DNA of 64,000 nt from Polyangium spumosum (GTDB lineage: Bacteria; Myxococcota_A; Polyangia; Polyangiales; Polyangiaceae): contig NZ_WJIE01000001.1 in NCBI RefSeq assembly GCF_009649845.1, positions 977,054 through 1,041,053 of the forward strand. The letters run 5' to 3'. Every line of letters starts with the position of its first letter. Position 1 is the first letter of the stretch. Below the pieces are notes generated by a model. That model was not told the origin of the DNA, searched no databases, and saw only the letters and a list, made by a program, of their open reading frames with translations. This document shows, piece after piece, positions 1 through 64,000 of the stretch. Made by a program: the position numbers and the translations under genes.

Positions 1-1199
1 GTCGTCTGACCGCCGAAGAACGTGCGGTCGATCCACTCGGTGAACGGCGCCGCGATGTAGATCGACGAGTACGTGCCGACGAGGATGCCTATCAACAGGG
101 CGAACGCGAAGTCCTTGATCACGCCCGTGCCCCAGATGAGGAAGCAGACCATCGTGAGCCCCGTCGTCAGCGACGTCATGATGGTGCGTCCGAGCATCTC
201 GGAGACCGAGAGGTTGACGATGGCCGGGAACGACAGGTTCCGGTGCCTCGCCAGGTTCTCGCGGACGCGGTCGTACACGACGACCGTGTCCGTGATCGAG
301 TAGCCGACGATCGTGAGCAACGCGGCGATCGTGGAGAGCGTGATCTCGCGGTGCGTGAGGATCATGGCCCCGAGCGCGATGCCCACGTCGTGCACGAGGG
401 CGACGATGCCGCCGGGCGCGAACCGGAGATCGAACCGGAACGCGATGTAGGCCATGATGAACACGATCGAGATCGCGATGCTGCGGATGGCCGCGTCGCG
501 GAGCTGGGCGCCTGCCTTCGGGCCGATCCACTCGACGCGAAGGGCGCGCTCCGGCACGCGGTCCGCGCCGAGCTTCTGGCGCAGGCCGTCGAGGAGCTGA
601 TCGCCGCGCGACTTGAGCTGCGCCTCGACCTTGTGGTCACGCGCGCTCACCACGACGGGGTTGTTCTCGCCCGCGCGGAGCTCGATGCCCGTGATGCCCG
701 TGAGCTGCGCCTTGATGGCCGCGAGATCGGGCTCCGTCTCGTAACGCATCGAGATCTTGTCGCCGCCGGGGCTGAACTTGATCTCGCTCGCGCGCGCGTT
801 CGCGGGGCAACGCGCCTCGAAGTCCGGGCTCACCGCGCCGTCCTCGGGCAGGACGCAGGCCTTCTGCCGGATCGCCTCCTTCTGCTCGTCGCTGAGAGCG
901 CTGACCTCCTGCACGCGGATGAGGAAGCGGTGCGCGTTCTCGGCCCCGCTGTCCTTCACGCGGATGACGTCGGGCGCGTTGAAGCCGAGCGACTCGACGG
1001 CGCTGCGGATCTCGCCGGCGTCCGTCGGCTGAAGGAAGGCGACCTCGAGCTCCGTGCCGCCCTTGAAGTCCGTGCCGAGCTGGGGACCAGGCTTGAAGAA
1101 GGCGATGATCGACACGAGCAACAGCGCCGCGCTGATCCCGAGGGCAATCCAGCGCTTGCCCATGAAGTCGAACTGTCGCCCAGGCTTGATGAATTCCAT
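1..1199 (-). CDS. secF: Protein translocase subunit SecF (3' end beyond window)
   Basis: SecF is the inner-membrane partner of SecD and uses the proton gradient to help pull secreted proteins out of the SecYEG channel. The reading frame starts at ATG 1199 and stays open to the window edge, giving 399 complete codons. Near the start is one membrane segment (about residues 17-36), followed by the SecD/SecF signature GTDFKGG (about residues 42-48) that opens the periplasmic part. From about residue 245 come further hydrophobic helices, including the stretch GYSITDTVVVYDRVREN, which is typical of the conserved SecF transmembrane region. The periplasmic part is larger than in E. coli SecF. The gene lies 10 bp after secD and is surely cotranscribed with it. 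The stop codon is not in the window. Confidence 0.95.
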   Translation of the reverse strand, partial: MEFIKPGRQFDFMGKRWIALGISAALLLVSIIAFFKPGPQLGTDFKGGTELEVAFLQPTDAGEIRSAVESLGFNAPDVIRVKDSGAENAHRFLIRVQEVSALSDEQKEAIRQKACVLPEDGAVSPDFEARCPANARASEIKFSPGGDKISMRYETEPDLAAIKAQLTGITGIELRAGENNPVVVSARDHKVEAQLKSRGDQLLDGLRQKLGADRVPERALRVEWIGPKAGAQLRDAAIRSIAISIVFIMAYIAFRFDLRFAPGGIVALVHDVGIALGAMILTHREITLSTIAALLTIVGYSITDTVVVYDRVRENLARHRNLSFPAIVNLSVSEMLGRTIMTSLTTGLTMVCFLIWGTGVIKDFAFALLIGILVGTYSSIYIAAPFTEWIDRTFFGGQT

Positions 1200-1209
1200 G
1201 TGCAGCGCC

Positions 1210-3357
1210 TCAGCCGAGGTGGAGCTTCTTGACCTTGCGAGCCCGCACCGCCCAGTCGAACATCAGGCGGGTGCAGACGACGCCGGTGAACAGGCTGACC
1301 GCGATGCCCACGATGAGCGTGATCGCGAAGCCCTTGATGGGACCCGAACCGTACTGCGCCAGGATGAGGCCCGAGATCAGCGTGGTCACGTGCCCGTCGA
1401 GGATGGCGCTGAAGGCCTTGTCGTAGCCGATGTCCACCGCCGCCCGCGGGCTCTTGCCGGCGTGCAGCTCCTCGCGGATGCGCTCGTTGATGAGCACGTT
1501 CGCGTCGACGGAGATGCCGATCGTCAGCGCGAGGCCCGCGATCCCCGGCAGCGTCATCGACGCGCCGAACATCGCGAGGATCGCCACCTGGAGCACCAGG
1601 TTGAAGAGGACGGCGATGTTCGCGATCATGCCGGCGCGGTTGTAGTAGCCGACCATGAGCAGGAGCACGAGGCCCGCGCCCGCCGCGGCGCCCTTCATGC
1701 CCTCCACGATCGCGTCCTGACCGAGCGAGGCGCCGATCCGCTGCTCGTTCGAGGGCGAGATCGGCGCGGGCAGCGCGCCCGAACGCAGCACGAGCTCGAG
1801 CTTGCGCGCGTCGTCGATCTGCTGATCCGGGTTCGCCGAGCCCATCGTGATCGTCGCGACGCCGCCCGGGATCTTCGTCTGGATGACGGGCGCGCTCTCG
1901 ACCTTCTGGTCGAGGATGATCGCGAAGCGGCGCTTCACGTTCTTCTCGGTGATGTCCTCGAAGCGATCGCCGCCGACGCTCGTCATCTTCATCTGCACGA
2001 GCCAGCCGCCGAGGCCACGATCACTCGGATCGGGCATCGCCTGCGCGTCGCTGATCATGTCGCCGGTGATCTCGGCCTTGCTGAAGAGGTAGTAGGTCCG
2101 CCAGCCGACGTCCTCGACCGTCTCCGTCTCCTCGTCGTACGCCTGGTACTTGCCGAAGCCGATCTCGTGATCGTCCGGCACCTGCAGCGTCGACGCCCAC
2201 TCCTGCAGCCGCGCGAGCGCCTGGCGAAGGTCCTCGCCCTCCATGCGCTCGAGCACCGCGTAGTAGTTGACCTTCTGCTTGCCCGGGCCGACCGAGACCT
2301 GCTCCTGCTGGAAACGCAGGCCCTTCACTTCCTGGTTCTTCGGGTTCCGGACCTCGGCCTCGAAGAAGTTCACGTCGTCGTCGAGCAGCTTGAACTCGAG
2401 GCGCGCCGTCTGGCTGACGATGTCGCGGATCTCGGCGAACGTCTGGTCGTTGTCGCCGGGGACCTCGATGATGATGTCCTCGTCGCGCGTCGTGACGCCG
2501 GCCTCCTTGAGGCCCATGCTGTCGACGCGGCGGTTCACCGTCTCCTTCGCCTGCGTCACGGCCTTCGAGCGGATCTCCGTCTCGACGTCGCTCTTGATGC
2601 GCAGCGTGACGCGCTTGCGATCCGCGGAGAACTGCCGCTGCATCTCCGAGAACGGACGCATGAACTCGTCGGTGATCTTGTCCGCGTCCGCCGCGTCCTC
2701 GAAGTTGATGTAGAGCGTGCTCGCGTTGTCGCGCGACTTCTCGACGCGCACCTTGCCGACGAGCTTCTTCAGGTCCTCGACCGACGCCTGCTGCTCCGCC
2801 CCCACGATCCCGAAGGCCCGCGCGAGCGCCTGCCGCACCTCGTCGTAGTAACGGTCTCGCTTGTCCTTGATCGCCTCGTCGACGTCGACCGTGTAGACGA
2901 GCCGCAGGCCGCCCTTCAGGTCGAGGCCGCGCACGAGGCGGAAGTCGATGTTCGAGAGCAGCCACTCGCGCACGCCGCGGTTGCCCACGCGCGCGTCCTC
3001 TTCGATCTTCACGCTCTCCTCGGGGCCGAGCCCCGAGCGGTCGATGCGGCCGTACCGCTCGTCCGAGTACGTCGGGTAGATGGCGAGCCAAGAGCCGAGC
3101 GCGAGGAACAGGACGAACCCGGCCTTCGCGCGCCACGCGAGATCGATCGTGTTCAGCGCGCAGACGAGGGCCCACGGCACGCAGAGCCCGAAGAACGCGG
3201 TCGCCCAGAACACGTGGTAGTGCGCGGCGATCGCAGCGCAAAACGACGCGATCGCCGACATGAGGAAGACGCCGCGCTTCGACCTCTGCCACACGCCGAG
3301 CCCGAGGGACAGCGCGCCGAGGCCGGCGAATGCGTACTGGAGGATGTTGTAGATCAT
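1210..3357 (-). CDS. secD: Protein translocase subunit SecD
   Basis: SecD forms the SecDF complex that drives late steps of protein export. At 715 residues it is longer than E. coli SecD (615). The extra length is mainly at the N terminus, where about 90 residues rich in hydrophobic segments precede the usual first periplasmic motif, here LDLKGG at about residues 145-150. The C-terminal membrane domain keeps the family signature GIAGLALTIGISVDANVLIN followed by ERIREE. The start ATG at 3357 lies 55 bp after the yajC stop, and secF follows after 10 bp, so the order yajC-secD-secF is the common bacterial operon. An internal ATG nearer the LDLKGG motif would remove the extension, but no better ribosome site was evident. 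Confidence 0.95.
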   Translation of the reverse strand: MIYNILQYAFAGLGALSLGLGVWQRSKRGVFLMSAIASFCAAIAAHYHVFWATAFFGLCVPWALVCALNTIDLAWRAKAGFVLFLALGSWLAIYPTYSDERYGRIDRSGLGPEESVKIEEDARVGNRGVREWLLSNIDFRLVRGLDLKGGLRLVYTVDVDEAIKDKRDRYYDEVRQALARAFGIVGAEQQASVEDLKKLVGKVRVEKSRDNASTLYINFEDAADADKITDEFMRPFSEMQRQFSADRKRVTLRIKSDVETEIRSKAVTQAKETVNRRVDSMGLKEAGVTTRDEDIIIEVPGDNDQTFAEIRDIVSQTARLEFKLLDDDVNFFEAEVRNPKNQEVKGLRFQQEQVSVGPGKQKVNYYAVLERMEGEDLRQALARLQEWASTLQVPDDHEIGFGKYQAYDEETETVEDVGWRTYYLFSKAEITGDMISDAQAMPDPSDRGLGGWLVQMKMTSVGGDRFEDITEKNVKRRFAIILDQKVESAPVIQTKIPGGVATITMGSANPDQQIDDARKLELVLRSGALPAPISPSNEQRIGASLGQDAIVEGMKGAAAGAGLVLLLMVGYYNRAGMIANIAVLFNLVLQVAILAMFGASMTLPGIAGLALTIGISVDANVLINERIREELHAGKSPRAAVDIGYDKAFSAILDGHVTTLISGLILAQYGSGPIKGFAITLIVGIAVSLFTGVVCTRLMFDWAVRARKVKKLHLG

Positions 3358-3412
3358 GGGAGGGTCGACTCGGGGGGGCGGTCGCGAGCCCTTCTTAGCC
3401 GAAGCGCGCGCG

Positions 3413-3832
3413 CTATGCTTTCTTTTCCTGCGCCTTGTCCTTCGCCTCGGCGGCGGGCTTCGGCTCGCCGTCGACGCCCTGGATGGCCGTCTTCAGCACC
3501 TGCACGTTCACGCCGGGCGCGATCTCCAGCTTGACCGTCCTGTCCCCGACCTCGATGAGCTTGCCGATGAGCCCCGCCTGGGTGACGACCTTGTCGCCCG
3601 GCTTCAAGGCCGCTTCGAGCTCCTTCTGTTTCTTCGACTGGCTCCGGGTCATCAGGAACACGAAGAGCAGCGGCAGCAGGAAGAAGAGGATGGTCATCCC
3701 GCCGAAGGGCTGCCCGCCGCCGCCACCACCTTCGGGCGCCGCGGGGGCACCCTGGGAAGGCTGGGCGGGCGCAGGCGGAGCGCCTTGGCCAGGGGAGACG
3801 GTGGTCGGCTGAGACAAAAACAGCATGGTCAC
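3413..3832 (-). CDS. yajC: Preprotein translocase subunit YajC
   Basis: YajC is a small single-span inner-membrane protein that associates with SecDF. I place the start at GTG 3832 because GGAGGT lies 9 nt upstream. An ATG two codons later (3826) would leave a 15-nt gap, and an open frame running further upstream to 4078 has no supporting features. The product is about 139 residues. It begins with an unusual proline, alanine and glycine-rich leader of about 45 residues, then one membrane segment (TILFFLLPLLFVFLM), then the conserved cytoplasmic core with KPGDKVVTQAGLIGK. A lysine and alanine-rich tail ends the protein. It is the first gene of the yajC-secD-secF operon. Confidence 0.9.
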   Translation of the reverse strand: MTMLFLSQPTTVSPGQGAPPAPAQPSQGAPAAPEGGGGGGQPFGGMTILFFLLPLLFVFLMTRSQSKKQKELEAALKPGDKVVTQAGLIGKLIEVGDRTVKLEIAPGVNVQVLKTAIQGVDGEPKPAAEAKDKAQEKKA

Positions 3833-4024
3833 GAGGCGGTAACCTCCACGGGGACGAAGCTCGGCTCCCCGAATGCGAGCCCCCGATACACTCGGAAAGC
3901 GGCCGTCCATACCCACGATCGAGGTTCCACGCAAGGAACCGCCGGAGAGCCTGGAACAAATGGTCCGAACCCCGGGCCGGCCCCCCTTCCCCACCTTCCC
4001 GTCCCCCTCGTTTCGTTTTTTTTC

Positions 4025-4053
4025 TTGACCAGAGCCGAGCCGCCTGGTACCGA
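4025..4053 (+). promoter_or_regulatory. Possible sigma70-type promoter for the tRNA-Val gene
   Basis: TTGACC at 4025-4030 matches the -35 consensus at five of six positions. After 17 bp comes TACCGA (4048-4053), a poor -10 element. It follows directly on a T-rich run (4011-4024) that could act as an UP element, and would start transcription about 40 bp before the tRNA. The -10 match is weak, so this is only a candidate. Confidence 0.3.
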
Positions 4054-4101
4054 TGCGCCTCCCTTCGACGACGCACATCGCGGCGCCGGAGGAAGCGGTA
4101 C

Positions 4102-4173
<72 letters not shown>

Positions 4174-4602
4174 CAAAGATTCGTTACGAGGACCTTTCTG
4201 CAGGTTCCCGCCTCCTGGCGGACGTCGCCTGCCCGTCCTCGTGAGGACCTTTGGGGTCACCCAGAACGGAACCGCGGCGCACGCCGGGCGAGCGGCTCAC
4301 GTCGTGCACGCGATGTGGAGCGTGCAAAGGCCGCCCGCGCACGCAGGACGTTTCGCCTCCCCGTGCCAAGCGGAGAGCCCCGAGCGCGGCACACGCCGCC
4401 GGGGTGCCCCCGCGCGCGCCCTCCCATGGTGGAGATCGAGCGCCGCGCGTAACTTCGGCCCCGGAGACAGCTTGCGCCCGTTGATAACGCGGCCCATCCG
4501 GGCGAGATTGTGTAGGCCCTGCGGCACCCGTCATCCCGACGGGCGAACGGGGCCGACCGTGAATCGTCGGTAGATCAAGAGAAGGAGACAGCGAGACCAC
4601 AC
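4174..4602 (+). other. Long leader/intergenic region between tRNA-Val and infC
   Basis: This 429-bp stretch has no convincing gene; the open frames inside it are GC-rich shadows. A short inverted repeat at 4235-4248 (GTCCT/AGGAC around a 4-nt loop, followed by CTTT) may end the tRNA transcript. GAGGACCTTT occurs twice, at 4188-4197 and 4243-4252. Closer to infC, CCCGTC/GACGGG (4527-4543) can form a six-bp hairpin. The purine-rich AGAAGGAGA about 14 nt before the infC ATG is the likely ribosome site. I could not identify a promoter for infC with confidence. In several bacteria infC leaders carry autoregulatory structure, but nothing here proves that. Confidence 0.4.
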
Positions 4603-5322
4603 ATGAGCATGCGACGCTTCGACCCTCGGCAGGCCCAGCGAGGACCTCAGATCCGAATCAACCAGCGAATCCGGGTTCCGGAGATCCGGGTCATCGGGGA
4701 AGAGGGCGAGATGCTCGGCATCATGCCGACCCACGAGGCCCTGCGGCGCGCCCAGGAGCGAGGCCTCGATCTGGTGGAGGTCAACCCCAAGGCCGATCCG
4801 CCCGTCTGCAAGATCCTCGACTTCGGCAAGTACAAGTACGACGAGAAGAAGAAGGCGCGCGAGGCGAAGCGCAAGCAGAGCGTGGTCGAGATCAAGGAGA
4901 TCAAGCTCCGCCCGAAGACGGACGATCACGACCTCGCCTTCAAGTCGCGCGCGGCGCTGCGCTTCATCGAGGCCGGTCACAAGGTCAAGTTCACCGTGCG
5001 CTTCCGCGGCCGCGAGATCACGCACCCCGAGAAGGCGCAGGAGCAGCTCGACTGGATCGTGCAGCAGTGCGAGGAGCTCGCGAACGTCGAGGTCCGACCC
5101 GCCATGGAGCAACGCACGATGACGTTGCTCATCGCGCCCAAGCCCGCCGTGATGCAGAAGGTCGCGCAGGCCCGCGCCGCGGCCGAGAAGGCGCGGCAGA
5201 AGGCGCTCCAGGAGGGCCGCACCGCGCCCGCCGCCACCGAACAAGAGGAGGCGCTGCGCAAGCTCGAGGAGCAGCTCGACGAAGAGGATGACGACGAGGA
5301 TGACGACGAGGAAGAGGGCTGA
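4603..5322 (+). CDS. infC: Translation initiation factor IF-3 with a long acidic C-terminal tail
   Basis: IF-3 binds the 30S subunit, prevents premature 50S joining and checks start codon-anticodon pairing. The N-terminal domain (residues about 12-85) opens with INQRIRVPEIRVI and ends near PVCKILDFGKYKY. After a basic linker, the C-terminal domain (about 95-180) contains EIKLRPKTDDHDL. Typical IF-3 stops near residue 180. Here about 55 more residues follow, alanine, lysine and glutamate-rich and ending in a run of Asp and Glu. The Myxococcus xanthus IF-3 gene, known as dsg, also has a long tail that is needed for normal fruiting-body development but not for viability, so this is likely its equivalent. 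The start is an ordinary ATG. The gene is not followed by rpmI and rplT. Confidence 0.95.
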   Translation: MSMRRFDPRQAQRGPQIRINQRIRVPEIRVIGEEGEMLGIMPTHEALRRAQERGLDLVEVNPKADPPVCKILDFGKYKYDEKKKAREAKRKQSVVEIKEIKLRPKTDDHDLAFKSRAALRFIEAGHKVKFTVRFRGREITHPEKAQEQLDWIVQQCEELANVEVRPAMEQRTMTLLIAPKPAVMQKVAQARAAAEKARQKALQEGRTAPAATEQEEALRKLEEQLDEEDDDEDDDEEEG

Positions 5323-6067
5323 AGAGCTCTCTGCTTCGAACGTCCGCGGTGAGCGGCGAGCGGCTCCCTCCGCTCGCTTGCTCGCCGCGCTCCTGATCGT
5401 CCTGCCGCTCGTCACCCTCCCTCTCGCCTCGCGTGTGCTCGTCGACCGCGGCGCCGCTTCCCTCGGCGCCGCGCTCGCCGACGTGCTCGATCGCGCGTTC
5501 GCCTTTCGCAACGCAGGCGACCTCGACGCACCCGCGCCGGGCGCGACCTCCCTCGATCTCGGCCTCGACCTGCCACACGTCCCCGGGCTCGAGGTCTTGC
5601 AGCCGCACGAAGGCCCGAAGGCCCACACGCGTGGCCCTGCGACGAAGGGTTCGGCCGCACGAACGCCGGCGCCACGCGGCGGCATTCACGTGCGCGCCGA
5701 CGTCGTGGCGCGGGCGGTGCGGAGCGGCGTCGTCCCCTCGGGCGTGCCCGTGCCCGCGAGCGGCCCGAGGCCCGCGGGGATCACGCTCCAGGGCGTGGGC
5801 GGCTTCGGGGCCGGGCTCCGCGACGGCGACGTGCTCACGCGTATCAGCGGCGCGCCCGCGACCTCGGTCGGCGTCGTCGTCGGCGCCGTCGCCGGCGCGC
5901 TCCGGCAAGACGCCAAGGTGATCACGGGTGAGGTCTGGCGCGGCGATCAGCGGCTCAGCGTGGCCGTCGAGATCCCGCGGATGGGCCGGCAAGCGCTCCC
6001 CGAGGGCGCGCGCCCGAAGACGCGCCACCCCAGGAAGCGCGCTCAGGGCGTGAACAACCCGCCGTAA
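5288..6067 (+). CDS. Membrane-anchored PDZ-domain protein, GspC-like
   Basis: This 259-residue protein has a short basic N terminus, one membrane helix (about residues 30-50), a Pro/Ala-rich periplasmic linker, and a C-terminal PDZ fold (about 163-230) with GAGLRDGDVLTRISG as the carboxylate-binding and following strand region. The order anchor, linker, PDZ and the segment RGGIHVRADVVARAV resemble GspC of type II secretion, but no other secretion genes are nearby, so the function is open. The two possible start codons (5288 and 5300) both lie inside the end of infC, overlapping it by 35 or 23 bp, so translation is probably coupled. The 3' end overlaps the convergent kinase gene by 25 bp. Confidence 0.7.
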   Translation: MTTRMTTRKRAEELSASNVRGERRAAPSARLLAALLIVLPLVTLPLASRVLVDRGAASLGAALADVLDRAFAFRNAGDLDAPAPGATSLDLGLDLPHVPGLEVLQPHEGPKAHTRGPATKGSAARTPAPRGGIHVRADVVARAVRSGVVPSGVPVPASGPRPAGITLQGVGGFGAGLRDGDVLTRISGAPATSVGVVVGAVAGALRQDAKVITGEVWRGDQRLSVAVEIPRMGRQALPEGARPKTRHPRKRAQGVNNPP

Positions 6068-7773
6068 TACGCGCTCGCCGCGAGCAGGAGCAGCGCCGCG
6101 GCGACGTAGAGCCACATCACGTGGTTCTGCACCGGCGCGGCGGGCTTCGCGACGTTCGTCTTCTTCGCGACCACGGCCGTGCTCTCCTGGCTGAGCTTCG
6201 CCTCGGCGCGCTTCTTCCCCTTCGCGCCCGACTTCCCCGCCTTCGTGGTCTTGCCCGCGGCGTCCTTCTTCTGCGTCGGGATCGGCGTCCTCATCGCGAC
6301 CGGCGCGCTCTCGATGGGCCCGTCGTCCGCCTTCGCCAGCGGCGTCTCCTTCACCGTCTCGGCCGGCTCGCTCACGACGGAGCCCTCGTCCGCCTTCGCC
6401 AGCGGCGTCTCCTTCACCGTCGCGGCCGGCAGGCTCTCGGCGGGTGCGTTCTCGTCCGACTTCGCTTGCGGCGTCTCCTTCACCGTCGTGGCGGGCAGGC
6501 TCTCGGCGGGCTCGTTCTCGGCGGGCTTGCTCTCGGCGGGCGCTGCGCTCCGCACGGACGCGGGCTTCACGGATGCGGGCTTGGCGGACGCGGGGCCGAA
6601 GCGGGCCGAGCGCGCCTCGCTGCTCAGGGGCGCGAGGTCCATTTCTTCGGCCCATTTGCCGATGTCCTCGAAGTGGGACACCCGCCCGCGCCGCTCCTCG
6701 GCGGGCGGCGGTGGCGGCGGGGCAATCTCGGGCTTCGACTTCTCCCGCGGCGCGCCGGGGCGCGGCTCGTCGTGCAGCGAATCGAACTCGAGCAGCGCGG
6801 CCTCGATGAGCTTGTGCAGCGTCGAGTCTTTCTCCTGGGACGTGGTCTTTCTCAGCGCCACGGTGCCGCTGACGAGCTCGGCGACGTCGTGGGTACCGAC
6901 GGGCCTTCCATACTTGAACAGGAAGCCGTTCAGGGCGCGGCCGAGCTCGCGCGCGCTCTGGTACCGCTTCTCCGGGTCGCGGGCGAGCGCGCGGTTGATG
7001 ATCTTCTCGAGCTCCTGCGGCACGTCCTTGTTGTGGGGCGCGAGCGGCGGCACGAGGGCCTCGCGGACCATCATCACGGTCTGCAGATCGTTTTCGCCGA
7101 GGAAGAGGCGCTTCTGCGCGAGGATCTCCCACAGGATGATCCCCACGGCGAAGACGTCGGTGCGCGCGTCGACCTCGCTGCCCTGCGTCGACTCGGGCGA
7201 GAGGTAGCCGAACTTCCCTTTCACGATGCCCGGCTCGCTCTTCTCGAGCTGGCTCGTGGCTTTGGCGAGGCCGAAATCGACGATCTTGATCTCGCCGTAT
7301 TTCGTGATGAGCACGTTCGCGGGCGAGACGTCGCGGTGCACGATGCGGAGCGGCAGGCCCTCGGCGTTTTTCGCCTCGTGCGCGTAGGCGAGGCCGTCGC
7401 AGATCTTCTCGGCGATGTAGACGGCGACCTCCACCGGGAAGGGCCGCTTCGTCTTGCGCATGAATTCGATGATGGCCTTCAGGTCCGAGCCATCGACGTA
7501 CTCCATCACGATGAAGTACGCGTTATCGCCGACGCCGATGTCGAATACCTGCGCGACATTCGAATGGCTGAGCTGCGCCGACAGGCGCGCCTCGTCGAGG
7601 AACATCGCGATGAAGCGCTTCTTCTCGGACAGGTGGGGCAAGACCTTCTTGATCGCCACCCGCTTCTTGAATCCCTCGATGCCCGCGCTCTCCGCGAGGA
7701 ACACCTCGGCCATGCCGCCCGCCGCGAGGCGATCGAGGACGCGGTACCGCTGCTGCTGATGCCCCTGCTTCAT
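6043..7773 (-). CDS. Membrane-anchored Ser/Thr protein kinase
   Basis: A eukaryote-type protein kinase of 576 residues. The kinase domain (about 10-275) has the Gly-rich loop LAAGGMAEVF, the ATP-binding lysine in VAIKKV, the catalytic loop HRDVSPANV and the DFG motif in IVDFGLAK, followed by a GKFGYLSPE activation segment, so it should be active. Next come a low-complexity linker of about 200 residues rich in Pro, Ala, Lys and Glu, containing imperfect copies of a VKETPLAKADE-like unit, and a lysine-rich patch. One membrane helix (WLYVAAALLLLAASAYY) lies at the very C terminus, so the kinase is a cytoplasmic domain tethered by its tail. Its stop overlaps the convergent PDZ gene by 25 bp. Substrates cannot be inferred. 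Confidence 0.9.
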   Translation of the reverse strand: MKQGHQQQRYRVLDRLAAGGMAEVFLAESAGIEGFKKRVAIKKVLPHLSEKKRFIAMFLDEARLSAQLSHSNVAQVFDIGVGDNAYFIVMEYVDGSDLKAIIEFMRKTKRPFPVEVAVYIAEKICDGLAYAHEAKNAEGLPLRIVHRDVSPANVLITKYGEIKIVDFGLAKATSQLEKSEPGIVKGKFGYLSPESTQGSEVDARTDVFAVGIILWEILAQKRLFLGENDLQTVMMVREALVPPLAPHNKDVPQELEKIINRALARDPEKRYQSARELGRALNGFLFKYGRPVGTHDVAELVSGTVALRKTTSQEKDSTLHKLIEAALLEFDSLHDEPRPGAPREKSKPEIAPPPPPPAEERRGRVSHFEDIGKWAEEMDLAPLSSEARSARFGPASAKPASVKPASVRSAAPAESKPAENEPAESLPATTVKETPQAKSDENAPAESLPAATVKETPLAKADEGSVVSEPAETVKETPLAKADDGPIESAPVAMRTPIPTQKKDAAGKTTKAGKSGAKGKKRAEAKLSQESTAVVAKKTNVAKPAAPVQNHVMWLYVAAALLLLAASAYYGGLFTP

Positions 7774-7930
7774 GCCTGACGAGGACTACCCTCTCCTCGG
7801 CCGCCGGTCGAGCCCGCGCGCCGGGATCCAGCATCCTACCACGACCCCACCCCGAGGCGGGTGCCCGAACGAGGCCGCCCCCTACGTTCTTCCTTGCACC
7901 GCGAGCCTCAACGTTCGTACGCTGGCTCTC

Positions 7931-8560
7931 ATGCTTCGACCTCGATCGAATTGGGGAATCTTTCTGGTATCGGCCTTCCTCGTGGCCACGCTGCCCGCGG
8001 CCTGCGGCAGCGAGGTCGAGGGCGGCGGAAACGGCGGCGCGGGCGGCGGCAGCGGAGGCGGCGGCGCGGGCGGCGCCCCGCAATTCGGCGCCTGCACGGG
8101 CCCCGGGCAGTGCACGCTGGCGCCGAATACCTGCTGCGCGTGCGGCGAGCCCACGCTCGCGGACGTCGAGCCCGTGCACGCGGATCTCGCCGACGATTAC
8201 GTGAGCTCCATGTGCCCCGCCGAATTGCCGCCCTGCCCTCCGTGCGCGCCCCTGCCGAACCCGGACCTCTTCGCCTATTGCGAGGCCGGGGGCTGCGCGG
8301 CCGCCGACGTCACGCAGCACGGATTCAGCGAATGCACGACGGCGGCCGATTGCAGGCTCAGGCTTGGAATGGGGTGCTGCGAGCCCTGCGCGGGCGACGG
8401 CGCCGGTCTCGTCGCGATCGCGGCGAGCGCCACCTCGGCGGTCTACGAGCTCCTCTGCCCGCCCGATACGGGGTGTCCGGCCTGCGCGCCCGTGTATCCG
8501 ACGGAGTGGAAGGCCGATTGCGTCGCCGGCCATTGCGCGGTCGTCCCGGCCATGCCCTGA
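7931..8560 (+). CDS. Cysteine-rich putative lipoprotein with a duplicated domain
   Basis: I start this gene at ATG 7931, where a signal sequence (RSNWGIFLVSAFLVATLPAAC) begins; the open frame extends upstream but that part is not protein-like. Cys25 would be lipidated, although the -3 position is Pro, so the lipobox is weak. A glycine spacer follows, then two copies of a domain of about 70 residues. Each has a C...C...CC.(A/E)(P)C start, a C...CP.CAP middle and a C-x4-C end (FAYCEAGGC and KADCVAGHC). All cysteines keep the same order in both copies, which suggests disulfide-stabilised modules on the cell surface. I do not recognise the family. The N-terminal signal closely resembles that of the gene at 9809. 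Confidence 0.75.
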   Translation: MLRPRSNWGIFLVSAFLVATLPAACGSEVEGGGNGGAGGGSGGGGAGGAPQFGACTGPGQCTLAPNTCCACGEPTLADVEPVHADLADDYVSSMCPAELPPCPPCAPLPNPDLFAYCEAGGCAAADVTQHGFSECTTAADCRLRLGMGCCEPCAGDGAGLVAIAASATSAVYELLCPPDTGCPACAPVYPTEWKADCVAGHCAVVPAMP

Positions 8561-8592
8561 GGCCCTGACCGGGGCGCACGCGCGCGAATCGC

Positions 8593-9720
8593 TCAGAGGC
8601 CCGCGCGCTCGCCGGGCGTGAATTCGGGACGAACCTCGCCCGGGGAGGGCGCCTTTTCGGCGGGCGCCTCGCCCTTCACCGCCGCCACGATCGTCACGGG
8701 GAAGGTCTTCTGCAGGCCTCCCGCCTCCACGACGATCGACGCATTCCCGGCGGCGAGGGGCTTGAAGCTCGCGCACATGGCGTCGACGGGCTCCACTTCG
8801 ATCTTCGTATCCCCCGAATAAGCCCAGGAGAGGCCGGCCACCACGCGCGCCCCCGAGAGGCCTCGAAAGCACACGCTGTTCGCCTTGCCCACGGTGAGCG
8901 GCTGGGTCAGATCCGTGCTGAACAGGCTCTTCGTCGCGACGATATCGTCGATCTCGCTCACGACGGGGAACGTCACGTCGACCGGCTCGCCCGCCCCCGC
9001 CTTCACGCTCACGTTCACGCTCCCCGACGCGCCCACCGTCACGCGGCGCCGATCCCACGACGATACCTCGCCGCTGTCGGTCGCGTCCCCCGTGATCACG
9101 ATCGTCGTGCTGTCATCGACGAGCTGCACCGGGCCCTGGCCGTTCGGAGCTTCGCCGAACAAGAGGAGGCCGAGCTCCACGTTTGTCCCGGCGAACAACG
9201 CCAGCTCGTCCTTCTGCGCGCCCTCGGCGTCGAGCACCGCCATCGTCGCGTCGGTGACGCGGACCGAGCTGATCGGCAGGACCTGGAGCGAGATCCGGTC
9301 GTGCAGCGCGCCGTCGTCCGGATCGAGGATCCGTAAAAAGCCCGACCCTGCCGCCGCGCCGCGCACCTTGACGCTCGGGGCCTCGACCTCGGCGATCTCG
9401 AGCGGCGCCTCGGCGTCGGCGGTGAACGGGGAGAAGGGTTTCGTGCCGTTCGCGTCGCGGAAGACGGAGATCGTTTGCGTGCCGCCCTCGGCGATGGGGT
9501 GGGGGCCGCCGCCCCCGAAGAGGGTGCCGACGAGCGAATCACTCCCGAAAAAGAGGCCATTCGGCGTATCGGGCGAGCACGTCTCGCCCTCGGGACAGAC
9601 CACCTCGCACGGCGGCGTCGCGCACGTATTGAGGGAAGCGCGGTCCCCGGGCGCCGCGAACTGGCAGCCTGACACGAGGATCATGGTCGAGAAGGCAAGA
9701 ATGGCGGATTGGTAGGTCAT
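8593..9720 (-). CDS. Hypothetical lipoprotein, beta-rich
   Basis: The likely start is ATG 9720, giving 375 residues beginning MTYQSAILAFSTMILVSGCQ, with a clear lipobox (LVSGC, Cys19). The open frame extends about 118 codons upstream, but that part covers the opposite-strand gene at 9809 and looks like its shadow. The mature part starts with a short Cys-rich segment (TCATPPCEVVCPEGETC) and continues as a Val/Thr/Ser-rich sequence suggestive of stacked beta domains of the bacterial Ig type. No catalytic motif is visible. It is divergent from the 800-residue lipoprotein gene at 9809, with 88 bp between start codons for both promoters, and convergent with the gene ending at 8560. Confidence 0.75.
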   Translation of the reverse strand: MTYQSAILAFSTMILVSGCQFAAPGDRASLNTCATPPCEVVCPEGETCSPDTPNGLFFGSDSLVGTLFGGGGPHPIAEGGTQTISVFRDANGTKPFSPFTADAEAPLEIAEVEAPSVKVRGAAAGSGFLRILDPDDGALHDRISLQVLPISSVRVTDATMAVLDAEGAQKDELALFAGTNVELGLLLFGEAPNGQGPVQLVDDSTTIVITGDATDSGEVSSWDRRRVTVGASGSVNVSVKAGAGEPVDVTFPVVSEIDDIVATKSLFSTDLTQPLTVGKANSVCFRGLSGARVVAGLSWAYSGDTKIEVEPVDAMCASFKPLAAGNASIVVEAGGLQKTFPVTIVAAVKGEAPAEKAPSPGEVRPEFTPGERAGL

Positions 9721-9808
9721 GGGCACGCGCTTGGCAAGGTGTGTGCCGCGCTCGCGCCCGACCTTCACCCTTGCGGCCGAGTCCTCCTCCCCTGTAGCCT
9801 TGTCGTTT

Positions 9809-12211
9809 ATGTTGAATCGTCGATCTCGCTTGGGAATCTTTCTCGTGACGGCCCTCGGCGGAGCGGTGCTCGCGGCTGCCTGCGGAGGCGGCAGCTCCTC
9901 CTCCGGAGCCGGGGGCAACCCATCGAGCGGCTCGGGGGGCTCGAACAGCGGCGGAAACGGCGGCCTCGGCGGGGACGGCGGCGACATCTTCGTCGGGCCC
10001 GCGTCGGGCGTGGGCGGCGGCGGAGGCCAGGTGCAGGGCCTCGACGTCCAGCCGAGTTTGCCGCAGGAGATCACGGTCGTCGCGGGTCAGAACACCCCCA
10101 CGGTCACGTACTCCTCGTTCCTCGATGGAAACCCCATCGGCGCGGGCTGGAGCGTCGACCGCGGCGAGATCGGCAGCGTCACGCCCGGGCCCGCGACCAC
10201 GGCGACGTTCACGCCGAAGGGCGCGGTGGGCGGCGTCGTCCGCGTCCGCGCCGGCCTCAACGGAGAGGTCGTCGAGCGCAACCTCCTCGTGAAGCTCACG
10301 GGCCAGCAGAATGGAGCGGACCCGAGCAACCCCGCCCAGGCCGGCCAGATCGCCACGACGATCCCCGAGCTCACGGCGGGCGGCGGCGTCGGCGGCGTCG
10401 GCGGCGAGGGGCTCGGCGTCGGGGTCGAGAGCCCAGCCGTGATCGCGGCCCTCGATACGCCGGCCAGCAATGGCCAGGGCGAGGGGCTGAAATTCCTCTA
10501 TCCCTACGACCGCACGGTCTGGCCGCGCGGCATGACGGCGCCCTTGCTCCAGTGGGAATCGACGCTCGGCGACGTCGACGCCATCAAGATCGAGCTCACG
10601 ACCACGAGCGGCTCGTTCTCCTGGAAGGGCACGTTCGGCAAGCCGCAGATCCTCGCGCAGACGGGTGGTCCTTTCCTTCGCCACCCGATCCCGCAGGACG
10701 TCTGGGCCATGGCCACGAATACGGCCGGCGGAAAGACGCTCGACGGCTCGCCCGACCAGCTCGTCGTCCGTCTCACGGTGGCGAAGGGCGAAATGGGGTA
10801 TGGCCCGATCACGGAGACGTGGACCGTCGCGCCGGGCCGTCTCTCGGGCGCCATTTATTACACCTCGTATGGCACGAACCTCGCCAAGAACCTCGGCGGC
10901 GCCGTGGGCGGCGACGGCATGTTCGGCGGCGCGGTGCTCTCGATCAAGGTCGGGGACACGGGGCCCAAGCTCGCCGCGGGCCAGAGCGGCGACTCCACGC
11001 AATGCCGCGTCTGCCACTCCGTCGCGGCGAACGGATCGCGCCTCGTGGCGACGACGAACGGCGGCGCCCAGCGGTTCGTCTACGATATCAGCCCGAATGC
11101 TATCACGCAGACGTCGCTCCCGAATGGCAGCGCGTTCCCGGGCATCACCCCGGACGGCGCGCTCGCGCTCACGACGGGGGCGACGCTCGTCTCGCTCGCC
11201 GACGGCACGGTCCAGCCGAGCTCCGGGCTCACGGGCACCGCCACGAACGTCGGCACGCCCTCGTTCTCGCCGGATGGCAAACGTGTCGTCTTCAACCCCA
11301 TGGCGAGCGCGTCGATCACGAACCCGCAGCAGAAGCTCGTCCTCATGGACTTCGATCCGGCGACGAACACCTTCGCGAACCCGCTCGTCCTCGTGGACAA
11401 CACGGGCGCGCCCGCCGAGACGCGGCCCGGCTGGCCGGCGTTTTTCCCGGACGGCAAGGCCGTCGTGTATCACCAGCAGATCGCGGCCGGCGTCGACGGC
11501 AACAACCTCGGCGACATGCGCACGCGCAAGGGCGCCAAGGCCTACCTCGCGATGGCCCGCGCCGACGGCGGCGCGCCCGTCCCGCTCGACAACCTCAATG
11601 GCAAGGACGGCGGCAACGTGTACCTGCCGAAGCTCGCCCAGCCCGTCTCGATGACCTGCACGGGCGACGGCTCGCAGGTCGGCGGCCTCGACGCCGACCA
11701 CGGCGACGACGTGAACATGAACTACGAGCCGACGGTGAACCCCATCGCCTCGGGCGGGTATGCCTGGGTCGTCTTCACGAGCCGCCGCATGTACGGCAGC
11801 GTCGCGACGATCCCGCCGTATTGCAGTGATCCTCGCGGCGTCAACCTCATCACGAACATCACGCCGAAGAAGCTCTGGGTCGCGGCCGTCGACCTCAACT
11901 CCCCGGCGGGCGTGGACGGCAGCCACCCGGCGTTTTACCTGCCCGCGCAGGAGCTGCTCGCCGGCAATACGCGTGGCTTCTGGGTGCAGGAGCCCTGCCG
12001 CGCCGACGGCTCGGGCTGCGACTCCGGCGATCAATGCTGCAATGGTTATTGCTCGCCCGACCCGATGAACGCGGATGTCCTCGTCTGCGGCGACACGCCT
12101 CCGAACGGCATGTGCTCGAACGAAGGCGACAAGTGCACGACGCAGACCGATTGCTGCGACCCGGAGCTCATCTGCCTGAACGGGTTCTGCACGCTCGACG
12201 GCCCGAAATGA
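9809..12211 (+). CDS. Surface lipoprotein with beta-propeller-like repeats, one c-haem site and two knottin-like modules
   Basis: The product (800 residues from ATG 9809) has the signal MLNRRSRLGIFLV and lipobox VLAAAC, then a long Gly/Ser spacer. Residues about 80-200 look like an Ig-type domain. C399-R-V-C402-H403 is a single covalent haem-binding motif. After it come repeats of the WD40-like/TolB type, each with a core like PSFSPDGKRVVF or AFFPDGKAVVY, which usually form a propeller. The last 70 residues hold two cysteine clusters with the order C-C-CC-C-C (C730 to C760 and C769 to C794), the pattern of inhibitor cystine knots. An outer-surface or periplasmic redox or binding role is plausible, but no function is known. 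A strong hairpin follows the stop. Confidence 0.8.
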   Translation: MLNRRSRLGIFLVTALGGAVLAAACGGGSSSSGAGGNPSSGSGGSNSGGNGGLGGDGGDIFVGPASGVGGGGGQVQGLDVQPSLPQEITVVAGQNTPTVTYSSFLDGNPIGAGWSVDRGEIGSVTPGPATTATFTPKGAVGGVVRVRAGLNGEVVERNLLVKLTGQQNGADPSNPAQAGQIATTIPELTAGGGVGGVGGEGLGVGVESPAVIAALDTPASNGQGEGLKFLYPYDRTVWPRGMTAPLLQWESTLGDVDAIKIELTTTSGSFSWKGTFGKPQILAQTGGPFLRHPIPQDVWAMATNTAGGKTLDGSPDQLVVRLTVAKGEMGYGPITETWTVAPGRLSGAIYYTSYGTNLAKNLGGAVGGDGMFGGAVLSIKVGDTGPKLAAGQSGDSTQCRVCHSVAANGSRLVATTNGGAQRFVYDISPNAITQTSLPNGSAFPGITPDGALALTTGATLVSLADGTVQPSSGLTGTATNVGTPSFSPDGKRVVFNPMASASITNPQQKLVLMDFDPATNTFANPLVLVDNTGAPAETRPGWPAFFPDGKAVVYHQQIAAGVDGNNLGDMRTRKGAKAYLAMARADGGAPVPLDNLNGKDGGNVYLPKLAQPVSMTCTGDGSQVGGLDADHGDDVNMNYEPTVNPIASGGYAWVVFTSRRMYGSVATIPPYCSDPRGVNLITNITPKKLWVAAVDLNSPAGVDGSHPAFYLPAQELLAGNTRGFWVQEPCRADGSGCDSGDQCCNGYCSPDPMNADVLVCGDTPPNGMCSNEGDKCTTQTDCCDPELICLNGFCTLDGPK

Positions 12212-12231
12212 CGATCCCGTGAGCCTTGGGG

Positions 12232-12257
12232 CGGGGGCGGCGGCGCTCCCGCCCCCG
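12232..12257. terminator. GC-rich hairpin between convergent genes
   Basis: CGGGGGCGG (12232-12240) and CCGCCCCCG (12249-12257) form a perfect nine-bp stem with an eight-nt loop. It sits between the stop of the 800-residue lipoprotein gene and the stop of the Kunitz gene, so it could end transcription from both sides. There is no T-run, which is common for such hairpins in GC-rich genomes. Confidence 0.6.
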
Positions 12258-12260
12258 GAC

Positions 12261-12578
12261 TCAGGGCATCCGGTACATGCGTCGATAACACGTGTTCACG
12301 CAGTCACGCATCGACCTGAAATTGTTCTCGTTCCCCTGACAGCCCCCATACGTGAAGGGCACGCACCGCCCGACGGCCGCGTTGTACGCGAACCTCTGGA
12401 ACGCGGCGCGACACGGTCCGGTGACGATGGGCTGGCGGCAGATCCGGAACGCTTGCGCGTCGAGGCCCTGCACGTCCTCCGCGACCTCTGCGTTTTCCTC
12501 CGCGCGCTCGGCCGCGTACGCGGGCAGGACGAAGAACATCGATACGGCGACGAATACGGACGCGAGACCTCTTCGCAT
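12261..12578 (-). CDS. Secreted Kunitz/BPTI-type serine protease inhibitor
   Basis: A 105-residue protein with an N-terminal signal peptide (cleavage likely after AYA, about residue 22) and, after a short acidic linker, one Kunitz domain. The six cysteines (47, 56, 72, 80, 93, 97) have the exact bovine trypsin inhibitor spacing C-x8-C-x15-C-x7-C-x12-C-x3-C. The GPCRA segment puts Arg57 at the P1 position, where BPTI has Lys, so trypsin-like proteases are the expected targets. The conserved aromatic core (FAYN, FTYGGC) and the NNF before the fifth cysteine are present. The ribosome site GGGAGG is well placed before ATG 12578. Kunitz domains are mainly an animal family and are rare in bacteria. 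Confidence 0.9.
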   Translation of the reverse strand: MRRGLASVFVAVSMFFVLPAYAAERAEENAEVAEDVQGLDAQAFRICRQPIVTGPCRAAFQRFAYNAAVGRCVPFTYGGCQGNENNFRSMRDCVNTCYRRMYRMP

Positions 12579-12675
12579 GGCGCACCTCCCCCTCGCGGCG
12601 GGCGCCCCTTCGGACGAGCCCGCCTGGCGGAGAACATAAGGCGCACGCCCGCGACGTCGCGGGGAGCGAGCGAGG

Positions 12676-13773
12676 TCAGACGTTGAAGTGGAAATGCATC
12701 ACGTCGCCGTCCTTGACGACGTAGGCTTTCCCTTCCTTGCGCAATTTGCCGGCCTGCGCCGCGGCGCTCTCGCCGCCGAATTTGACGAAATCGTCGTAGG
12801 CGATGGTCTCGGCGCAGATGAAGCCCTTCTCGAAATCCGTGTGGATCACGCCCGCGCCCTCGGGCGCGGTCGCGCCGATCGGGATCGTCCAGGCGCGCGC
12901 CTCCTTCGGGCCGACCGTGAAGTACGTCTGCAGCCCGAGGAGCGCATACGCCTCGCGGATGAGTCGATTCAGGCCGGGCTCGACGAGCCCCAACGTCTCG
13001 AGGAACTCGGCGCGCTCGGCGGGCCCGAGCTGGGCGATTTCAGCCTCGATCTGCGCCGAGATCACCACGGACTTCGCGCCGTCCTTCGCCGCGCGCTCGA
13101 ACACCTTCGCCGAGAGCGCGTTGCCCGTCGCGGCCGCGGCCTCGTCGACGTTGCACACGTAAAGCGCGGGCTTCGCGGTGAGCAATTGCAGCATGCGCCA
13201 CGCCTTCTGGTCCTCCGGCTCGACCTTGGCCGTGAACGCCGGCCTGCCTGCGTGGAGCTGCTCGAGGGCGAGCTTCAGCAGGCGCAGCGTGGTCGCGCCC
13301 TCCTTGTCGCCGCCGCGGATCCGCTTCTCCAGGTTGGGGATCCGCTTCTCCAGGCTGTCGATGTCCGCCAGCATCAGCTCGGTCTCGATGATGTCCAGGT
13401 CGGCGAGCGGGTCGACGCGCCCCTCGACGTGGGTCACGTCGTCGTTCTGGAAGCAGCGGGCGACGAAGGCGACGGCGTCGCAGTCGCGGATGTTCGCGAG
13501 GAACTGGTTGCCCAGGCCCTCGCCCTTCGACGCGCCGCGCACGAGGCCCGCCACGTCGACGAAGTTGATCCGGGCCGGGATGATCTCCTTCGATCCGGCC
13601 AGCGTCGCCAGCTTGTCGAGCCGCGGCTCGGGCACGGCCACGTCGCCGACGTTTGGCTCGATGGTGCAGAACGGGTAGTTGGCCGCCTGCGCGGCCGCCG
13701 TCTGGGTGAGGGCGTTGAAGAGGGTGGACTTGCCGACGTTGGGCAGACCGACGATCGCGACTTTGAGGGCCAT
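12676..13773 (-). CDS. ychF: Redox-regulated P-loop ATPase/GTPase YchF
   Basis: YchF is a universally conserved Obg-family ATPase linked to ribosomes and stress responses. The 365-residue product has the usual length. It opens with the P-loop GLPNVGKSTLFNALT (residues 8-22) and the family-typical YPFCTIEPNVG, and includes the switch region FVDVAGLVRGASKGEGLGNQFL. The nucleotide-specificity motif is YVCNVDE in place of NKxD, the feature that makes YchF favour ATP. The C-terminal TGS domain (about residues 280-363) ends with YVVKDGDVMHFHFNV. It appears to be a single-gene unit between the Kunitz gene and the glycine-zipper gene. Confidence 0.97.
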   Translation of the reverse strand: MALKVAIVGLPNVGKSTLFNALTQTAAAQAANYPFCTIEPNVGDVAVPEPRLDKLATLAGSKEIIPARINFVDVAGLVRGASKGEGLGNQFLANIRDCDAVAFVARCFQNDDVTHVEGRVDPLADLDIIETELMLADIDSLEKRIPNLEKRIRGGDKEGATTLRLLKLALEQLHAGRPAFTAKVEPEDQKAWRMLQLLTAKPALYVCNVDEAAAATGNALSAKVFERAAKDGAKSVVISAQIEAEIAQLGPAERAEFLETLGLVEPGLNRLIREAYALLGLQTYFTVGPKEARAWTIPIGATAPEGAGVIHTDFEKGFICAETIAYDDFVKFGGESAAAQAGKLRKEGKAYVVKDGDVMHFHFNV

Positions 13774-13866
13774 GGCGCAGTTCGGGGGGGAAAGAGGGCG
13801 GCGCGACCTAGCATGTCCGAGGCGGACGCACCAGGCCCTCCGGGCGGGCTTGGCGGGCGGGCGCCC

Positions 13867-14391
13867 TCAGGCCGCGTCCTTGTCGTGCAACCGATGGCTC
13901 CAGAACCCGAAGACCGGCTTGCGCGCGATGGTCCCGTTGTGGGCGCGGCATATCTCCGCGACCTCTTCGGCCTGGGCCATGTTCTCGACCTCGACCGTCA
14001 GGAGCACCTTGCCGGCCTTCACCTCTCGCTCGACGTCGTCGATCACCGGGTCGGGTTTGCCTGCGCCGGTGAGCCCTCCGCCGAGCGCGCCCGCCGCGCC
14101 TCCGCCGAGCATCCCGAACAGCGTCGCGGCGAGTGGCCCGGCCGCGATGTAGCCGAGCGGCCCGAGCACGAGCCCGCCCAGGAGGCCACCCGCCACCGAG
14201 CCGACGAGCGCGCCCGTGGTGATGCCCTCGCGCGCGCTCGTCTCGCCGAGCGGCAAATCGTTCCGGTTCACCTTGTCGTGGTGCACGAGCACGGAGCACG
14301 GCCTGGGCAGGCCGGGCAGCGCGAGGACCGCGCGCAAAGAGCTCGCGGCGTCGTGATCGTGGTCGAACAAGGCGAAAAGCGCGTGTCGCAT
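13867..14391 (-). CDS. Glycine-zipper protein, stress-protein-like
   Basis: The 174-residue product has a short alpha/beta N-terminal part (residues 1-50) with a His and Asp-rich patch (DHDHD). A central Gly/Ala-rich segment follows (about 58-115) with repeated GxxxG spacing that could form one or two membrane-inserting hairpins. A C-terminal part (about 125-165) resembles the first (KVLLTVEVENMAQAEEVAEI). This layout resembles bacterial proteins of the DUF1269/general stress type, where a glycine zipper sits between two ferredoxin-like halves, but I cannot name the family firmly. AGGAGG lies six nt before ATG 14391, fixing the start. Confidence 0.7.
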   Translation of the reverse strand: MRHALFALFDHDHDAASSLRAVLALPGLPRPCSVLVHHDKVNRNDLPLGETSAREGITTGALVGSVAGGLLGGLVLGPLGYIAAGPLAATLFGMLGGGAAGALGGGLTGAGKPDPVIDDVEREVKAGKVLLTVEVENMAQAEEVAEICRAHNGTIARKPVFGFWSHRLHDKDAA

Positions 14392-14518
14392 GGCATCCTC
14401 CTCGGCGGGAGCATCGGACCGCCGTGCCGGTTCGGCAAGCCGTCCCCAGGCGTCGTAATGGCTCGGCCGGGCCGCCTGGCCTTGACGCCCGCGCGCCGCC
14501 GTTCAATCAAGGGCGCTC

Positions 14519-15217
14519 GTGAGAGACGACCCCCTCTGGACTGGCGCGTTGCTCCTCTTTCCCCGGCGTATCTCCGAGAACCTCGCGCGTGTGGAGGCGT
14601 CCGGCCTCGTCCCGCGCGCGCCGAACCTCGTGCAGCTCTCGCTCGGCGTGATCCGCATGTGGGTGCGCCTCGTCACGCGCCCCGAGACGATCGGCACCTG
14701 CCGCGAGCATCGGGTCCGCCCCACCCTGCGCGCGCGGCTGCTCGCATACCGCCCGCTCCGCTTCCCCTTCCTCGTGCGGGAGCGGGCGATCGCGCCGCTC
14801 GATTTCTCCGGCCTCGCGTCCTCGCGCGAGCGCGTCCTCCGGCACCTGCTCGGCGCGCATCACGACGGCAATCAGTTCGCCTACGACCTCGAGCTGCTTG
14901 GCATCCACCCCGGCGCGCTCGAAGAGCTCCACGAGCGGGCGGCGCGTGTCGTCTCGGGCGAGGATCCGCGCGCTGAATGGTTACGTGACCTCGTGGTGTT
15001 CGAGGGATACCACGAGAGCTTGCTCGCGGCGGTGGAGCGCGCGCGCACGGATGGCGTGCGCCTCGCGCCGCGCGAGGCCGACGATCCCGACATCTCGTTC
15101 AGCGGCTACCTGCGCTGGTGCGCGCGAATGCCTGCCACCTGGCGCGAGGCGCTCCCGGCGCTCCTCTGCGGCGAGATCGATCTCGGCGCTTTTTGCCCCG
15201 AACCGGTGACGGCATGA
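14519..15217 (+). CDS. Conserved-looking hypothetical protein, first gene of a coupled trio
   Basis: The 232-residue product begins at GTG 14519. It is rich in Leu, Arg and charged residues, apparently all helical, with no signal peptide or membrane segment. One recognisable feature is the segment HHDGNQFAYDLELLGIHPG (about residues 119-137), which could bind metal but is not a known motif. Its stop codon overlaps the next gene's start in an ATGA arrangement at 15214-15217, so the two are translationally coupled and probably work together. I do not recognise the family. Confidence 0.65.
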   Translation: MRDDPLWTGALLLFPRRISENLARVEASGLVPRAPNLVQLSLGVIRMWVRLVTRPETIGTCREHRVRPTLRARLLAYRPLRFPFLVRERAIAPLDFSGLASSRERVLRHLLGAHHDGNQFAYDLELLGIHPGALEELHERAARVVSGEDPRAEWLRDLVVFEGYHESLLAAVERARTDGVRLAPREADDPDISFSGYLRWCARMPATWREALPALLCGEIDLGAFCPEPVTA

Positions 15218-15759
15218 ACACGAAAGACTTCCTCTCGCTCTCGCGCTCCGAGCTCCGTTCCCTCCTGGAGAATGGCCACCCGATCGATCCGGGCGCGCTC
15301 GACGACAGCGAATACCGCGGCGTCTCGCTCGGGCTGCCCGCGCCGATCGTCGCGATGACGTGGCTCACCTTCCGCAAGACCTTCCGCCGCGATCCGACGA
15401 CGGGCGCGCTGCGCGGGTGGAACGTGCGTATGCAGCAGGCCGGGCTCGACGGCCCACGCGAGCCCATGTGCGACGCGCGCGGCAAGCCGCGGTGCTTCGG
15501 TTTTTACGAGGTGCGCGACGGCCGCGCGTACGACATGCCCGTCGCTGCGCGGCACGGGCTCGTGATCGATTACAACCTCGCCGGTGAGAATGGGCGGCTC
15601 GACCCGATTCGCCTGGGGCGGGATCCCCTGGTCTCGCTCGACGAGGGCCGCGTGGACCGCCTGCTCGGGTGGACGTACCTCGATCTCGGGCTCGCGCGGG
15701 TGGGCACGCCGAGTTATTTCCTGCTCGAACGAGAGGGGCCGCTTTCGTACGTGCCGTGA
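15214..15759 (+). CDS. Hypothetical protein coupled to its neighbours
   Basis: I start at ATG 15214 (181 residues). An upstream in-frame extension to 15118 lies inside the preceding gene and is rejected. The protein has no signal or membrane segment. It contains a conserved-looking core (SEYRGVSLGLPAPIV, then FRKTFRRDPTTGALRGWNVR) and ends with a LGLARVGTPSYFLLER stretch, suggestive of a compact alpha/beta or lipocalin-like fold, but I know no name for it. Its ATG overlaps the previous stop (ATGA) and its TGA overlaps the next GTG (GTGA). Such tight coupling on both sides suggests a three-protein pathway with the SGNH hydrolase. Confidence 0.7.
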   Translation: MNTKDFLSLSRSELRSLLENGHPIDPGALDDSEYRGVSLGLPAPIVAMTWLTFRKTFRRDPTTGALRGWNVRMQQAGLDGPREPMCDARGKPRCFGFYEVRDGRAYDMPVAARHGLVIDYNLAGENGRLDPIRLGRDPLVSLDEGRVDRLLGWTYLDLGLARVGTPSYFLLEREGPLSYVP

Positions 15760-16598
15760 ACACGAGGATGTCACGCCCGTCCTGGATTGGCCTCGCCGTG
15801 CTCCTCGGGGCCTTCGCCGCCGCGTTGTTTCTCCTCCGCCGACAGCCCCCGCCCTCCCCTCGCCTGCCTGCGTCCACCCCGGCGCCGCCCCCTCCGGCGC
15901 CGCCGCCCATTGCCTATCCGACCCCCTTCTCGGTCCCCGTCGAATCTCTCCCGCCCCGCGAGGCGCTCCCGCCGGGCACGCTCCGCCTCCTCGTCCTCGG
16001 CGATTCGGTGGCGAGTTTCCTCGGCCTGGCCTTGCGATATCGTCAGGACGAGGCCGGCGCGTTCGTCTCCGTGCGTGGCGTGGGCAGTTGCTCGATCTTC
16101 GAGGCGAAGACGTGGATCGAAGACGGCAAACCCGTGAAAGGCACGAGCTGCGCGGAGCGCTGGGCCCTGGACGTCGCCGAGCTCCGCCCCGACATGACGC
16201 TCCTCGTGCTCGGCGGCGCCTTCCTCAATGAAAGCGCCTGCGAAGAGGCCTGGCTCGCCTCCTACGAAGCGCGTCTCTTCGAGCTCGCCGACGCCATGGG
16301 CCCGAGCGCCGGCCGGATCGTGCTCACGCGTGTCCCTTATCCCATGGGCGCGTGGCGCCGCGGCACCGTCCCTGCCCGCGTCGATTGTTACAACCGCATG
16401 CTCGAAGGCGCCGCGCGGAAGCGCAACTGGCACCTGCTCGATTTGATGGGCCACGTCTGCCCGACGCCGGCGTGCCGCGTCGAGAGTGACGGAAAACCCA
16501 TCCGGCCCGACGGCTTGCATTTCGACGGCGTGGGTACCGAGGAGACGGCCCGGTGGGTCCTCGGCGAGCTCGGGCGATTCGCGCAGGGCGGCGGCTGA
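15756..16598 (+). CDS. SGNH/GDSL-type hydrolase, membrane-anchored or secreted
   Basis: I place the start at GTG 15756, which overlaps the previous stop as GTGA; an ATG at 15768 is the alternative. The N terminus has a signal or anchor helix (about residues 11-28), then a Pro-rich stretch, then the hydrolase domain. Catalytic Ser84 lies in LVLGDSVASF. The C-terminal Asp and His lie in RPDGLHFDGVG (about D252 and H255), where the His completes the triad. SGNH enzymes deacylate or deacetylate lipids, sugars or cell-wall polymers. The extracytoplasmic position suggests envelope polysaccharide or lipid as substrate. It is the third gene of a translationally coupled trio and ends 13 bp from the convergent glgB stop. 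Confidence 0.8.
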   Translation: MNTRMSRPSWIGLAVLLGAFAAALFLLRRQPPPSPRLPASTPAPPPPAPPPIAYPTPFSVPVESLPPREALPPGTLRLLVLGDSVASFLGLALRYRQDEAGAFVSVRGVGSCSIFEAKTWIEDGKPVKGTSCAERWALDVAELRPDMTLLVLGGAFLNESACEEAWLASYEARLFELADAMGPSAGRIVLTRVPYPMGAWRRGTVPARVDCYNRMLEGAARKRNWHLLDLMGHVCPTPACRVESDGKPIRPDGLHFDGVGTEETARWVLGELGRFAQGGG

Positions 16599-16611
16599 GA
16601 GGCGCCCCCGT

Positions 16612-18873
16612 CTACGCCTCCCCCTCCACCGGATCCTCATCCATCTCCGGCACCAGGAACAACCCTCCGAGCGGCGGCAACGTCAGCACGATCGACTGCT
16701 CGAACCCGTGCGAAGCCACCGCCTCGCACGCCACGCTCCCCAGGTTCCCCACCCCGCTCCCCCCGTAGCTCCGCGCGTCCGTGTTCAGCACCTCCAGGTA
16801 CCGACACCGCCGCGGCACACCCACGCGGTATCCATATCGCAGCAGCGGCGTGAAATTCCCGACGAAGACCACGAAGATCCCCTTCGGGATCCTCTTCGGA
16901 CACGGCTCCTCCGATCCGTCCGGCTGCCGCGGGAATCGCACGAACGAGGCCACGCTCTGGATCGCGTCATTCGCGTCGATCCACGTGAACCCCGCCGGGC
17001 TCTCGTCGAGCTCCCACAGCGCCTCGTACCTCCGGTAAAGCCCGTTCAGATCCCGCACGAGCCGCGACAACCCCGCGTGATCTTCCTCCTCCAGGAGCCC
17101 CCAGTCGAGCGCGCGGTCGTGGTCCCACTCCCGCCATTGCCCGAGCTCGCCGCCCATGAACAGCAGCTTCTTCCCCGGGTGCGCCCACATCATCGCGTAG
17201 AGCGACCGCAGGTTCGCGTGTTGCTTCCACCGATCCCCCGGCATCTTCGAGAGCAGCGCCCGCTTCAGGTGCACCACCTCGTCGTGCGACAGCGGAAGCA
17301 GGAACCGCTCCGAGAACGCGTACATCAAGCCGAACGTGATCTTCGTGTGGTGGAACGCGCGGAAGATCGGGTCGAGCGCGAAGTAATCGAGCGTGTCGTG
17401 CATCCACCCCATGTTCCACTTGAAATCGAAGCCGAGCCCGCCCACGTACGTCGGTCGCGTCACGCCCGGCCACGTCGTCGACTCCTCCGCGCAGAGCAAA
17501 ACCCCCGGCAACTCCCGGTGCACCACGTCCGAGAGCTCGCGCAAGAAGAGCACGGCGTCGAGGTTCTCCCGGCCGCCGAACTCGTTCGGCTCCCATTCGT
17601 CCGCGTGCTTCGCCCCGTAATCGAGGTAGAGCATCGAAGCCACCGCGTCCACGCGTAACCCGTCGACGTGGAACGCCTCGAGCCAGTGGAGCGCGCTCGC
17701 GACGAGGAAGTTGCGCACCTCTTTTTTGCCGTAATCGAAGACGAACGTCCGCCACTCCCGGTGCTCGCCCCGGCGCGGATCTTCGTGCTCGTAGAGCGGC
17801 CCGCCGTCGAAGCGGCCGAGCGCGAACGCGTCCTTCGGGAAATGCGCCGGCGCCCAGTCGAGCAACACCCCGAGGCCCGCCGCGTGGCAGCGGTCCACGA
17901 AGTAACGAAAATCGTCCGGCGCCCCGAAGCGCGAGGTCGGCGCGAAATACCCCGTCACCTGGTACCCCCACGAGCCGTCGAACGGGTGCTCCATCACCGG
18001 CAAGAGCTCCACGTGCGTGAAGCCGAGCGAGACCACGTACGCCACGAGCTCGTCCGCCAGCTCGCGATACGTGAGCCACGCGCCCGCCCCCTCGGCCTTG
18101 CCCGCCGCCCGCTTGCGCCGCCACGAGCCGAGGTGCACCTCGTAAATGCTCATCGGCCGCGCGTGGGGATCCGCGCCTCGCCGCGCCTCCATCCATTCGG
18201 CGTCGCTCCACGTGAACGACGACGCCGCCACCTTCGACGCGTGGCTCGGCCGCAGCTCCGCCGCGAACGCCACCGGATCACTCTTCATCAAGACGAGCCC
18301 GCTCGCCGTCTTGATCTCGTACTTGTACGTCGCCCCCGCCCGCACCTCGGGCACGAAGATCTCCCAGATCCCGTGCCTCGTCCGGCGCATCGCGTGCCGC
18401 CGGCCGTCCCAGCGATTGAAATCGCCGACCACGCTCACCCGCCGCGCCCCGGGCGCCCACACGGCGAACGCCGTCCCCACGACGCCCCCCGCCTCGCCCA
18501 CGTGCGCCCCGAGCCGCCGCGGGTATTCACGCGCTACCCCGTCCGCCGCCGGATCGAGCTCCCCCTCCCCGAGCGACGCCGGAAAGGCATACGCGTCCCG
18601 CCCCACCGTCGTCCCGCGTGACGACCGCACCTCCAGCCGATACGGAAAACCCCGCTCCACCCCCTCGAACGACGCCTGGAAGATCCCGCCCGGATGCACC
18701 CGCGCCATCACGCGTGGCTTCAACCCCGGATCGTCCGGCCGCAATACGACCGACATCGCCTCCGGCCGGAACACGCGCACGACCAGCCGGCCCTCCTCGA
18801 CATGAGGACCGAGCACACCGTGCGGGTCCGCCGCATCCACGGCGGCGATTCGATCGAAGGCGTCCGCGCTCAT
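16612..18873 (-). CDS. glgB: 1,4-alpha-glucan branching enzyme GlgB
   Basis: GlgB cuts alpha-1,4 glucan chains and rejoins them through alpha-1,6 bonds to branch glycogen. The 753-residue product has the usual form: an N-terminal beta domain (about 1-110), a CBM48 domain (about 125-225, AVWAPGARRVSVVGDFNRWD) and a GH13 barrel. Catalytic residues are visible: the Asp nucleophile in VDGLRVDAVASML (about 408), the acid/base Glu in LLCAEESTTWPGV (about 462) and the transition-state Asp in PLSHDEVVH (about 530). A C-terminal beta domain completes it. It lies 4 bp downstream of the large sensor kinase gene, so it is probably cotranscribed with it. No other glg gene is in the window. Confidence 0.97.
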   Translation of the reverse strand: MSADAFDRIAAVDAADPHGVLGPHVEEGRLVVRVFRPEAMSVVLRPDDPGLKPRVMARVHPGGIFQASFEGVERGFPYRLEVRSSRGTTVGRDAYAFPASLGEGELDPAADGVAREYPRRLGAHVGEAGGVVGTAFAVWAPGARRVSVVGDFNRWDGRRHAMRRTRHGIWEIFVPEVRAGATYKYEIKTASGLVLMKSDPVAFAAELRPSHASKVAASSFTWSDAEWMEARRGADPHARPMSIYEVHLGSWRRKRAAGKAEGAGAWLTYRELADELVAYVVSLGFTHVELLPVMEHPFDGSWGYQVTGYFAPTSRFGAPDDFRYFVDRCHAAGLGVLLDWAPAHFPKDAFALGRFDGGPLYEHEDPRRGEHREWRTFVFDYGKKEVRNFLVASALHWLEAFHVDGLRVDAVASMLYLDYGAKHADEWEPNEFGGRENLDAVLFLRELSDVVHRELPGVLLCAEESTTWPGVTRPTYVGGLGFDFKWNMGWMHDTLDYFALDPIFRAFHHTKITFGLMYAFSERFLLPLSHDEVVHLKRALLSKMPGDRWKQHANLRSLYAMMWAHPGKKLLFMGGELGQWREWDHDRALDWGLLEEEDHAGLSRLVRDLNGLYRRYEALWELDESPAGFTWIDANDAIQSVASFVRFPRQPDGSEEPCPKRIPKGIFVVFVGNFTPLLRYGYRVGVPRRCRYLEVLNTDARSYGGSGVGNLGSVACEAVASHGFEQSIVLTLPPLGGLFLVPEMDEDPVEGEA

Positions 18874-18877
18874 CGAC

Positions 18878-21800
18878 TCATCGCGGCCTCGACCGCTGCT
18901 CCACCAGCCGCCGCACGACCTCCAGGTTGAGCGGCTTCACCTCGTGCGCGTCGAAGCCTGCCTCGTGCGACAGCCGCCGATCCTCGTCCTGCCCGTATCC
19001 CGTCATCGCCACGATGAGCGCGTCCGTCAGCCCGGCCTTTCGCATCGCCCGGCACGCCTCGTACCCGTTCAGCCCGGGCAACCCGATATCGAGCAGGATC
19101 ACCTCCGGCCGCTCGCGCAGCGCCATCTCCACGGCCGCCTGACCGTCGTGGGCCGTGTGCACCTCGTGGCCGTCGAACTCGAGCACCATCGCCATGCTCT
19201 CCGCCGCGTCCACGTTGTCGTCCACCACCAGCACCCGCGTCCCCGCGGTCGCGCTCTCTGCCATGGCTTCCTTCTCCTCGACTTCCGCCTTCGTCGTCTC
19301 CCGCAGGCTCGGCAGGCGCACGACGAACTCGCTCCCCGTCCCTCGCCCCTGGCTGTACGCATGCACCGTACCGCCGTGCATCTGGATCAGGGTGCGGACC
19401 AGGGACAACCCAATGCCGAGCCCGCCCTCGGAGCGATCGAGGTTCCGATCCACCTGATAAAACAGATCGAAGAGGTGCGGCAGCGCCGCAGGATCGATCC
19501 CTCGCCCCGTGTCGCGGACGCGGATCAACACGAACCTCGGATCGCCCGGATCCCGCTCCACGACGAGCCGGACCGTGCCCCCCTCGTCCGTGTACTTGGC
19601 GGCGTTGTTCAGCAAATTGCTCACCACCTGGCCGAGCCGCGTCAGGTCGCCGTCCACCCGGATCGGCTCGCTCGGCAGGATCCTCTGCAGCTCGTGCCGC
19701 CGGGCCGCGAGCAGCGGCCCGCTCGTTTCGAGCGCCTGCCGCACCACCGCGCCCACCTCGATCGGCGCCTTCTGGAGCTGGACCTTGCCGAGCGTGATCC
19801 GCGAGACGTCGAGCAGGTCGTCGACGAGCCGGACCATGTGCGCCACCTGCCGCGCGATCATGTCGCGCGCGTTCGTCAGGCTCGGCTCCTCGGGCCCGAG
19901 CCGCTTCAGGATCTCCACCGCGTTCGAGATGGGCGCGAGCGGGTTCCGGAGCTCGTGCGCCAGCGTGGCGAGGAACTCGTCCTTGCGCCGATCCGCCTCG
20001 CGTAGCGCCTCCTCGGCCCGCTTGCGCTCGGTGATGTCGAGCATGCTCACGATCGTGCGCTCGCCGCGCTCGCCCCCGAAGACCACCGTGAAGAGCACCG
20101 GCAAGAGCCGGCCCCCGAGCGTGCGCTTGACGGTCTCGGCCTGCAGGAAGCTCCGGCCCTCCCAGAGCGTGACGAGCTGCTCGACGAAGACGCGCTCGCT
20201 CTCGGGCGTGTGCACGCGGCGGAGCGAGCGGAGCAGCTCCGGCTCGTCCTTCGCCTCGTACACGCGGACGGCGAAGGGGTTCGCGCTGACGTGGCGCACG
20301 AGGCCGAGCGCCTCCTTCACCACGGCGGGGTGCTCGGTCAGGTGCGCGCGCAGGTCCTTGACGCCTTCGCTCCGCAGCCGCTCGAGCAGCGCCGAGACCG
20401 CGGAGAAATCGTCCTCCCGGACCCCCACGCCGGCCCCGTCGAGGATGCCCCGGACCCGCGCCTCGTTCTCGCGTAGCGCCGCCTCGGCCTCCTTGCCCGC
20501 CGTCACGTCGGTGAACGTCACGACCACGCCCTCGGCCTCGCCCGCCCGGTTGCGGTACGGCAACACGCGCCGGAGGTACGTCGCGCCGCTCTGCGCCTCG
20601 ATCTCGGCCTCGATCGGCCCGGACGCGCGCGTGACCTCGTCGAGCCCGGGCAGCGGCGGCATCGACTTCATCAGGTGCGTGAAGTGGACGAGCGGCCGAC
20701 CCACGTCCGCGGGCGTGACGTTGTAGATGTCGGCGATCGCCGGCGTGACGCGCTGGACGCGCCCGCCCTCGTCGAGGAAAAGCGTGGCGATCCGCGTGCT
20801 CGTGAAGAGGTTCTCGAGGTCGGTGTGGGCCCGCGTGAGCGCCTCGTGCGCGGCCTGCACCTCCTCCTTCGACGTCTCGAGCTCCTCGTTGGCCGACTGG
20901 AGCTCCTCGTTCATCGAGAGCAGCTCCTCGTTGCTCGACTTCAGCTCCTCGTTGGCGACCTCGAGCTCCTGCACGGTCTTCTCGAGGTCCGCGCGTGTCG
21001 TGACGAGCTCCTGCTCGACCTGCTCGAGCAGGGCCGCGGCGTCCTCGGCGGCCCTCGTCTTCGACTCTTCCCGCGCCACCGGCAGGCCGACGTCCTGGAA
21101 GACGACGAGGAACAGGGCCGACTGCTCGCCGAGCTGGGGCATCGGCTGCACGGTGAGCATCACGCGTTGCATGCCCGAAGCGACGCGGACCGAGAGGCCC
21201 TCGTGGACGACCTTGCGCCGCTCCTTGACCGCGAGCGCGAGCGAGGCGCGTAGCCCGACGGCGAGCCCATCGCGGACCAGCCGGACGAGGTTGTTGTGGA
21301 ACGCGCCGGCCGAGATGGTCAGGTACTTCTCGAGGTTGCCCGAGGCCGAGACGATCTGCCCCTCCTCGTCGACGACGACGGCCTTCGGCGCGAACTCGTC
21401 GAGCACGATCCGCTGCATGACCAGGTAGACATCGGTCTCGCCCGCGGACGGCGCGTTCGGCGGCCTGACCGTGACGGGCGGGCCGTCGCGTCCGGGGAGC
21501 ACGCCGGGCATGTTCACGGCGGTCGGCAGGCGCTGGGAGATCCGGTGCCGCGGGTCGATCGGCCGGAAGAGCTCGCGGTGCGCCGAGAGGCTCTCCGAGG
21601 GCCCGAGGAAGACGTACCCGTTTGGCCGGAGCGCGTAATGGAAGAGCGGGATCAGCTTCTTCTGCAGGTGCGAGCCGAGGTAGATGAGCAGGTTGCGGCA
21701 GGAGATCAGGTCGAGCCGGGAGAACGGCGGATCGTTGATCAGGTTGTGGATCGAGAAGAGGACGAGGTCCCGGATCTCCTTGCGCACGTGGTAGTGCTGC

Positions 21801-22966
21801 CCGTTGCGGACGAAGAAACGCGCGAGCCTCTCGGGTGAGACCTCGTCGGCGATGCCGAGCGGATACGCGCCGAGCCGCGCCGTCGCGAGGGCCTGCTCGT
21901 CGATGTCCGTGGCGAAGATCTGGACGATGGGCTTGGTGTCCACGCCGTCGAGCGCCTCGCGCACGAGCATGGCGAGGGTGTACGCCTCTTCGCCGGTCGC
22001 GCAGCCCGGGACCCAGATCCGCACGGCCTGCTCGGCGGAGCGATCGCAGACGAGCTTGGGGAGGACCTCACGCGCGAGGACCTCGAAGGCCTCGGGGTCG
22101 CGGAAGAAGGCGGTGACGCCGATCAAGAGGTCCTTGAACAGCTCATTGGCCTCGACCCGATCGGCGCGCAGGCGCTTCAGGTATTCGTGCGCCTTGTCGA
22201 TGCGGAGGACCTGGAGGCGGCGCAGGGTGCGCCGGAGGAGGGTGCTGGTCTTGTAGTGCTTGAAATTGTGTCCGCTGACCTGGAGGAGGACGTCGCAGAT
22301 CGCGGGCAACGCATCGGCGATGTCCCTGCGGAGCGAGTCCTCGTCGCCGACGGTCTTCTGCCGATGTCGCGCGTGGGCGACGATCTCGGCGGCGAGCTCG
22401 TCGGGTGGCCTGATGCAATCGACGGCGCCGGTCATGAGGGCGCTCTGCGGCATGCTGTCGTGGCGCGCGGTGACGGGGTCCTGGACCATCGTCAAGCCGC
22501 CGGCCTCGCCGACGGCCCGGAGCCCGAGCGCGCCGTCGCTGCCGGCGCCGGAGAGGATGACGGCGACGGCGGACTCGCCGAACTCGCGCGCGAGGGAGTG
22601 GAGGAGGTGATCGATCGGCGCGTGTCGCTCCGCGGCGCTCCGGACGGGGGCGACGTGGATGACGTGATCACGCACGGTCAAGAGGGAGCGGCTCGGCGTG
22701 ACGTAGACGTGCTCCGGCTCGAGCGTCAGGCCCTCCTCTGCCTCGACGACGGGCAGGACGGTGGACTTGGCGAGCAGCTCGGAGAGCAGGCTCCCGGCGG
22801 AGGGCTCGGCGTGGAGCAAGACGATGACCGCGAGCCCGGCCCCCTCCGGGATGCCCCGGAGAAACTCCTGCAACGCCGGGATCCCTCCCGCGGAAGCGCC
22901 GACCCCGACGACCAAACCACATCCAGGCGACGACGAGCCACGATGGCCGGGGGAGGAGCGCGTCAT
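18878..22966 (-). CDS. CheB-CheR-PAS-histidine kinase-receiver hybrid sensor
   Basis: A 1362-residue fusion. Residues about 15-200 form a CheB-type methylesterase domain (catalytic Ser in VGVGASAGG, His in LLHAEPSAG, Asp in SGAGSDGALG). Residues about 215-490 form a CheR-type methyltransferase with the SAM site VPGCATGEEAYTLAM. A PAS-like domain follows, then a long coiled coil (about 650-735) with repeated EEL and NEEL units, two further PAS-like regions, a HisKA domain (phosphorylated His in LATLAHELRNPLAP), an HATPase domain (VVSNLLNNAAKY, then GGLGIGLSLVR) and a C-terminal receiver (VLVVDDNVDAAE, Asp in VILLDIGLPG). No membrane segment is seen, so sensing should be cytoplasmic. It sits 4 bp upstream of glgB. 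Such fusions occur in many proteobacteria and are rarely characterised. Confidence 0.93.
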   Translation of the reverse strand: MTRSSPGHRGSSSPGCGLVVGVGASAGGIPALQEFLRGIPEGAGLAVIVLLHAEPSAGSLLSELLAKSTVLPVVEAEEGLTLEPEHVYVTPSRSLLTVRDHVIHVAPVRSAAERHAPIDHLLHSLAREFGESAVAVILSGAGSDGALGLRAVGEAGGLTMVQDPVTARHDSMPQSALMTGAVDCIRPPDELAAEIVAHARHRQKTVGDEDSLRRDIADALPAICDVLLQVSGHNFKHYKTSTLLRRTLRRLQVLRIDKAHEYLKRLRADRVEANELFKDLLIGVTAFFRDPEAFEVLAREVLPKLVCDRSAEQAVRIWVPGCATGEEAYTLAMLVREALDGVDTKPIVQIFATDIDEQALATARLGAYPLGIADEVSPERLARFFVRNGQHYHVRKEIRDLVLFSIHNLINDPPFSRLDLISCRNLLIYLGSHLQKKLIPLFHYALRPNGYVFLGPSESLSAHRELFRPIDPRHRISQRLPTAVNMPGVLPGRDGPPVTVRPPNAPSAGETDVYLVMQRIVLDEFAPKAVVVDEEGQIVSASGNLEKYLTISAGAFHNNLVRLVRDGLAVGLRASLALAVKERRKVVHEGLSVRVASGMQRVMLTVQPMPQLGEQSALFLVVFQDVGLPVAREESKTRAAEDAAALLEQVEQELVTTRADLEKTVQELEVANEELKSSNEELLSMNEELQSANEELETSKEEVQAAHEALTRAHTDLENLFTSTRIATLFLDEGGRVQRVTPAIADIYNVTPADVGRPLVHFTHLMKSMPPLPGLDEVTRASGPIEAEIEAQSGATYLRRVLPYRNRAGEAEGVVVTFTDVTAGKEAEAALRENEARVRGILDGAGVGVREDDFSAVSALLERLRSEGVKDLRAHLTEHPAVVKEALGLVRHVSANPFAVRVYEAKDEPELLRSLRRVHTPESERVFVEQLVTLWEGRSFLQAETVKRTLGGRLLPVLFTVVFGGERGERTIVSMLDITERKRAEEALREADRRKDEFLATLAHELRNPLAPISNAVEILKRLGPEEPSLTNARDMIARQVAHMVRLVDDLLDVSRITLGKVQLQKAPIEVGAVVRQALETSGPLLAARRHELQRILPSEPIRVDGDLTRLGQVVSNLLNNAAKYTDEGGTVRLVVERDPGDPRFVLIRVRDTGRGIDPAALPHLFDLFYQVDRNLDRSEGGLGIGLSLVRTLIQMHGGTVHAYSQGRGTGSEFVVRLPSLRETTKAEVEEKEAMAESATAGTRVLVVDDNVDAAESMAMVLEFDGHEVHTAHDGQAAVEMALRERPEVILLDIGLPGLNGYEACRAMRKAGLTDALIVAMTGYGQDEDRRLSHEAGFDAHEVKPLNLEVVRRLVEQRSRPR

Positions 22967-23155
22967 GGTGGGCTGTTGTTATCCCCAGGGATGGCCGCGC
23001 GGAAGGGGAAAACGAAATCCAGTGTACCCGGCGAGGGGGCAGACAGAGGGGCGGGACACGGACGGGTGAAGGTGGAGGGAGGCGGGCGCACGGAGAGGGT
23101 TGAGCTCGCGGCTTCGCTTGGTCGGACGCGCGCGGAGGCTCCTCGCGAGGCGCCG

Positions 23156-23407
23156 GACGCGTGTAGAGCGCGCGTGAAGGTGCCTTCGACATCACCTGAC
23201 GCGTGCAGAGCGCGCGCGGAGGGCAGCTCGGCGCGATCTTGCACGTGTCGGATGGGCGCGAAGGTTCGCTCGGACGCGCTCGACGCGTGTCGGATGGGCG
23301 CGAAGGCTCGCTCGGACGCGCTCGACGCGTGTCGGGTGCGCGCGAAGGACGGTTCTGCGTCGCCCGACACGTGTCAGACGCCCGCGAAGGGTCGTTCGGG
23401 CGCGTTC
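23156..23407. repeat. Six tandem 42-bp repeats in a 611-bp intergenic region
   Basis: Between the sensor kinase start (22966) and the toxin-like gene start (23578) lies DNA with no convincing gene. Six head-to-tail units of exactly 42 bp begin at 23156, 23198, 23240, 23282, 23324 and 23366. Most units open with GACGCGTGTCGGATGGGCGC or a variant; units 3 and 4 are almost identical, and the outer ones have drifted. Because 42 is a multiple of three, frames stay open on both strands across the array, but neither strand has a good ribosome site or a product with recognisable features. I therefore annotate only the repeat. The rest of the gap shows nothing clear beyond presumed promoters. Confidence 0.85.
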
Positions 23408-23577
23408 TACGCGATCAGGTGCGTGGTTTCTTACCCTTCCGGGGCTCCCGGCGGGGGTTGAAGAAGCGGGCGGTGGAGTTGTCCGGGTGCTGGAACCTGG
23501 TGCACAAGCGGAAAGGCGCCCGCTCACCGCCGCGGGGGGGACGAGGCGTGGCTGCGCTCACCGAAGGGGGGCTGCCC

Positions 23578-24984
23578 ATGATTCGCCGTGTCTTCGTCGC
23601 GTGTTTGCTGCTGATCCTCTTCGTCCTGTGCGCGTCGACGGCGCGGGCGGCGGATCCCAAGCCGCGGCGGACCATCGGGATCTGCTTCCATCCGCACGGG
23701 CCGCAGCATCACCGGTGGTCGTATCTGCCGGGCGGGTCGCTGGTGACGGGGAAGGATTTGAAGCTCGCTCTGGAGCTGGTCCCCGAGATGCCGCTTTATT
23801 ACTTCGATCCTCGTGCGTCGCCCGAGAATCAGAAGCTTCTGCGCAAGCTGGACCCGAGAAAGCCGTGCGAACCGGCGCCGCCGGTGAAAGCGCCGGCTCC
23901 GCCGCCCGTGGCGAAGTCGAAGCCGCCGCCGCCGAAGAAGAAAGAGGTGGAGGAGGGAGGCGGAGACAGCGGCGGAAGCGGGGACAAGGCCGCCAGCATC
24001 GAGGAGCGCGTCGAGAAGAAGCGGATCCGGAGTGAGGACCCGCCGGAGGAGGCGAGGCGATCGCCACCGCCGCCGCAGGGGGTGCTATCGAAGGAGCCGC
24101 AGTTGCCGCGGGAGTCGGGGATCCTGAGCAAGGAAGGCGTTTTGCCCTCGCGCGACGAGGTGCGTCCGCCGAGATGCGTGGATGAGCAATGCGCGATGGT
24201 GGATCGCGGCGGTGCATTGCCGGAGATCCAGCATCGGCAGGGGCGACCGCTCGTGAGTGTGGTGCCGTGCGGGCAGACGAAGGAGGGGTGCAAGGGCGAA
24301 GCTGCGGGCGACGGGACGGGCAAGGCGAAGCCCCTGACGCCGCTCGAACGGATGGTCCGCGAGCTGTCGATCGCCTCCGCGATGCTGAACGGCGAGTTCA
24401 ATCACGACCTCGCACGCAAGGACGGCAAGCGGTTCGGCATCATCGGCGGGAGCAGCGAGGACGGCGTCGACAGCGCCATCGTCCAGGCCGCGGCGGCGAT
24501 TGCGCAGGTCGCCTCGGGGGTGCTCGTCGGGCAGGCGGAGACGTTCGCGAAGAAGCTGGAGGAGGCTTGCGCGAAGAAGGCGCCGCTCATCATCGAGGGG
24601 GCCGAGGAGCTGTCCAAGGAGACGGCGGAGCTCCTGGCGAAGCAGTACGGGGAGGACATCGCGCACGGGCTGGAGCAGAACGGCGCGATCGGGGCATACG
24701 AGGTGATGCGCGAGTTCACCCGGGGGTTAGAAGGTTCGTATCAGGCGCATCACATCCTCGAGAAGGCGATGGGACGGGAGTTCGGGCTCACGAAGAAGCA
24801 GCTCGACAAATTACCGTCCGTGATCTTGACGGAGGCGCAGCACAAAAGGATAACGAATGCGCTCAATGAAGCCAGGAAGAGGCTGCCCCCCACGAGCAAG
24901 GAAAACGTCTGGAAGGTATACGAGGAGGTATACGCCCCTCATCAACACTGGCTCGATGCCATCAAGCCGTACTTTGGCAAGTAA
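23578..24984 (+). CDS. Secreted polymorphic-toxin-like protein with C-terminal AHH/HNH-type nuclease domain (SitA6-like)
   Basis: ATG 23578 gives 468 residues starting with a signal peptide (about 1-25, cleaved near ARA-A); the open frame upstream runs through repeat DNA and is not coding. There is no lipobox. The middle is low complexity, Pro, Lys and Glu-rich (residues about 85-220). A Gly/Ala-rich helical region follows, then a C-terminal toxin-like domain (about 386-468) with QAHHILEKAM and later EAQHKRI and APHQHWLDAI, the histidine pattern of AHH-type nucleases. In Myxococcus xanthus, SitA toxins are polymorphic effectors paired with downstream SitI immunity genes. Here a double-CXXCG-like gene follows at once, matching the SitA6/SitI6 arrangement. 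Nuclease activity is inferred. Confidence 0.75.
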   Translation: MIRRVFVACLLLILFVLCASTARAADPKPRRTIGICFHPHGPQHHRWSYLPGGSLVTGKDLKLALELVPEMPLYYFDPRASPENQKLLRKLDPRKPCEPAPPVKAPAPPPVAKSKPPPPKKKEVEEGGGDSGGSGDKAASIEERVEKKRIRSEDPPEEARRSPPPPQGVLSKEPQLPRESGILSKEGVLPSRDEVRPPRCVDEQCAMVDRGGALPEIQHRQGRPLVSVVPCGQTKEGCKGEAAGDGTGKAKPLTPLERMVRELSIASAMLNGEFNHDLARKDGKRFGIIGGSSEDGVDSAIVQAAAAIAQVASGVLVGQAETFAKKLEEACAKKAPLIIEGAEELSKETAELLAKQYGEDIAHGLEQNGAIGAYEVMREFTRGLEGSYQAHHILEKAMGREFGLTKKQLDKLPSVILTEAQHKRITNALNEARKRLPPTSKENVWKVYEEVYAPHQHWLDAIKPYFGK

Positions 24985-25005
24985 CCCGTGCCATTGGTGT
25001 GCGAA

Positions 25006-25884
25006 ATGAAGACGGAAGTCCGAATTCTATTCAGAAGCGACCGCATCCCAGAGGGATCCCGTGCGCTGCTCGATACGGCGCGCTGCGGTCCCGACGTAGC
25101 GGAACTGGAGGAGGGTGCGATTTTCACCATCGTCACCCTCGACGAAAGGGACGAGCGCCTGCCGCGCCTCCTGCATCTCCTCACGGAGCGTGGTGCTTCC
25201 TGGTTGGAACGGCGCTACGACAGCTTCACCGACGAGGAGCTCGAATCCGCGCGCTTGCTCTTCATGTGGTACGACGTCAACTCCACGGTCTTCGGCGGCC
25301 CGCGCATGGGCACGACCTACGACATGTCCGATGCCTGCAATCGGTGCGGCGCCGGGGCCCGGCAGACGTCCGCGATGTTCATCGAGGGCGAAGACCTCCC
25401 CAAGCTCGAAGGCCGGCGCGCGGCAGCGACTTGTTATGATGACATTCTCGTCGACGAAAAGCTGGCCCGTGCGCTCGCAGAGAGCGGCGCGACAGGGCTC
25501 TCGTTCCGGGACGTCTTCGCCGGGTTCGAGGAGCGGAGTTTCCAGATCCCGTGGCGGCAGATGTGCGCCACGCATACCTTGCCCCCCATGTCTCCGCGAT
25601 CGACGAGCATCTACCCCTACACGCCATGTACGTGCGGGCGAAGTAGCTTCTCCTGGAAGGCGGAGATCCCTCTCCGCCTCGCCTACCGCGCCGCGGACCT
25701 CGCCGATATCAGCGACGTGAACGTGACATGGGAATGGTTTGGCGAGGTGAAGTTCGACGGCGACGTGAGCGAAGCCCTCTTCCCGTATCCCCTCTTCCTC
25801 GTCACCCCGAAGGTCTGGCGCATCTTCCGCGACGCAGGCGTCACCGGCTTCGACTGGCTCCCGATCCGCGTCGAAGAGGCCTAG
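25006..25884 (+). CDS. SitI6-like (double-CXXCG family) immunity protein
   Basis: This 292-residue cytoplasmic protein has no signal peptide. I use ATG 25006; an in-frame GTG at 24988 would add six residues and lies 3 bp after the toxin stop. Two short cysteine motifs stand out: CNRCGAG in the first half (CXXCG) and PCTCGRSSF in the second, where the spacing is one residue shorter than the usual CXXCG. The segment PLFLVTPKVWRIFRDAGVTGFDWLPI near the end, split here by a typical aromatic pattern, resembles the end of the Myxococcus double-CXXCG paralog family, members of which act as SitI immunity proteins. Its place directly after the toxin-like gene supports an immunity role. The cysteines may bind zinc. 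Confidence 0.75.
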   Translation: MKTEVRILFRSDRIPEGSRALLDTARCGPDVAELEEGAIFTIVTLDERDERLPRLLHLLTERGASWLERRYDSFTDEELESARLLFMWYDVNSTVFGGPRMGTTYDMSDACNRCGAGARQTSAMFIEGEDLPKLEGRRAAATCYDDILVDEKLARALAESGATGLSFRDVFAGFEERSFQIPWRQMCATHTLPPMSPRSTSIYPYTPCTCGRSSFSWKAEIPLRLAYRAADLADISDVNVTWEWFGEVKFDGDVSEALFPYPLFLVTPKVWRIFRDAGVTGFDWLPIRVEEA

Positions 25885-26015
25885 TCCTCGGGGCCTCCCC
25901 CGCTCGCGTACCGGGCTCCCCTACACCGGAAGCCGGGACGGTCCGATTCCGCCCGGGCCATCGCTCGCCCACCATACACTGCATTTTCATCGAGCCGGAG
26001 CGAGAAGGAGCGGCG

Positions 26016-28052
26016 ATGGGCGAGCGACGAGAAGACACGGAGGGCCCTTTTGGGCAGGGGGAGGACGGCGCGGAGATCCAGATTCCAACACCGAAGATCC
26101 TGATCGTCGACGACACGGCCGCGAACCTGCTCGCGTTCGAGGCCGCGCTCGAGCCGCTCGGTTACGAGATCGTGAAGGCCGTGTCCGGCCGCGCGGCCTT
26201 GCGGCACCTGCTCCGCCACGACTTTTCCCTCGTCCTCATGGACGTCCAGATGCCGGACATGAACGGCATCGAGACCGTCAAGCTCATCAAGCGCAGCAAG
26301 CGCCACCGCTACATCCCGATCCTCTTCATCACCGCGGTCCATCGCAGCATGTCCTTCATCCTCGAAGGGTACGAGACCGGCGCCGTCGATTACGTCCTCA
26401 AGCCCTGCCAGCCGAGCATCCTCCGTTCGAAGGTGACGGTGCTCGTCGAGCTCTTCCGGCAGAAGGAGATCGTCAAGCGCCAGGCCGCGCTCCTGCGCGA
26501 GCGCGAGCGCGAGGCGATGGAGCGCCGGGCCGAGCGCCGTTATCAGGGCATCATCGAGGCCATGCCCATCTGCGTGTGGACCACCCACGGCAATGGCGCG
26601 TTTCACGACGCGAACGACGCCTGGTCCCGGTACGCGGGCGTCCGGGGCCGGAAGGACGTGGGAAGAGCCCTGCTCGCGGCCCTGCACCCGGAGGACCGCA
26701 AGCAGGTGCTCGCCCTGTGGCGAAAGGCGCTCCGGCGCAGGATCGGCGTGGAGGTGCAGGCGCGGCTCCGGCGCGCGGACGGGGTGTATCGCTGGCACCT
26801 CGCGCGCGCGGTGCCGCAGCGGGACGAGGGGCACGTGCGGGGGTGGATCCTCACGGCGACCGACATCGACGAGCAAAAACGCGCCGAGGAGGCGGCGCAC
26901 CGGGCGCGCAAGGAGGCCGAGTCCGCGAATTTCGAGATCATGAAAGACGAGTTCCTCGCCACGATCTCGCACGAGCTGAACACGCCGCTCACGGCGATCG
27001 TGGGCTGGTCGAGCCTGCTCGCCACGGGCGCGCTCGACGGGGCGAGCGCCGAGCGAGGGCTCGATACGATCGCGCGCAGCGCCAGGGCCGAGCAGCGGGT
27101 GATCGAGGACATCCTCGACGCCTCGCGTATCGCCACGGGGCGCCTGCAGGTGCACCTCTCGCCGCTCGATCCGACGGCGATCGTGCACGAGGCGGTCGAC
27201 GCCCTGCGCCCGCTCGCGCGCGCGAAGGGCGTGACGTTCGAATGCGAGGTGGATTCGAGCGGGGCCTCGATGATGGCGGATCCGGACCGGCTCTGGCAGA
27301 TCACCTGGAAGCTCGTCTTCAACGCGATCAAATTCACGCCCTCGGGCGGCCGCGTGGACGTGCGGTTCGAGCACCTCGGCAAGCGATTCTTGCTCACGGT
27401 CTCCGACACGGGCGAAGGGATCACGCACGGCCGGCTCCCGCAGGTGTTTCGTTCTTTCAGCCAGGAAGACGCCTCGACGAAGCGCAAGCACGGCGGGCTC
27501 GGGCTGGGCCTGTCGATCGTGCAAAAGCTGGTGGAGCTGCACGGAGGCACGGTGAGCGCGGCGAGCGCCGGCAAGGGGTCGGGCGCGACGTTCACGGTGT
27601 CGCTCCCCTCGCAGGAGGGGCCGGAGCAGGGAGCGCCGGCGACACGCGTGGCGAGGTACGACCGGAGGATCCTGGAGGGAACGCGGGTGCTCTTGGTGAC
27701 GCCGGACGTGGAGGCGAGGGCGCTCTGCGCGGACGTGCTGCAACGGCGCGGCGCGGCGGTCTTTTCGGTGTCGTCGGCGGAGGAGGCGGTGGCCTTCGTG
27801 GCAGAATCGGCGCCGCCGGACGTGGTGGTGAGTGACCTCGTGACACGCGGCGGGGACGACGCGGCGTTCCTGGAGAGGTTGCGATCGCGGGACGGGCAGC
27901 ACCTGCCGTCGATCGCGGTGCTCGAGGCGGCCGAGGTGGATCAGACGTGGCAGGCGCTGTCGGCCGGGTTTCGCGGGTCCATCGCGAAGCCCATCCATCC
28001 GGCGCACCTGGTGGCGGCGATCGCGAGCGTCGGGCCCGGGAGCGGGGGCTGA
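26016..28052 (+). CDS. Hybrid histidine kinase (receiver-PAS-kinase-receiver)
   Basis: The start is ATG 26016 with GAAGGAG six nt upstream; the frame is open back to 25728 but overlaps the preceding gene. The 678-residue product has an N-terminal receiver (about 26-140, phospho-acceptor D76 in LVLMDVQMPD, conserved Lys in VLKPCQPS), a short coiled linker, a PAS domain (about 172-290), a HisKA domain (His in ATISHELNTPLTAI, about 318), an HATPase domain (VFNAIKFTPSGG, GLGLGLSIVQKL) and a C-terminal receiver-like domain (about 550-675) with Asp in VVVSDLVTRGG. No membrane segments are present. With a receiver at its start it probably acts in the middle of a phosphorelay. Its partners are not visible here. 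Confidence 0.92.
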   Translation: MGERREDTEGPFGQGEDGAEIQIPTPKILIVDDTAANLLAFEAALEPLGYEIVKAVSGRAALRHLLRHDFSLVLMDVQMPDMNGIETVKLIKRSKRHRYIPILFITAVHRSMSFILEGYETGAVDYVLKPCQPSILRSKVTVLVELFRQKEIVKRQAALLREREREAMERRAERRYQGIIEAMPICVWTTHGNGAFHDANDAWSRYAGVRGRKDVGRALLAALHPEDRKQVLALWRKALRRRIGVEVQARLRRADGVYRWHLARAVPQRDEGHVRGWILTATDIDEQKRAEEAAHRARKEAESANFEIMKDEFLATISHELNTPLTAIVGWSSLLATGALDGASAERGLDTIARSARAEQRVIEDILDASRIATGRLQVHLSPLDPTAIVHEAVDALRPLARAKGVTFECEVDSSGASMMADPDRLWQITWKLVFNAIKFTPSGGRVDVRFEHLGKRFLLTVSDTGEGITHGRLPQVFRSFSQEDASTKRKHGGLGLGLSIVQKLVELHGGTVSAASAGKGSGATFTVSLPSQEGPEQGAPATRVARYDRRILEGTRVLLVTPDVEARALCADVLQRRGAAVFSVSSAEEAVAFVAESAPPDVVVSDLVTRGGDDAAFLERLRSRDGQHLPSIAVLEAAEVDQTWQALSAGFRGSIAKPIHPAHLVAAIASVGPGSGG

Positions 28053-28149
28053 GCGGGGGGCTGAGAGGGAGGCGCGCGGGGGGTAGCGGAGTTCCGCTCG
28101 GCACGTACGCCTTCCCAGGCGCGGGCGGGGCGTGTTATCTGCCAGGAGG

Positions 28150-28608
28150 ATGCCTCCCGACCTCTCGACGCCCCTTCACGAGGCCGACGGCTTTTGCCGC
28201 GCGGGTCGTCACACGTATCGTTGCGAGAGCGCGGGCATCGTCTTCATCCGGCTCGGCGGGGATCTCTTCGAGGACGACGTGACCGCCTTTTTTGATGCGT
28301 TCGCCGGGCTCTGCGATACGAGCGAGCGCGGGCACGTGTTCTGGCTCGTCGATCTCGGGCGGCTCGGCGTCATCACGCCGGGCGCGCGCACGCGCGCCGC
28401 GAAGACGCCGGTGCGGCGTGAGAACAAGGGCATGGTGCTCTTCAATGGCACCTTCCGGCAACGCATGGCCGTGACCCTCGTCGACAAGGCCACGTCGCTG
28501 CTCCAGCCCCAGGCCCCGCCGCTCGTGAGCGTGAGCTCGGAGGCGGAGGCGCGCGCCTGGATCGACAAGCGCAGGCGCGAGCTCGAGGCGCGCCCCCTCA
28601 GCGCTTGA
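28150..28608 (+). CDS. Small STAS/SpoIIAA-like protein
   Basis: The product (152 residues from ATG 28150; a GTG at 28132 would add six) is soluble. Its pattern of alternating strands and helices (AGIVFIRLGGDLFEDDVTAF, then GHVFWLVDLGRLGVITPGAR) resembles the STAS/SEC14-like group of small proteins often found in myxobacteria. AGGAGG lies directly against ATG 28150, too close to serve that codon, so the start is uncertain. The fold call is tentative. It follows the hybrid kinase gene by about 100 bp on the same strand and overlaps the convergent gene at 28598 by 11 bp. Confidence 0.65.
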   Translation: MPPDLSTPLHEADGFCRAGRHTYRCESAGIVFIRLGGDLFEDDVTAFFDAFAGLCDTSERGHVFWLVDLGRLGVITPGARTRAAKTPVRRENKGMVLFNGTFRQRMAVTLVDKATSLLQPQAPPLVSVSSEAEARAWIDKRRRELEARPLSA

Positions 28609-29032
28609 ACGAGAGGAGCACCGGCCCGACGGCGGCCTCCGCGCAGGTCGCCGTGGCGCCGTCGCAGGCCGAGATGTTCACGTCGACGACGACCTCCCGG
28701 CTCCGGCGGAAATGTTCTTTGTTGCTCGGCAAGACGAGCATCATCGTCTCCTTCGGCTCCCCGTCGCATTCGAGGACGTCCTCGAAGCCGAGGCCCTCCA
28801 CCACATCTTTTCCGGACGCCTGGGACGCTTGCATCGAAATGGCCGGGGACGTGGCGCCCTGCGGACACGAATACACGATCGGGATGCCGATCAACGCGCC
28901 GTGGATGAACTGGCCCTTGCTGCCGATGTACACCACGAGGTCATCCATCGCATGCGCCGTCCCCGGCATCACGGGCAGCGCCGCCCCCGCGAGCAAAAGA
29001 GCCGTCCCGATCGTGCGAAGCATCTGTTTCAT
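28598..29032 (-). CDS. Secreted hypothetical protein
   Basis: A 144-residue product with a classical signal peptide (MKQMLRTIGTALLLAGAALP, cleavage near AHA-M about residue 28). The frame extends six codons upstream, but ATG 29032 is preceded by GGGGGA at good spacing. The mature part is about 115 residues with four cysteines (CPQG, ECDGE, ACDGATATC) likely paired as disulfides, and ends in LLSFKR. No family is recognised. It overlaps the convergent STAS-like gene by 11 bp and is divergent from the aldehyde dehydrogenase gene, with 292 bp between them for promoters. Confidence 0.7.
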   Translation of the reverse strand: MKQMLRTIGTALLLAGAALPVMPGTAHAMDDLVVYIGSKGQFIHGALIGIPIVYSCPQGATSPAISMQASQASGKDVVEGLGFEDVLECDGEPKETMMLVLPSNKEHFRRSREVVVDVNISACDGATATCAEAAVGPVLLSFKR

Positions 29033-29324
29033 ATTCGATTCCCCCGGCACGATGTATTCGGATGAACGCCAAGCACCGCAAGTCGCCTACACGAAATTCG
29101 GCAGCGCCCTCCTGTCCGGAGCGGCCCCGGGGCAGGGACGCCCTCGCTGCCCAGGCGCCTTCGTTCCGGACGCTGCCCTCCCCGCCCGTCCGAGGTGCGA
29201 GTTCTCCGATTGAAGCACGCCGCCCCTTTGGCTACGTTTGCCGACGCCCGCGCCGGCCCACGCCAGCGCGGACGAGCACGATGCGCCGGGCCTGCCGCTC
29301 GGCTTTCATGCGAGGGAGGACGAG

Positions 29325-30908
29325 ATGGGCCAGGTGGTGATGGACCGAGGGGCGGGCAACGTTGCGGGGAGCGGTCCGGGCGCCAATGGGCACGCCGCGA
29401 CGAAGATCCGGAGCTACGCGCCCGCGACGGGCGAGCTCATCGGCGAGGTGAAGGTCACCTCCGCCGACGAGGTGAAGCGCGCCGTCGAGCGCGCCCGCCG
29501 CGCGCAGGAGGCCTGGGGCGCGTTGCCCGTCGAGGAGCGCTGCGAGCGCGTGCTGCGCTTCCGCGACGCCATCGTCGACCGCGCCGACGAGATCGTCGAC
29601 CTGCTCGTGCGCGAGTGCGGCAAGCCGCGGCACGAGGCGCTGCTCCACGAGGTGATGGTCGCCGCCGATCTCGCGACCTTCTTCGCCAAGGCCGCGCCGC
29701 GCGTGCTCGCGCCGCACGAGGTCAAGCTCCACCTGCTCAAGCACAGGAAGAGCGTCATCCACTACAAGCCCCGCGGCGTCGTGGCCGTGATCTCGCCCTG
29801 GAACTACCCGTTTCAGCTCCCCTTGCGCGACGCGATCATCGCCCTGCTCGCGGGCAACGCCGTCGTGATCAAGCCGAGCGAGGTCACGCCGCTCATCGCG
29901 CAGAAGGCGAAGGAGGTCTGGGACAGCGCGGGCCTGCCCGAGGACCTCCTCCAGGTCGTGCCGGGCTTCGGGCCCACGGGCGCCGCGCTCATCGAGGCGC
30001 AGCCGGACTTCGTGATCCTGACAGGCAGCGTGGCCACCGGGCGCCGCGTCGCGGCCGCCTGCGGCGAGCGGCTCATCCCCTGCGTGATGGAGCTCGGCGG
30101 CAAGGCCCCGCTCATCGCCTGCGCCGACGCCGACGTCGAGCGCACCGCGCGCGCCATCGTCTTCGGCGGCTTCTCGAACGCGGGCCAGGTCTGCGTCTCC
30201 GTCGAGCGCGTCTACGCGCACCGCGAGGTGCACGACAAGCTCGTCGATCGCGTCGTCGAGCTGACCCGGGAGCTGCGCCAGGGCGACCCGAGCGCGGAGT
30301 TCGTCGACGTCGGGGCGATCATCTTCCCGCACCAGATCGACGTGGCCGAGAAGCACATCGCGGACGCGCTGCAGAAGGGCGCGAGCGTGCGCGCGGGCGG
30401 CAAGCGGCGCGAGGGGCCGGGGCAGTTCTTCGAGCCGACCGTGATCGACGGCTGCAACCACCAGATGACCGTGATGACCGAGGAGATCTTCGGGCCGATC
30501 GTGCCGTTCATGCGCGTCTCGACCGAGGAGGAGGCCCTGCGCCTGGCGAACGACTCGCACCTCGGGCTGAACGCCTACGTCTTCTCCCGCGACCGGGATC
30601 ACGCCCAGCGGCTCGCCGAGCGCGTCGAGGCGGGCAGCGTGCTCGTGAACGACGTGCTGACGAACGGCGGCACGCCCGACGTGCCCTTCGGCGGCATCAA
30701 GGCCAGCGGCTTCGGCCGGGCCATGGGCGAGGAGGGGCTGCGGGAGATGTGCAACATCAAGCACGTGAGCGTCGAGCGCGTCGGCATGGGCAGCAAGGAT
30801 CCACTCTGGTACCCGTACACGGCCCAGAGCTACGGCTGGTTCCGCAAGGGGCTCCGTGCGCTCTTCTCCGGCGGCGGGCTCTTGCGGCGTATCGGCGAGA
30901 TCCTGTAA
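29325..30908 (+). CDS. NAD(P)-dependent aldehyde dehydrogenase
   Basis: The 527-residue product oxidises an aldehyde to the acid using NAD or NADP. It has the full family pattern: ISPWNYPFQLPLRDAI near the cofactor site, TGSVATGRRV of the Rossmann fold, the general-base Glu in VMELGGKAPLIA (about 255), the catalytic Cys in FSNAGQVCVSVERVY (about 290) and the C-terminal PFGGIKASGFGR. ATG 29325 follows GGGAGGA at ideal spacing; the open frame upstream is ignored. About 20 Gly/Ala-rich residues precede the enzyme domain. The substrate cannot be read from sequence; general fatty or semialdehyde oxidation is possible. It is followed after 72 bp by a Ser/Thr kinase gene on the same strand. Confidence 0.93.
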   Translation: MGQVVMDRGAGNVAGSGPGANGHAATKIRSYAPATGELIGEVKVTSADEVKRAVERARRAQEAWGALPVEERCERVLRFRDAIVDRADEIVDLLVRECGKPRHEALLHEVMVAADLATFFAKAAPRVLAPHEVKLHLLKHRKSVIHYKPRGVVAVISPWNYPFQLPLRDAIIALLAGNAVVIKPSEVTPLIAQKAKEVWDSAGLPEDLLQVVPGFGPTGAALIEAQPDFVILTGSVATGRRVAAACGERLIPCVMELGGKAPLIACADADVERTARAIVFGGFSNAGQVCVSVERVYAHREVHDKLVDRVVELTRELRQGDPSAEFVDVGAIIFPHQIDVAEKHIADALQKGASVRAGGKRREGPGQFFEPTVIDGCNHQMTVMTEEIFGPIVPFMRVSTEEEALRLANDSHLGLNAYVFSRDRDHAQRLAERVEAGSVLVNDVLTNGGTPDVPFGGIKASGFGRAMGEEGLREMCNIKHVSVERVGMGSKDPLWYPYTAQSYGWFRKGLRALFSGGGLLRRIGEIL

Positions 30909-30980
30909 TCAGGTTGCTCTCGGGGCGATGGAGGGGCGCGGCCGCGCTCGCCCATCGCCTCCCCCGCCTCCTCGCGCCGC

Positions 30981-32708
30981 ATGAAGTCTTGTCCCACTTG
31001 CAGCCTCCGCTACCCGAGCGAGAGCAGCACCTGCTTCGCCGACGGGTCGGCGCTCGTCGTGCTCCGCGATCCGTGGCTCGGCTCCACGGTCGCGGGCAGG
31101 TACGTGCTCGACGAGCTCATCGGCATCGGCGGCATGGCTTCCGTGTACCGGGCGAGGTTCCTGCTCACGGACCGGCCGTGCGCGGTGAAGCTCTTGAACC
31201 CGCAGCTCGCCTCGGACGCGACGACACGCGAGCGCTTCAACCGCGAGGCGAGGCTCGCGCAGAGGCTCGCGCACCCGAACATCATCGAGATCTTCGACCA
31301 CGGCGACGCGGAGGACGGCACGCCGTTCCTCGTGATGGAGCTGCTCGAAGGCGAGAGCCTCTCGGAGATCATCGCGGCCGGCCCCGTGCCGCTCGCGCGC
31401 GCGTTGCCCATCGTCGTCCAGATGACCCGCGCGCTCGCCCGCGCCCACGACTTCGAGGTCATCCACCGTGATCTCAAGCCGGAGAACGTGTTCCTGCTCC
31501 GCGGAGACCGCGTGAAGTTGCTCGACTTCGGCATCGCGCGCTGCGCGCAGGACGTGCGCTTGACGAACGCCGGCGAGGTCTTCGGCACGCCCGAGTACAT
31601 GGCCCCCGAGCGCGCGACGTCGTCGGACGCGGGCCCTCCGGCCGACCTCTACGCGCTCGGCGTGATGCTCTTCGAGATGCTGACGCAGAGGTTGCCCTTC
31701 GACGCGCCGAGCCCCGCGCAGATCTTGAACAAGCACATGCTCGAGCCGCCGCCGCGCCTCGCCGAGCACCTGCCGGACGCGCCGCCCGCGCTCGACCACC
31801 TCGTCTACGACCTGATGGCGAAGGTGCCGGACGGCCGGCCCGTCGACGCGCACCGGGTCCTCGCGGCGCTGCAAGAGGTCAGCGAGGCCGCGCAGATCCC
31901 CTTGCCGCCCGAGCTCGAGTCGTCCCCCATCCCGCCCCCGCGCCCCTCGGCCGCGACCGCGGCGCAACGCTGGAGCCTACGCGTCGAGATCGTCGATCGG
32001 CTGGTCCAGAAGACGTACGGCGGCGCGCTGCCGGTCGAGGTCACGCGGACGCTCGAGCAGATGAAGGCGCACGTCAAGGAGCTCGCGGAGCTGCGGACCC
32101 GCGGCATCGAGGAGCAACGCGCGCTCGACACGATCCACCGCGAGTGGAAGGAGGGGCGCTTCCGCCAGGGCAAGGCGATGGATCGGCTCACGGCGGACAT
32201 CTCGCGGACACGCGAGGAGGCACGCGCGACCCGCGCCGGCATCGCGCCGCTCGCCGGGGCCGCGAGGTCGTTCGCGCCACGCGTGCGCGCCGCGCACCGG
32301 GACGTGGTCTTCTGGGAGGGCCGGAGCGGGTTTCACGAGCCGTACCGCGAGCTCGCGGCCGCATACCGCACGCTCGCCGATCTCGTCGACCTCTGGACGA
32401 ACGCGCGCCACGCGGAGCTCGAGGTCGAGGCGGCCGCGGTGGAAAAGGAGCGCGCCGTGGCCGAGGTGGACCAGCAGATCCGGGAGCTGCGCCACAGCCT
32501 CGTGATCGCGGATCGGGCGATGGAGGATCGCAAAGCGAAGCACTTCGTCGCGCTCGCGGACGTCGGCCGGCGCGCCGAGAAGCTCGAGCTCGAGCTTCTG
32601 CGCTCGTCGGGGCGGCTCTGCGCGCCGCTCCGAGGCCGGGCCGATCTCGCGCCGTTTTTCGCCGAGCTCGCGGGCGCGGCGCCGGCGGCGGCGGCCCTCA
32701 CCCCCTAG
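30981..32708 (+). CDS. Ser/Thr protein kinase with N-terminal zinc-ribbon-like motif and C-terminal coiled coil
   Basis: The 575-residue product starts with MKSCPTCSLRYPSESSTCFADG-like sequence, with Cys4, Cys7 and Cys18, a zinc-ribbon-like knuckle lacking a clear fourth Cys. The kinase domain (about 40-305) has IGIGGMASVYRA, the Lys in CAVKLL, HRDLKPENV, LLDFGIAR and GTPEYMAPE, so it should be active. A Pro-rich hinge follows, then about 240 residues of charged helix with heptad-like spacing (for example EVDQQIRELRHSL, EDRKAKHFVAL) that should form coiled coils and could mediate dimerisation or substrate binding. There is no membrane segment. Its last codons overlap the first copy of an intergenic repeat at 32695. 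Confidence 0.9.
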   Translation: MKSCPTCSLRYPSESSTCFADGSALVVLRDPWLGSTVAGRYVLDELIGIGGMASVYRARFLLTDRPCAVKLLNPQLASDATTRERFNREARLAQRLAHPNIIEIFDHGDAEDGTPFLVMELLEGESLSEIIAAGPVPLARALPIVVQMTRALARAHDFEVIHRDLKPENVFLLRGDRVKLLDFGIARCAQDVRLTNAGEVFGTPEYMAPERATSSDAGPPADLYALGVMLFEMLTQRLPFDAPSPAQILNKHMLEPPPRLAEHLPDAPPALDHLVYDLMAKVPDGRPVDAHRVLAALQEVSEAAQIPLPPELESSPIPPPRPSAATAAQRWSLRVEIVDRLVQKTYGGALPVEVTRTLEQMKAHVKELAELRTRGIEEQRALDTIHREWKEGRFRQGKAMDRLTADISRTREEARATRAGIAPLAGAARSFAPRVRAAHRDVVFWEGRSGFHEPYRELAAAYRTLADLVDLWTNARHAELEVEAAAVEKERAVAEVDQQIRELRHSLVIADRAMEDRKAKHFVALADVGRRAEKLELELLRSSGRLCAPLRGRADLAPFFAELAGAAPAAAALTP

Positions 32709-32758
32709 CCCCCTCGCCCTCACCCCCTAGCCCCCTCTCCCGCGCGCGGGAGAGGGGG
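32695..32758. repeat. Intergenic repeat: two 21-bp direct copies and a perfect 14-bp palindrome
   Basis: CCCTCACCCCCTAGCCCCCT plus one base occurs at 32695-32715 and again at 32717-32737. It is followed by CCCCCTCTCCCGCG (32731-32744) and its exact reverse complement (32745-32758), which make a very stable hairpin. Similar CCCTCACCCC...GGGAGAGGGG elements are scattered between genes in many bacteria. It may end the kinase transcript. The first copy supplies the last codons of the kinase gene, so the element seems to have inserted or expanded there. Confidence 0.7.
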
Positions 32759-32856
32759 AAAAGAGAGATGTTGGGGGTGACGTAACGTTCGTGCGATGAT
32801 GGCCCCCGGCGCGCGAGTGACGCGTCGTGGTTTCAGCGGCGCGTGCTCGCAACATC

Positions 32857-33117
32857 ATGTCGGGGAAGGTCAAGCAGCTCATCGACGCCATCGTCGCCCA
32901 CCGATCGCGGGGGAACCCGACGATGGCGGGGTTCGTCCGCGCGAAGCTCATGCTGAAAGGCATCGATCCCGCGCAATACACGGACACCTCGCCCGACGAT
33001 CCCGCGGTCGTGCGCAAGCTCGAGGCCCTCGCGCGCGAGCTCGGCGTCGAGCCGTCCGGGCCAGGCGCGGGCGTGTCGTGGCGACCGCCGCCGTCCTCCG
33101 GCAACCACCACCGCTAG
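32857..33117 (+). CDS. Small hypothetical protein
   Basis: An 86-residue soluble protein starting at ATG 32857 (MSGKVKQLIDAIVAHRSRG). An alternative start ten codons upstream is possible. It looks like a short helical domain (residues 1-65) with the pattern of a small regulatory or structural protein, followed by a Pro/Gly/Ser-rich tail ending in His residues. No family is recognised. It stands between the Ser/Thr kinase and the FIST gene, with 38 bp to the latter, so it could belong to the same transcript. Codon use and length are compatible with a real gene, but support is limited. Confidence 0.55.
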   Translation: MSGKVKQLIDAIVAHRSRGNPTMAGFVRAKLMLKGIDPAQYTDTSPDDPAVVRKLEALARELGVEPSGPGAGVSWRPPPSSGNHHR

Positions 33118-33155
33118 CCCATCACCTTCGAGAGCACGCGAGGAGGAGTGTCAAC

Positions 33156-34262
33156 GTGCCCGTTCGAACTGCTCATGCGACCGAGAGTCGCGAAAGCGAC
33201 GTCGCTCGCCTGATGCGCGAGAGGCTCGCGCCGGTCGAGCCCGTCGTGGTCCTGTATTTCGCCGGCGGCGACCGGGATCCCCGCGCGCTCGCCGAGGCGA
33301 TGCAGCGCGCGTTCCCCGGCGCGCTCGTGGTCGGCTGCACGACGGCCGGAGAGCTCGAGGGCCACACGTGGCGCAAGGGCTCGGTCGTCGCCATGGGGCT
33401 CGGCGGAGACGTCGTGCGCGACGCGGCCGCGGCCGTGATCGACGACCTGCGCGGCCGCGCCGACGTGAAGGACGCGCTCGCGCCGCTCGAAGCGCACCTC
33501 GGCAGCCCGCTCGCGAGCCTGGATCCGTCGAAGCACGTGGGCCTCTTGCTCGTCGACGGGCTCAGCATGGCCGAGGAGCGGCTCATGGATCGGCTCGGCG
33601 ACCTCACCGACATCCCGATCCTCGGCGGCTCGGCGGGCGACGACCTGAGGTTCTCGGCCACGTGGGTCGCGAAGGGCGGCAGGGCGTATCCGAGCGCCGC
33701 GGTGCTGCTCGTGCTCGAGCCTGCCGTGCCGTTCCGCGTGCTCAAGACGCAGAGCTTCCGCCCGCTCGATCGCACGCTGCGCGTGACGGGCTGCGATGAG
33801 GCCGCGCGCGTGGTGCACGCGTTCGACGGCAAACCCGCGGCGAGCCGGTACGCCGAGGTGCTCGGGATCCCGGCGGGCGAGCTCGCGGGAAACTTCATGC
33901 GCCACCCGCTCGGCCTCATGGTCGAGGGCGAGCCCTACGTGCGGAGCCCGCAGCAGATCCGCGGCGAGAGCGTGGTCTTTTACTGCAACGTGCCCGAAGG
34001 GACGGTCCTCACGGTGCTCGAAGCGAGCGACATCGTGGAGGACACGCGCCGCGCGCTCTCGCAGGCCCGCGCGGAGCTCGGCGGCGCGTCGGCGCTGATC
34101 GATTTCGACTGCGTGCTTCGTTGCCTGGAGATCGAGAGCCGGGGCCTCGGCGAGCCGTACGGCGCGCTCTTCGAGGGGATCCCGGCGATCGGGTTCAGCA
34201 CGTACGGCGAGCAGTTCCTGGGGCACGTCAACCAGACGGCCACGATGCTCCTCTTCGGCTGA
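33156..34262 (+). CDS. FIST-domain sensory protein
   Basis: The start is GTG 33156, with AGGAGGAG seven nt upstream, giving 368 residues; the longer open frame back to 32796 crosses another gene. FIST N (about 20-230) shows ALVVGCTTAGELEG, and a GLLLVDGLS segment followed by IPILGGSAGDD, the hallmarks of the family. FIST C (about 235-365) ends with IGFSTYGEQFLGHVNQTATMLLF, also typical. FIST proteins are thought to bind small ligands, perhaps amino acids, and are often found beside signalling enzymes. Here no kinase is fused and the protein is soluble. The ligand is unknown. Confidence 0.9.
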   Translation: MPVRTAHATESRESDVARLMRERLAPVEPVVVLYFAGGDRDPRALAEAMQRAFPGALVVGCTTAGELEGHTWRKGSVVAMGLGGDVVRDAAAAVIDDLRGRADVKDALAPLEAHLGSPLASLDPSKHVGLLLVDGLSMAEERLMDRLGDLTDIPILGGSAGDDLRFSATWVAKGGRAYPSAAVLLVLEPAVPFRVLKTQSFRPLDRTLRVTGCDEAARVVHAFDGKPAASRYAEVLGIPAGELAGNFMRHPLGLMVEGEPYVRSPQQIRGESVVFYCNVPEGTVLTVLEASDIVEDTRRALSQARAELGGASALIDFDCVLRCLEIESRGLGEPYGALFEGIPAIGFSTYGEQFLGHVNQTATMLLFG

Positions 34263-34316
34263 TCGCCTGGAACGCCGGGGCTTCCGGCGCGCCCCTCGGG
34301 GCTCCACGGACCCCGC

Positions 34317-35105
34317 ATGGCGTTCGAGGGGATCCTCTTCGATGTGGATGGCGTGCTCGTCGATTCACCCCACGAGCGAGCCTGGCGGGAGACGCTGGAG
34401 GAGCTCATGCAGGGCCCCTGGCGGGACATCGCGGGGCGATCGCGGTACACGCCGACAGGCTTCGACACGGCCGTCTACCTCGCGGAGGTCGCGGGCAAGC
34501 CACGCGAGGACGGGGCGCGCTCGGCGCTCGAGTACTTCGGCGTGCCCGACGCCGCGGGCCTCGCGGCCGAGTACGCGACGCGCAAGCAGGCGAAGATCGT
34601 GGGCCTCATCCAGGAGGGCGCGTTCGAGGCCTTCCCGGACGCGCTCCGGTTCGTGCTCGCCATGCGCGACATGGGCTTGCCGATGGCGGTCGCGTCGTCG
34701 TCGCGCAACGCGAACGAGCTGCTCGCGCGGATCGTGGTGCCCGAGCCGATGCCGGGCATCCGGCCGGATCCGCTGGGGAAGGAGCCCGGCACGACGCTCG
34801 TCGACCTCTTCGACGCGAACGTCTGCGGCAGGACGTTTCCGCGGGGCAAACCGCACCCGGACATCTTCCTCGCGGCCGCCGCGGAGCTCGGCGTGCGGCC
34901 CGAGGGGGCGCTCGTGGTGGAGGACGCGACGGCGGGGATCCAGGCGGCGAAGGCCGGAGGGATGCACGCGCTTGGGGTGGCGCGCCTCGGGGACGAGGAG
35001 CTGCTCTGGGCGGCGGGGGCCGACCTCGTGGTGCAATCACTCGACGAGGTGGATCGGGACGCGCTCGCGCGCGGGACACTCGCGCGGGGCAGGAAGGCGG
35101 CTTGA
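34317..35105 (+). CDS. HAD-family phosphatase/phosphomutase (beta-phosphoglucomutase-like)
   Basis: A 262-residue haloacid dehalogenase hydrolase. The nucleophile Asp9 and acid Asp11 are in ILFDVDGVLVDS; motif II Ser is in MAVASSSRNANEL; motif III Lys is in RGKPHPDIFLAAA; motif IV acids are in ALVVEDATAGIQAAKAGGM. The cap is the helical type inserted after motif I. This order fits the beta-phosphoglucomutase/phosphatase subgroup. An unusual insert (GIRPDPLGKEPGTTLVDLFD) lies between motifs II and III. The stop is at 35105, with the convergent sqr stop directly next to it at 35106 and no space for a terminator. Confidence 0.88.
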   Translation: MAFEGILFDVDGVLVDSPHERAWRETLEELMQGPWRDIAGRSRYTPTGFDTAVYLAEVAGKPREDGARSALEYFGVPDAAGLAAEYATRKQAKIVGLIQEGAFEAFPDALRFVLAMRDMGLPMAVASSSRNANELLARIVVPEPMPGIRPDPLGKEPGTTLVDLFDANVCGRTFPRGKPHPDIFLAAAAELGVRPEGALVVEDATAGIQAAKAGGMHALGVARLGDEELLWAAGADLVVQSLDEVDRDALARGTLARGRKAA

Positions 35106-36377
35106 TCAGGAAAGACCGCGCAGCATCAGGTTCCAGTACATCCACGGCAGGCCGTACCGCTTGAGCAGGTACATGTCGTGCCGCTCCTTCTGCGTGTTGA
35201 TGAGCGGGATCGACGGCGTGGGTTTGCCGCTGTAATCGAACTCGGCGAGCAGCATCGTGTCGTACGAGGTCACGAGCGGGCACGACGCATAACCGTCGTA
35301 TTTCGCGGTCGGCTCCTTGCCGTTCATCACGGCGAGCAGGTTCTCCACGAGGACCGGCGCCTCCTTGCGGATGGCCGCGCCCGTGCGTGAGGTCGGCAGC
35401 TCCGAGGCGTCGCCGAGCGCGAAGACGTTCGGGTACTCCGGGTTCTGCATCGTGTGTTTGTCGGCCTTGGCCCAGCCCTTGTTCGGGCCGTCCGCGTGCG
35501 CGATCGGGCTCCGCTTGATGAAATCGGGCGCGCTCTGCGGCGGCACGGCGTGCATGATGTCGTAGCGGATCGTCTCGCGGGCGCCGCTCGGGTCGCCCAC
35601 GACGGCGAAGACGGCCTCCTTGCGGTCGGGGTTCACCTCGACGAGGTTGCGCTCGAATTTCGTCTGGATGCCGTACCGCTCGATGACCTGCTCGAGCACC
35701 ACGCGGAACTCCGTGACGCCGAAGATCGACTTCTGCGCCGAGCCGAAGATCACGTCCGACCGATCGAGGATCCCCGTCTTGCGCCAGTGATCACAGGCGA
35801 GGTACGCGATCTTCTGCGGCGCGCCCGCGCATTTGATCGGGCCGGCGGGGTGCGTGAAGATGGCCGTCCCGCCGCGGAACGACTCGATGAGGCGCCACGT
35901 CTTCGGGGCGAGGCGGACGTCGTAGTTGCTGGAGACGCTCTCCGTTTGCAGCGCCTCGCGCAGGCCCGGGACCGCGTCCCAGTCGAGCTGGATGCCCGGG
36001 GCGACGACCAAAAAATCGTAACCGACGCGCCCGCCGCCGCGCACGCGCACGGTCTGGGCGACGGGATCGATCTCCTCGGCGAAGTCCTTGATCCAGCGAG
36101 CGCCGTCGGGGATGAAGGCGGCCTCGTCGCGCTCGGTTTGCTCTGCGCTCACGACGCCGGCGCCGACCAGCGTCCAGAGGGGCTGGTAATAGTGCTTCTC
36201 GGAGGGCTCGATGATCGCGAGGTCCGTGACGCCGGCGCGCGACAGGCGCGCGGCCACGGAGATCCCCGCCGTTCCGCCGCCGATGATGACGACACGCGCG
36301 CGCCCGAGCTCCGCCGGAGGCTCGGACCGTGGTCGGCTATTTTTCGTGGAGGTCGATGCGGGCGTGATCGTGGCCAT
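35106..36377 (-). CDS. sqr: Sulfide:quinone oxidoreductase
   Basis: SQR is a membrane-associated flavoenzyme that oxidises sulfide to polysulfide or persulfide and passes electrons to quinone. The 423-residue product has an FAD Rossmann motif (VVIIGGGTAGISVA, about 29-42), the second FAD site NVFALGDASELP (about 317-328), and the two redox cysteines expected for this group: Cys183 in GPIKCAGAPQK and Cys366 in GYASCPLVTSYD. These contexts match the type found in mitochondria and many proteobacteria. ATG 36377 follows GAGAGGAA at good spacing. A sigma54 promoter and an upstream element lie just before it. Electrons from sulfide would reach the cbb3 oxidase encoded immediately upstream through the quinone pool and a bc-type complex. 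Confidence 0.92.
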   Translation of the reverse strand: MATITPASTSTKNSRPRSEPPAELGRARVVIIGGGTAGISVAARLSRAGVTDLAIIEPSEKHYYQPLWTLVGAGVVSAEQTERDEAAFIPDGARWIKDFAEEIDPVAQTVRVRGGGRVGYDFLVVAPGIQLDWDAVPGLREALQTESVSSNYDVRLAPKTWRLIESFRGGTAIFTHPAGPIKCAGAPQKIAYLACDHWRKTGILDRSDVIFGSAQKSIFGVTEFRVVLEQVIERYGIQTKFERNLVEVNPDRKEAVFAVVGDPSGARETIRYDIMHAVPPQSAPDFIKRSPIAHADGPNKGWAKADKHTMQNPEYPNVFALGDASELPTSRTGAAIRKEAPVLVENLLAVMNGKEPTAKYDGYASCPLVTSYDTMLLAEFDYSGKPTPSIPLINTQKERHDMYLLKRYGLPWMYWNLMLRGLS

Positions 36378-36423
36378 CTCGTTTCCTCTCCCAATCTTCG
36401 CGTTTGGTTCCCCAGGGCGCGTG

Positions 36424-36439
36424 AGCAAGCAGGATGCCA
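36424..36439 (-). promoter_or_regulatory. Sigma54 (-24/-12) promoter of sqr
   Basis: On the minus strand the sequence is TGGCATCCTGCTTGCT, with GG and GC separated by exactly 10 bp, matching the TGGCAC-N5-TTGCW consensus at nearly every conserved position. It predicts a start near 36413, leaving a 36-nt leader with a good ribosome site before ATG 36377. Confidence 0.8.
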
Positions 36440-36513
36440 CCACAAGACGTACGCGCCAGCGCGCGAAAAGCCCCGGGACGAGCCCCGCGCGCGTTCCAGG
36501 ATTGTATCAAGAA

Positions 36514-36531
36514 CGTTTCACGATGTTTCAG
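36514..36531 (-). promoter_or_regulatory. Upstream activator element for sqr
   Basis: CGTTTCACGATGTTTCAG holds two GTTTCA copies ten bp apart. The core GTTTCACGATGT also occurs in the palindrome at 48333 and, with one change, at 45938. Its centre is about 109 bp upstream of the predicted sqr start, a usual distance for a sigma54 activator. It overlaps the end of the preceding gene. Confidence 0.6.
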
Positions 36532-37253
36532 CGCAGGGGAAACGCGTCCCCTCCCCCGGCGGACGCGCAACATGCGTGCTCCCGCGCGGGCGCCAGCATG
36601 GCACGAATCGGCGGCGTCACCACCCACGCGGCCGTCGCGACGAGCGCGATCGCCCCGACCTTTCGCGCAAAACGCCCGGAGAACCTCGAGGCCACGTTCG
36701 ACGAGAGGGCCGCCGCCGGGAGCATCAGGAGCGGCGCGCTCGCCGCGGCGAACACGAGCATCATCGCCGCGCCCACGGGGGCGGCGCCGGCGGAGGCCGC
36801 CGCGATTACTGCGGCGAAGAGCGCCCCGCAAGGGAAAAGCGCGGTCGCGACCCCCAATCCGATGCCGCGCCGCGGGACGTACCGGACGATTTTCTGGAAA
36901 AGGGTCGACGTCCGCGGTCCGCGCCCCAGCGTGAGGAGTTTTTCCCCGGCCCTGGGCTTCACGAGCACGATCGCTCGATACAGCAGCGCCACGGCCACCA
37001 CGACGGCCAGCACGAGCCGCACCGCCGCCCCGGCCGAACCACCCGCGAGCGGGGCCCCGAGCGCCCCCGCGGCCCCGCCGAGCGCCGCATAACCAAGCGC
37101 CCGACCGCCGAGATATCCGAGGGCCCGCCTCCCGTCGAGGCGCCCTTCCCGGCTCGCCCCGACGGCGGCGACAGGCCCGCACATCGCCGCGCAATGCACC
37201 CCGCTCGTCGCGCCGAGCGCGGCCGCCGTCCCCAGCGAGATCCACAGGCTCAT
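36528..37253 (-). CDS. SafE/UreH-type membrane protein of the cbb3 cluster
   Basis: A 241-residue polytopic membrane protein starting at ATG 37253 (MSLWISLGTAAALGATSGVH). The first helix carries HCAAMCGP, a Cys-containing motif typical of the sulfite exporter/SafE-like proteins that accompany cco genes, and LFPCGALFAAV recurs in the second half. About six membrane segments are predicted by eye. Such proteins are thought to handle copper or another metal, or thiols, for oxidase assembly. The C terminus has HACCASAG, a possible metal site. Its start overlaps the ccoG stop (ATGA at 37250-37253), so the two are translationally coupled. Confidence 0.8.
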   Translation of the reverse strand: MSLWISLGTAAALGATSGVHCAAMCGPVAAVGASREGRLDGRRALGYLGGRALGYAALGGAAGALGAPLAGGSAGAAVRLVLAVVVAVALLYRAIVLVKPRAGEKLLTLGRGPRTSTLFQKIVRYVPRRGIGLGVATALFPCGALFAAVIAAASAGAAPVGAAMMLVFAAASAPLLMLPAAALSSNVASRFSGRFARKVGAIALVATAAWVVTPPIRAMLAPAREHACCASAGGGDAFPLR

Positions 37254-38668
37254 GGCGCCCGTCCCTCCGATTTCCCGATCCCCGCGGTGGGCCCGACGAA
37301 CGTCCCCTCCACGACCTTTTCGCCCTCGGGGCCACGCACGCGGATCCGGATGGGCAGGTTGCCCTTCATCTCGGCCCGCTTCGCGGTCACCGCGACCGGG
37401 ATCGAAATGCCCCCGAGGCCCGCGACCGTCGGCTCGCCCATCGGCACGACCCAGGCGAGGCCCGGCGCGGGCTCGGGCTCGACGCGGAACGTCGCCGCGT
37501 CCGGGCGCTTGTTCACGAGGTGGATCGTGAATGCATTCCGCACCTCGTCGCCGTCGAGCACGAAGGGCATGCCCGGCACGCGCAGGAGGTTCGCCTCGAA
37601 CGTCGAGCGGGTCCGCGTCGCGACGGTCGCCACCACGAGGCCGAGGACGCCGAGGGCGAGGTAGAGCCACACGCGCGGCCGCAAAAAACGCGTCTTTCCG
37701 CCCGCGAGGCCATTCAGCGAGTCGTACCGCACGAGGCCGCGGGGCCGCCCGAGCTTGTCCATCACCTCGTCGCAGGCGTCGGCGCAGGCGGTGCAGGCGA
37801 TACAATCGAGCTGCAGGCCGTTGCGGATGTCGATCCCCGTGGGGCAAACCGCGATACAACGCTTGCAATCGACGCAGGCGCCCGCCTCCGGATCCGAGGC
37901 CTTGCCGCGTGGCTCGCCCCGCTTCTTGTCGTAACCGACGACGAGCGAGTCCTGATCGATCAGCACCGATTGCATGCGCCCGTACGGGCAGAGGCCGATG
38001 CAGAGCTGCTCGCGGAAGCGGGCGAAGTTGCCGTAAAACACGGCCGTGAGGGCCGCGGCCCAGGCGAAGGCCTCGGGGTGCTCGGTGGGGTGGCTCCGCA
38101 TCATCTCGAAGAGCCTCGGCACGCTCACGAAATACCCGACGAACACGTGCGCGACGAACGCCGCGAGGACCACGAACGCGAGGTGTTTGCCGACCTTTCG
38201 CGCGATCTTGTCGGCGTTCCAGGGGCCCTTGTCGCGGCGAATGCGTGCTTCGCGGGGGCCCTCGAGGAGGCGCTCGACGGGGCGGAAGAGGCCTTCGAGG
38301 AACACGGTCTGCGGGCAAGCCCATCCGCACCATACGCGGCCGAGCAGCGACGTGAGGAAGACGAGCGAGAACCCGATGCCCGTGAGCAGGAAAAAGAGGA
38401 GCCACAGGTCCTGCGCGTTGAACGTCGCGCCGAACAGGAAAAACTGCCGGTGCTCGACGTCGAGCATGAGCGCAGGCCGGCCGTCGATACGCACCCAGGG
38501 CACGAGGGCCCAGAATGCGACGAGCAGCAAAAACACGACCTTGCGCGCGCGGGCGAAGCGACCGCGGACGTCGGCAGGTTGCACCCAGTTTCGGCTGCCG
38601 TCCGCGCGCAGGGAGCTCTGCATCTCCCCGCCCTCGGACGGCAGCACCGGCAAATGGACTCGCGACAT
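37250..38668 (-). CDS. ccoG: Cytochrome c oxidase accessory protein CcoG
   Basis: CcoG is a membrane ferredoxin-like protein needed to assemble cbb3 oxidase, probably by reducing copper. The 472-residue product has five hydrophobic segments. Early cysteine motifs (VWCGWACPQTVF and CIGLCPYGRMQ) lie near membrane segments, and two 4Fe-4S ferredoxin motifs follow (CVDCKRCIAVCPTG and CIACTACADACDE). The C-terminal 120 residues form the beta-rich Ig-like domain typical of FixG/CcoG. No separate ccoH gene is present in the cluster. The gene starts 53 bp after ccoP, with a hairpin just before the start, and overlaps the SafE-type gene at its end. Confidence 0.95.
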   Translation of the reverse strand: MSRVHLPVLPSEGGEMQSSLRADGSRNWVQPADVRGRFARARKVVFLLLVAFWALVPWVRIDGRPALMLDVEHRQFFLFGATFNAQDLWLLFFLLTGIGFSLVFLTSLLGRVWCGWACPQTVFLEGLFRPVERLLEGPREARIRRDKGPWNADKIARKVGKHLAFVVLAAFVAHVFVGYFVSVPRLFEMMRSHPTEHPEAFAWAAALTAVFYGNFARFREQLCIGLCPYGRMQSVLIDQDSLVVGYDKKRGEPRGKASDPEAGACVDCKRCIAVCPTGIDIRNGLQLDCIACTACADACDEVMDKLGRPRGLVRYDSLNGLAGGKTRFLRPRVWLYLALGVLGLVVATVATRTRSTFEANLLRVPGMPFVLDGDEVRNAFTIHLVNKRPDAATFRVEPEPAPGLAWVVPMGEPTVAGLGGISIPVAVTAKRAEMKGNLPIRIRVRGPEGEKVVEGTFVGPTAGIGKSEGRAP

Positions 38669-38676
38669 GGTGACCC

Positions 38677-38692
38677 CGCGGGAAAACCCGCG
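38677..38692 (-). promoter_or_regulatory. Hairpin just upstream of ccoG
   Basis: CGCGGG (38677-38682) and CCCGCG (38687-38692) form a perfect six-bp stem around a four-base A-run (T-run in the transcript). It ends nine nt before the ccoG ATG and lies in the 53-bp gap after ccoP. It could mark an mRNA processing or partial termination point, or limit ribosome access. No experiment-free way exists to tell which. Confidence 0.35.
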
Positions 38693-38721
38693 CTCCTCGT
38701 CGATGGCCCCCCGGATCTCGA

Positions 38722-39321
38722 TTACGGCTCCGACGCGCCTTGCGGCGCCTTGCCCCCCGGGACGTTCGTGCCCTTGATCGAGAGCACATAAGCCGCCGCG
38801 AGGCGGACGCGCTCCTCACCGATGAGCGCGCCCCACGCGGGCATACCTCCTTTGACATAACCATCCTTGATGGTCGCGTACACCTGCATGGGTTTGCCCC
38901 CGTGCAGCCAGGCCACGTCCGTGAGGTTCGGCCCGATGCCGCCGCCGCCGCTCGCGGCGTGGCAGCTCGCGCAGTTCTTCGCGAACACGTCCTTCCCTTC
39001 GGCCGCGGCGGCGAGGTTCTTCGACATGGCGACGAGGTTCTCGTCGCTCGCGGCGCCCATCGCCTTGAGCTTCGCGGCCTCCGCCTCCGCGGCCTTCGCC
39101 TGCTCGATCGCGTACGCGTCGCCGGGCGAAGGCAACGTCTTGAAGGCCTCGTACCCCAGCCAGTAAACGGCGCTGAAGGCGATGGCGCCGTAGAGCGTCA
39201 TCAGCCACCAGCGCGGCAGGTGATTGTCGGCCTCGAGGATACCATCGTATTCGTGGACGATCGCGTCGCCCGAGTCGGGGGGCGGCGTCTCTTGGGTCGT
39301 GACGTGTCGTTCCGTCGACAT
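38722..39321 (-). CDS. ccoP: cbb3 oxidase subunit CcoP, mono-haem form
   Basis: CcoP delivers electrons to CcoO and CcoN. The N terminus has the family signature HEYDGILEADNHLPRWW, and one membrane helix (about 38-58). Then a linker is followed by one cytochrome c domain with Cys117, Cys120 and His121 (CASCH) and axial Met in GGMPAWG. Standard CcoP has two haem c domains and about 290 residues. At 199 residues this has only one, so electron entry differs from the textbook enzyme. GGAGGT is well placed before ATG 39321. The gene begins 4 bp after ccoQ. Confidence 0.93.
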   Translation of the reverse strand: MSTERHVTTQETPPPDSGDAIVHEYDGILEADNHLPRWWLMTLYGAIAFSAVYWLGYEAFKTLPSPGDAYAIEQAKAAEAEAAKLKAMGAASDENLVAMSKNLAAAAEGKDVFAKNCASCHAASGGGGIGPNLTDVAWLHGGKPMQVYATIKDGYVKGGMPAWGALIGEERVRLAAAYVLSIKGTNVPGGKAPQGASEP

Positions 39322-39325
39322 GAGG

Positions 39326-39529
39326 TCACCTCCGGTGCGTGTTCGGGGCGCGGTTCCTGCCGGCGTCGTCGCAGAGGGGCAACGCGGCGACGTCGGCGTA
39401 GGCCTCGGGGCGCTTCGAATAGGTGCGGATCACCCAGCCCGCGAAGACGGCGAGGAACAGGAAGAGCGCGGAGAGCGGCAAGAGCAGCAGCGGGCTCTCT
39501 GCGATGGGAGCGAGGAATGCTTGTTTCAC
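39326..39529 (-). CDS. ccoQ: cbb3 oxidase small subunit CcoQ
   Basis: A 67-residue protein with one membrane helix (PLLLLPLSALFLFLAVFAGWV) followed by a short polar tail, the form of CcoQ/FixQ, a small subunit that stabilises the cbb3 complex. The start is GTG 39529, with AGGAGG six nt upstream. It lies between ccoNO and ccoP, the usual place. CcoQ is poorly conserved, so the call rests on size, topology and position. Confidence 0.8.
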   Translation of the reverse strand: MKQAFLAPIAESPLLLLPLSALFLFLAVFAGWVIRTYSKRPEAYADVAALPLCDDAGRNRAPNTHRR

Positions 39530-39545
39530 GTGTGTCCTCCTGCCT

Positions 39546-41939
39546 TCAATGCGCCTTTTCGTCGCTCATCGTCACGGGCATGGGCCCGGCCGGCGGCGGC
39601 GGCGGCGGCGGGTTCTTGCCGATCCGCTGCAGATAAGCGGTGATCGCCACGAGCTCGCTCGTCGGGTTCGCCGCGATGCCCTGGGCTTCGAGGTCCTTGA
39701 CGATCTCCGCGGCCTGGTTTGCAGCGTCCGCGGGCGCGGCCGCGATCTCATCGGGCGTGTACGGCACGCCCACGCTCCGCATCGCGCGGAGCTTGCTCGC
39801 CGCGTCCGCGAAATCCACGCGCGTGAACTCGAGGTGCGCGTACGAGGGCATGTTCGAGCCGGGCGAGACTGAGCGCGGATCGATCATGTGTTGCCAGTGC
39901 CAGACGTTCGGATACTTGCCGCCGAGCCGCGCGAGGTCGGGCCCCGTGCGCTTCGAGCCCCACTGGAAGGGGTGATCCCAGCGAGAATCGTCGAGCGTCG
40001 AGACCTCTCCATACCGCGACGTCTCGAAGCGGAAGGGCCGGATCATCTGCGAATGGCAGGTATAGCAGCCCTCCTTGATGTACACGTCGCGGCCCTCGAG
40101 CTCGAGCGCGCGATATGGCGCGTTTTTCTTCCTGGCGAGCTCGGCGTCGGTTTGCCCGAGGACGATCGACGGGACGATCTCCGCCACGCCGCCGATGAGC
40201 ACCGCGATCACCGTCAGCACCGTGAAGAGCAGCGCGCGCCCCTCCAGGATCGCGTGCCACGTGGGTTTGTCGCTTCGCTTCACGAGGGTGAGGACGAAGA
40301 TCCCGGCGAACCCCACGATGCCCGCGAGGAGCAAGAGGCCCGCGGTGCCCACGGGGTTCGTGAATGCAATCGCGAAGAGGAGCACGAGGGCCACGGCCGC
40401 GATCACGACGGGCGGGCCGAAGACGATACGCTTCCAGTCGACCTCCTTCTCCTGCCGGACCTCCACGACCACCTCGGCCTCGCCGTCGACGGCCTCGCCG
40501 CTCTTCGCGGTCCTGTAGAGGTTCCAGCCCATCAGGATCATACCGGCGAGGTAAAGCGTGCCGCCGAAGAGGCGCATCCAGTACATCGGCCGGATCGCGA
40601 TGAGCGTCTCGACGAAGCTCGGATACATCAGGTTGCCCTGCGCATCCACGGCGCGCCACATCATGCCCTGCGTGATACCGCTCACCCACATCGCGATGAT
40701 GTAGAGGAGGATGCCGACGGTGCCGATGTAGAAATGGATCTCGGCCGCGCGGCGCGAATGGAGCTTCGTGCCGAAGAGGCGCGGGACCATCCAGTAGAAC
40801 ATGCCGGCGGCCATGAAGCCGTTCCAGCCGAGCGCGCCGCCGTGGACGTGGCCGACGATCCAGTCGGTGTAATGGGCGAGCGACGAGACGCTCTTGATCG
40901 AGAGCAGCGGGCCCTCGAACGTGGCCATTCCGTAGAACGTGACGCCGGCCGCGAAGAACTTGAGGACCGGATCCTCGCGCACACGGCTCCACGCGCCGCG
41001 CAGCGTGAGCAGGCCGTTCAGCATCCCGCCCCAGCTCGGCGCCCAGAGCATGAGGCTGAAGAGCATGCCGAGCGTCTGCGCCCAGTCGGGCAGCGCCGTG
41101 TTGAGCAAATGGTGCGGGCCCGCCCAGATGTACACGAAGACGAGCGCCCAGAAATGGATGATGCTGAGCCGGTAGCTGTAGACCGGCCGCTCGGCCGCCT
41201 TGGGGAGGAAGTAATACATGATCCCCAGGATCGGCGTGGTCAGGAAAAACGCGACGGCGTTGTGCCCGTACCACCATTGCACGAGCGCGTCCTGCGCCCC
41301 GCCGAAGACCGAATAACTCTTGAGGAGCGAGACGGGGATCGAGAGCGCGTTGACCACGTGCAGGACCGCCACGGTCACGATCGTCGCGATGTAGAACCAG
41401 ACCGCGACGTAGAGCTGCTTCTCGGCGCGCCTGGCCAGCGTCCAGAAGAAGTTCACCGCGAAGACGAGCCACACGGCGGTGATGGCGAGATCGATCGGCC
41501 ACTCGAGCTCGGCGTACTCCTTGGCCTGGGTGAAGCCGAGCGGCAGCGTCAATGCGGCGGCGACGATGATGCCCTGCCAGCCCCAGAAATGGATACGCCC
41601 GAGGAGCCTGGAGGCGAGCGTCGCCTTGACGAGGCGCTGCGTCGAGTAATACACGCCGGCGAACATCATGTTGCCGACGAAGGCGAAGATGGCCGCGTTC
41701 GTGTGCAGCGGCCGGAGCCTGCCGTACGACAGGATCGGCAGGACGTTCGCCTTGAAAAACGCGAGCTGGAGGGCGGCGAGCGCCCCCGCGAGCATGGCCA
41801 CGATCCCCCACGCGACCGATGCAAAGACGAACCAGCGCGCGATCTGGTCGTCGTAGGTGATCGTCCGTCGCTGGACGTCCGCGCGATAAGGACTCGCTGC
41901 CTCGTGCGAGGTTTCAGCGAGGATGGGCCGAGCCGACAT
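39546..41939 (-). CDS. ccoNO: cbb3-type cytochrome c oxidase CcoN-CcoO fusion
   Basis: One 797-residue protein joins the catalytic subunit CcoN to the mono-haem subunit CcoO, which are normally separate. The CcoN part (about 1-475) has the haem and CuB ligands: His in PLHTNAAIFAF, His and Tyr in WWYGHNAVAFF, His-His in AGPHHLLNTALPDW and the pair in GHVHGGALGWNG. After a cytoplasmic linker and three further hydrophobic segments, the CcoO part has CYTCHSQMIRPF (haem c, about residue 626) and the axial Met in NMPSYAHL. It reduces oxygen with high affinity and pumps protons. ATG 41939 follows GGAGGA; a longer form from 41978 is less likely. Its start overlaps ccoS by 26 bp. Confidence 0.95.
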   Translation of the reverse strand: MSARPILAETSHEAASPYRADVQRRTITYDDQIARWFVFASVAWGIVAMLAGALAALQLAFFKANVLPILSYGRLRPLHTNAAIFAFVGNMMFAGVYYSTQRLVKATLASRLLGRIHFWGWQGIIVAAALTLPLGFTQAKEYAELEWPIDLAITAVWLVFAVNFFWTLARRAEKQLYVAVWFYIATIVTVAVLHVVNALSIPVSLLKSYSVFGGAQDALVQWWYGHNAVAFFLTTPILGIMYYFLPKAAERPVYSYRLSIIHFWALVFVYIWAGPHHLLNTALPDWAQTLGMLFSLMLWAPSWGGMLNGLLTLRGAWSRVREDPVLKFFAAGVTFYGMATFEGPLLSIKSVSSLAHYTDWIVGHVHGGALGWNGFMAAGMFYWMVPRLFGTKLHSRRAAEIHFYIGTVGILLYIIAMWVSGITQGMMWRAVDAQGNLMYPSFVETLIAIRPMYWMRLFGGTLYLAGMILMGWNLYRTAKSGEAVDGEAEVVVEVRQEKEVDWKRIVFGPPVVIAAVALVLLFAIAFTNPVGTAGLLLLAGIVGFAGIFVLTLVKRSDKPTWHAILEGRALLFTVLTVIAVLIGGVAEIVPSIVLGQTDAELARKKNAPYRALELEGRDVYIKEGCYTCHSQMIRPFRFETSRYGEVSTLDDSRWDHPFQWGSKRTGPDLARLGGKYPNVWHWQHMIDPRSVSPGSNMPSYAHLEFTRVDFADAASKLRAMRSVGVPYTPDEIAAAPADAANQAAEIVKDLEAQGIAANPTSELVAITAYLQRIGKNPPPPPPPAGPMPVTMSDEKAH

Positions 41940-42108
41940 GATCTTGTTTTCCTCCGCTAGGGGGGTTGGTCTTCTCATCCTCGATCGGCAGGAGGGCGAG
42001 CCGATCGGCGTGCTCGTCGTCGCGCTGACGCGCGCTGTAGGCGAAGAGCAGAATCGAGCCCAGGACGAGCAAAAAGCTCACGAAGATCTGGAGGTAAATC
42101 GCATCCAT
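41914..42108 (-). CDS. ccoS: cbb3 oxidase assembly protein CcoS
   Basis: A 64-residue protein from ATG 42108 (MDAIYLQIFVSFLLVLGSIL). One membrane helix (about 5-26) precedes the polar segment YSARQRDDEHADRLALLPIED, matching CcoS. CcoS is needed for inserting haem and copper cofactors into cbb3 oxidase. The start lies one base after the ccoI stop and the end overlaps the ccoNO start by 26 bp. The open frame extends upstream into ccoI without support. Confidence 0.9.
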   Translation of the reverse strand: MDAIYLQIFVSFLLVLGSILLFAYSARQRDDEHADRLALLPIEDEKTNPPSGGKQDHVGSAHPR

Positions 42109-42109
42109 T

Positions 42110-44509
42110 TCAAGCCGTCCGGAGACGCGCCCCCGGCGGGGGCAAGGGGCAGGCCGCCGCGTCCGCGGCCGGCACCTTTTCACCAAGCAAAAACAGGACC
42201 GCGAGGATGGTGCTGAGCGACGAGAGCGGCATCAGTACGGCACAAAGCAGCGGGGTCATGAAACCCGCGCAGGAGAGGGCCACCGTCACGACGTTGTAAG
42301 CGAGCGCGATGGAGAGCGTGATTCCGAGGACGCGGCGCAAACGTTGCGCCGAGGCGAGCGCATTGCGCACGGGCGAGAGGCCCGGCGTGACGAGGTAGAA
42401 ATCGGCGCGCGCCGCGAGGAAAGGTCGATCAATCGCTGGCGTGCCGCTCGCCGTGGCCTCGGTCGCGACGAGGGCGTCGTTGATCCCGTCGCCCAGGAAG
42501 AGCAGATCCCCGCGGTCGTGCTCGCGCACCCATTGCGCCTTCTCCTGCGCGCTCTTGCCGGAGACCGTCTTCTCGGGGGTGATCCCACAAACCGCGGCGA
42601 CGCGGAGGGCGCGCTCCTCGAGGTCGCCGCTCAGAATGCCGACGTCGTATCCCATGGCGCGGAGCGCGTGGACCTCGGCGGCCGCGTCGGGGCGGAGATC
42701 CTCGACGGTATGGAAGGCGCAGAGGATCCGACCGTCTTTGCCGAATGCCACGTCGGCATCACCGTCCGTCGCGGCCGGGTCGATCCAGGCGCTCGCGCCG
42801 AGGCGATAGAGGTGGCCCTCGTGGAGGACCTCGACGCCGCGGCCCGTGACCTCCCGCGCGTCGAGCTCCTGGGCGAACTCGTCCGTGCCGAGGGCCGCGG
42901 CCAGCGCGGCGCTCTTCGGGTGCGTGCTGCGCGCCGCGAGGTTCTTGAGGATTCGTTTTTCCTCGGGCGAGAGCAAAGAGGCCGGCGACGTGTCCTCGAT
43001 GCGCAGCTTGCCGGTCGTCAAGGTGCCCGTCTTGTCGAAGACGACCGTTCGAATGAGCGCGGCGCGATCGAGGAAGCTCGCCGACCGCACGAAGAGGCCG
43101 GCCCTGCGGAGCTTTGCGGAGACGAGCTCGTACGCGAGCGGCGTGGCAATGCCGAAGGCGCAGGGGCACGTGACGATGAGGACCGCGGTGACGCGCTCGA
43201 GCGCGGCGCGCGCGTCGTGCGTGGCGAGATACCCGATACCGAGCGCGATCGCCGCGATCACGAGGACGGCCGCCACGTAGACCCGCGCGAAGGTGCGCCA
43301 GTAGCCGCCCCCGCGCTCGTCGCGGCCCTCGCCGGGCGGGGCGCGGAGCAAATCGACGAGGCTGCCGGCGGCGAAATCGGCGTCGGCGCGGACGGTCAGG
43401 GCGCGCGTGCCCGAAAGAAATGCGCCGGCGGGGACGGTGCCTCCGGCGCGGAAGACGCGCGGCGCGCTCTCGCCGTTCACCCAGTCGAGCGAAAAAGAGG
43501 CGTCTTCCCCGCCGAGGATCGCGGCCGGGACCGGGACGACGTCGCCGGGCGCGAGGACGAGGGTATCCCCTTCGCGGATCTCGACGGCGCGCCGCAGGAC
43601 GACGGCGTCTCCCTCGAGCCTGCGCGTATAAATGCCCTCGGCGCCGTCGCTCTCGAGCAGGCGCTTCTGGTTCCGCTCGATGAGGCGCATCTGCAAGAAA
43701 CGGCCGACGAGCATGAGGGCGACGAAGACCGTGAGCGTGTCGAAATAGGTCGTGAGCCCGTGCGCGAGCCATCCCCACGTGGAGGAGGCGTACGCGAGCA
43801 GGATGCCGAGGGCGATCGGCAAATCGAGGTGCAGGACGCCTCGGCGCAGGCCGGCGAGGGCGGTTTTTCCGAAATACGAGCCGCCCACGAGCACGCTCGC
43901 CGTCGCCAGCGCGAACGAGAGCGCGAGGAAGAGCCTGTGGAGCGGCCCCTCCGAGAGGCCGGCGTACACCGAGATCGCCAGGATCATCCCGTTCATCGCG
44001 AGCGCGACGGCGATCCCCATGCGCAGGAGCAGCCCATTCGAGGGGCTCTCCTCGCTCTTCAGCTTCGGTCCGAGCAGATAACCACACGACTCGACCCGCG
44101 CGACGAAGCGCCGCAGGGGAAACGCGCGCGAGACCGTGAGCCGAATGCGCCCGAGGGCGGGGTTCACGACGACGCCCGCGCCCCCCGGCTCGCGGCGGAA
44201 GAGCTGCTCGATGAGCCACACGCAAGCCGCGCACGACAAACCCTGCACGTCGAGCTCCAGCCGGTGCAGGCCCTCGGCGCGCCCGAGCTCCGCTTCGAGC
44301 GGCTCCAGCCATTTCTGGTCCCGGCCCGCGGCGACGGCCGTGACGGCCTCGCCTTTGTCGCCTCGCAGGGCGTAATACCGCTCGAGTTGCTCCTCGTGGA
44401 GCAGGTCGTGGACGAACCGGCAACCCGCGCAGCAAAACCCCTCCTGGGCGGCCGCGGGGAGCGGCCCGCCGCAATGGAGGCATCGACTGTCGCGAGGTTC
44501 TGGAATCAT
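42110..44509 (-). CDS. ccoI: Copper-transporting P-type ATPase CcoI
   Basis: CcoI exports copper across the inner membrane to supply cbb3 oxidase. I start at ATG 44509 (799 residues). The open frame runs on to 45055 but overlaps the exporter gene. The N terminus has a cysteine cluster (CLHCGG and CCAGC) typical of FixI/CcoI, then a heavy-metal domain with GLSCAACVWLIEQLF. The membrane CPC motif (VTCPCAFGIATPLAYEL), the phosphorylation site VFDKTGTLTTG, and the hinge GDGINDALVA are intact. Hydrophobic segments fit the eight-helix form. It is the first gene of the ccoI-ccoS-ccoNO-ccoQ-ccoP-ccoG run, 134 bp after the exporter gene. Confidence 0.95.
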   Translation of the reverse strand: MIPEPRDSRCLHCGGPLPAAAQEGFCCAGCRFVHDLLHEEQLERYYALRGDKGEAVTAVAAGRDQKWLEPLEAELGRAEGLHRLELDVQGLSCAACVWLIEQLFRREPGGAGVVVNPALGRIRLTVSRAFPLRRFVARVESCGYLLGPKLKSEESPSNGLLLRMGIAVALAMNGMILAISVYAGLSEGPLHRLFLALSFALATASVLVGGSYFGKTALAGLRRGVLHLDLPIALGILLAYASSTWGWLAHGLTTYFDTLTVFVALMLVGRFLQMRLIERNQKRLLESDGAEGIYTRRLEGDAVVLRRAVEIREGDTLVLAPGDVVPVPAAILGGEDASFSLDWVNGESAPRVFRAGGTVPAGAFLSGTRALTVRADADFAAGSLVDLLRAPPGEGRDERGGGYWRTFARVYVAAVLVIAAIALGIGYLATHDARAALERVTAVLIVTCPCAFGIATPLAYELVSAKLRRAGLFVRSASFLDRAALIRTVVFDKTGTLTTGKLRIEDTSPASLLSPEEKRILKNLAARSTHPKSAALAAALGTDEFAQELDAREVTGRGVEVLHEGHLYRLGASAWIDPAATDGDADVAFGKDGRILCAFHTVEDLRPDAAAEVHALRAMGYDVGILSGDLEERALRVAAVCGITPEKTVSGKSAQEKAQWVREHDRGDLLFLGDGINDALVATEATASGTPAIDRPFLAARADFYLVTPGLSPVRNALASAQRLRRVLGITLSIALAYNVVTVALSCAGFMTPLLCAVLMPLSSLSTILAVLFLLGEKVPAADAAACPLPPPGARLRTA

Positions 44510-44643
44510 GGGCGGCCCCGTGAGCAACGAGCGTACCAGTTCGATTGCGGGCGGATTCATCCCCGGTCGCGCGTATTGCGCGCAAGCCCTGCGGGTCGGC
44601 GCAAAGGCTGCACCTCGACGGAGATGCGCGGACGCTTTGGGTT

Positions 44644-45474
44644 CTACCTCTCGGCGGGACGAGCAGGCAATGCGCTGGCCCAGGGCCGCGTGATCCCGAG
44701 GAGCGCGACGAGGGCCACGACAGCGAGAATCGGCAGCGGGAGCTGCTTGCCGAGCATGAAGAGGCCCATCGCGATCACGAGCCAGGCAAACACGCGGCGC
44801 AGGACGCCCGGGGACACGCGTTTGCCGAGGAGGGCGCCGATCACGCTGCCGAGGGCCGTACACGCGGTGACGAGACCCACGAGGAGCGGGTCGAGCTCGA
44901 CGTGCGCCACGTGCCCCGCGAATCCGGCGAAGGATTGCAGCATGATCACGAACAGCGAGGTCGCGATCGCCTCGCGCATGGCGAGGCCGCCGAAGAGCAC
45001 GAGCGCAGGGACGATGAGAAACCCGCCGCCCGCGCCGACGAGCCCGGAAAAACACCCCACGGCGAGGCCCAGGAGGAGCACGCGCTCCACGCGGAGCTCA
45101 CGATTCTCGGCCTTGGCCTCGCCGCGCCCGCGCAGCATGATGACGGCCGTGACGACCATCGTCGCGCCAAACACGATGAGGAGGATCTCCTCGGGGACGA
45201 AGTGCGCGAGCCGCCCGCCCGCGAAGGCCCCCGCCATCGCGGCGGCGCCGAAGAGCGCGCCGACACGATAACGAACGAGGCCGCCCCGCGCGTGAAAGAA
45301 CAGGCTCACGAGCGCGGTCACGCCCACCACGAAGAGCGAGGTGGCGATGGCCGCGCGCGGCGGGGCGTCGAGCACATACACGAGCATCGGCAGCGTGAGA
45401 ATGGCGCCTCCGCCCCCGAGCATGCCGAGCAGGACACCAATGACGACCGCGAGCGTGGCGCCGAGGGCGAGCAT
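44644..45474 (-). CDS. TauE/SafE-family membrane exporter
   Basis: A 276-residue membrane protein with about eight hydrophobic segments in two homologous halves. The first has LGMLGGGGAILTLPMLVYVL and the second SGLVGAGGGFLIVPALVLFG, the duplicated Gly-rich motif of the TauE/SafE family. Members export sulfite, sulfoacetate or related anions. Here, 10 bp behind the rhodanese gene and near the dioxygenase and sqr genes, export of sulfite formed by persulfide oxidation is a reasonable guess. GAGGAG lies seven nt before ATG 45474. Confidence 0.9.
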   Translation of the reverse strand: MLALGATLAVVIGVLLGMLGGGGAILTLPMLVYVLDAPPRAAIATSLFVVGVTALVSLFFHARGGLVRYRVGALFGAAAMAGAFAGGRLAHFVPEEILLIVFGATMVVTAVIMLRGRGEAKAENRELRVERVLLLGLAVGCFSGLVGAGGGFLIVPALVLFGGLAMREAIATSLFVIMLQSFAGFAGHVAHVELDPLLVGLVTACTALGSVIGALLGKRVSPGVLRRVFAWLVIAMGLFMLGKQLPLPILAVVALVALLGITRPWASALPARPAER

Positions 45475-45484
45475 CGCAGGCTCC

Positions 45485-45835
45485 TCAGCGCCGGACCGGC
45501 AGGCCCGCCTCGTTCCAGGCGACCATGCCTCCCTCGAGGTTCATCACATACGAAAAACCCGCCGCCGCGAGGGCCTCGGCGGCCTGGCCCGAGCGGCGGC
45601 CCGAGCGGCACACGAGGACGATGTGTTCGTCTTTCCGGAACCGAGCGGCGGCCTCCCCCATTCGCGCGAGCGGGACGTTCTCCACGCCGGCCACGTGGCC
45701 GAGATCGCCGCGGAGCTCGTGCGGCTCGCGGACGTCGACCAGCCGCGCGCCCGTCTCCGTCTCGGCGAGGTGCTTCGGGTGGATGTCACGATAACCGGCG
45801 GGATTCGGGGTGGACCTCTCGAAAAGCGTGGGCAT
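45485..45835 (-). CDS. Rhodanese-like sulfurtransferase
   Basis: A single rhodanese domain of 116 residues. The catalytic Cys76 is in the loop HIVLVCRSGRRSG, and the usual LVDVREPHEL motif is at about 32-41. Rhodaneses move sulfane sulfur between thiols, and in sulfide oxidation they can pass persulfide to glutathione or make thiosulfate. GAGGAG precedes ATG 45835. The gene lies directly downstream of a sigma54 promoter (45862-45877) and upstream of the exporter gene, forming a two-gene unit that may read on into ccoI. Confidence 0.92.
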   Translation of the reverse strand: MPTLFERSTPNPAGYRDIHPKHLAETETGARLVDVREPHELRGDLGHVAGVENVPLARMGEAAARFRKDEHIVLVCRSGRRSGQAAEALAAAGFSYVMNLEGGMVAWNEAGLPVRR

Positions 45836-45861
45836 GGGCTCTCTCCTCGGGCAGAGAGAAC

Positions 45862-45877
45862 TGCAAGGGGGGTGCCA
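45862..45877 (-). promoter_or_regulatory. Sigma54 (-24/-12) promoter of the rhodanese-exporter unit
   Basis: The minus strand reads TGGCACCCCCCTTGCA, an exact match to TGGCAC-N5-TTGCA with 10 bp between GG and GC. The predicted start is near 45851, giving a 16-nt leader that includes the GAGGAG ribosome site of the rhodanese gene. Confidence 0.85.
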
Positions 45878-45937
45878 CGCGCCGTTTCACGCAGATCCCG
45901 CGAGGAACCAGCGCAACTTCACCCTGCGGACGTGCAC

Positions 45938-45956
45938 GTTGAAACGTCGTGAAACA
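45938..45956 (-). promoter_or_regulatory. Upstream activator element for the rhodanese unit
   Basis: The minus strand reads TGTTTCACGACGTTTCAAC, with two GTTTCA copies ten bp apart, differing by one base in the core from the element before sqr. Its centre is about 96 bp upstream of the predicted start. A further GTTTCAC lies at 45884-45890 and a GTTGCAAC palindrome at 45970-45977. Confidence 0.6.
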
Positions 45957-45982
45957 TTCGCCCGGTCGTGTTGCAACGCCGC

Positions 45983-47314
<1,332 letters not shown>

Positions 47315-47317
47315 GGC

Positions 47318-47336
47318 TGCAACGTATCACGTTGCA
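47318..47336. promoter_or_regulatory. Palindrome directly upstream of the activator gene
   Basis: TGCAACG (47318-47324) and CGTTGCA (47330-47336) are perfect inverted repeats separated by five bp. They lie three bp before the activator GTG, in the 31-bp gap after the dioxygenase stop, so a bound protein would block read-through or initiation. GTTGCAAC recurs at 45970-45977 just past the activator stop. Autoregulation is possible. Confidence 0.5.
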
Positions 47337-47345
47337 ACGCGTGTT

Positions 47346-48251
<906 letters not shown>

Positions 48252-48267
48252 GATATCAGGCCTTACC

Positions 48268-48283
48268 AGCAAGGAGCGGGCCA
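48268..48283 (-). promoter_or_regulatory. Sigma54 (-24/-12) promoter of the persulfide dioxygenase gene
   Basis: The minus strand reads TGGCCCGCTCCTTGCT, with 10 bp between GG and GC and one mismatch in the -24 box. It predicts a start near 48257, only about six nt before ATG 48251, so the message would be nearly leaderless. Confidence 0.75.
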
Positions 48284-48332
48284 ACGCCGAAGAGGCTGGA
48301 GTCCGGCCTGGAACGCGCGGATGTGGTGTGTG

Positions 48333-48351
48333 TGTTTCACGATGTGAAACA
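48333..48351. promoter_or_regulatory. Perfect 19-bp palindrome, activator site for the dioxygenase gene
   Basis: TGTTTCACGATGTGAAACA has eight-bp perfect arms around GAT. Its centre is about 85 bp upstream of the predicted dioxygenase start, an ideal enhancer position. The left half is shared with the elements at 36514 and 45938. Confidence 0.7.
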
Positions 48352-48736
48352 TACGAGCGGCCTCGTGCTTCGTGGGGCGTCGTCTATAACGACGAAGAAC
48401 GGTAAAACCCTGGAGGACCCGGCGGACACGCCGACCGAGCGGGCGACGCCGCGGTTTTCCCTCCGCCTGTCTTTCATCCCCCCGTCAACGACGCACAAAT
48501 GCGGTCGGCACAATACACGTACGAGGTCATTCGCCCGACTAGGCGCCTCCCTGATGAGCGAAGCTGGCACTTTCTCATCTGCGCCCGCATCTCTCCATAC
48601 TACGATCGGGCCCCGAGTCGCCGTTGCCGGGAAGGCATGGCGCTACGAGAAGATGGGGCTTCGATGCCACGCCCTGTGCGCCTCGGCGATGTCCGCCGCA
48701 GGCATGGGCGGGCGTCTACCTTGGGGGAGAACAACG
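48352..48736. other. Intergenic region before the SdrD-B-like lipoprotein gene
   Basis: This 385-bp stretch lies between the activator palindrome and ATG 48737. Open frames cross it, but none has a start or composition that supports a gene. It is less GC-rich than its surroundings (for example 48361-48420 and 48490-48550), as expected for promoter DNA of the plus-strand lipoprotein gene. I could not single out a promoter. Confidence 0.5.
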
Positions 48737-50272
48737 ATGCGACGTTCGAGCCATTTTGCCTTGGTCTTCACGGCCCTTGTTCTTGGTTGCAGCAGCGGTC
48801 ACGTCGAGGTCGAGACGACGGACGTGGTGCGTCAGGCGATTGACGGAGCGCCGGACGTCGCGGCGATCGAGATCCCTGCGTCCGACGCTTACAAGACCTG
48901 CGCCGAGCTTCAAACCATCTACGATCCCAAGTACAACCCGGCCGTCGGCGCGACCTGGTCCGAGCTCGAGATTCCGGACGCGAAGAGCGGCACGTACAGC
49001 GACGGCACCCTCGAGGTCGCGCTCAGCATCTACGGCGGCGTTTCGTTGAGCTGGGCGTCCCAAACGCTGGGCGTACGCGCCGCGATCGTGAAGAGCCCAT
49101 GGCATGGCGCCAGCCTGTACGTCTATGATCCGGAGTCGTGGGAGGACGATTACCTCTCCGCGCCTCTCGACAAGTACATCGAGTACGTGTCGTTCTGCTA
49201 CGACCAGACGGCCACCGCGGCGGGGGTCAAATTCCACGACCTCAACGCGAACGGGATGAGGGAGGCCAATGAGCCCGGTCTGGCGGGCTGGACGATCTAC
49301 GTCGATAAAGACAAGAGCGGCACTCTCAGCGCGGGCGATCTCTCCGCCGTGACCGACGCGAATGGCGAATACAAGATCGAGAACATCCCGCCGGGGTACT
49401 GGGGAGTGCTCGAGGATCTGCAAACGGGATGGACCTGCTCGCACCCGGCGAGCGGCTCCTACATGAAGACGTTTTCTGCGAAGCAGGCGGTCTACGGCCT
49501 CGATTTCGGTAACTGGACGCGCGGGAGCAAGAGCGGCACGAAGTACCTCGCCGATGCGTACGGGATGTGCACGTATGACGCCGTCAGTGGCATCGACATC
49601 TACCTCTTCAGCGACGTCAACAAGAACGGCATGCTGGACGCAGGTGACGTCAAGCTCGACAAGATGGCAACGGGGAATGACGGCAGCTACCTGTTCTCGA
49701 ACCTCGAGCCTGGGGACTATCTCGTGTGCGAGGCGAAGACGGCCGAATACGAAGGCGCCTGGCCCAAGAACGACGTCTGCAGCTCCGAGTACGACGACGC
49801 CTACAAGGGCCAGTTCGAAAAGGGCGGGTACACCTTCACGATCACGTCCGGGAAGAACGAGACCAACAACGATTTCTGCAACAAGCCGGTCGAGGAGGAG
49901 GAGGAGTTCCAGGGCTGCACGCCGGGGTACTGGAAGAATCACCTCGACTCGTGGGAGGTGTACTTGCCCGGTCAGAAGCTGGGGACCGTGTTCATCGTGC
50001 CGTCCTCTCTCAGCCCGCTCGGCGGCAGTACGCTGATCCAGGCCCTCAACTTCGGCGGCGGGTCGGGGCTCCAGGGGGCCGCGCGTATCCTGCTCCGCGC
50101 GGCGGTCGCGGCGCTCCTGAACGCGGCCCACTCCGGCGTCGATTACGAGTTCAGCACCACCGAAATCATTACCGCAGTGAACGTGGCGCTCGCCGGGAGT
50201 CGGAATGACATGATCGAGCTCGCCGAACTGCTCGACGCCGCCAACAACGCCGGCGAGTGCCCGCTGAACTGA
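48737..50272 (+). CDS. Surface lipoprotein with SdrD-B-like domains and a CTPGYWKNH domain
   Basis: ATG 48737 follows GGGGGAGA and begins a lipoprotein signal (lipobox LVLGC, Cys18); the product has 511 residues. Residues about 30-158 are an unassigned beta-rich domain with paired cysteines. Two SdrD-B-like domains follow (about 160-245 and 255-350), each with the Ca-binding pattern D.N.NG...E or DVNKNGMLDAGD and ending NIPPGYWGVLED or NLEPGDYLVCE. These are stiff Ig-like stalks in surface proteins. From about 393 a further domain opens with GCTPGYWKNHLDSW, a motif seen at the ends of many secreted bacterial proteins. An adhesive or matrix role is likely. The GC content is lower than that of neighbouring genes. 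Confidence 0.82.
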   Translation: MRRSSHFALVFTALVLGCSSGHVEVETTDVVRQAIDGAPDVAAIEIPASDAYKTCAELQTIYDPKYNPAVGATWSELEIPDAKSGTYSDGTLEVALSIYGGVSLSWASQTLGVRAAIVKSPWHGASLYVYDPESWEDDYLSAPLDKYIEYVSFCYDQTATAAGVKFHDLNANGMREANEPGLAGWTIYVDKDKSGTLSAGDLSAVTDANGEYKIENIPPGYWGVLEDLQTGWTCSHPASGSYMKTFSAKQAVYGLDFGNWTRGSKSGTKYLADAYGMCTYDAVSGIDIYLFSDVNKNGMLDAGDVKLDKMATGNDGSYLFSNLEPGDYLVCEAKTAEYEGAWPKNDVCSSEYDDAYKGQFEKGGYTFTITSGKNETNNDFCNKPVEEEEEFQGCTPGYWKNHLDSWEVYLPGQKLGTVFIVPSSLSPLGGSTLIQALNFGGGSGLQGAARILLRAAVAALLNAAHSGVDYEFSTTEIITAVNVALAGSRNDMIELAELLDAANNAGECPLN

Positions 50273-50291
50273 AGTCGCTCGCCTTGACGCC

Positions 50292-50918
50292 TCACCCCGA
50301 GGCGCGGCACCGATAATAAAGCTGCCGCTCGGCGTGATCCCCCGCCGTGAAGCTCACCGCCTCCATCGCGAGGATCTCGAGCCCCGCGCCCCGGAGGACG
50401 GCCTCGAGCTCCGCCTGCGGATAAGCCGTCACGCGCAGGGGTTGCCCGAGGAAGGGCAGCTCGAGCCAGTCGAAATCACCCTCCACCATCGCGATCACGA
50501 GATACCCGCCGGGTCGCACCGCCCCGACGATCTTCCGCAGCGCGCCGGGGATGTCCGATTTGCGCAGCATGAGCAGCGAAAAAAACGCCGCGGCGCCCGC
50601 GTACGCGCCGGGCTCGGGCGAGAAGCTCGTCACGTCCGCCTGCTCGAAGCTCGCGCCGGGGACATTGCGGCGCGCGAGCCGGAGCATCTCCGCCGAGATA
50701 TCGATGCCGAGCACGGACAGCCCCGCCTCGGACAGGATCTTCGCCGTGGGGATGCCGGTACCCGAGCCCACGTCGAGCACGCGCTCCCCGGGTCCGAGGC
50801 GCTCGGCGAGCCAGCGGGTCGCCTCCACCTGGGCTCGCTTGTCCGCGAACGCCTCGTCGTACCTCTCGCCGATGGCGTCGAAGGCCGCGGCCTGCTGCGT
50901 GATTTCGTCCTTGTTCAT
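50292..50918 (-). CDS. SAM-dependent class I methyltransferase
   Basis: The 208-residue protein has the SAM-binding motif VLDVGSGTGIPTAKIL (about 47-62), the acidic loop LGIDISAEML, and ADVTSF before the next strand, all typical of class I enzymes. The C-terminal part carries substrate-binding helices but no motif that names a substrate. AGGAGA lies close before ATG 50918. It is convergent with the SdrD-B-like gene, with 19 bp between stops. A small-molecule substrate is likely from its size. Confidence 0.88.
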   Translation of the reverse strand: MNKDEITQQAAAFDAIGERYDEAFADKRAQVEATRWLAERLGPGERVLDVGSGTGIPTAKILSEAGLSVLGIDISAEMLRLARRNVPGASFEQADVTSFSPEPGAYAGAAAFFSLLMLRKSDIPGALRKIVGAVRPGGYLVIAMVEGDFDWLELPFLGQPLRVTAYPQAELEAVLRGAGLEILAMEAVSFTAGDHAERQLYYRCRASG

Positions 50919-51128
50919 GGTCTCCTGCTACCACGACGCCCGGCGCGCGGAAAAGCTCGGATTGTCCTCTTTTCCTCCGAATTTCCTCCGCCCACGCCCC
51001 ACCGCTCTCCGCCTGCACAGTCCGTCCGAAGGTGCGGGCGGAAAGGGTACGCTCGTGGCCGAGCCCGCTGGCCCGGGCTCTGCAGTGGTGTTCGGACGGC
51101 CGCCACGATCGGCAGGACGAAGAACGCC

Positions 51129-52604
51129 ATGCACAAAACCCGAAGCGTCATTCTGGTCGCCTCCGTACTCGCGCTCGTGGGAGCGCAACGTCTCACCGCC
51201 GCGCAGGAGGAAGAAACGCGGCTCCGGCCGGGATTCGTATCGGCCGGGTATCTCCGAACACACGAAATCTTGATACCGCGGATCCCCGGGCGTGAGCCCA
51301 TGAACGACGCGAACCGGCCCGCGCGCCTGCACCCCGAGCTCCGGGGCGCGGCCCTGCGCCTTGCGAACGGGCCGTCGACCGGCGAGTCCTCTCGGCCCAT
51401 CTCTCCCTCGAGCTGGTGGCCGATGTCGGACAACGGAATCGCCGCCCGCTGGAATTCGCGGATCAAGGACTACAGCGATTTCCGCTCCGATCCGGACAAC
51501 GTCTCGCCCGTCGAGAAATACGATCTCCTCATGAACCCGGGCGAGGTGCAGCGCCTCCCGCAGGTCCGCTCGTTCACGTCCGAGGAGCTGCGCAGGCCCG
51601 AGCGGTCACGCGGCCCGGGCGTCGTCCGCCCCGCGACCACCGTCGCGGGCCCCGCGACCGCGTGGGAGCTCCTGAACCACGGCACCTACCAGAACACCGT
51701 CCCCGAGTCGTGGTGGGGGCATTGTAATGGCTGGTCGTCCTACGTCACGTCCGAGCGCGACGGCGCGCCCATGCGAGACGTGCGCGTGCGGCGGGAGGGC
51801 AACAAGATCGTGGAGTGCAACGGGCGCGAGCGCGATCGCTCCTGCGTGCTCTTCCGCATGGCCGACATCGAGGGCCTCTTCTCGGAGATCTATTTCCACG
51901 ACTCCTCGACGATGGCCGGGAGCCGCTGCAACGTGCCCGAGGACGATATCACGCGCGACAACGTCGGCAGGCCGACGAACCCCGTCTGCCGCGACATGAA
52001 CCCCGGCACGTTACACGTCGCCTTGACGGGCCTGCTCGGCCGCGGCGCGCCCGCGCTCGCGAACCTCGGCGGGCCGCGGGAGAAGCTGCCGTTCGTCATC
52101 GATTACGCGTACGCCGACGAGGTCTGGACCTTCCCGGTCGCGCGCTATCGCATCCACGAGACCGAGGACATCGACGAGAGCCGCGCCTCGCAGCTCGTCT
52201 GCAATGGCAATGGGCCGCGCGCCGGCTGCCGGAGCTACCGGTGGAACGAGAACGCCGTCCGCTTCGCCCGGGTCCGCACGAGCATCTGGGTGGTCAACTA
52301 CGCGGCGAGCAACGATCAATTGCTCGTCCCGCCGCTGCAGCGCCGCCGCCCCATGGCCGAGGTCACGTTCAATTACGTGCTCGAGCTCGACGGCCGCGGC
52401 ACGATCCTCGGCGGCGAGTGGATCAACTCGCCGACGGGCGTCGGTCCGAACAGCAAGGAGCTGCACCCCGATTTCATCTACATGTCCGCGTTCCCGGACG
52501 CGCGCGACGAGAGCGGGGACGACCGCAACGGTCGCGGCGACAACCCGCACATCTCCTCGGTGGTGCTCCAGCAGATCCTGCGCCTCTCGCGTAATGGCCG
52601 GTAG
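51129..52604 (+). CDS. Secreted transglutaminase of the elicitor (M81C) type
   Basis: The 491-residue product has a signal peptide (MHKTRSVILVASVLALVGA) cleaved around residue 25. The segment PESWWGHCNGWSSY (about 193-206) carries the catalytic Cys in the WGHCNGW context of the Phytophthora GP42/M81C transglutaminase elicitor family; ELHPDFIYMSAFPDARD near the end may supply His and Asp. Such enzymes crosslink Gln and Lys side chains. Several cysteines elsewhere suggest disulfides. ATG 51129 is chosen as the first Met of the signal peptide. The next gene, a clostripain-like protease, starts 11 bp inside its end, so the two are coupled. Confidence 0.8.
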   Translation: MHKTRSVILVASVLALVGAQRLTAAQEEETRLRPGFVSAGYLRTHEILIPRIPGREPMNDANRPARLHPELRGAALRLANGPSTGESSRPISPSSWWPMSDNGIAARWNSRIKDYSDFRSDPDNVSPVEKYDLLMNPGEVQRLPQVRSFTSEELRRPERSRGPGVVRPATTVAGPATAWELLNHGTYQNTVPESWWGHCNGWSSYVTSERDGAPMRDVRVRREGNKIVECNGRERDRSCVLFRMADIEGLFSEIYFHDSSTMAGSRCNVPEDDITRDNVGRPTNPVCRDMNPGTLHVALTGLLGRGAPALANLGGPREKLPFVIDYAYADEVWTFPVARYRIHETEDIDESRASQLVCNGNGPRAGCRSYRWNENAVRFARVRTSIWVVNYAASNDQLLVPPLQRRRPMAEVTFNYVLELDGRGTILGGEWINSPTGVGPNSKELHPDFIYMSAFPDARDESGDDRNGRGDNPHISSVVLQQILRLSRNGR

Positions 52605-54261
52605 GACACGAAGCTCCGTGGGTGGAAACCGTGCAATCGCCCTCGGGGCGCTCGCCGCGAGCCTCGCGGCGTGCGCCCCCGAGGGCCCCTCGTCGGGCGC
52701 CATGGACACGGCGCCGGCGGTCGAGCAGAGCAGCGCGGAGCTCCGGCGTGGGCCGCCCTCGCTCTGGACCGCGGAGTGGACGTGGCTCGTCTTCGCAGCG
52801 AACGACGACCATGACCAGAACCTCGTCTCGGCGTTCGATCAGGACGCGCTCGAATGGCAACACGGCCTCGGCGGCAGCGCCCTCTTCCGCATCCTGGTGC
52901 AGCGCGACTATGCGCCGTTCCAGGTGGACGATGACGGCAAGAGCCGAGCCTCCGAGCGGTATTCGATCTACCGCGAGGAGATCCGGCCTCCGGGCCGGGA
53001 GAACGCGGGGCCGGGCGTCATGGTGCTCGGCGAGACCGACACCAGCGATCCGGCGACGTTGCGTGATTTCCTCGTGGAGGGCATCCGGATGTACCCGGCG
53101 CGCCATTACTGGGTGACGTTCACCGGCCACGGCGACGGCTTCGCGGGCCTCGCCGACGACGCGACATCGGGCGAAGGAAAGCGGCTCTCCCTGAATGCGC
53201 TCTCCTCCGCGCTCGCCGATGCGTCCCGGGTCATCGAGACCGAGATCCGCACGATGCCCGGCCTCGGCGGCATCGGGGCCTCGAACCGGATCGACGTCGT
53301 GGCGTTCGACACGTGCCGCATGGGCTCCGCCGAGGTGGCGTCGTCGTTATCGGGCGTGGCCGATTACCTGATCGCCTCCCGCGAGGCGGTGCCGGACGCC
53401 GGCCACCCGTACAGCGCGCTCCGCTACATCGCGCAGGATCGCCCGGCGGCGAGCCCGCGCACGCTGGTGGAGGCGGTGGTCACCGATTACGTGCGCGCCT
53501 ACGTCGAGGGCGTCTCGACCGCGGGGCGCGCGTACGTCGGCACCTCCATCACCAGCGTCGGCCTCGATCTTCGCCGCATCGGCAGGCTCGAGGAGGCCCT
53601 CGCCGGCCTGGTCACGGCGGTGCGCCGCGAGCGACCGGGCGGCTTCACGTGCGAGGACGTCACCGCGCTCTTCGCCGAGGCCTGCGGCAGCGCGGGGATC
53701 GTCGCCTCCGCGGCCTCGACGCCACACGGCGGGCGCTCCCGAAATCGGACGCGATCCCGCACGACGGCCTCGGACGCGTCGGTGGACCTCGTCGCGTTGC
53801 TCGAGCGGCTCGCGGATCCCGCCCATTGTGGTCCGGGCGGCGCGGGGTCGGTCGTCGTCGGCCCGGACGTGATGGCGGCGGCGCGTGAGGTCTTGACGTT
53901 GATCGGCCGTCCGCACCTCTGGACGCGGGCCGAGCCCTGGGGGACACAATTGCAGTATGGGGGCCAGTATCGACGCCTCGCCGGCTTCCACGCCCTGAGC
54001 CCCTTCGTGGTCGAGGCCCACCGCGTCGAGCCGAGCACGGGCGCGCGCCCCGGGGGCTTCAGCGTGCTCTGGGGCAATCCCTTCGAGCTCTTGCTCCGGG
54101 AGAGCGGCGTCTCCTTGATGGATACGTACCGCGCGACGTCGTTCGAGAAGCGCACGGGGTGGTCGAGGATCTTCGAGGCGTGCCTCGACCAGGCCGAGGC
54201 GTGCCGGACGGGGACGTCGAACCCGCATGCGCCGGGGGACGACCCTTGCGAGGGGCTTTGA
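52594..54261 (+). CDS. Clostripain-like (C11) cysteine peptidase lipoprotein
   Basis: A 555-residue lipoprotein (signal with lipobox SLAAC). The caspase-like fold of family C11 is shown by the catalytic His in HYWVTFTGHGDGFAG (about 179) and the catalytic Cys in DVVAFDTCRMGSAEVAS (about 241), each after a hydrophobic strand. The first strand LWTAEWTWLVFAANDDHDQN is also typical. C11 enzymes cut after Arg or Lys and often self-activate at such a site. The start at 52594 overlaps the transglutaminase gene by 11 bp, giving translational coupling. The two enzymes may act on the same surface or prey proteins. Confidence 0.88.
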   Translation: MAGRTRSSVGGNRAIALGALAASLAACAPEGPSSGAMDTAPAVEQSSAELRRGPPSLWTAEWTWLVFAANDDHDQNLVSAFDQDALEWQHGLGGSALFRILVQRDYAPFQVDDDGKSRASERYSIYREEIRPPGRENAGPGVMVLGETDTSDPATLRDFLVEGIRMYPARHYWVTFTGHGDGFAGLADDATSGEGKRLSLNALSSALADASRVIETEIRTMPGLGGIGASNRIDVVAFDTCRMGSAEVASSLSGVADYLIASREAVPDAGHPYSALRYIAQDRPAASPRTLVEAVVTDYVRAYVEGVSTAGRAYVGTSITSVGLDLRRIGRLEEALAGLVTAVRRERPGGFTCEDVTALFAEACGSAGIVASAASTPHGGRSRNRTRSRTTASDASVDLVALLERLADPAHCGPGGAGSVVVGPDVMAAAREVLTLIGRPHLWTRAEPWGTQLQYGGQYRRLAGFHALSPFVVEAHRVEPSTGARPGGFSVLWGNPFELLLRESGVSLMDTYRATSFEKRTGWSRIFEACLDQAEACRTGTSNPHAPGDDPCEGL

Positions 54262-54264
54262 GCT

Positions 54265-55392
54265 TCAGCCCGGCGCCGCGTCGCCCTTTCGCTCGGCTTC
54301 GAGCTTGTCGCGGAGCTTGGCGAGGGACTTGATCCAATCTCGGTAGAAACTCGGGGATGGCGCACCGCCCGGGGGTTCGAGCTTCGCGCGCGCTTCGCTC
54401 CGTCGCGCGAGCTCCGCTTCGAGCCCCCGCTCGAGCTCGGCGAGCAGAGGTTCGAGCACGGCGACGCCCTCCTCGGGCTTCTGGTTGAACTCGCAGGACT
54501 CCGCGTAGTGCTGTGTCATCCAGCATCGTTCCGAGATGCGCCGGAAGCCCAGGCAAACGAGATCGTTCCAGGCCTCCCGGCAGACCTGGAAAGGTTGTTC
54601 GAGCATGTAGGCTGCCTTGAGAAGATATTCGGCAATTGTTTGCCGCACCTCGAGCACGAAGGCCTGGAAGGCTTCGCCTTCGCCTGCGCGCCCCACGATG
54701 TCCGCCTCGATCCGTTTGTAGTCGGCCGCGACCTCGGCAAAGCTCCGATCCAGCGATCTTGCGAAGGTTTTATAGACGGCGCTGCACGCTCTGCTGAGCT
54801 CGTCGTAGAGCTCGTCGATTTTCTCTTCTTCCGGGGTCGGCTGGTACGCATCGTCCATACGCCGCGTGGTTCGCCCCGGGCTGAGCTCACCCCTTTGCTG
54901 GGCCCGGAGCTCGTCCCGGAGGTCGCCCAAGTACTCGATGTAGTGGTCTTGAAACTCCGTGGATTGCTGCGCCGCCATGCGTTCTTCGCGCTGTCGCTCG
55001 AGGTCCGCGAGGAGGGGCTCCAGCACGGCGAGTCCCTCCGCGGGCTTCTCGTCGTACGCGCAACAATCCGCGTACGTCCAGGTCATCAGATATTCTATGA
55101 AACTCTCTGCGAAGCCCAGACGAACGAGATCGTTCCAGGCCTCGCGGCAGACCTCGAAGGGGGGGTGACGGCTATGCGCTAGCGAGAGAATGTTCTCGGC
55201 GATGCGTCGCTTCGTCTCGAGCACGCCAAACGCGCTGTCGCCCATGCGCGCCACGAACTCCGCCTCGAGCCGGCGGTAGTCGTCGACGATCGACGTAAAG
55301 CTCCAGGTCCAATCGATGGATTTCAATATGACGACCTTGCTCGCTTCCGCAAATTCGGAGAACATTTGATTGACGCGTTCTTCTTCCGTCAT
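54265..55392 (-). CDS. Internally duplicated hypothetical protein, possible immunity protein
   Basis: The 375-residue cytoplasmic protein consists of two copies of a domain of about 180 residues (about 1-178 and 190-375). Both have a helix with (D/A)DY(R/K)R(L/I)EA, the identical block VCREAWNDLV followed by LGF, a block ending in (D/E)EKPAEG or QKPEEG, then (G/V)VAVLEPLLA(D/E)LER, and end with a LGDLRDEL or LAKLRDKL helix. At DNA level, CGAGATCGTTCCAGGCCTC recurs in both copies, so the duplication is fairly recent. No family is recognised. The gene follows a lipoprotein gene with a Cys-rich C-terminal domain by 17 bp, which resembles a toxin-immunity arrangement. Confidence 0.7.
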   Translation of the reverse strand: MTEEERVNQMFSEFAEASKVVILKSIDWTWSFTSIVDDYRRLEAEFVARMGDSAFGVLETKRRIAENILSLAHSRHPPFEVCREAWNDLVRLGFAESFIEYLMTWTYADCCAYDEKPAEGLAVLEPLLADLERQREERMAAQQSTEFQDHYIEYLGDLRDELRAQQRGELSPGRTTRRMDDAYQPTPEEEKIDELYDELSRACSAVYKTFARSLDRSFAEVAADYKRIEADIVGRAGEGEAFQAFVLEVRQTIAEYLLKAAYMLEQPFQVCREAWNDLVCLGFRRISERCWMTQHYAESCEFNQKPEEGVAVLEPLLAELERGLEAELARRSEARAKLEPPGGAPSPSFYRDWIKSLAKLRDKLEAERKGDAAPG

Positions 55393-55409
55393 GCTCCTGC
55401 CCCACGTTG

Positions 55410-56147
55410 CTAATTGGTTTTATAACGACACGGCACGAACTTTCCGTCGTGTACGGGAACTTGCTCGGGCCACCCCTTCTCATTGCATAGCTTTCGACAC
55501 CAAACGCATCTTGATGAATTGGGGACGTCCCCCCAGTCGCTTTGTCGAGGCGAGTTCAGGCATTCTGTTAACGCTCTATCGCACAATGTTTGCCACCTCG
55601 GCTTCTTTTGAACCGCCTCCGCAATCTCCCCCGTGACCTCCACCGCCGCGGTGATCGCGATGGCGACGGGGGCCGCCTCGATGACGAGCTCGGCCAGGAC
55701 GATCACCACGGCCACGAGCGCGCCAGGGTGCCCGACGAGTCCACCCTCCGCCGCCGTCTGCCCGTTCGCAGGCGCGGACGTTTCGGACACGCGCAACGTG
55801 CGCAGACGCAGGAGCTCCTCCGGGACGGTCATGCCTCGCAGCGCGATCCGCATGCATATCGCGAGCTCCGGATGGGGCACGCCTTTGCCCTTCACATCCA
55901 CGACGCGGCCCTCTTCGTCAACCTTCACGGTCGCGTCGAACGTGTATTCTCCGCGCTCGAGCTCGCCGCCGAGCTCATCCACACACGCGCGCAGGCGCTC
56001 CGCGGTGGCGGCGGGGACGCGCGGGCGGTCGTCGTCCTGCTCGGGGTAACGGATCCGGGCCGACGAGCAGCCGAGCGGGACGAGCGCCATCGTCGCGCTG
56101 CCGAGGAGCCCGCACGAGAAGAGGGTTCGCACGCGCCACAACACCAT
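55410..56147 (-). CDS. Lipoprotein with Cys-rich C-terminal domain, possible polymorphic toxin
   Basis: From ATG 56147 the product is 245 residues with a lipoprotein signal (lipobox VPLGC, Cys27). A TTG at 56183 would extend it. After a TonB-C-like region (about 45-120: a CVDELGGELERGEYTFDATV-like start, then VDEEGRVVDVKGKG) comes a strongly hydrophobic segment (about 135-175). A C-terminal domain of about 60 residues ends it, with six cysteines and the sequence SSRCVWCRKLCNEKGW. In myxobacteria, lipoproteins with a variable C-terminal domain followed by a small cytoplasmic gene are often SitA-type toxins with immunity partners. This is consistent here but unproven. The mature part is less GC-rich at its end. 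Confidence 0.65.
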   Translation of the reverse strand: MVLWRVRTLFSCGLLGSATMALVPLGCSSARIRYPEQDDDRPRVPAATAERLRACVDELGGELERGEYTFDATVKVDEEGRVVDVKGKGVPHPELAICMRIALRGMTVPEELLRLRTLRVSETSAPANGQTAAEGGLVGHPGALVAVVIVLAELVIEAAPVAIAITAAVEVTGEIAEAVQKKPRWQTLCDRALTECLNSPRQSDWGDVPNSSRCVWCRKLCNEKGWPEQVPVHDGKFVPCRYKTN

Positions 56148-56298
56148 GGCCGAGATGCGACCAGAGCTCTGGACAATTGTCAACGTAACACGTGTGCTTC
56201 AACACCATCCATCACGCGAGCGAACGAGCGGCTTTCACCGCGCTTGCGAGGGGCTTTGAGCCCTCGGCTCGACCCAATTCGTGTGCACCGTCACGATC

Positions 56299-56595
56299 GA
56301 CGCGTCTCCAGGTCGCGCGCGAACGACTCGGAGGTGCGTGAGCGAACCTCGAGGGTCCCGCCCACGGGTCTCCAAGTCTCGTGCACGCGTCTCGAAGTCT
56401 CGTGCGCGCGTCTCCAAGGTGAGTGCTCGAACCTCGAAGGTCCCGCCCACGCGTCTCGAAGTCTCGTGCACGCGTCTCGAAGTCTCGCGCGCGCGCCTCC
56501 AGGTCACGCGCGAACGTCTCCAAGGTGAGCGAACGAACCCCGAAGGTCGCCTGCACGCGTCTCGACGTCGCGCGCGACCGCCTTCAAGTCATGCC
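56299..56595. repeat. Fourteen tandem 21/22-bp repeats in a gene-free stretch
   Basis: Between 56148 and 56645 there is no convincing gene. From 56299 to 56595 about 14 head-to-tail units occur, eleven of 21 bp and three of 22 bp (starting at 56341, 56426 and 56532). A typical unit is CACGCGTCTCGAAGTCTCGT plus one base, with matching copies at 56384, 56448 and 56469. Frames are open on both strands, but each 22-bp unit shifts the reading phase, so no single heptad persists across the array, arguing against a protein. The rest of the gap (56148-56298) shows nothing clear. The role is unknown. Confidence 0.85.
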
Positions 56596-56645
56596 CGGGC
56601 GACCCCCACCCGGCGAGCGAGCTCGACGCCCGCGGCGCCCGCCGC

Positions 56646-57440
56646 CTATCTCTTGATTCTATCTGGATCCCCGAGGAACTCGAAATGCATCGTGTCCTCG
56701 AGGGCGTCGTGTCCCAGCCAATCGAAGCCGAACCGCTCGAATGCCTTGATCCAGCATTTCGGCATCGCCGCCCGTTCGTAAGGCGATTTCGCCTTCTTCT
56801 TGCATTTCGGGTGGCTCGGCCAGGGGTCGACGCAGCCGCAGCAGGGGTTCCGGTCGGGGTCGATGTCGATCGCGATGCCGAAGAGGTGGTTCGATATCTC
56901 GGTGCCGCGGTAGGAGTTCGCCCCGCGGAAACCGCCGAGGGCGCGGGGCGTGTACCGGGAGCGGCCGGTGCAGGATTTTTTGATCTTCTTCTCGACGCAG
57001 GCGAGCGCGGGCGCGACCTTCGCGTGCACGGAGATGGGAAGGCCCATGAACCGCACGGTGACGGCCTGCGGGAGCGCGCCCTTCGGGTTCAGCTTGCGCG
57101 TGACGTCGTCGCCGACGTTGCCGTAATGGGTCGCGAGGTACCGCACCGCCTTCGCGTGTTTTGCGCCGTCGAGGACGCGGCCCGAGACGAACGTGCGGCG
57201 CTCGAGGAACTTCTGCGGGGCCTGGACGCGGCAGCCGTACTCGAAGGTGCCCTTGCCAGCGGGCTTCTTGCTGGCCTTGGGCTTGGGCTTGGCCTTGCCC
57301 TTCGCCTCCTTGGCCTCGGCGACGGGCAGCTCGCCCGTCACGAAGGGCGCCGCGCAGACGAGGCCGAGGGCCGCCGCGAAGAGGAGGCGCGCGGCGCTCC
57401 GCAGTCTTCGGTCGGCAGGGCGCGGGGAGCGGGCGGACAC
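56646..57440 (-). CDS. Secreted M15-family peptidase (VanY/extensin-like)
   Basis: The 264-residue product has an N-terminal signal (RSAARLLFAAALGLVCAAP), a Lys/Pro-rich spacer (about 44-65), then a zinc peptidase domain. Zinc ligands are visible in EISNHLFGIAIDID (the S.H..G.A.D motif) and in DTMHFEF (terminal His). Several cysteines, including a CCGCVDPWPSHPKC cluster, suggest a disulfide-rich loop. Enzymes of this type trim D-Ala or cut peptide crosslinks in peptidoglycan. The start is GTG 57440, since no suitable Met lies nearer. It faces the dienelactone hydrolase gene divergently, with 155 bp between starts. Confidence 0.85.
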   Translation of the reverse strand: MSARSPRPADRRLRSAARLLFAAALGLVCAAPFVTGELPVAEAKEAKGKAKPKPKASKKPAGKGTFEYGCRVQAPQKFLERRTFVSGRVLDGAKHAKAVRYLATHYGNVGDDVTRKLNPKGALPQAVTVRFMGLPISVHAKVAPALACVEKKIKKSCTGRSRYTPRALGGFRGANSYRGTEISNHLFGIAIDIDPDRNPCCGCVDPWPSHPKCKKKAKSPYERAAMPKCWIKAFERFGFDWLGHDALEDTMHFEFLGDPDRIKR

Positions 57441-57595
57441 ACCGGAGTTCTACACGCAGACGAGGCCGGAGGGAAGGAGGCTGCGCCTCGCTCCCGCAAG
57501 GAGGAACGCGCCCTTGCGCGCGCCCCCTGCCTCTTGATACGCACGGATCACGTCGCCAGCCCGCCCCTCGCGGGGGCCACGCGCCTTCGGAGACG

Positions 57596-58285
57596 ATGCA
57601 AACCACGAAGATCACCCACCAACACCTCCCCGCCTTCGGGTGCGATCTCCCCCTGACGATCACGCGCGCCGAGGGCCGCGGCGCGGCCGTCGTGATCCTG
57701 CCGTCGGCGTTCGGCGTCGCGCCCGACCTCGAAGCGCAGATGGTGGAGCTCGCGGCCGACGCGAGCGTCGTGGTCGCGTTTGATCCGTTCTTCCGTGACG
57801 ATCCCGGGCCGGCCCCGTACGAGGACATGGCGCGGGTGATGACGCGGCTCCGAGGCGTCGACGCAGAGCGACTTTATCGGGATCTCCGCGCGACCATCGA
57901 TTGGATACGGGATCAGGAGGAGGGCCGGGCGGTCGTGGTGCTCGGGATCTGTTTTGGCGGGCCGTACGCGTTACGGGCGGCGGCGGACGGCGCGGCGTCC
58001 GGCGTGGTGACGTGGCACGGCACCTGGATGGAGAGACATCTCGATCGCGCGGCCGAGATACGTTGTCCGATGCGGCTCCACTTCGGGAGCGTGGATCCCT
58101 TCGTGCCTCCGAGCGCCGTGGATGCAATACGGACGGCGTTCGCCGGCCGCCCGGACGTACGAATCGTCGTGCACGAGGGCGCGACGCACGGGTTCAGCCA
58201 CCGGGCAGCGGCGCGCGCGTACGACGAACGTGCGGAGCGGGGCGCGATGGAGTCGCTGCGCGCGTTGGTTCGAGAGATTCGCTGA
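57596..58285 (+). CDS. Dienelactone hydrolase family protein
   Basis: A 229-residue alpha/beta hydrolase. The catalytic triad is Cys119 in VVLGICFGGPYA, Asp about 169 in FGSVDPFVPP and His about 201 in EGATHGFSH, the arrangement of dienelactone hydrolase, which opens lactone rings in chloroaromatic breakdown. Many family members have other ester substrates, and no aromatic pathway genes are near. I start at ATG 57596; the open frame upstream covers the divergent gene. No signal peptide is present, so the enzyme is cytoplasmic. Confidence 0.9.
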   Translation: MQTTKITHQHLPAFGCDLPLTITRAEGRGAAVVILPSAFGVAPDLEAQMVELAADASVVVAFDPFFRDDPGPAPYEDMARVMTRLRGVDAERLYRDLRATIDWIRDQEEGRAVVVLGICFGGPYALRAAADGAASGVVTWHGTWMERHLDRAAEIRCPMRLHFGSVDPFVPPSAVDAIRTAFAGRPDVRIVVHEGATHGFSHRAAARAYDERAERGAMESLRALVREIR

Positions 58286-58356
58286 AGCTGCGGTCGCCGC
58301 GGCCCCATCAACACCCCCTTGACCCTCTCCCTCTCCCCCGCCTACCGTCCCCCACC

Positions 58357-59928
58357 GTGAAGCCCGGGCCGCGCCTCCTCGCCGTCCTTCTCCCGGCCCT
58401 CGCCTTCCTTTCCCCGCGCCCTGCCCTCGCCGACGACACCCCTTCCCTCGCCCTCGAACCCGCCCCCGCCGGGGATCGCGCCTTCCTCGTCGAGCACGCC
58501 GACGTCCGGGGCCACCTCCTCCCTTCGGCGCGCCTGCTCCTCGATTACGCGCGCCGCCCGCTCGTGCTCCGCAACGACCGCGAGGAGCTCGACCCGGTCG
58601 TCTCCGATCAGACCTTCTTCCACGCCCTCGCCTCCATATCGCTTTTTTATCGGGCCACCCTCTCCCTCGACGTCCCCTTCTCCTTCACCCAGGCCGGCGG
58701 CGCTCCGCCCTCGGGCGACGTTTTTCCTCGCGCGGGCGTCGGCGCTTCGTTTGGTGACATTCGCCTCGGCGCGCGTATCCGGCTCGCAGGTGGCCTCGAC
58801 GAATCCGGCCGGGGCGCGGCGATCGGCCTCGCGGCGTCCCTCTGGCTCCCGACCGCCTCCGATGGATATGCCGGCGACGGCGCCGTGCGCGCGCGGTTCG
58901 CCCTGCTCGCCGAGGCCACGGGGAGACGCCTTCATGGCTCCTTCTCCGGAGGCCTTCGCACGCGCCCGGCATTCGCGCTCCCCGGGATCTTGCCCACCCG
59001 CGTCGCCACGTCCCTCACCTTCGGCCTCGCGGGTGGCTTTTTCGTCGACGGCGCGCGGAGCCTCCGCCTCGGCGGCGAGCTCTCGGCGGACTTGCCTTTC
59101 CTCGGCGGCGCGCGCCTCTTCGATCCCCGCGCCACCGTCGCGCAGGTGCTGCTCACCTCGCAGTATCGAATCAATGGCGGCCCCCTCGAGGTCGGGCTCG
59201 CGATGGGACCGGGCCTCGGGCGGGGCGCGGGGAGCGCGGACGTCCGCGTGCTCGCGCTGCTCGGGTATGCGCCGGAGAAGGCCAAACCACCGTCGGATCG
59301 GGACAACGACGGCATCCCGGACAAGAAGGACGCGTGTATCGATCTCGTCGGCGTGGAATCGGGAGATCCCCTCCTCCACGGCTGCCCCGAGCCTCCGCCC
59401 GATCACGACGGCGACGCGATCCCCGACGAGAACGACGCTTGCCCGCGCCTCGCGGGGGAGGCGACCTTCGTGCGCGAGACGCACGGGTGTCCCAGAGCGA
59501 AGCCGAAGCCGAAGCCGAAGGAGCCCGCGCCGCCGCCCATCGCTTCGCTCGCCGAGCAGGAGATCGTGATCTCCCAGCAGGTGCAATTCGAGACGGGCAC
59601 GGCCGTGCTCCGCCCCGAGAGCGACGGCGTGCTCGGCGAGGTCGCGCGTGTGCTCGCGGAGCACCCTGAGATCACGCGCGTCGAGGTGCAAGGCCACACC
59701 GACGACACGGGCCCGCCCGACGTGAATCGTGCCCTCGGGCAGGATCGGGCGGAGAGCGTGGTCGAATGGCTCGTTCGACGTGGAGTCGCCCGCGAGCGGC
59801 TCCAGCCGAAGGGTTACGGGTCCGACAGACCGATCGCGGACAACACGACCGAGGAGGGGCGCGGCAAGAACAGGCGCGTCGAGTTCCGGATCCTCGAAAA
59901 GGCGCCGGCCGAAGGAGGGGCGAAATGA
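58357..59928 (+). CDS. Outer-membrane OmpA-family protein with TSP3-like calcium repeats
   Basis: From GTG 58357 the protein has 523 residues with a signal peptide (cleavage near ALA-D, about residue 26). Residues about 45-305 look like a beta-barrel with alternating hydrophobic strands. Two thrombospondin type 3-like repeats follow (DRDNDGIPDKKDACID and DHDGDAIPDENDACPR), which bind calcium, then a Lys-Pro repeat spacer. A C-terminal OmpA domain (about 405-515) has VEVQGHTDDTG and the peptidoglycan-binding GYGSDRPIADN with NRRVEFRIL. It therefore links the outer membrane to the wall. It is the first gene of a four-gene operon, overlapping the next by ATGA. Confidence 0.9.
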   Translation: MKPGPRLLAVLLPALAFLSPRPALADDTPSLALEPAPAGDRAFLVEHADVRGHLLPSARLLLDYARRPLVLRNDREELDPVVSDQTFFHALASISLFYRATLSLDVPFSFTQAGGAPPSGDVFPRAGVGASFGDIRLGARIRLAGGLDESGRGAAIGLAASLWLPTASDGYAGDGAVRARFALLAEATGRRLHGSFSGGLRTRPAFALPGILPTRVATSLTFGLAGGFFVDGARSLRLGGELSADLPFLGGARLFDPRATVAQVLLTSQYRINGGPLEVGLAMGPGLGRGAGSADVRVLALLGYAPEKAKPPSDRDNDGIPDKKDACIDLVGVESGDPLLHGCPEPPPDHDGDAIPDENDACPRLAGEATFVRETHGCPRAKPKPKPKEPAPPPIASLAEQEIVISQQVQFETGTAVLRPESDGVLGEVARVLAEHPEITRVEVQGHTDDTGPPDVNRALGQDRAESVVEWLVRRGVARERLQPKGYGSDRPIADNTTEEGRGKNRRVEFRILEKAPAEGGAK

Positions 59929-61157
59929 GGAGGAGCCTCCCGTTCGCCGCGGCGATGTGCGCCCTCGCGCCCGGCGCGGGCCGGGCCGAGGAGCCGGGCG
60001 CGATGGGCCCCGAGGTGCTGCACGCCCCGACCCTCGAGCGGACCGCCGAGCAGGGCATCCTGCGCGCCGTGCCCATCTCGATCGCGCTCCCGATCGACGT
60101 CGCGCTCCGCGCCCGCCGCGTGCTCGTGCATTATCGGCTCTGGGGAGATCCGGACTGGACGGCGCTCGAGCTCCGGCGCAATGGCAAGAAGTACGAGGGC
60201 GCGATCCCGTGCCTCGAGATCAGCACCGTCACCGGCGACCTTCGTTATTACATCCGTGTCCACGACGCCGAGGGCCGCGTGATCGCGACGGGCGCGTCCC
60301 GCGCGCGGCCCTACCTCGTGACCATCAAGCACGACACGGAGCTCGAGCCCGGCGAGGCCAGGGGCGCGAAATGCCCCGATCCGGCCGATTGTCCCGCAGG
60401 GCTGCTCGGCTGCCCGAGCGAGCGCGTCGTGGAGATCGCCTGCCAGTCGGACGCCGATTGCGAGGGCGGCGCGACGTGTAGCTGGCGGGGCTTCTGCGAG
60501 CGGTCCGATCGACGCAAGAGCTGGGTCTCCCTGGGCATCGAGCAGGACGTGGGCGTCGTGGCCACGGCGGGCGCGTGTAGCCTCCATTCGCAAGAAAACG
60601 AGGGATACGCGTGCTTCCGCGAGGACGGCGCTCAATACACGGGCACGCCGGTGCTCACGAACACGCCGCTCTCCGGGGGCCTCGGGCCGACGCGGATCGT
60701 CGTGGGATACGAGCGGCTCATCCATTACGACACGACGCTCGGCCTCCGGCTCGGCTGGGCCCTCTTCGGCGAGGGGCCCACGCCACGCGAGGGCACGGCG
60801 TTCGTGCCTTTTTCGCTCGCGGCCCGCGCGACCCACTTTTTCGGCGACGACCTCTTCGCGCGCTCGGGGCTCCGGCCCTACACCTTCCTCACGGGTGGTT
60901 ATGCCATGGTCGACCTCCGCGGGAGCACGGTCGTGCGCGAAAACCCGCTCGCCCCGCCCTACCAGGGCGGCAATGATCTCGAGCAGGTGGTCACCGTGTG
61001 GAAACGCGCCGGCGACGGCTTCGTGGGCGCCGGCGCGGGCCTCGCGCTCGCGTGGCAGAGCCGGCGGGCGGCCTTCGTGGAGATCGCCGCGCACGCCGTC
61101 TTCCCGTTCGGCGCCCTCGTGCTCGCCCCGAGCGCGGGGGTCTCTCTGGGATTTTGA
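59925..61157 (+). CDS. Secreted hypothetical protein with Cys-rich centre and barrel-like C-terminal half
   Basis: ATG 59925 overlaps the previous stop (ATGA) and follows GGAGGGG. The 410-residue product has a signal peptide (about 1-21), an N-terminal Ig-like domain (about 40-140, DLRYYIRVHDAEGRVIATG), a Cys-rich patch (about 145-185, CPDPADC, CQSDADCEGGATCSWRGFC, of the EGF-like type) and a C-terminal half (about 190-410) rich in aromatic and Gly residues, as in small outer-membrane beta-barrels, ending in Phe. The layout is often seen in Polyangiaceae surface proteins. Function is unknown. It belongs to the OmpA operon. Confidence 0.78.
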   Translation: MRRSLPFAAAMCALAPGAGRAEEPGAMGPEVLHAPTLERTAEQGILRAVPISIALPIDVALRARRVLVHYRLWGDPDWTALELRRNGKKYEGAIPCLEISTVTGDLRYYIRVHDAEGRVIATGASRARPYLVTIKHDTELEPGEARGAKCPDPADCPAGLLGCPSERVVEIACQSDADCEGGATCSWRGFCERSDRRKSWVSLGIEQDVGVVATAGACSLHSQENEGYACFREDGAQYTGTPVLTNTPLSGGLGPTRIVVGYERLIHYDTTLGLRLGWALFGEGPTPREGTAFVPFSLAARATHFFGDDLFARSGLRPYTFLTGGYAMVDLRGSTVVRENPLAPPYQGGNDLEQVVTVWKRAGDGFVGAGAGLALAWQSRRAAFVEIAAHAVFPFGALVLAPSAGVSLGF

Positions 61158-61166
61158 AGGGAGGCA

Positions 61167-61559
61167 ATGATGGATCACGCAAACCTCCGGAGCATCTGCG
61201 TCGCAATGACGAGCGCCCTCCTCTCGGCCGCGTGCTCGTCGGATGCGTTGACCCCACCCGAGGCCCGTATCGATACACCCGGCGCCTTCGTGGCCATGGA
61301 GGGGTACGAGGCCGAGGGCGAGCTCGCGCTCGTCCGCATCCTCGATCGCCTGCAATTCGAGGACGCGCGGCTGCTCTTCATGACGGTCCACGACGCGCGC
61401 CCCGCGGACTTCGACGAGGCGCGCGAGCTCGCGAAGGATCCCGAGCTCCCGATCCGCGAGCTCATCCGGATCGAGCCGGACACGGTCGTCACCCAGCACG
61501 CGCACGAGGTCGTCTGGTTCCGGACGCTGACGGAGAAGGAGAAGGAGCGCGCCCAGTGA
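61167..61559 (+). CDS. Small lipoprotein of the OmpA operon
   Basis: A 130-residue lipoprotein with lipobox LLSAAC (Cys23). The mature part is about 107 residues, mixed alpha/beta, with EVVWFRTLTEKEKER at the end and a His pair in VVTQHAHEVVW. No family is recognised. It starts 9 bp after the preceding gene, with GGGAGG upstream, and its stop overlaps the next start (GTGA at 61556-61559). Confidence 0.75.
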   Translation: MMDHANLRSICVAMTSALLSAACSSDALTPPEARIDTPGAFVAMEGYEAEGELALVRILDRLQFEDARLLFMTVHDARPADFDEARELAKDPELPIRELIRIEPDTVVTQHAHEVVWFRTLTEKEKERAQ

Positions 61560-62050
61560 AATCGCCCGAGCTCGCCTTCGCCTCGCTCCTCGCCGCCGCG
61601 CTCGGCGCCGTCGCGGCGCCGCTCGCTTGCACCCGGCACGCCGACATCCGCGACGAGCCGGACGGCTCGATCCTCGACCGGCCCCCCACCTTCGACGCCG
61701 GCGGCATCCCCAAGCTCGACAGCGGCCTCGACAGCGACGCCCACCCGCTCTGCCCCGATCGTCCCATCGGCGCGTGCGTCGGCTCGAACGACTTTCCGTG
61801 CGCGTTCGAGGACTGGGTGGTGGCGACGGCGAAGAAATGCCAGGAGGCCTCGGGCTGCACGACAAACGGCTGGCTCGAGGTGAAGATGGGCCCCGGCGGG
61901 TGCGTCGAGGCGATCGGGATGGACGAGCCAAACGACGAGGTGGTCGCCTGCCTCGTCGCGGAGATGGGCTCGGTGAAATGCCCGTGCGGCGACGGGATCA
62001 CCGAATACTATTTCGGCGCCGGCAACGCCGGGCCGTGCGACTCGAATTGA
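61556..62050 (+). CDS. Small Cys-rich lipoprotein-like protein
   Basis: GTG 61556 overlaps the previous stop. The 164-residue product has a signal (ELAFASLLAAALGAVAAPLAC) with probable lipid Cys25, an Asp-rich linker, and a domain with eight further cysteines (residues about 68-162; LCPDRPIGAC, NDFPCAFEDW, KKCQEASGCTTNGW, GGCVEAIG, VACLVAEMGSVKCPCGDG). It ends in CDSN. I see no named family. It is the last gene of the four-gene operon, with 16 bp to the convergent lipoprotein stop. Confidence 0.75.
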   Translation: MKSPELAFASLLAAALGAVAAPLACTRHADIRDEPDGSILDRPPTFDAGGIPKLDSGLDSDAHPLCPDRPIGACVGSNDFPCAFEDWVVATAKKCQEASGCTTNGWLEVKMGPGGCVEAIGMDEPNDEVVACLVAEMGSVKCPCGDGITEYYFGAGNAGPCDSN

Positions 62051-62066
62051 AGGGGGCGCCCCCGCT

Positions 62067-63638
62067 TCACTTCGGGATGGCGCCCGTCGGCGGCTCGAGG
62101 GACCCCATGATGGCCTCGAGGTCGCAGCCCTGCAGGTACGTGGACATGACCTCGGCGCGCCGCGGCAAGAACACGTCCGTGAGCGCCTCCGAGAGGGTCC
62201 CATTCTCGTCGATGTGCACCTCGCCGAGCGTGGACGGGAACGTGAGCCCGCAGCCGAGGGACCTCTCGGGGCCGAGGAAGCGCTGCGGCGCGTGGCAACC
62301 GGCGCAGGTGAGCGAGGTCGCGCGGTGCAGGATGGACGCGGCCGTGAGCGGATCGTCCGGGGGGCAATCCTGGCCGAAGTTCGAGAGCTCGATCGTGCTC
62401 TGGATCTCGGACGCGAAATCGGCCCCCGCGACGCCGATGGCGTGGGACGCGTAATCGACGGTGGCGTCCCCGGAGACGACGCTCTGGCCCATGTTGAACT
62501 TCGAGCCCGTCCGCATGCGGACCTTGGGGAACGCGCTCTGCGAGAGATCCGGGAGGTTGTTCCAGATGAATTCGCTCCGGAAGGCCACGGCGGCCTCCGA
62601 TTCGTTGCTGCGGTCGAAGAGCTCGGGCAGGGGGTTGTTCTTGACGGTGACGGGCACGAACCGGAGCTCTTGCGGCGTGCTGCCGGGGGGCAGCGGGTTC
62701 ATCGGGCTGGCCCACTCGAGGTGATACTCGCGCATCTCCCAGGGCGCTTGCATCTGCTGGCTCACGCGCACCTGGCCGTGCGTGACGTTGTAAACGTCGT
62801 CGTCCATGGAGACCGCGCCGTAATGGTCGGGGTGGACGATGGGGCGATACGGCGCAAGGCCGGCGAAGAACATCTGTTCGAGCCGATCGGCGACGGCCTC
62901 GACGGTTGGCTCGTCCTCGAGCGCCGCCCACGCCTCGGCCATGCCGCGGCAGCCGAGCAGCGTGTCGTGGCCCTGCGGGTTCGGCAGCGCCGCCTCGAAG
63001 ATCAGGAAGACTCGGTTCGCAGGGTCCGTGCGGCCCGACAGCTTCGCGAACACGATCCGGTACTCGCCGCAGGTCGTCCCGACTTGCGGGGTCAGATCGA
63101 AGCGGTTCACGATCGCGACGGGCACGAAGGAGTCGGGGTGCCCCGGCTCGAAGAGGCCCGGGCTCGACGCGAGCGCCCCCTCGGCGCGCGGGCAATACAC
63201 GGCCGGGTCGTTCTTGAACGCGGCATTGTCGACGTCGTCGCAATGCGTGACGTCGGGGAAGACCGCCTGGGCCGCCGGGTTCTCCGCGTCGAAGAGGCGG
63301 CGCAAGAGCACGTCCGGCGACTCCGTCGCGCCGGCGAGCTCGATGAGCTGCGTCATCACCCGCTCGAGGCTGAAGCGCGAGAGCACGGCCGGATCCCGCA
63401 CGACGAGCGCGCGGCCCGCGGCGGAGACGGAGACGTCGGGGTCGCACGTGAGGGTCGGCGGGACGTCGATCGGAGGGTCGATGGGATCGGGCGGGAGGAA
63501 AGGATCCGGGGGCGGCTCACCCGAGCTCGACGGGATCACCCCACCCCCTTCGGGCTGCCCTCCACAACCTGCGAACAGGCCGAGGACCACCACCGCCGCC
63601 AAAGGCCGACCCATGAAGCGAAGAAGCTCGGAAGCCAT
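62067..63638 (-). CDS. Lipoprotein with single c-haem motif
   Basis: A 523-residue lipoprotein. ATG 63638 follows GGGAGGG, and the signal ends in the lipobox GLFAGC. A Pro/Asp-rich spacer follows (about 28-58). The bulk is an unassigned domain with several cysteines (TCGEYRIVFAKLSGR, LLGCRGMAEAW). Near residue 450 is CAGCHAPQRFLGPE, a single covalent haem site as in surface cytochromes. A Met later (for example VMSTYLQG) could be the sixth ligand. Its pattern of many extracellular Cys with one haem resembles the 800-residue lipoprotein at 9809, but I see no clear sequence match. Function is unknown. Confidence 0.8.
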   Translation of the reverse strand: MASELLRFMGRPLAAVVVLGLFAGCGGQPEGGGVIPSSSGEPPPDPFLPPDPIDPPIDVPPTLTCDPDVSVSAAGRALVVRDPAVLSRFSLERVMTQLIELAGATESPDVLLRRLFDAENPAAQAVFPDVTHCDDVDNAAFKNDPAVYCPRAEGALASSPGLFEPGHPDSFVPVAIVNRFDLTPQVGTTCGEYRIVFAKLSGRTDPANRVFLIFEAALPNPQGHDTLLGCRGMAEAWAALEDEPTVEAVADRLEQMFFAGLAPYRPIVHPDHYGAVSMDDDVYNVTHGQVRVSQQMQAPWEMREYHLEWASPMNPLPPGSTPQELRFVPVTVKNNPLPELFDRSNESEAAVAFRSEFIWNNLPDLSQSAFPKVRMRTGSKFNMGQSVVSGDATVDYASHAIGVAGADFASEIQSTIELSNFGQDCPPDDPLTAASILHRATSLTCAGCHAPQRFLGPERSLGCGLTFPSTLGEVHIDENGTLSEALTDVFLPRRAEVMSTYLQGCDLEAIMGSLEPPTGAIPK

Positions 63639-63716
63639 GAGACCCTCCCTGAGAAGTAACGGGCAATCCCGTCAGGGTATCGGGCTCCGTGGCGGGGTCA
63701 AGAGCGAGCGAGCTCG

Positions 63717-64000
63717 TCAGGTCTCGCGCTGCGAGGCGCCGGCCCGGCTCGTGCTCTCCTTGGACGGAGGCTCCGCGACGCGGCCGCCGAGGGAGAGGAG
63801 CAGCTCGGCGACGGCGGCGTGGGTGCGATCGCGCAGGTTGACGACACGCGCGGCCTCCTTGCCCGTCGCGAGGGGCTGGATGGGCTTGCCCACGCGGACG
63901 CGCACGAGGCGCATCGTGCTGCCGTCGCCCGAGTCGATGGCGCCCTTGTGCATGAGCTTGCCCGCGCCCTCGAGCGCGACGGGGACGACGGGCACGCCGG
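63717..64000 (-). CDS. 1-acyl-glycerol-3-phosphate acyltransferase-like protein (5' end beyond window)
   Basis: The open frame enters from the right edge and stops at 63717, showing the last 94 codons. It begins GVPVVPVALEGAGKLM, then MRLVRVRVGKPI, which matches the C-terminal part of PlsC-type acyltransferases after the conserved GT..P..PVA block. The rest is a short helical tail. These enzymes add the second fatty acid to make phosphatidic acid. The catalytic HX4D motif would lie outside the window, so the call is tentative. Its stop lies 78 bp from the start of the lipoprotein gene on the same strand. Confidence 0.65.
   Translation of the reverse strand, partial: GVPVVPVALEGAGKLMHKGAIDSGDGSTMRLVRVRVGKPIQPLATGKEAARVVNLRDRTHAAVAELLLSLGGRVAEPPSKESTSRAGASQRET

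Follow-up and report, generated by a model that had tools for sequence, protein, structure and literature searches.

The 64,000-nucleotide stretch of Polyangium spumosum DNA analysed here (the window) carries on its minus strand, at 12261-12578, a gene for a stand-alone, probably exported Kunitz/BPTI protein of 105 amino acids, identified from the open reading frame, the Pfam match and orthologs in 6/6 Polyangium genomes. In a Pfam profile search, PF00014 (Kunitz_BPTI; MEROPS family I2) matched residues 46-97 with 69.3 bits (E 3.1e-19) against a curated cut-off of 21 bits, which is well past chance and bears out the Kunitz domain that a preliminary description had read in this frame; the whole 10.76 Mb genome of P. 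spumosum yielded this single match. On visual inspection, residues 1-22 (MRRGLASVFVAVSMFFVLPAYA; 12513-12578) resemble a Sec signal peptide, with a hydrophobic core and an AYA end common to the six orthologs, and their preservation in 5/5 orthologs makes the signal peptide proposed earlier likely. They are followed by an acidic linker (residues 23-45; 12444-12512) and by the Kunitz domain itself, which extends from Cys47 to Cys97 (12288-12440) and is recognized by Pfam, structural model and structure match alike. Its cysteines, at residues 47, 56, 72, 80, 93 and 97, give the intervals 8-15-7-12-3; in Kunitz domains the disulfides pair 5-55, 14-38 and 30-51 (BPTI numbering). The primary reactive-site loop GPCRAAFQ (residues 54-61; 12396-12419) is invariant at six of eight positions among the six orthologs, the remaining two each differing in one ortholog, and it places Arg57 (BPTI position 15; 12408-12410) at P1, the arginine that had been read from GPCRA and that is found in 6/6 orthologs. 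A ribosome-binding site GGAGG, read from the sequence, lies six bases 5' of the ATG at 12585-12589, like all these features on the minus strand.

A search of PDB sequences with the protein returned 139 distinct sequences at E <= 0.001, headed by SmCI, bikunin and boophilin. The AlphaFold2 model had a mean pLDDT of 94-97 in blocks of residues 41-90, with signal peptide and linker at low confidence, and the predicted fold matched the solved sea-anemone Kunitz inhibitor 3ofw to 0.5 A over 56 residues (Z 11.2) and the trypsin-bound Kunitz inhibitor 1zr0 to 1.6 A over 63 residues (Z 11.7), so that the modelled protein has the fold of BPTI. The product is genuinely related to BPTI, the trypsin inhibitor of animals, and is a canonical, conserved Kunitz protein and a further member of an already known family. 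It shares fold, six cysteines and the 8-15-7-12-3 spacing with BPTI, bikunin, APPI, TFPI and ShPI-1, and the GPC[R/K] loop with several animal members, but differs from these in being bacterial, in consisting of a single domain after a likely signal peptide and in having Ala-Ala-Phe at P1'-P3'.

Each of the 6/6 Polyangium genomes holds exactly one copy of the gene in a PF00014 search. The five orthologs are 62-68% identical to the P. spumosum protein and, together with it, retain the spacing, the P1 Arg and a loop consensus GPCR[A/G]AF; loss of cysteines, which the preliminary description had named as the observation that would speak against it, was seen in none of them (5/5 keep all six). Across the six orthologs pN/pS was 0.32 for the signal peptide, 0.75 for the linker, which is the least constrained part, 0.13 for the loops and 0.45 for the other parts of the domain. 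The reactive loops are hence the most constrained part of the protein, although the contrast between loops and domain is inflated, since structural Gly and Cys are counted among the loop positions.

The surroundings of the gene are conserved as well. In 5/5 relatives a TolB-like gene adjoins it on one side and ychF on the other; in genome G377 ychF lies about 6 kb off, showing that the Kunitz gene is independent of ychF as a neighbour. The TolB-like, lipoprotein-like gene (9719-12211, plus strand) is convergent with the Kunitz gene and encodes a Cys-rich tail with two CC motifs; its product has 89-91% identity in the five relatives and an N-terminus like that of the gene at 7772-8560. Immediately 5' of the start codon, a 72-base block (12579-12650, minus strand) containing TTATGTT and an inverted repeat showed 86% mean column identity in an alignment of the six Polyangium genomes and is present in G377 too. 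The repeat reads GAGCGGG...CCCGCTC in most copies and is changed in P. spumosum, yet with pairing retained. A pattern search for the block was positive at 12/181 loci, every one of them a copy of the Kunitz locus. Since the block is better preserved than the protein, it suggests a promoter or leader of the gene's own. A scan of 12150-12750 for sigma-70 promoters found none, and RNA folding of the block or leader was weak (z-scores -0.04 to -2.27).

About 3.7 kb from the Kunitz gene, a single-copy gene at 7772-8560 (plus strand) encodes what appears by eye to be a lipoprotein with a Cys-rich tandem domain, for which no Pfam, NCBIfam or solved-fold match was found (best Foldseek E 4.2). Homologs of this domain come after the Kunitz domain within single proteins of Sorangium and other Polyangiaceae, and fused pairs, judged by coordinates, occur in 10/28 Kunitz-bearing genomes of the family. 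As the two genes lie within a few kb of each other in 6/6 Polyangium genomes and fused homologs exist in relatives, the sequences hint at a functional link between their products. Co-occurrence over the 108 family genomes is weak (18/28 genomes with Kunitz versus 34/80 others, Fisher p 0.052), the partner domain being common without Kunitz (present in 52/108). Origin of the Polyangium gene by fission of a Sorangium-type fusion was considered and is disfavoured: in Polyangium the partner domain clusters with homologs that lack the fusion (SH-aLRT 97), and the opposite side of that split holds the fused ones and one unfused row (L172). In the Kunitz tree a single clade of Polyangium and fused domains was not rejected (AU p 0.163). 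The tree of the partner domain argues against the pairing having arisen once.

The profile search for bacterial relatives that the preliminary description had called for found PF00014 in 23/377 sampled genomes of the phylum and in 28/108 genomes of the family Polyangiaceae, so that the rarity claimed for bacteria holds at the level of the phylum but not in the family, nor in the genus (6/6). A peptide-pattern scan of named genomes gave at least 65 loci, a lower bound because a single pattern was used, and these also included Bacteroidota, Planctomycetota, Spirochaetota, Campylobacterota and Gammaproteobacteria; no relative was matched among phage, plasmid and viral sequences. Bacterial architectures reach open reading frames of about 1,900-2,080 codons with one or two Kunitz domains (L063, L087, L097), and an 866-codon frame from Planctomycetota (L067) holds nine domains with varied P1. 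Our literature search on bacterial Kunitz domains (myxobacteria, Polyangium, Sorangium and bacteria in general) found no description besides PMC11511053, and the portion of PMC6436896 that was available holds nothing on them. KABP1-5, attributed to Acinetobacter baumannii F6W77, are bacterial Kunitz domains tested as inhibitors (PMC11511053); for KABP1, which has Arg at P1, the Ki was 12.4 nM on factor XIa and 7.1 nM on factor Xa. KABP1-5 resemble the Polyangium protein in being bacterial, in having a signal peptide and in carrying Arg at P1 in 3/5 domains, and differ in that five domains are joined in one protein of a pathogen, as against one domain at a genus-conserved locus of a soil myxobacterium. 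Pacifastin-like domains, which belong to a different inhibitor family, are reported in myxobacteria (PMC13388995).

We took a census of P1 residues over loci L001-L045 and L058-L122 (L046-L057 left out), a portion of all PF00014 matches in phylum and family. Its 163 domain matches reduced to 116 distinct ones, of which three (L023, L035, L096) were dropped because their first two cysteines were unreadable. The BPTI spacing is found in 89 of the 113 distinct bacterial domains that could be read; the exact spacing that had been singled out for the Polyangium protein is therefore confirmed as 8-15-7-12-3, but it is the rule among the domains examined and nothing special. What does distinguish the protein is its stand-alone form with a basic P1 amid mostly acidic-P1 relatives. 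Stand-alone bacterial Kunitz proteins carry Arg or Lys at P1 in 19/22 cases, whereas the other domains, from longer, multi-domain or contig-end-cut reading frames, carry Asp or Glu in 57/91 and Arg or Lys in 13/91 (43/65 and 7/65 after dropping 26 contig-end-cut frames). The association of basic P1 with stand-alone form gave a Fisher p of 2e-10, and of 2e-7 when Polyangium was left out (13/16 stand-alone); since the sequences are related and the stand-alone state arises only about twice in the tree without the P1 column, there are just one to two independent pairs, too few for significance. The other stand-alone clade comprises L106-L114 and L117-L122 from marine Gammaproteobacteria, Campylobacterota, Spirochaetota and Bacteroidota (Alcanivorax, Neptuniibacter, Arcobacteraceae, Thiohalocapsa and others). 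Its members are small and single-domain like the Polyangium protein, with Arg or Lys at P1 in 12/15, but have a fourth interval of 11 instead of 12 and a GN[VI]P turn, and form a separate clade.

In the trees, each locus that is not stand-alone was represented by its first domain. Next to the Polyangium Kunitz sequences stood the other Polyangium rows and then Myxococcota domains, the nearest relatives outside the genus being embedded domains (such as Sorangium cellulosum L076 and L085 and MAG loci L012 and L062), which differ in belonging to longer, often lipoprotein-like or multi-domain reading frames and in having mostly Asp or Glu at P1. Polyangium joins the Glu-P1 domains L012, L013 and L062 stepwise at 95/66, 91/61 and 98/87, and in the tree without the P1 column, which also left out L021, L035 and the animal rows, the same joins had SH-aLRT values of 80, 75 and 88. 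This grouping fits a switch from Glu to Arg at P1 in the Polyangium lineage, a reading that we offer tentatively given an alignment of 51 columns. The 98/87 set, of 12 rows, also takes in the second domain of animal bikunin, L030 and the long-branched L021, a stand-alone sequence that the first tree placed on a very long branch within the Polyangium rows. The company of bikunin domain 2, which shares 28/51 residues with the Polyangium domain, and the rejection of a single animal clade on 51 columns (AU p 0.009) could be taken to mean that the gene was recently gained from an animal or is a contaminant. However, the animal rows are long-branched and their placement unreliable, the nearest rows are those of Polyangium and then Myxococcota, and the gene stands at one locus common to six genomes, in one of them on a 13.2 Mb contig. 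That 6/6 genomes have a single copy in the same place, encoding six cysteines and an Arg P1, excludes contamination, and we regard this explanation as a whole as exceedingly improbable.

In our view the gene rather probably encodes a Kunitz inhibitor that stands alone, is exported and acts on trypsin-like serine proteases, with a target likelier to be foreign than the bacterium's own. Once the protein has left the cell through Sec and its disulfides have formed, the loop GPC-Arg57-AAFQ would enter the active site of a serine protease of the trypsin type, Arg/Lys-specific and with Asp189, and block it by the standard mechanism, as BPTI does. That protease would more likely come from bacteria that are competitors or prey, from fungi, protists or soil animals, or from gut fluid. 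The starting points, all observed directly, are the gene, its predicted fold, cysteines and P1 Arg, its conservation and conserved locus, and the lack of Asp189 among the S1 matches described below; from them we infer export, inhibition, target class and, by exclusion of own trypsin-like targets, the foreign origin of the target. By analogy, neither the fold nor even a conserved loop need fix the target, since a Kunitz protein of Fasciola is reported to act on cysteine proteases and to leave serine proteases uninhibited (PMC5016662).

The preliminary description had suggested protection of the cell from its own or prey trypsin-like proteases. Our survey of the P. spumosum proteases covered PF00089 (S1) and C11. 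Among 12 PF00089 matches, inspected by eye, five have GNSGGP, three combine GDSGGP with a Gly, Ser or Val as residue 189 and four have neither motif; Asp189 of trypsin was found in 0/12, and a trypsin motif pattern also found nothing in this genome. The same pattern was positive in 4/6 Polyangium genomes, P. spumosum and G378 being the two without. The Asp189 protease of the four, by eye a lipoprotein whose trypsin domain shows TAAHC and DACxGDSGGP, is an orthologous protein with 79-100% identity to the query, of which P. spumosum and G378 have distant matches only. In these lipoprotein-like proteins (L136-L139) the Asp189 trypsin domain is followed, by eye, by a leucine-rich-repeat-like stretch. 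A secreted trypsin-like protease of the bacterium's own that the inhibitor restrains is thus available in four genomes, but P. spumosum and G378 retain the inhibitor without such an enzyme; self-protection therefore fails as a general explanation, and we consider it unlikely. The specific partner suggested earlier, a clostripain-like enzyme at 52594, does exist as a C11 gene (about 52594-54261, plus strand; PF03415 67.5 bits, cut-off 25.8) with TGHG and DTC motifs, and one C11 match was found in each of 6/6 Polyangium genomes. Clostripain-like peptidases are Arg-specific. The enzyme makes a poor candidate target, being a cysteine peptidase of a clan and mechanism unlike those of the usual Kunitz targets. 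It lies 40 kb away in P. spumosum, about 113 kb in G367, 153 kb in G337 and on separate contigs in the other three genomes, with no gene-order link between the two genes, and the TGHG...DTC pattern is found in just 3/6 loci, the P. spumosum copy included. Inhibition of a C11 peptidase, own or foreign, is accordingly very unlikely in our judgement, even with a cysteine-protease-inhibiting Kunitz protein on record (PMC5016662).

It is also conceivable that the Polyangium domain inhibits nothing and serves as a binding or structural module, as many embedded domains may do: related domains outside the stand-alone set mostly have an acidic P1 (57/91), many of them within large Cys-rich proteins, and some 3.7 kb from the Kunitz gene lies a gene homologous to a partner with which acidic-P1 domains are fused. 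The stand-alone form, the Arg at P1 in 6/6 genomes and the tighter constraint on the reactive loop than on other parts of the domain argue against this, and we hold it to be improbable, preferring an exported inhibitor of trypsin-like proteases.

The host is a myxobacterium, Polyangium, and such bacteria are predators, which agrees with the likely predatory bacterium of the preliminary description. We put forward, as a speculation that we hold less likely than its opposite, that bacteria possess a large, little-studied Kunitz repertoire in two functional states: embedded domains, mostly with acidic P1, which would have Glu/Asp-specific targets or none, and freed, exported domains with Arg or Lys at P1, which would act on trypsin-like foreign targets. 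Polyangium would then represent one of about two origins of the freed state, reached by a Glu-to-Arg switch at P1, and its protein may serve as an extracellular shield against microbes or soil animals. The acidic-P1 majority offers ready natural specificity variants. Kunitz domains are commonly regarded as animal proteins, and Polyangium provides a clean, testable case of their role in a free-living bacterium.
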